A stretch of DNA of 15,764 nt from assembly GCA_902984215.1 (NCBI GenBank), contig CADWAF010004822.1, positions 1-15,764 of the forward strand. The letters are read 5' to 3'. A model generated the notes under the pieces. The model saw only the letters and a program-made list of their open reading frames with translations. It had not been told where the DNA came from and did not search any database. The translations under genes and the position numbers were made by a program. Each line of letters begins with the position of its first letter. Position 1 is the stretch's first letter. This DNA comes from Willaertia magna (Eukaryota; Heterolobosea; Eutetramitea; Acrasida; Naegleriidae). Positions 1-15,764 of the stretch are shown here, in pieces.

Positions 1-1410
1 TTCTATATTTGTATCTTGTAAAGTATATTCTAAGCTTACAGTTGTATCATTAGAAGAAGTATTTGGCCAACAATTTACAGTAAAAGGTAAAATAGTTTCA
101 TCAAAATTACCTTGTGAACGCCAAGTTAATATCTTTAAAGGATTACCAGTTGGGAATTCTTTATCTTTCCTCTTCAAAGCTAAACAATGTTCATCTGAGA
201 ATAATTTCTTATCTATATTTGGATGTAATTTAGTCACAAATCCATCTTTTGGATCTCCAATTAAACGTACTTTAATAAAACCATTTCCATTATCTGCTAT
301 TGTTAAATACATTTCTCCCTTAACATCTAAACTATTTAATCCACCGTCTCTGTTAGTTTCAACATTTAATGTTTCTTTAATTTCAACATCAATTTCTTCT
401 CTCTTCTTTTTCATTTCTGTTGCACTTACAATCTCTGGTAATTTACTTGTTGAAATATTATTATCAGTTATCTCTGGTAATTCTTGATTATTAATACCTC
501 CTTCTTGAACTAATTCATTTAGTAATCCTTGTTTCTTCTTTGGTCTATTTAAAATCATTGAACTTAAATTACTTGGTTTAGCTTGTTGTTTTACATTCTT
601 TTTATCTGAAGTACCAAAACCGACATTAGATGAAGATGTAGAAACAATAGATGGTGAAGTATTTCCTTGATTTCCAGCACCACTACTGTTAGAACCAATT
701 CCAACAAATTTACTTGATCCACCACTACTGATACTAGGTGAAGGATTATAAATATTATCTCCCATTCTTCCACCTTTACTTGAATCTCCACTTGAAATAC
801 CTGAAGTATATTTACCTTGATTTTTAGCCTTTTCTAAAGCAATTTCAGCTGCACGATTTCTTGCAACTAATTGAGCACTAGAAACTTTATTTTCATAAAT
901 AATATTTTGAAAGTTTTCTTCTTGTGAATCCATCCTTAAGATATCTTTAACTTGTTGAACATTAACAGATTCTTTATAACCTAATGAAACAATTTCATCA
1001 AAGGAAAATAATAATTCAAATGAATTTGAAGTAATTACTTCTTCAGTTATACCAAATGCACTATTACGTTGATTTGCAAAACAAATATCTTTAACCTATT
1101 TAATAATTAGTGTTAAATTATTATTTTAAATTTTAATACATACTGTACGGGATATTAATTGAAGAGTATCTAAATCTTCAACGATATTACTTGTTTTTGT
1201 AGTGATCAAAAGTAGTATTAATTGATCCATGGATTGATATACATAACGAACAGCTTCAGTTTCTACAAATGTATGTTGGGATTTTGGATCCATTAATTTA
1301 GGAAAAGCAGAGAGTAAACCTTCTAATCTAACACGTGAAATATCGCGAAAGGTTCTTGCCAACAAGGCTTTACCAGATTTTGAAACGATACTGACTGCAA
1401 TAATGACCAT
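1..1410 (-). CDS. Coatomer subunit delta (COPI coat), 3' end cut by window edge
   Basis: Delta-COP (archain) is the medium-chain-like subunit of the COPI coat, which acts in Golgi-to-ER and intra-Golgi vesicle transport. Exon 1 is 1144-1410 (89 codons) and exon 2 is 1095 down to 1 (365 codons, open to the edge), so 454 residues are visible. Residues 1 to about 145 are the longin-like domain. They match the family closely, with the conserved blocks AFPKL, QHTFVET, VRYVYQ, LITTK and SNIVEDL, then FDEIVSLGY and MDSQEE. A Ser/Gly/Asn-rich linker with a KKK patch follows. The C-terminal mu-homology domain starts near residue 320 (block NRDGG) and includes [21 protein letters not shown] and the final LEYTLQD. 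Compared with the usual length of about 510 residues, some 50-120 residues lie beyond the window. The start ATG is preceded by an A/T-only leader. The family assignment is secure; the linker is specific to this organism. Confidence 0.96.
1096..1143 (-). other. Intron 1 of the coatomer delta gene (48 nt)
   Basis: On the minus strand the donor is GTATGT (1143 downward) and the acceptor is AAATAG (ending at 1096). The intron is phase 0. Splicing joins ..ISRT to VKDICF.., restoring the family's continuous longin domain. A CACTAAT element inside resembles a branch site. Confidence 0.88.
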
Positions 1411-1639
1411 TTTTTTTTATAAAAAATTTATTTTATTAATTTTTGTCTAAATGAAATAAATTTGTCTCCTACTGGCCAAAATCCAGCTAGCAAGTGACGT
1501 ATCGGTCGCTATGAGTATTGGTCATATACATCTTATTACATGTTGTGTTATTTAAATAAAACGTATCTTGTTAATTTTTGTTGGCACTGGTACGTCTTTT
1601 TAATTGTTGTAACTTTTATTTATTAAGATTTATTAAAAA
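1411..1639. promoter_or_regulatory. Divergent intergenic promoter region
   Basis: These 229 bp separate two head-to-head start codons, so both promoters must lie here or in the first exons. A less AT-rich islet at about 1465-1535 contains GTGACGTATCGG, a CRE-like TGACGT core. A TATA-like palindrome TATTTAAATA sits at 1549-1558, some 80 bp upstream of the rightward ATG. Both start codons have A/T-only leaders. Sharing of elements is inference. Confidence 0.5.
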
Positions 1640-3745
1640 ATGTCTGTTCTTTTAGAATCACTCATCAAAGCGTTGGATGATATGAACGAACAATTAAAAA
1701 AAGAAAAATCGAATAAGAATTTTGATTGCAAACAATTTGCTAAAACATTATCATTTAAACTTGAAGACTACAAGGAAACAATCGATTCTTCATTGAAATT
1801 TTCCGAAAGCTCAGATAGAAATGAATATGCCAAATTATTTAAAGAAATTGTTGAGTTTGCCGACAACAAAGTAACTGATGCAAAAGATTTTGTTACAATT
1901 TATAATAAATTAGTAAAATTTAAAAAATTATTTACTAAATTAAATACCAACGAGAAAATAAAACATAAATTAGAGGAAACTAAAAGAAAACCTGAAGATT
2001 CAAAAAAGAGAAAAATCAATGACGTTAATACCTTACCAACATCATCTAATAATACAACTTTACAAGACAAAAAACTTAATAACACTTTATCAGTCATTAC
2101 ATCTAAGCCAATTGTAAATAATAATACTAACGATAAGAAAAAGGAAATTAATATTGTGACAAATAGCAGTTCTTCTCAATTAACACAACACCCTAATGAT
2201 TATGTAATGGAAGTATTTGAAAGACCAATTAGTAGTGTAAATATTAATTCTAATAATCAATTACCAAAATGTAATATTTGTAATCAAGTATCTTTAGCAC
2301 AAAATGATTTTTTAAAATGTTTAAATTGTTCTAATATTGTACATAAATCATGTATCAAAGATGACGAAAGTTGTATAGTTACCAAATTTAATACTTATTA
2401 TTGTAGAGAATGTTTTACTTTTGTAAGTTTTTTATTTTTATATTATTTGATTTATTCCCAAGTATAGAAAGCCGTTTGCAACAAGGGATATAATATTTAT
2501 GTTGTTGATAAAAATGGAAAAGAATATCCATTACAATTAAATCAAATTTCATCTGGAAAAATTGACTGTCCAATTTGTGACAGTAAAATATTATTAAACA
2601 ATTATTATTTACACATTCATAGATTAAATTATAATATTTTAGAAGGATTAGGAATATCAGCTGTTGTAAAAGATTTAGATATAGAAGATAACTATAATTA
2701 TGATACAATATTTATTATTCATTCACCAAATCAAATTTTAAAAGGAATAGATCAATGCTTAAAACAATTACCAAATGATCTTGCTTCATCAATTATATCA
2801 AACAATACATATTCTTTCCTTAATTGGAATTCAAATACTAGTGATAATAATCATAAAAGAAATAATAGTTTAGTATCTTATCCAGTAACAATAATTCGTG
2901 CATCTTCCCCACAAGATGCTAAATCTATTGGAATGTATTTAAGAAAACAAATTATTAATGATCAACATTTTAAGATTTATTTTTATGTTCCTTCCAGAAC
3001 TTTAGTATTAAATAATATACCTCAATCTTATGATAGGAATAATATTTTAAAAATTAAGGATAATTTTAAATTAACAGATAAAATTGAAACTATGGTTTTG
3101 GCACAAAATAAGAATACTGGAACTAAAATGGCATTAGTTACAATGAAAGATTGTAATGAGGCATTAAAAGTAAAGGAACAATTGGGAGATATTATTTTAA
3201 AACAAGGACATTTAAGAGTTTCATTCTATGTTGAAAAGAAATCAATATTAACTGAAGAAGAAGAAAAAAAAAACTATTTTACAACTATTGTAAAGATTGC
3301 TAATGTTCCAACACAGAAAAATACATATGAAATTAAAGATGCAATTGAAGAAAAGAAAGAAATGACAACCCTCAAAGAATTTTCATTTCGTGAAACGTTA
3401 ACAAAAGAAGAAAGTATTCAAACATTTGGGAAAAAAGAAGCTGCGTTTTTATTTCACTTTAAAGATGAAGATATTGCAAAACAATTTCAATTAAATTTCA
3501 ATGATATGGAGGTCTTTGGTAAACATTTAAGAATATCATTATTTTATAAACAGAAGAAAAGATTTGATGAAAATAATAAAGGTCAACGTTATTCCAATGG
3601 TCAAAGTAAGGACAATGTACATTATGGTGGAAGGCGTAGTAATAGTACTGGTGGTAATAACAACAATTTTTATTATGAAAGTAATAGTTCTGGTAGAAAC
3701 CATAATTCGAAATTAGATAGATACTATGCTAAAGAAGAATATTAA
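1640..3745 (+). CDS. PHD-finger protein with two C-terminal RRM-like domains
   Basis: The gene has two exons, 1640-2422 and 2468-3745, encoding 686 residues and ending in TAA. Residues 1-105 are charged and helical. A Lys/Arg patch at about 115-125 looks like a nuclear localisation signal, and a K/N/S low-complexity stretch runs to about 205. The PHD finger is complete in C4-H-C3 order: C211, C214, C227, C230, H235, C238, C255, C258. C295 and C298 with H310 and H312 form a possible small extra zinc site. RRM-like domain 1 (about 438-519) has the RNP2-like LVLNNIP but a poor RNP1. RRM-like domain 2 (about 533-627) begins TTIVKIANVP, and its RNP1 is also weak. A Gly/Asn/Ser/Arg-rich tail ends the protein. 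PHD fingers usually read histone H3 tails and RRMs bind RNA, so a chromatin/RNA role in the nucleus is inferred. I do not recognise an orthologue. The ATG follows an A-rich leader (AAAAAATG). Confidence 0.85.
2423..2467 (+). other. Intron of the PHD/RRM gene (45 nt)
   Basis: The donor is GTAAGT at 2423 and the acceptor is TATAG ending at 2467. The intron is phase 0. Read-through would add a short hydrophobic tail and stop right after the PHD finger (TAG at 2465-2467). Splicing keeps one frame open to 3745. The earlier AG at 2461-2462 would shift the frame. Confidence 0.88.
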
Positions 3746-3947
3746 ATCATTAATTAATACAATTGATAACTTACAAACGAACTATGTACTTTTAATTATT
3801 ACTCTTTTAGAAATAAGGATATCTTGTTGAATCTTTACAGTTTATTTTTTAAGTTTTCACTTGGAATGAGGACTTTTTATAGGTTAATTTTTAGAAATTT
3901 TCTTTTTATTGATAAATTCCATTTTGGAGATTGGTTACTTTTGAATG
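3746..3947. other. Intergenic spacer, 3' end of PHD/RRM gene and upstream of kinase gene
   Basis: These 202 bp of T-rich spacer contain no open frame of note and no clear AATAAA. They presumably carry the 3' UTR and poly(A) site of the upstream gene and the upstream promoter of the kinase gene. Confidence 0.5.
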
Positions 3948-3955
3948 TATAAAAG
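3948..3955 (+). promoter_or_regulatory. TATA box of the receptor-kinase gene
   Basis: TATAAAAG lies 51 bp upstream of the kinase ATG (3999). A start site about 30 bp downstream would fall near 3978-3985, giving a leader of only 15-20 nt. The match to the general eukaryotic TATA consensus is good; use in vivo is inference. Confidence 0.5.
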
Positions 3956-3979
3956 CATAAATTATAACTTTTCCGCAAC

Positions 3980-4099
3980 ATGAACAAGAAGCAAAAGAAT
4001 GAAATGGATATGCATACTGTCGATGGTAATAACATTGTCATTAATAAGGATGACAATAGAACAAAGTTGTTCTCAAAAACAATATCTACTGGATTATAA
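3980..4099 (+). other. Possible overlapping upstream ORF (39 codons)
   Basis: An ATG at 3980 opens a frame shifted relative to the kinase and runs to TAA at 4097-4099, over the region encoding the signal peptide. It is Lys/Asn/Asp-rich with no recognisable domain. If transcripts start upstream of 3980 it would compete with the kinase start; if they start just downstream it is never read. The TATA box position makes both possible. Confidence 0.25.
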
Positions 4100-6137
4100 A
4101 TATCCTAGTTTTTTTAATGTGACAATTCCTCCTTTTGATGGTAAGCCAGTTGACCAGGTGGAAGGACCAATTAATTATTTAAATCAATCAAGTATATCAT
4201 ATATTGTTCGTTCAGGTTCAAATGTTTACTTAGTTTACCAACTTAATGATTGGAGATTATTATTTAAAAGTGTATCGAAAATGTCATTTTCAAACCCTTG
4301 GATTGCTATTCAATATTTGAATTCCGAAATTCATATTGAAAATTTAATAACACAAGAAAAACAAAAATGTGTTAATTGCAATACTAATAATATTTTAAAC
4401 TTAGATATTTCCACTAATCACTTATTTACATATAATGGATTGGATATAATTTTATATAAATTAGGGAATTTTTCACAAACTTGTTCATATAAGAATTTTA
4501 CAAGAGGTATATCAAACATATCACATTTAAAAGATAAAAGTATTTTTATAAGTGCATTGGATGGCAATGTGTTGTCAGCCAATTTACCAACAAGAGGCAG
4601 TAGATGTAGAGTAACTGTTACAGACGTTACTCAAACATGTGATGGCTTATCATGTTTAAGTGACTCTTGTTATTTGTTAACAAACGATGACTGTATTGTT
4701 GTTATCAATGAAATATATATGGATTCAACATTAACTTACAAGTTAGATTTTAGAGCTACCCAAATAGATCCAAATTTTGATGGTAATCATACTAATTTAG
4801 TCGTGTCAAATACTGGAAGATTATACGTTTTAAATATTGATACTATTAACCCTAATGTGTATTTTGACCCTAAAACTAATTTAACATACAAAATGCCATC
4901 TTTCCTTTCCACGGTTCCTGGTTTTCAAAATTCTAAAACTGTGCACAGTCTATTTAACGATGGTGTAGTGGATGCCTGTTTTTCTGAACCCTTATCTTCT
5001 AATGTTACTGTTGTTGGTGGTGGTGGAGTTAATGTTGGACTAATCGTTGGGTTGACTGTAGGATTGGGAATACCATTTATTTGTCTCATTTTAATACTTA
5101 TATTTGGATTAATTTATTGGAGATTTAAATATGTTAATGACAAAAAGGTGGATATTGAACTAGCACCAGCTAAACCTTATTTAGGTGCTCCATTCTTGTC
5201 CAATGATTTTCCTACTACTTCTTTATCTCAAAATATGGGTAGTTCAGGATTTATTCCATCAACTACCACTTCAAATTCAACTGAACAGAGTGTAGAAGCT
5301 GATTTGCTCGTAAATAATTATAATATTAAACACAAGTTAGGAGAGGGAGGTGAAGGATCAGTTTATTTAGCAGAAGATTTAAAAAGAAATAAACTTGTGG
5401 CATTAAAATTGGTGGAATCTGAAGAGACAGATGTCAATGCATTTAAAGAGGCATTCACACAATTAAAGATTAAGCATGAACATTTAGTACCTGTATTAGA
5501 TGCCTTTTTCACAAGATTGCATGGTCTTAAATATGTCGTTTTGGTGTTACCTTATTATGAGAATGGTGATTTAAAGAAACTATTAAAACAAAGACAAGAT
5601 CCTTTCCCAGAAAATTTAATAAGATCTATATTACTTCAATTATGTAAGGTATTGAATTTTATGTTAAAAGAAGAAGAATATATACATGGAGATATTAAGC
5701 CTCAAAATATTTTAGTAGAAAATAACACTGTAGATGATATATTTGTGGTTTTAGCAGATTTTGGATTGGCAAGAAAAGTTGCAACACAAGATGATAAGAG
5801 TATAACAATGACAAGGCAAGTTGGAACATCTTCATATATGGCACCAGAGACTTTAATGAGAGGCAAAACTTCATACAAAACAGATATTTATGCTTTAGGT
5901 TGTACCATGTATCAATTAATGACCTTAGATTTTCAAACGTGTATTAGTGAATTGTTTTTAAACCACACCAAAGAAGAGGCAAGAAATTTACTAATTGACA
6001 GAATGAAAAAAGAACAAATTTTTAGTGATGAACTAATTAACTTAATTATAAGTATGGTTGCTATGAAGGCAGAAGATAGACCAAACTATGAACAAATGAT
6101 TTCATTGCTTTCTTCTAGCACCAGCAACAGTAACTAA
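3999..6137 (+). CDS. Single-pass membrane receptor-like Ser/Thr protein kinase, non-RD type
   Basis: The protein is 712 residues in one exon. Residues 1 to about 21 are a signal peptide (short basic start, hydrophobic core). The ectodomain (about 22-345) has eight N-x-S/T sites (first N40), several cysteines including a CVNC, and short repeated beta-strand-like blocks that could form a propeller; it matches no family I can name. After a Gly4 stretch, the membrane helix is about 346-373, followed by basic WRFK, the usual inside-positive signal. A Ser/Thr/Pro-rich juxtamembrane segment leads to the kinase. Its Gly loop is GEGGEGSV (from 448), with Lys470, alphaC Glu484, catalytic Asp565 in HGDIKPQN, DFG at 587-589, APE at 615-617, Asp629 and Arg694. 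All catalytic residues are present, so it should be active. KPQN points to Ser/Thr specificity. Gly564 replaces the usual HRD arginine. There is no IRE1-type RNase tail. The ligand is unknown. Confidence 0.92.
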   Translation: MKWICILSMVITLSLIRMTIEQSCSQKQYLLDYKYPSFFNVTIPPFDGKPVDQVEGPINYLNQSSISYIVRSGSNVYLVYQLNDWRLLFKSVSKMSFSNPWIAIQYLNSEIHIENLITQEKQKCVNCNTNNILNLDISTNHLFTYNGLDIILYKLGNFSQTCSYKNFTRGISNISHLKDKSIFISALDGNVLSANLPTRGSRCRVTVTDVTQTCDGLSCLSDSCYLLTNDDCIVVINEIYMDSTLTYKLDFRATQIDPNFDGNHTNLVVSNTGRLYVLNIDTINPNVYFDPKTNLTYKMPSFLSTVPGFQNSKTVHSLFNDGVVDACFSEPLSSNVTVVGGGGVNVGLIVGLTVGLGIPFICLILILIFGLIYWRFKYVNDKKVDIELAPAKPYLGAPFLSNDFPTTSLSQNMGSSGFIPSTTTSNSTEQSVEADLLVNNYNIKHKLGEGGEGSVYLAEDLKRNKLVALKLVESEETDVNAFKEAFTQLKIKHEHLVPVLDAFFTRLHGLKYVVLVLPYYENGDLKKLLKQRQDPFPENLIRSILLQLCKVLNFMLKEEEYIHGDIKPQNILVENNTVDDIFVVLADFGLARKVATQDDKSITMTRQVGTSSYMAPETLMRGKTSYKTDIYALGCTMYQLMTLDFQTCISELFLNHTKEEARNLLIDRMKKEQIFSDELINLIISMVAMKAEDRPNYEQMISLLSSSTSNSN

Positions 6138-6144
6138 CAAGAAC

Positions 6145-6150
6145 AATAAA
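6145..6150 (+). terminator. Poly(A) signal of the kinase gene
   Basis: AATAAA occurs 8 nt after the TAA stop and is followed by an A-run. The next gene's ATG is only 52 nt further, so cleavage must happen inside a very short spacer. Confidence 0.5.
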
Positions 6151-6201
6151 AAAAAGCAGTAATGATTTTGAGATGTGAAAAGAAAATTTAAAAAATAAAA
6201 A

Positions 6202-7605
6202 ATGACAGTTCTTCCTCATGATTTTGGTGTTCCTGCCACAAGGAAAGTGAATTTAGAGAAATTAACTCCTAATCAAACAAGTAAAGAAGCAGTAAATACA
6301 ATGAAAGAAAATTTAAAAGAAGCATCAAAGATGAGAGATATAATGATTAGATCAATGACACAAAAAAGTCATTCCATAATTGTTGAAGTAAGTGTTGTTA
6401 GAATTTATTCCGATAATAATATAATTAGTCTATTGAAAAGTATTTACCTTATCTTACAGGAATAGTTTTTGCAATTGAAAATGATCAATTACGTAATGGT
6501 AAAGATAATAAAGATGGAATCTTTTTTGAATGGACAAGTGGATTATTAGGAGAAGAAAATAAAACATTTTCGCGATCTAAAAAGTATTTTTCATCTAAAA
6601 TAATAACATTTGAATTAATTATGGTTGTTTATTGTTATGGTTATAGTTTATGTAATTTAGCATCTGAAAAGATTAAACAAACAACTAATTTACATGATAA
6701 TAATTCAATAACTGAAATTTATCAAGATGCTGCAATTTGTTTAAGAAAAGCAGCAGGAGTATTTACTTATTTAAATCAAATTGGTTTATTATCCTATGTT
6801 AGTGGTAATGAAAATACTATTTCAAATAATGAACCATCTTCACCTAATATTCATTCACCAACTAATTCACCATCTTCTTCTAATCAACAACAAAATATTC
6901 CTTCTTTTGTAAATTTATCTAAATTGTCAATTCCTAAAAGTAATTTTGCATTATTACCTGAATTAGATTTATTATGTGCAAAATCATTATTAGAATATTC
7001 ACAAAGTATTGCTCAAGTAATTGCTGTTCATACAGCTATAGCTACTGGAAAAGGAGCAGGAATGATTTCTAAATTAAGTGTGTCAGTATTTAAATTATTT
7101 GATCAAACACAACAAACATTAATACAATTAGATGATAAATTAAAACAAAATAATAAGGAATCAATTTCTGCATTTGAAAGTATGAATAGTTTAATTGATC
7201 CAGAATATCGTTTAGTTTGTGCACAATATAGAATTCTTTATAGAGGAATAACATTATATTATTTAGCTTTAGATGCCAATCAAAATGAGTAAGTATTGAA
7301 TCTATTTCATATTAAAGATTTAACCATTATATAGTAAAAGTGGATTATCTGTTGGATATATAATAAATGCAAATAAACAATTAGAAGAAATGGATGTATT
7401 TGATGAAGTATCTAGACATAATCCATTTATGAATGAAACTAGACGTATTTTCACTGAATCAAAGAAATTAGAAACAATTTTTGAAAAAGAAAATAGATTA
7501 GTATTTAGAGAGAATGTGCCTGATTTGAAAGAATTAGAGATTCCTCAGGGTATAGTGGTATTGAAACCTGTTGAGTTCAAATTGACTACAGCTGTTAATC
7601 TTTAA
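6202..7605 (+). CDS. BRO1-domain protein (BROX-like, BRO1 domain only)
   Basis: Three exons, 6202-6387, 6441-7288 and 7335-7605, give 434 residues ending in TAA. The BRO1 domain fills almost the whole chain. The visible marks are YLPYL at 63-67, the FFEWTS block in the YEW position of BRO1 domains, a hydrophobic helix near residue 123, the AAICLRKAAGVF helix, a core around AKSLLEYSQSIAQVIAV, and IPQGIVVLKPVEF near the end. An Asn/Ser/Pro-rich insert lies at about 184-218, a usual loop position. BRO1 domains bind ESCRT-III (CHMP4/Snf7) tails, and BRO1-only proteins such as BROX (411 residues) work without the V domain of ALIX. Endosomal or nuclear-envelope ESCRT work is therefore likely. The C-terminus (TAVNL) lacks the CaaX box of animal BROX. 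The start is only 64 bp after the kinase stop and has an A-rich leader. Confidence 0.9.
6388..6440 (+). other. Intron 1 of the BRO1 gene (53 nt)
   Basis: The donor is GTAAGT at 6388, phase 0. The acceptor GAAAAG ends at 6440 and gives the in-frame join ..IIVE + YLPYLTGIVF.., which fits the BRO1 family. The better-looking CAG at 6459 puts a TAG stop in frame directly after the join, so it is not used for this product. Confidence 0.75.
7289..7334 (+). other. Intron 2 of the BRO1 gene (46 nt)
   Basis: The donor is GTAAGT at 7289, phase 2. The acceptor TATATAG ends at 7334 and gives ..NQNEDKSGLSVGY... An alternative AG at 7339-7340 is also in frame and would remove two residues (KS); the first AG is preferred. 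Confidence 0.75.
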
Positions 7606-8574
7606 TGTTTTTTTGTAATGTATTAAATAACTTTGTAATTGGCATACTTCGAATTGGATACTTTTTAGAACATTCTATTTCACACAACCCTTTTAAAGAA
7701 GATGTCTTCTTTTGTTATAATTCCGCTTTTGCCCACTGGTCAACCTTGTTATTGAGTGTATTATTGTAGGCTTGTACCTTGATTATTTTCAAAATGTTAT
7801 TTTCTTTAATGGTTTTGTTTAGTTTTTTCTTAAAACATAGAAAGTTGCCTTTATTTTACTGTCTTAAAATAATTTTTTAAAATTAAGATAATTATTAAAA
7901 TTGTTAATTTTTATATTTTTAATAATATTTTTTTCATTATTTATTTTTTGTTTAGTTATATTATTTTTATTAAAATTATTTAAAGTTATTTTTTTAATAT
8001 TTAATTTATTATTTAATACTATATAACTTTTATTATATTCTTTAAAATAATCATTATCATTATCACATTTATCTTTAATATAATTACTATCATTAATATA
8101 ATAATAATTAATATTTTTTTAATGTTATATTTTTTATACTTTATTTTTTAACCTCAATAATATTGTGTTTATTTTTTATTTTTTTAAATATTAGTAATTG
8201 ACTTATTTTTAATATTATTTTTGTAAAAATTGATTTAATAAATAATAATTTTTAATAATCTTTTAAATATTAATTCAATTTATTATTATAAATATTATTA
8301 AAGTAAATATTATTTATTTGATAATGACTTTAAAATTAAAGTTTGTTTTAATTTAAAAAATTTAAAAATAACTAATTGTATAAAGTTGTTTATATATTTA
8401 TTGAAAGTATTTTTTAATGTAAGTAGTTATTTAAATTGAATTTATTTATTTTATTTTTTAAATTTTTTATATTACATTTAATTGTTAATCATTTTGAATA
8501 AATTTATAAAAATATACAATAAAACAATTAAAAAATACACTATTTTATTTATAATAAATAATTATAAAAGTATA
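7606..8574. other. Gene-free spacer, grading from 3' flank into extreme A/T DNA
   Basis: About 970 bp. The first 250 bp or so (to about 7860) have mixed composition like the gene flanks here and probably hold the BRO1 3' UTR. A short AGAAGA-TG-TCTTCT hairpin lies near 7697-7710. Beyond that the DNA is nearly only A and T, with T-runs and short ATTAT/TAAT words. I see no coding frame, tRNA or clear repeat. Confidence 0.6.
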
Positions 8575-8592
8575 GGGTTTGGGTTTGGGTTT
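8575..8592 (+). repeat. Interstitial telomere-like tract, (GGGTTT)3
   Basis: Three perfect GGGTTT units stand in DNA that otherwise has almost no G-runs. The tract lies 36 bp left of the first ATGAGCTCAT palindrome, at the left border of the satellite region. Six-base T/G repeats of this form resemble telomeric DNA, but the telomere repeat of this organism is unknown. Confidence 0.6.
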
Positions 8593-8910
8593 TAACTATA
8601 TATAGTATATTTCTATATATAGTAAGTATGAGCTCATGTTATCTATATTAGGATAGTCTATATCTACCCTAATACCTCTGTATTTTATTACTTTTATAAA
8701 ATATTTATAAATGACTCTAATATAATATAGTAACATACTTATGTATATTTTAATTATATTTAATAAATAGTCACATACCTTAGTCAATTCATTCTATAAT
8801 ATTCTATAATGTAAACAACATGATTATAATTAAAATTTTAAATAAAAGTTAATAATTTAATGTTTTAATATTTAATATATATTTTATAACAATTACTAAA
8901 TAAGGATTAT

Positions 8911-8950
8911 TACTAAATAAAGTATATATGAGCTCATGTTAACCTTATTT
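8911..8950. repeat. Single-type palindromic element (clearest example)
   Basis: CTAAATAAAG at the left and CTTATTTAG at the right are inverted around the central ATGAGCTCAT, making an imperfect foldback of about 40 bp. The same layout (TAAATAAAGTA .. palindrome .. TACTTATTTAG) occurs around 9240, 9562 and 9874. It is half the size of the paired elements further right. Confidence 0.7.
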
Positions 8951-10270
8951 AGACTATAGCTATCAATAGTATATTATTTATTTTATTAAATATTAATAAA
9001 TATTAAAATTATAATATATTTATTAATTTTTAATTGTTTATGATCTAATAAAAAGTGATATACCTTAGTGATTTTATATATTATAAATTTAATGAAAACA
9101 ATAAAATTTAATATTATTTACTTTTAAAATTTATAGTTTTATTATAAATTTAAATTTATTTTAATAATTTATTAATTTAAAATAATATATATATATTATA
9201 TAAATATCAAATATAGTTAATTATTAAATAAAGTAATATATAAGCTCATGTTGTACTTATTTAGTAAGTAAATAATAATAGTATATAATTTATTTGTATA
9301 AATATTAATAAATGATAAAACTATAATATATTTATTAATTTTTAATTATAGTTTATACAATAAAAATTAATAAAAATTATATACCTTAGTGAATATATTA
9401 ATTGTAAATTTATTAAAAATAATAAAATTTAATATTTTTCATATATAAAATTTAATAGTTTTATAATAAATTTAAATTAATTTTAATAATTTATTAATTT
9501 AAAATAATATATATAATTTATAATAATATTAAATATAATTAATAACCAAATAAAGTAATATATGAGCTCATGTTGTACTTATTTAGTATATGGACAACAA
9601 TAGTATATATTTTATTTTTATTAATGTTAATAAATAATAAAATTATAATATATTTACTAATTTTTAATCATTTAAAAACAAATAAAAAATAATATACCTT
9701 AGTAAATATATACATTATAAATTTATTAAAAATACTGAAATTAAATATTATTTTTAAATGAAATTAATAGTTTTATTTATATTTTAACTTTATTTTAATA
9801 ATTTATTATTTAAATTTTCTATATATATTTCATAATATTATTAAATATAATTAATTACCAAATAAAGTAATATATGAGCTCATGTTATACTTATTTAGTA
9901 AATGGATAATAATAATATTTAATTTATTTAATAAAATATTAATAAATAATAAAACTATAATATATTTATTAATTTTTAAATATTTTTAATTTAATATAAA
10001 ATTATAATAGTTTTATAATAAATTTAATTTAATTTTAATAATTTATTAATTAAAAATAATATGTATAATTTATAATATTATTAAATATAATTAATAATTA
10101 ATATTTAAGTATTTAATTTATTTATTAAAATATTAATAAATAATAAAACTATAATATATTTATTAAATTTTAATAATTTTTTACTTAATAAAAAATATAT
10201 ACTTTAGTGAATATAATATTAAAAATTTATTAAATATTTATTAAATTCACTATTATATATTATATATTTG

Positions 10271-10352
10271 TTAAATAATATTAATTTTATTATAAATTTA
10301 TTAAATAATATTAATTTTATTATAAATTTATTAAATAATATTAATTTTATTA
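10271..10352 (+). repeat. 30-bp tandem repeat, about 2.7 copies
   Basis: A unit starting TTAAATAATATTAATTTTAT begins at 10271, 10301 and 10331. The first two copies are identical over 30 bp and the third diverges at its end. This looks like a recent local duplication inside the older satellite. Confidence 0.85.
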
Positions 10353-10500
10353 TTTATTTTATATATAATTAATAATTTTATTATAAAATTAAATTTATTT
10401 TAATAATTTAACTTTATTATTATTTATTTATTCAATTAATTAATAATTTTTAATCATTTAATATTTAATAATTATTTATATACCTTAGTGTGTATATTTA

Positions 10501-10837
10501 TTAAAATTTAATATTATTTTTAAATAAAATTAATAGATTTATTATTATTTTAATATTAAATTAATTATTATTTTAAATTAAATTTAATAATTTATTTATT
10601 TAAATTATTTTTTATATTTTATAATAATAATAAAAAATTATTGTATTTTTAATATTTTTTAAAATTTTAAATAAATAAAAATTATTAATTTTTTATTTAA
10701 ATATATTTAAAATTTTTAAAATTATAATAATTTAATTTTTTTTATTGTTATATTTTGTTTTTTTAATAATATTTTAATAATTTATTAAATTACAATATAT
10801 TTTAATTTATTTTTTTATTTAATATATTATTATATAT
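10501..10837. other. A/T-only spacer between the two satellite types
   Basis: About 340 bp of almost pure A and T after the last CCTTAGT word and before the first paired palindrome. Short inverted A/T words are common by chance at this composition. I see no gene or clear repeat. Confidence 0.5.
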
Positions 10838-11513
10838 CTAAATATAGTAATATATGAGCTCATGTTTACTAAATTAAGTAAGTATGAGCTCATAGTTACT
10901 ATATTTAGTTTTTATATTAAAAAATAACTTAATTTTATTATTTTGTATTATATTTAAAAAATTTATTTAAAGTATTAATTATTATTAATCTAAATAAAGC
11001 AAGTATGAGCTCATATTTACTAAATTAAGTAAGTATGAGCTCATAGTTACTATATTTAATATTTACATAATTAAATTTTAAAAAATTAATAAACTGTAAT
11101 TAAAATAATAAAATAAAATTATTTTGTTACTTAAAAACTAAATATAGTAACTATGAGCTCATGTTTACTAAATTAAGTAAGTATGAGTTCATGTTATCTA
11201 TATTTGGTTTTTGTATAATTTTATTTTAATAATTTATTACATTACAATATAGTTAATAATTTTTTTTAAATTAATAATTACTGTAAGTCCAAATATAGTA
11301 GGTATGAGCTCATGTTAACTAATTATGGTCACCATGAGCTCATAGTTGCCATATTAGGTCTTTATATAGTAAAATATTTAAAAACAAAGAAAATACTAAA
11401 TTTTTAATATTTTAATAACTATATGATTACCGAAAGACCAAATATAGAAGGTATGAGCTCATAGTGACCAAATTAGGCAAGTATGAGCTCATGTATTACT
11501 ATATTTGATCTTT
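10838..11513. repeat. Array of five paired foldback elements at about 150-bp steps
   Basis: Each element has two ATGAGCTCAT sites with starts 30 bp apart: 10854/10884, 11005/11035, 11153/11183 (second site has one change), 11304/11334 and 11453/11483. The left sites step by 151, 148, 151 and 149 bp. Outer arms are inverted: the first element has CTAAATATAGTAA at 10838-10850 and its exact reverse complement at 10896-10908. The fifth spans 11433-11513 with 15-bp arms and one mismatch. The spacers of about 80 bp between elements are A/T-rich and do not align obviously with one another. No coding frame crosses the array. Confidence 0.9.
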
Positions 11514-12240
11514 AGATAATTATATATTAATAAACAATATTTTAAAGTATAACTTTTTATTTTTATTATCAATTTTATAGTACTAAAATTTAAAAAAAAA
11601 ATACAAAGTTTTTTTATAATTTTTAAGAGTTAATTAATATATATTATTTAATTAAATTTTTAAAATAAAAATATAATAAAAATTAATTTAATAATATTAT
11701 ACTTTAAAATTATATTATATAAAATAATTTTAAATTTTTATATTATTTTTTAAAAAAAGTTATAAATTTTTATATTTAAATTAATATATTAAATTATAAT
11801 AATTATTAATAATAAAAATAAAATAAAAATATTTTTAATATTATTTAATTATAAATTTATAAAATATTATATTTTTATAATAAATTTATTAAAAGTTTAT
11901 TAAATATTATATTTTAATTAATATTTATTATTATTATAATTTTTAAAAATAAAAATATAATAAAAATATTTTTAATAATTTATAAAATTTCATTATTTTT
12001 TATTTTTATAATAATTTATTATAAATTTATAGTTTTTGATAATTAAATTAATATATTATATTATTTTAAATATTTAAAATATAAATATAATAAAAATTAT
12101 TTTATTAATATTTTATAATAAATTTATTTAATATGAAATAATTTTTAATTTTTATTATAAATATTTTAAATAAATTTTTTAATTACATATATTCTATTTA
12201 ATATTGTAATTTATTTTAATAATATATTATTATACTTAAA
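11285..12240. repeat. Long duplication, copy 1
   Basis: This segment, starting at the fourth foldback element, recurs 1222 bp to the right. Landmarks are the palindromes at 11304, 11334, 11453 and 11483, a TACAAAGTTTTTTT word near 11611, and AATATGAAATAATT near 12130. From the last palindrome to the end it is A/T-rich with no gene or motif that I recognise. Confidence 0.7.
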
Positions 12241-12506
12241 ATGTTATTATATAAATAAATAAAATTATTGGTTTTTTTTATAAAATATTTTATATTAATT
12301 TTTTATTTGTTTATAATAATATAATTAATAATAATAAAAATATATTAAAAATTAATTTATAATTAATAAAAATTATTAATTTATTATTTATATAGCAATT
12401 ATGAATTTATATTTATAAAATTATGTAAATATAAATTTATAGTTTTTATATGTAATTTTTATGTAATAAAATTATAACAATTTATTAAATTAAAATATAT
12501 TTAAAT
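12241..12506. other. A/T-rich tail of duplication unit
   Basis: About 270 bp of nearly pure A/T between the end of clear homology in copy 1 and the start of copy 2. I see no gene or motif. Confidence 0.4.
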
Positions 12507-13310
12507 AAGTCTAAATATAATAACTATGAGCTCATGTTAACTAAATATGGTCAACATGAGCTTATAGTTACTATATTAGGTTTTTGTATAGTAATATATT
12601 AAAAAATAAAGAAAATATTATATTTTTAATATTTTAATAATTACATAATTACCAAAAGACCAAATATAGAAGGTATGAGCTCATGTTGACTAAATTAAGT
12701 AAGTATGAGCTCATGTATTACTATATTTGGTCTTTAGATAATAATATATTAATAAATAATATTATTAAAATATAGTTTGTTATTTTTTATTATTTTATAT
12801 ATAAATATTTTAAAAAAAAATACAAAGTTGTTTTATAATTTTTAAGAAGTAATAAATATATATTATTAAATTAAAAATTTAAAATACAAATATAATAAAA
12901 ATTAATTTAATATTACTTAATTATGAAATTACATAATTTTAAATAATTTTATATTTTATATTAATTTTTTTAAAAATTTTATATATTTTCATATTTATAT
13001 TAATATATTAAATTGTAATAATTATTAAAAATAAAAATATAATAAAAATATTTTTAATAATATTATATTTTAAAATTATATTATATTAAATAATATTATA
13101 ATTTTATAATAATTTATAGTTTTTTTATAATTAATTTAATATATTTTATTATTAACAATATTAAAAATATAAATATAATAAAAATTTTTTTATTAATATT
13201 TTATACTAAATTTATATAATATGAAATAATTCTTAATTTTTATTATAAATAATATTTTAATGTTTTTTTAATTATATTTTTATGTTTAATAATATAATTT
13301 ATTTAATAAA
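12507..13310. repeat. Long duplication, copy 2, with two paired foldback elements
   Basis: Palindromes at 12526, 12556 (one change), 12675 and 12705 correspond one-to-one to copy 1 at a constant offset of 1222 bp. After about 12850 the offset shortens to about 1090 at AATATGAAATAATT, so one copy has lost or gained roughly 130 bp. Many point differences show the duplication is not recent. Confidence 0.7.
12655..12735. repeat. Best-preserved 81-bp foldback element
   Basis: The 15-bp arms AAAGACCAAATATAG (12655-12669) and CTATATTTGGTCTTT (12721-12735) are perfect inverted repeats. They enclose ATGAGCTCAT at 12675 and 12705, around a centre with inverted TACTTA/TTAGTT-like words. As a single strand it could fold into one long imperfect hairpin, or into two small ones at the inner palindromes. 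Confidence 0.85.
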
Positions 13311-14122
13311 ATCTCATTAAATATTTGAATTAACTAATGATATTAATAAAATTAAATAAAATAATGATACTATAATTTAATTAATATTTTTATTATCTAA
13401 ACAAATATAATAGATAATTTTATTATTTAAAAGTATAAATTATGTAATTAATATTAAAATAATAATAATTAAACTTGTTAATACATTTATTTATAATATT
13501 GAAACAAATTTAATTATTATTTTTAATGATAGTTTTTTAATAATATTTTATATATAAATTTTAATATTATTAAAAGTTATAAATAAAAATAATTTAATAA
13601 ATATAGTAATTAAAGATTGAATATTTTGATATATAATTCTAAAATTATAATTAGTCTTATATTATTTATAAAAATAATATTTCAAATAAATAAAAGTATA
13701 TTATTTTTTATATTTAATATTTTAAATTATATTAGTAAATTTAAAAGTTAAAATTGTTTTTATTATTATAATTAAATTAAAAAAATTATAATAAATTAAT
13801 ATATTTTTTTAAAAATAATTAAATTAATAATTAAATTATTATTTTAGTTATTTATTTTTTTATTATTAAGAGGTTCTAAAAGAAAAATTATGTAATCATT
13901 TTTTTGTAGAACATTTAAAAAATTTAAACTAAACATTAATAATAACATAGATAAATGTAGCTAGATTTTGAATTTTTTAAATAATACTAAACAAATAGTA
14001 CATTAAAAATATACTGTATTTATAGTAGACGGTTATTTTAGAGTTTATAAAAAGTATTTAATTTTTTGTTAATATAATTAAGTAGAATCAAACTTTAAAT
14101 TAGCAACAGAGTTTTTTATGTC
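13311..14122. other. A/T-rich gene-free stretch
   Basis: About 800 bp. Mostly A/T-only, with a slightly more mixed island at about 13865-14122 (for example TGTAGCTAGATTTTGAA and TAGTAGACGGTTATTTTAGAG) that could be a decayed insertion or gene remnant. No open frame, tRNA or palindrome of the satellite type was found in it. Confidence 0.5.
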
Positions 14123-14309
14123 TTATATTATTTAAAAGTAATATTTTTTTATATTAAATTAATAATAATATTATTTAAAAAGTAAGTAATTAATAATTTT
14201 ATAATAAATTTATTATATTTTTTTAAAAGAATTTTTATTAATTAATTTTAAAAGAATAAAAAAAAATAAAAAAATAAAAAAAAATAAAAAAATTTTTATT
14301 AAAATTATT

Positions 14310-14339
14310 TTTTTGTTTTTGTTTTTGTTTTTGTTTTTG
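14310..14339 (+). repeat. (TTTTTG)5 microsatellite
   Basis: Five exact 6-bp units with G at 14315, 14321, 14327, 14333 and 14339, directly after an A-run/T-run region. Confidence 0.9.
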
Positions 14340-14410
14340 TATTATTAGTTATTGTTAAAAGGTAGTTAGTATTAGTTTATAGTTATTGTTGTGTTGTTGT
14401 TGTTATGAAG

Positions 14411-14564
14411 TTAATGGATAGTTGTGTAATTGTTAATGGGTAGTTATGTAATTGTTAATGAATAGTTGTGTAATTGTTAATGGGTAGTTGTGTAATTGTT
14501 AATGAATAGTTGTATAATTGTTAATGAGTAGTTGTGTAATTATTAATGGGTAGTTGTGTAATTG
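14411..14564 (+). repeat. 22-bp minisatellite, seven copies in register
   Basis: The unit is TTAATGGRTAGTTGTGTAATTG with variation mainly at the R and neighbouring base. Seven copies run without length change; looser variants with inserted GTTG/GATGATG continue to about 14750. Confidence 0.9.
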
Positions 14565-14753
14565 TTGTTAATGGATAATTATTGATGATGAATGTTATGT
14601 AATTGTTATTGTTAATGAGTAGTTATGTAATTGTTGTTAATAGGTAATTATATATTGTTGTTAATGAGTAATTGTGTAATTATTGTAAATGGATAGTTGT
14701 GTAGTTGTTAATGATGAATATTGTGTAATTGTTGTTAATGAGTAGTTATGTAG

Positions 14754-14851
14754 TTAATGGATAGTTGTGTAGTTAATGTGTAGTTGTGTAGTTAATGAGT
14801 AGTTATGTAGTTAATGAATAGTTGTGTAGTTAATGTGTAGTTGTGTAATTG
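14754..14851 (+). repeat. 19-bp variant minisatellite, four copies plus one 22-bp copy
   Basis: The unit TTAATGNRTAGTTGTGTAG is the 22-bp unit with its ATTG end reduced to G, so the two arrays share an origin. The last copy returns to the 22-bp form. Confidence 0.85.
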
Positions 14852-14967
14852 TTGATGATTGTTGTTTAATTGTTGTTAATGTTGTTAATGATTAGTTAAT
14901 AAATTTAAATTATTAAATTACTTACTACTAATAATGTTATTGTGTAATTATTGTTATGTTGTTGTTG

Positions 14968-15007
14968 TTTTGTTGTTTTGTTGTTTTGTTGTTTTGTTGT
15001 TTTGTTG
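14968..15007 (+). repeat. 8-bp repeat, (TTTTGTTG)5
   Basis: Five exact 8-bp units. They are followed by mixed TTGTTG/TGTGTAATTG variants up to the 11-bp array. Confidence 0.9.
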
Positions 15008-15128
15008 TTGTATAATTGTTATTGTGTAGTTGTTGTATTGTTGTTATGTTGTTTTGTTGTTGTGTAATTGTTATTGTGTAATTGTTGTTGTGTAATTGTT
15101 GTTGTGTAATTGTTATTGTGTAGTTGTT

Positions 15129-15186
15129 GTGTTGTTGTTGTGTTGTTGTTGTGTTGTTGTTGTGTTGTTGTTGTGTTGTTGTTGTG
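15129..15186 (+). repeat. 11-bp repeat, (GTGTTGTTGTT)5
   Basis: GTG occurs at 15129, 15140, 15151, 15162, 15173 and 15184, exactly 11 bp apart, with TTG triplets between. On the other strand this is CAA/AAC-rich. Confidence 0.9.
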
Positions 15187-15222
15187 TAGTTGTTGTATTG
15201 TTGATTAGGTTGAGATTTTTTT

Positions 15223-15726
15223 CCGAAGTAGATGATGATAATTAGATGAAGAAAAATTTCCGTTAAAAAAAAAATAAAAAAAATAAAATTTTTTAAAAAT
15301 AAAAATAATTTTTTTTAAATAAAATTAATAATTAAATAATTTAATATTAATATAAATAATATTAAAAAATTTAAAAAGATACTTCAATTTAAAGATTATT
15401 AATTCTTTAAATAAAATTATTTTTAAAAGATAATAATAATTTTTTTTATTTAATATAATTTTTAATAATTTTTTCAAAATAAATATGTTATTAATATTAT
15501 ATTTAATTTAATAATTACTAAATTTTAAATTATATAATATTTTTTAAATTTAAATACTTTTATTTATTAATTAAAAAGTAATATTTATATTTTAATAATT
15601 AATTAACAATAATAGTTATTAAAAATAAAAATAAAAATTAAATTATTATAATATAAAATTAAAATAAATTGAATATTTATTAAATATTAAAAAAAATAAT
15701 TAATTTTAAAACAAATATTAAAGTTA
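15223..15726. other. A/T-rich stretch after the GT block
   Basis: A mixed-composition islet at 15223-15265 holds two TTTCCG words and a GATGATGATAATTAGATGAAG segment, marking the right border of the C-free block. The rest is almost only A and T with A-runs and T-runs. I see no gene. Confidence 0.5.
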
Positions 15727-15764
15727 ATAAAAATAAAAGAAATAAAAATAAAAGAAATAAAAAT
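15727..15764 (+). repeat. 15-bp A-rich minisatellite running off the window
   Basis: ATAAAAATAAAAGAA starts at 15727 and 15742, and a third copy from 15757 is cut by the window end. The total copy number is not visible. Confidence 0.85.

Follow-up and report, generated by a model that had tools for sequence, protein, structure and literature searches.

Genes and features of the window

The window analysed here is the whole of contig C815 of Willaertia magna (15,764 bases), from a genome assembly of 894 contigs and 19.24 Mb. Its left half is filled with genes, the last of which ends near 7605, and domains of an adaptor-complex medium subunit, a PHD finger (22.1 bits against a cut-off of 24), a kinase and a BRO1-like protein were recognized in the window. 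We read the gene with the medium-subunit domain as delta-COP, and the kinase gene is 100% identical to a Willaertia magna protein, with 98% of the query covered. Beyond the genes lies an A/T-rich block that starts sharply at a telomere-like tract and extends to the contig end; C815 itself shows no telomere. From position 8001 on, G+C content is 3-9% in ten of sixteen 500-base windows and 13-23% in the other six. No ORF longer than 63 amino acids is found between 7900 and 15764 (the longest has 63), and no RNA family reaches its gathering score anywhere in the window. We use "box" for the 10-letter palindrome ATGAGCTCAT. The last gene and the features of the block outside the paired array are as follows.

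6621..7605, + strand: BRO1-like gene in two exons, the last before the block (Pfam BRO1 at 27.0 bits, below the cut-off of 35.1; end placed by eye)
8575..8592, + strand: telomere-like tract GGGTTTGGGTTTGGGTTT, the sharp left edge of the block (pattern search; same edge in other contigs)
8593..8650, + strand: conserved block start, ATATATAGTATATTTCTATATATAG and the first box (75-bp query; six-copy alignment)
8628..9883, + strand: five single boxes, starting at 8628, 8928, 9240 (one mismatch), 9562 and 9874
8776..10489, + strand: five TACCTTAGT motifs, starting at 8776, 9061, 9382, 9695 and 10481
14410..15203, + strand: T/G-rich minisatellite tract in the right part of the otherwise A/T-rich DNA, with relatives in contigs C767 and C521

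The single boxes follow one another at 300, 312, 322 and 312 bp, and 22 such intervals, listed by hand from C815, C767, C604, C814 and C358, have a mean of 310 bp (s.d. 6.6). The TACCTTAGT motif occurs five times in the window against an expectation of 0.12. Its first four copies sit between single boxes, and it comes 133-148 bp after four of the five boxes.

An observation on the gene side concerns contig C814, part of which (L003 4129-4383) is identical to window positions 1-232, inside the delta-COP-like gene. After that stretch C814 carries the 24-mer AAAGTTGCCTTTATTTTACTGTCT, the window counterpart of which lies at 7841-7864, and the 21-base core of this 24-mer is found at those two places only, with one mismatch allowed. 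C814 may be a version of the window's end lacking 7.6 kb, or an assembly join.

A paired-palindrome array

A preliminary description of this DNA had reported five elements, each with two copies of ATGAGCTCAT 30 bp apart, at steps of 151, 148, 151 and 149 bp. This layout was confirmed, with box starts at 10854/10884, 11005/11035, 11153/11183, 11304/11334 and 11453/11483. The distance within pairs is always 30 bp, and the box at 11183 (ATGAGTTCAT) is the sole mismatched one among these ten. The array is real and bigger than first described, as the same block holds two extra pairs, at 12526/12556 and 12675/12705, in addition to the five single boxes at 8628-9874. Pattern search, shuffles and folding support each of the seven elements.

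10838..10910, no strand: paired-box element 1, an imperfect palindrome of ~71 bp
10989..11061, no strand: paired-box element 2
11137..11209, no strand: paired-box element 3, second box ATGAGTTCAT
11288..11360, no strand: paired-box element 4
11437..11509, no strand: paired-box element 5
12510..12582, no strand: paired-box element 6, second box ATGAGCTTAT
12659..12731, no strand: paired-box element 7

A pair pattern allowing C/T at three places finds these seven sites in the window, against 0 of 200 dinucleotide shuffles, and single boxes at two or fewer mismatches number 22 where 4.26 are expected. The consensus paired element is palindromic throughout (33 of 40 pairs, reached by 0 of 300 shuffles), and all seven window elements fold as one hairpin, well beyond their shuffles (z from -4.8 to -10.8). 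Sliding one arm by 1-3 columns lowers the paired cells from 90.3% to 31-41%. Since pairing collapses on sliding and folding exceeds that of shuffles, we conclude that the palindrome is real.

We rejected a hairpin or cruciform as the conserved unit: across 13 elements the arms do not covary, with 90.3% of cells paired against 90.1% after shuffling, a value reached by 201 of 500 shuffles. Additionally, the seven window elements match their own arms no better than swapped ones, 948 of 5040 permutations reaching the observed match. Both tests have low power because 12 of the 31 pairs never vary, and the lack of covariation weakly favours double-stranded DNA, rather than a maintained hairpin, as the form that is recognized.

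The spacers between elements had been described as lacking obvious similarity, and their alignment as a uniform satellite had been named as evidence against a special array. Five window spacers were compared in all ten combinations, each against 300 shuffles, and in seven combinations at least 18 shuffles reach the score. All three combinations of neighbouring spacers in the reported array are unremarkable (241, 33 and 18 of 300 shuffles). The score of the first and third spacers is reached by 11 of 300 shuffles and that of the third and last by 1, and the spacers at 11363-11436 and 12585-12658 are 86% identical (0 of 300). Between copies of the block, four corresponding spacers of the window and C767 are 89-100% identical, and the divergence of spacers (14 differences in 291 positions) equals that of boxes (6 in 120). 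The earlier statement holds for neighbouring units, which are little alike, but fails for different copies, the spacers of which align well; uniform, satellite-like alignment is seen between copies and is missing between neighbours.

Copies of the block in the genome

The genome holds 52 exact copies of ATGAGCTCAT and none of a reversed control pattern. Among the 50 of these sites that were listed, 41 fall in five contigs (16 in C815, 13 in C767, 6 in C814, 5 in C604 and 1 in C358), and the other nine are each alone on their contig. Exact 30-bp pairs among the 50 listed sites are confined to C815 (five) and C767 (two). With up to one mismatch per box, C815 has seven pairs and C767 six, and the nine other contigs or contig parts scanned have none. 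This distribution gives no support to one array per chromosome. In both the window and C767 the pairs step by 148-151 bp, and in each a single gap of ~1.1 kb separates two groups of pairs.

The start of the block was found at eight or more places in the genome, in C815, C604, C767, C814, C140, C358, C864 and C521. The searches used a 401-bp and a 75-bp query, the latter finding seven places, and their counts are lower bounds. Four contigs (C815, C767, C604 and C814) show the exact three-repeat edge GGGTTTGGGTTTGGGTTT; C140 shows two repeats, and the edges in C358, C521 and C864 have decayed. Across the first bases of the block (8593..8650), six aligned copies have mean pairwise identities of 0.86-0.97.

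In an all-against-all BLAST comparison with longer words, one alignment only, that of C767 with C814, continues beyond the edge, for ~350 bp. The 350-bp left flanks of seven copies were therefore compared, giving pairwise scores of 51-112 against 255 for the block starts of C767 and C814. In 18 of the 21 flank pairs, four or more of 60 shuffles reach the score (five for C767/C814). The pairs standing out are C604/C140, C814/C521 and C815/C358, with 0, 1 and 2 of 60 shuffles. By these scores, the left flanks of the copies share at most weak likeness.

Probable links to telomeres

The GGGTTT unit of the block edge looks like the telomere repeat. Contig C781 starts with ~14 AAACCC units and is the only contig with a long GGGTTT run. 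An element of ~560 bp, F1, adjoins these terminal repeats and is preceded by a GGGTTGGGTTTGGGTTTGG tract, and copies of F1 in C319 and C181 are 100% identical to that of C781 over 257 bp. Contigs C181 and C151 stop just inside the same GTTCC-TTGGGTTT junction, after F1 and a related element, F2. These small elements are seemingly chromosome-end caps.

Three F1/F2 elements (L024 1-650, L041 970-1554 and L040 1130-1785) measure ~560-640 bp and have GGGTTT on both sides. Motifs resembling CCTATATTCGAACC and ATAGTAAC are common, by eye, to several related end families. In C378 (L050 7328-8716) an ORF, which we read as a candidate recombinase, extends into a start resembling F1 where the contig ends.

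The best link between the block and a chromosome end is a stretch of C521. This contig has a decayed block copy at 7941. Its first 20 bases, ~7.9 kb away, hold GGGTTTGGGTTTGGGGGAAA in the same orientation, and this sequence agrees with the opening of F1 for ~8 letters past the tract; the F1 matches do not include C521. Its positions 21-876 and 1069-3786 are colinear with C781 2989-3833 and 3945-6642, at 89 and 92% identity. However, 2.0 kb of C521 (3830-5828) have a relative in C358 on the gene side of the block, and 344 bp of its C781-like part recur in C814, again on the gene side; these parts are therefore dispersed. The subtelomeric reading is weakened because the F1-like start of C521 amounts to ~8 letters and because parts of the contig are dispersed.

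By eye, the far ends of the block copies differ. The C140 copy ends after ~1.85 kb at a new GGTTTGGGTTTGGGG tract, with ~12 letters in common with F2, and beyond it lies DNA of ~34% G+C with open stretches of up to 99 amino acids. The C358 copy breaks off after ~1.24 kb with no tract at that point, and 2.9 kb further on there is a decayed tract that has an F4-like end. In C767 the block runs for ~7.8 kb and then gives way to F3-type sequence without a tract. Contig C7 holds an inner fragment corresponding to window positions 12015-12507 at 95% identity (by eye on to ~12546), one end of which is a GGGTTTGGGTTTGG tract with another F-type end and the opposite end of which has no tract.

An F3 element lies within C210, 18.6 kb from the contig end and beside a 352-amino-acid ORF that we read as a candidate oxidoreductase. 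Together with the C521 relatives in C358 and C814 and the 34% G+C DNA behind the C140 block, this indicates that tracts can be internal, so that a terminal position of the window copy is not proven.

In the 20 contigs examined, 21 of 21 GGGTTT tracts point to the nearer contig end. C767 is a counterexample, with ~9980 bases to the end its tract points to and ~5700 to the opposite end. The tract search gave 50 matches, 12 of them in the terminal run of C781, and 46 of the 50 were read. We did not accept contig-end position as proof of a telomere, as contigs that break on entering a repeat give the same pattern.

Conservation of the boxes

In the single-box part of the block, six copies are 78-87% identical in pairs. 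We counted cells over the first 1560 bases or less of these copies, scoring each copy against the majority letter of the rest; the alignment leaves out the decayed C521 and C864 copies and the C7 fragment. For A/T letters, 173 of 174 core cells agree with the majority, compared with 6311 of 7066 cells outside the cores (Fisher p 1.2e-7); for G/C letters the figures are 94 of 113 and 316 of 434 (p 0.028). We also shifted the five core windows jointly, and offset 0 took rank 11 of 285. The 18 offsets between -14 and +3 are all within the best 25 of 285, and six of the remaining seven are at +78 to +86. Offsets near +80 thus score much as the boxes do, and the boxes are not unique in their conservation.

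In the paired array, the window and C767 differ at 6 of 120 core, 23 of 308 arm and 14 of 291 spacer positions, and the six core changes are all C/T or G/A. Perfect cores number 20 of 26. Pooling C815 and C767, G/C letters are kept in 61 of 65 core positions and 144 of 227 outside. This comparison favours constraint but is biased by the choice of boxes in the window, and our conclusions rest instead on the six-copy comparison and on the differences between the window and C767. An alignment of 28 of 29 units (one lacked its right side) was picked by the box and is biased upward for box conservation, and we draw no conclusion from it; its flank filter skipped one C814 box and at least two C140 boxes. 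At one mismatch or less, C140 and the examined part of C864 have no boxes and C521 has a single one. The picture is mixed: the six copies argue for clear long-term conservation of the boxes, and the paired arrays of the window and C767 give no sign of present constraint.

Discussion

We propose, with a probability of roughly 0.55, that the palindrome pairs belong to a recurring, non-coding, A/T-rich block that starts at a GGGTTT tract and is likely subtelomeric, in which the boxes would offer a dimeric chromatin protein docking sites at even intervals. The window copy is likely near a chromosome end, and recombination or joining events at telomere tracts presumably spread the copies. A host protein may bind the boxes; this predicted protein would bind dimers of boxes every ~150 bp where they are paired or every ~310 bp where they are single, phase nucleosomes, and mark chromosome ends for silencing or protection. 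The box layout bears out the earlier view of a conserved core in A/T DNA with near-nucleosome spacing, compatible with dimer binding sites.

It is possible, at somewhat below even odds, that the block is instead a neutral old satellite, a decaying tandem repeat in which boxes mark where G/C survives in younger copies, aided by conversion between units. Such a history would suit the differences between the window and C767 in cores, arms and spacers, the C/T or G/A nature of all six core changes, and the disappearance of boxes from C140 and the examined part of C864, with one left in C521. It sits poorly with neighbouring spacers that hardly align though 20 of 26 cores are perfect, and with core A/T letters kept better than those outside in six copies. 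We consider it doubtful that the block is a mobile element with a telomere-like tail, fixed at its tract end and variable at the other in the manner of telomere-attached retroelements. At least eight starts behind differing flanks, differing far ends, the tract shared by F-type ends, and ORFs in C7 and C235 that point to the tract speak for such an element. Nevertheless, the block has no ORF above 63 amino acids, and Pfam gave nothing below E 0.08 for seven ORFs from C378, C235, C7 and C521. Additionally, for the 76 reverse-transcriptase matches in the genome, C111 and C660 are the only contigs that combine a match with a GGTTTGGGTTTGG site; the matches there lie on the tract's gene side or overlap the tract (C111).

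Centromere function, raised in the preliminary description, is not supported and appears quite improbable. Palindromic boxes at near-nucleosome steps, a G+C content of 3-9% in 10 of the 16 intervals from 8001 and the small number of loci would agree with centromeric DNA, but the block starts on telomere-like tracts and has a less firm link to elements that abut telomeres, and a CENP-B-type box is not above chance (two loose matches in the window against 2.12 expected, none in the block). An iteron-like array or a replication origin is an even poorer prospect: the A/T-rich DNA and the spacing of its palindromes would fit one, but the block has no ORF able to code for an initiator.

Several known systems share parts of this layout. 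Alphoid satellite DNA likewise has a protein box at nucleosome-scale steps in A/T DNA; the Willaertia motif is unrelated to that of CENP-B, and the block edge is telomere-like. Yeast Y' elements are subtelomeric and bordered by short telomere-repeat tracts, as the block seems to be, but they code for a helicase; the longest ORF of the block has 63 amino acids. Telomere-attached retroelements, among them MoTeR of Magnaporthe and Athena of rotifers, have a telomere-like tract at one end, and of their two ends one is fixed and the other variable. No reverse transcriptase was found in the block, as none of the 76 genome matches is on C815 and no long ORF is present. The tract of MoTeR (PMC7367193) is in this respect like that of the block.

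Among the systems compared, the SPE2/PfSIP2 array at Plasmodium chromosome ends resembles the block most and is the nearest functional parallel found. Plasmodium falciparum has 777 predicted SPE2 sites, 94% of them in subtelomeric landmarks, and in TARE2/3 SPE2 averages 18 per chromosome end, most spaced by 120 bp (PMC2829057). Both systems would consist of non-coding chromosome-end repeats with a protein site at regular steps, bipartite in SPE2 (PMC2829057). The Willaertia motif differs, its boxes are palindromic and paired at 30 bp, and its binding protein is a predicted one. GTGCA, the first half of the SPE2 motif, occurs 10 times in the window, with none between 7225 and 15764.

A further-reaching idea, which we regard as unlikely, is that the chromosome ends of Heterolobosea bear a repeat block seeded by telomere sequence, whose palindromic dimer site (30-bp pairs, ~150/310 bp steps) sets nucleosome phasing and labels the end. 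This would be a second SPE2-like code for subtelomeric chromatin, evolved independently outside Apicomplexa. In the abstracts consulted on Willaertia, Naegleria and Heterolobosea genomes we met no description of a telomere repeat or subtelomere of Heterolobosea, and a text search of the W. magna genome paper gave no hit for telomere, centromere or satellite (PMC11702301). If the subtelomeric reading is true, GGGTTT tracts, F-type elements and box arrays would be chromosome-end markers for this group, and the 71-bp element would be bait for a chromosome-end binding protein in a lineage far from yeast, animals and Plasmodium.

A separate observation concerns contig C235 (L045 2335-2814), which encodes a variant of histone H3 (Pfam Histone, E 7.4e-30) whose tail and loop are divergent. 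Its best match among solved structures is an H3.1/CENP-A chimera, and it is a possible centromeric H3 candidate.
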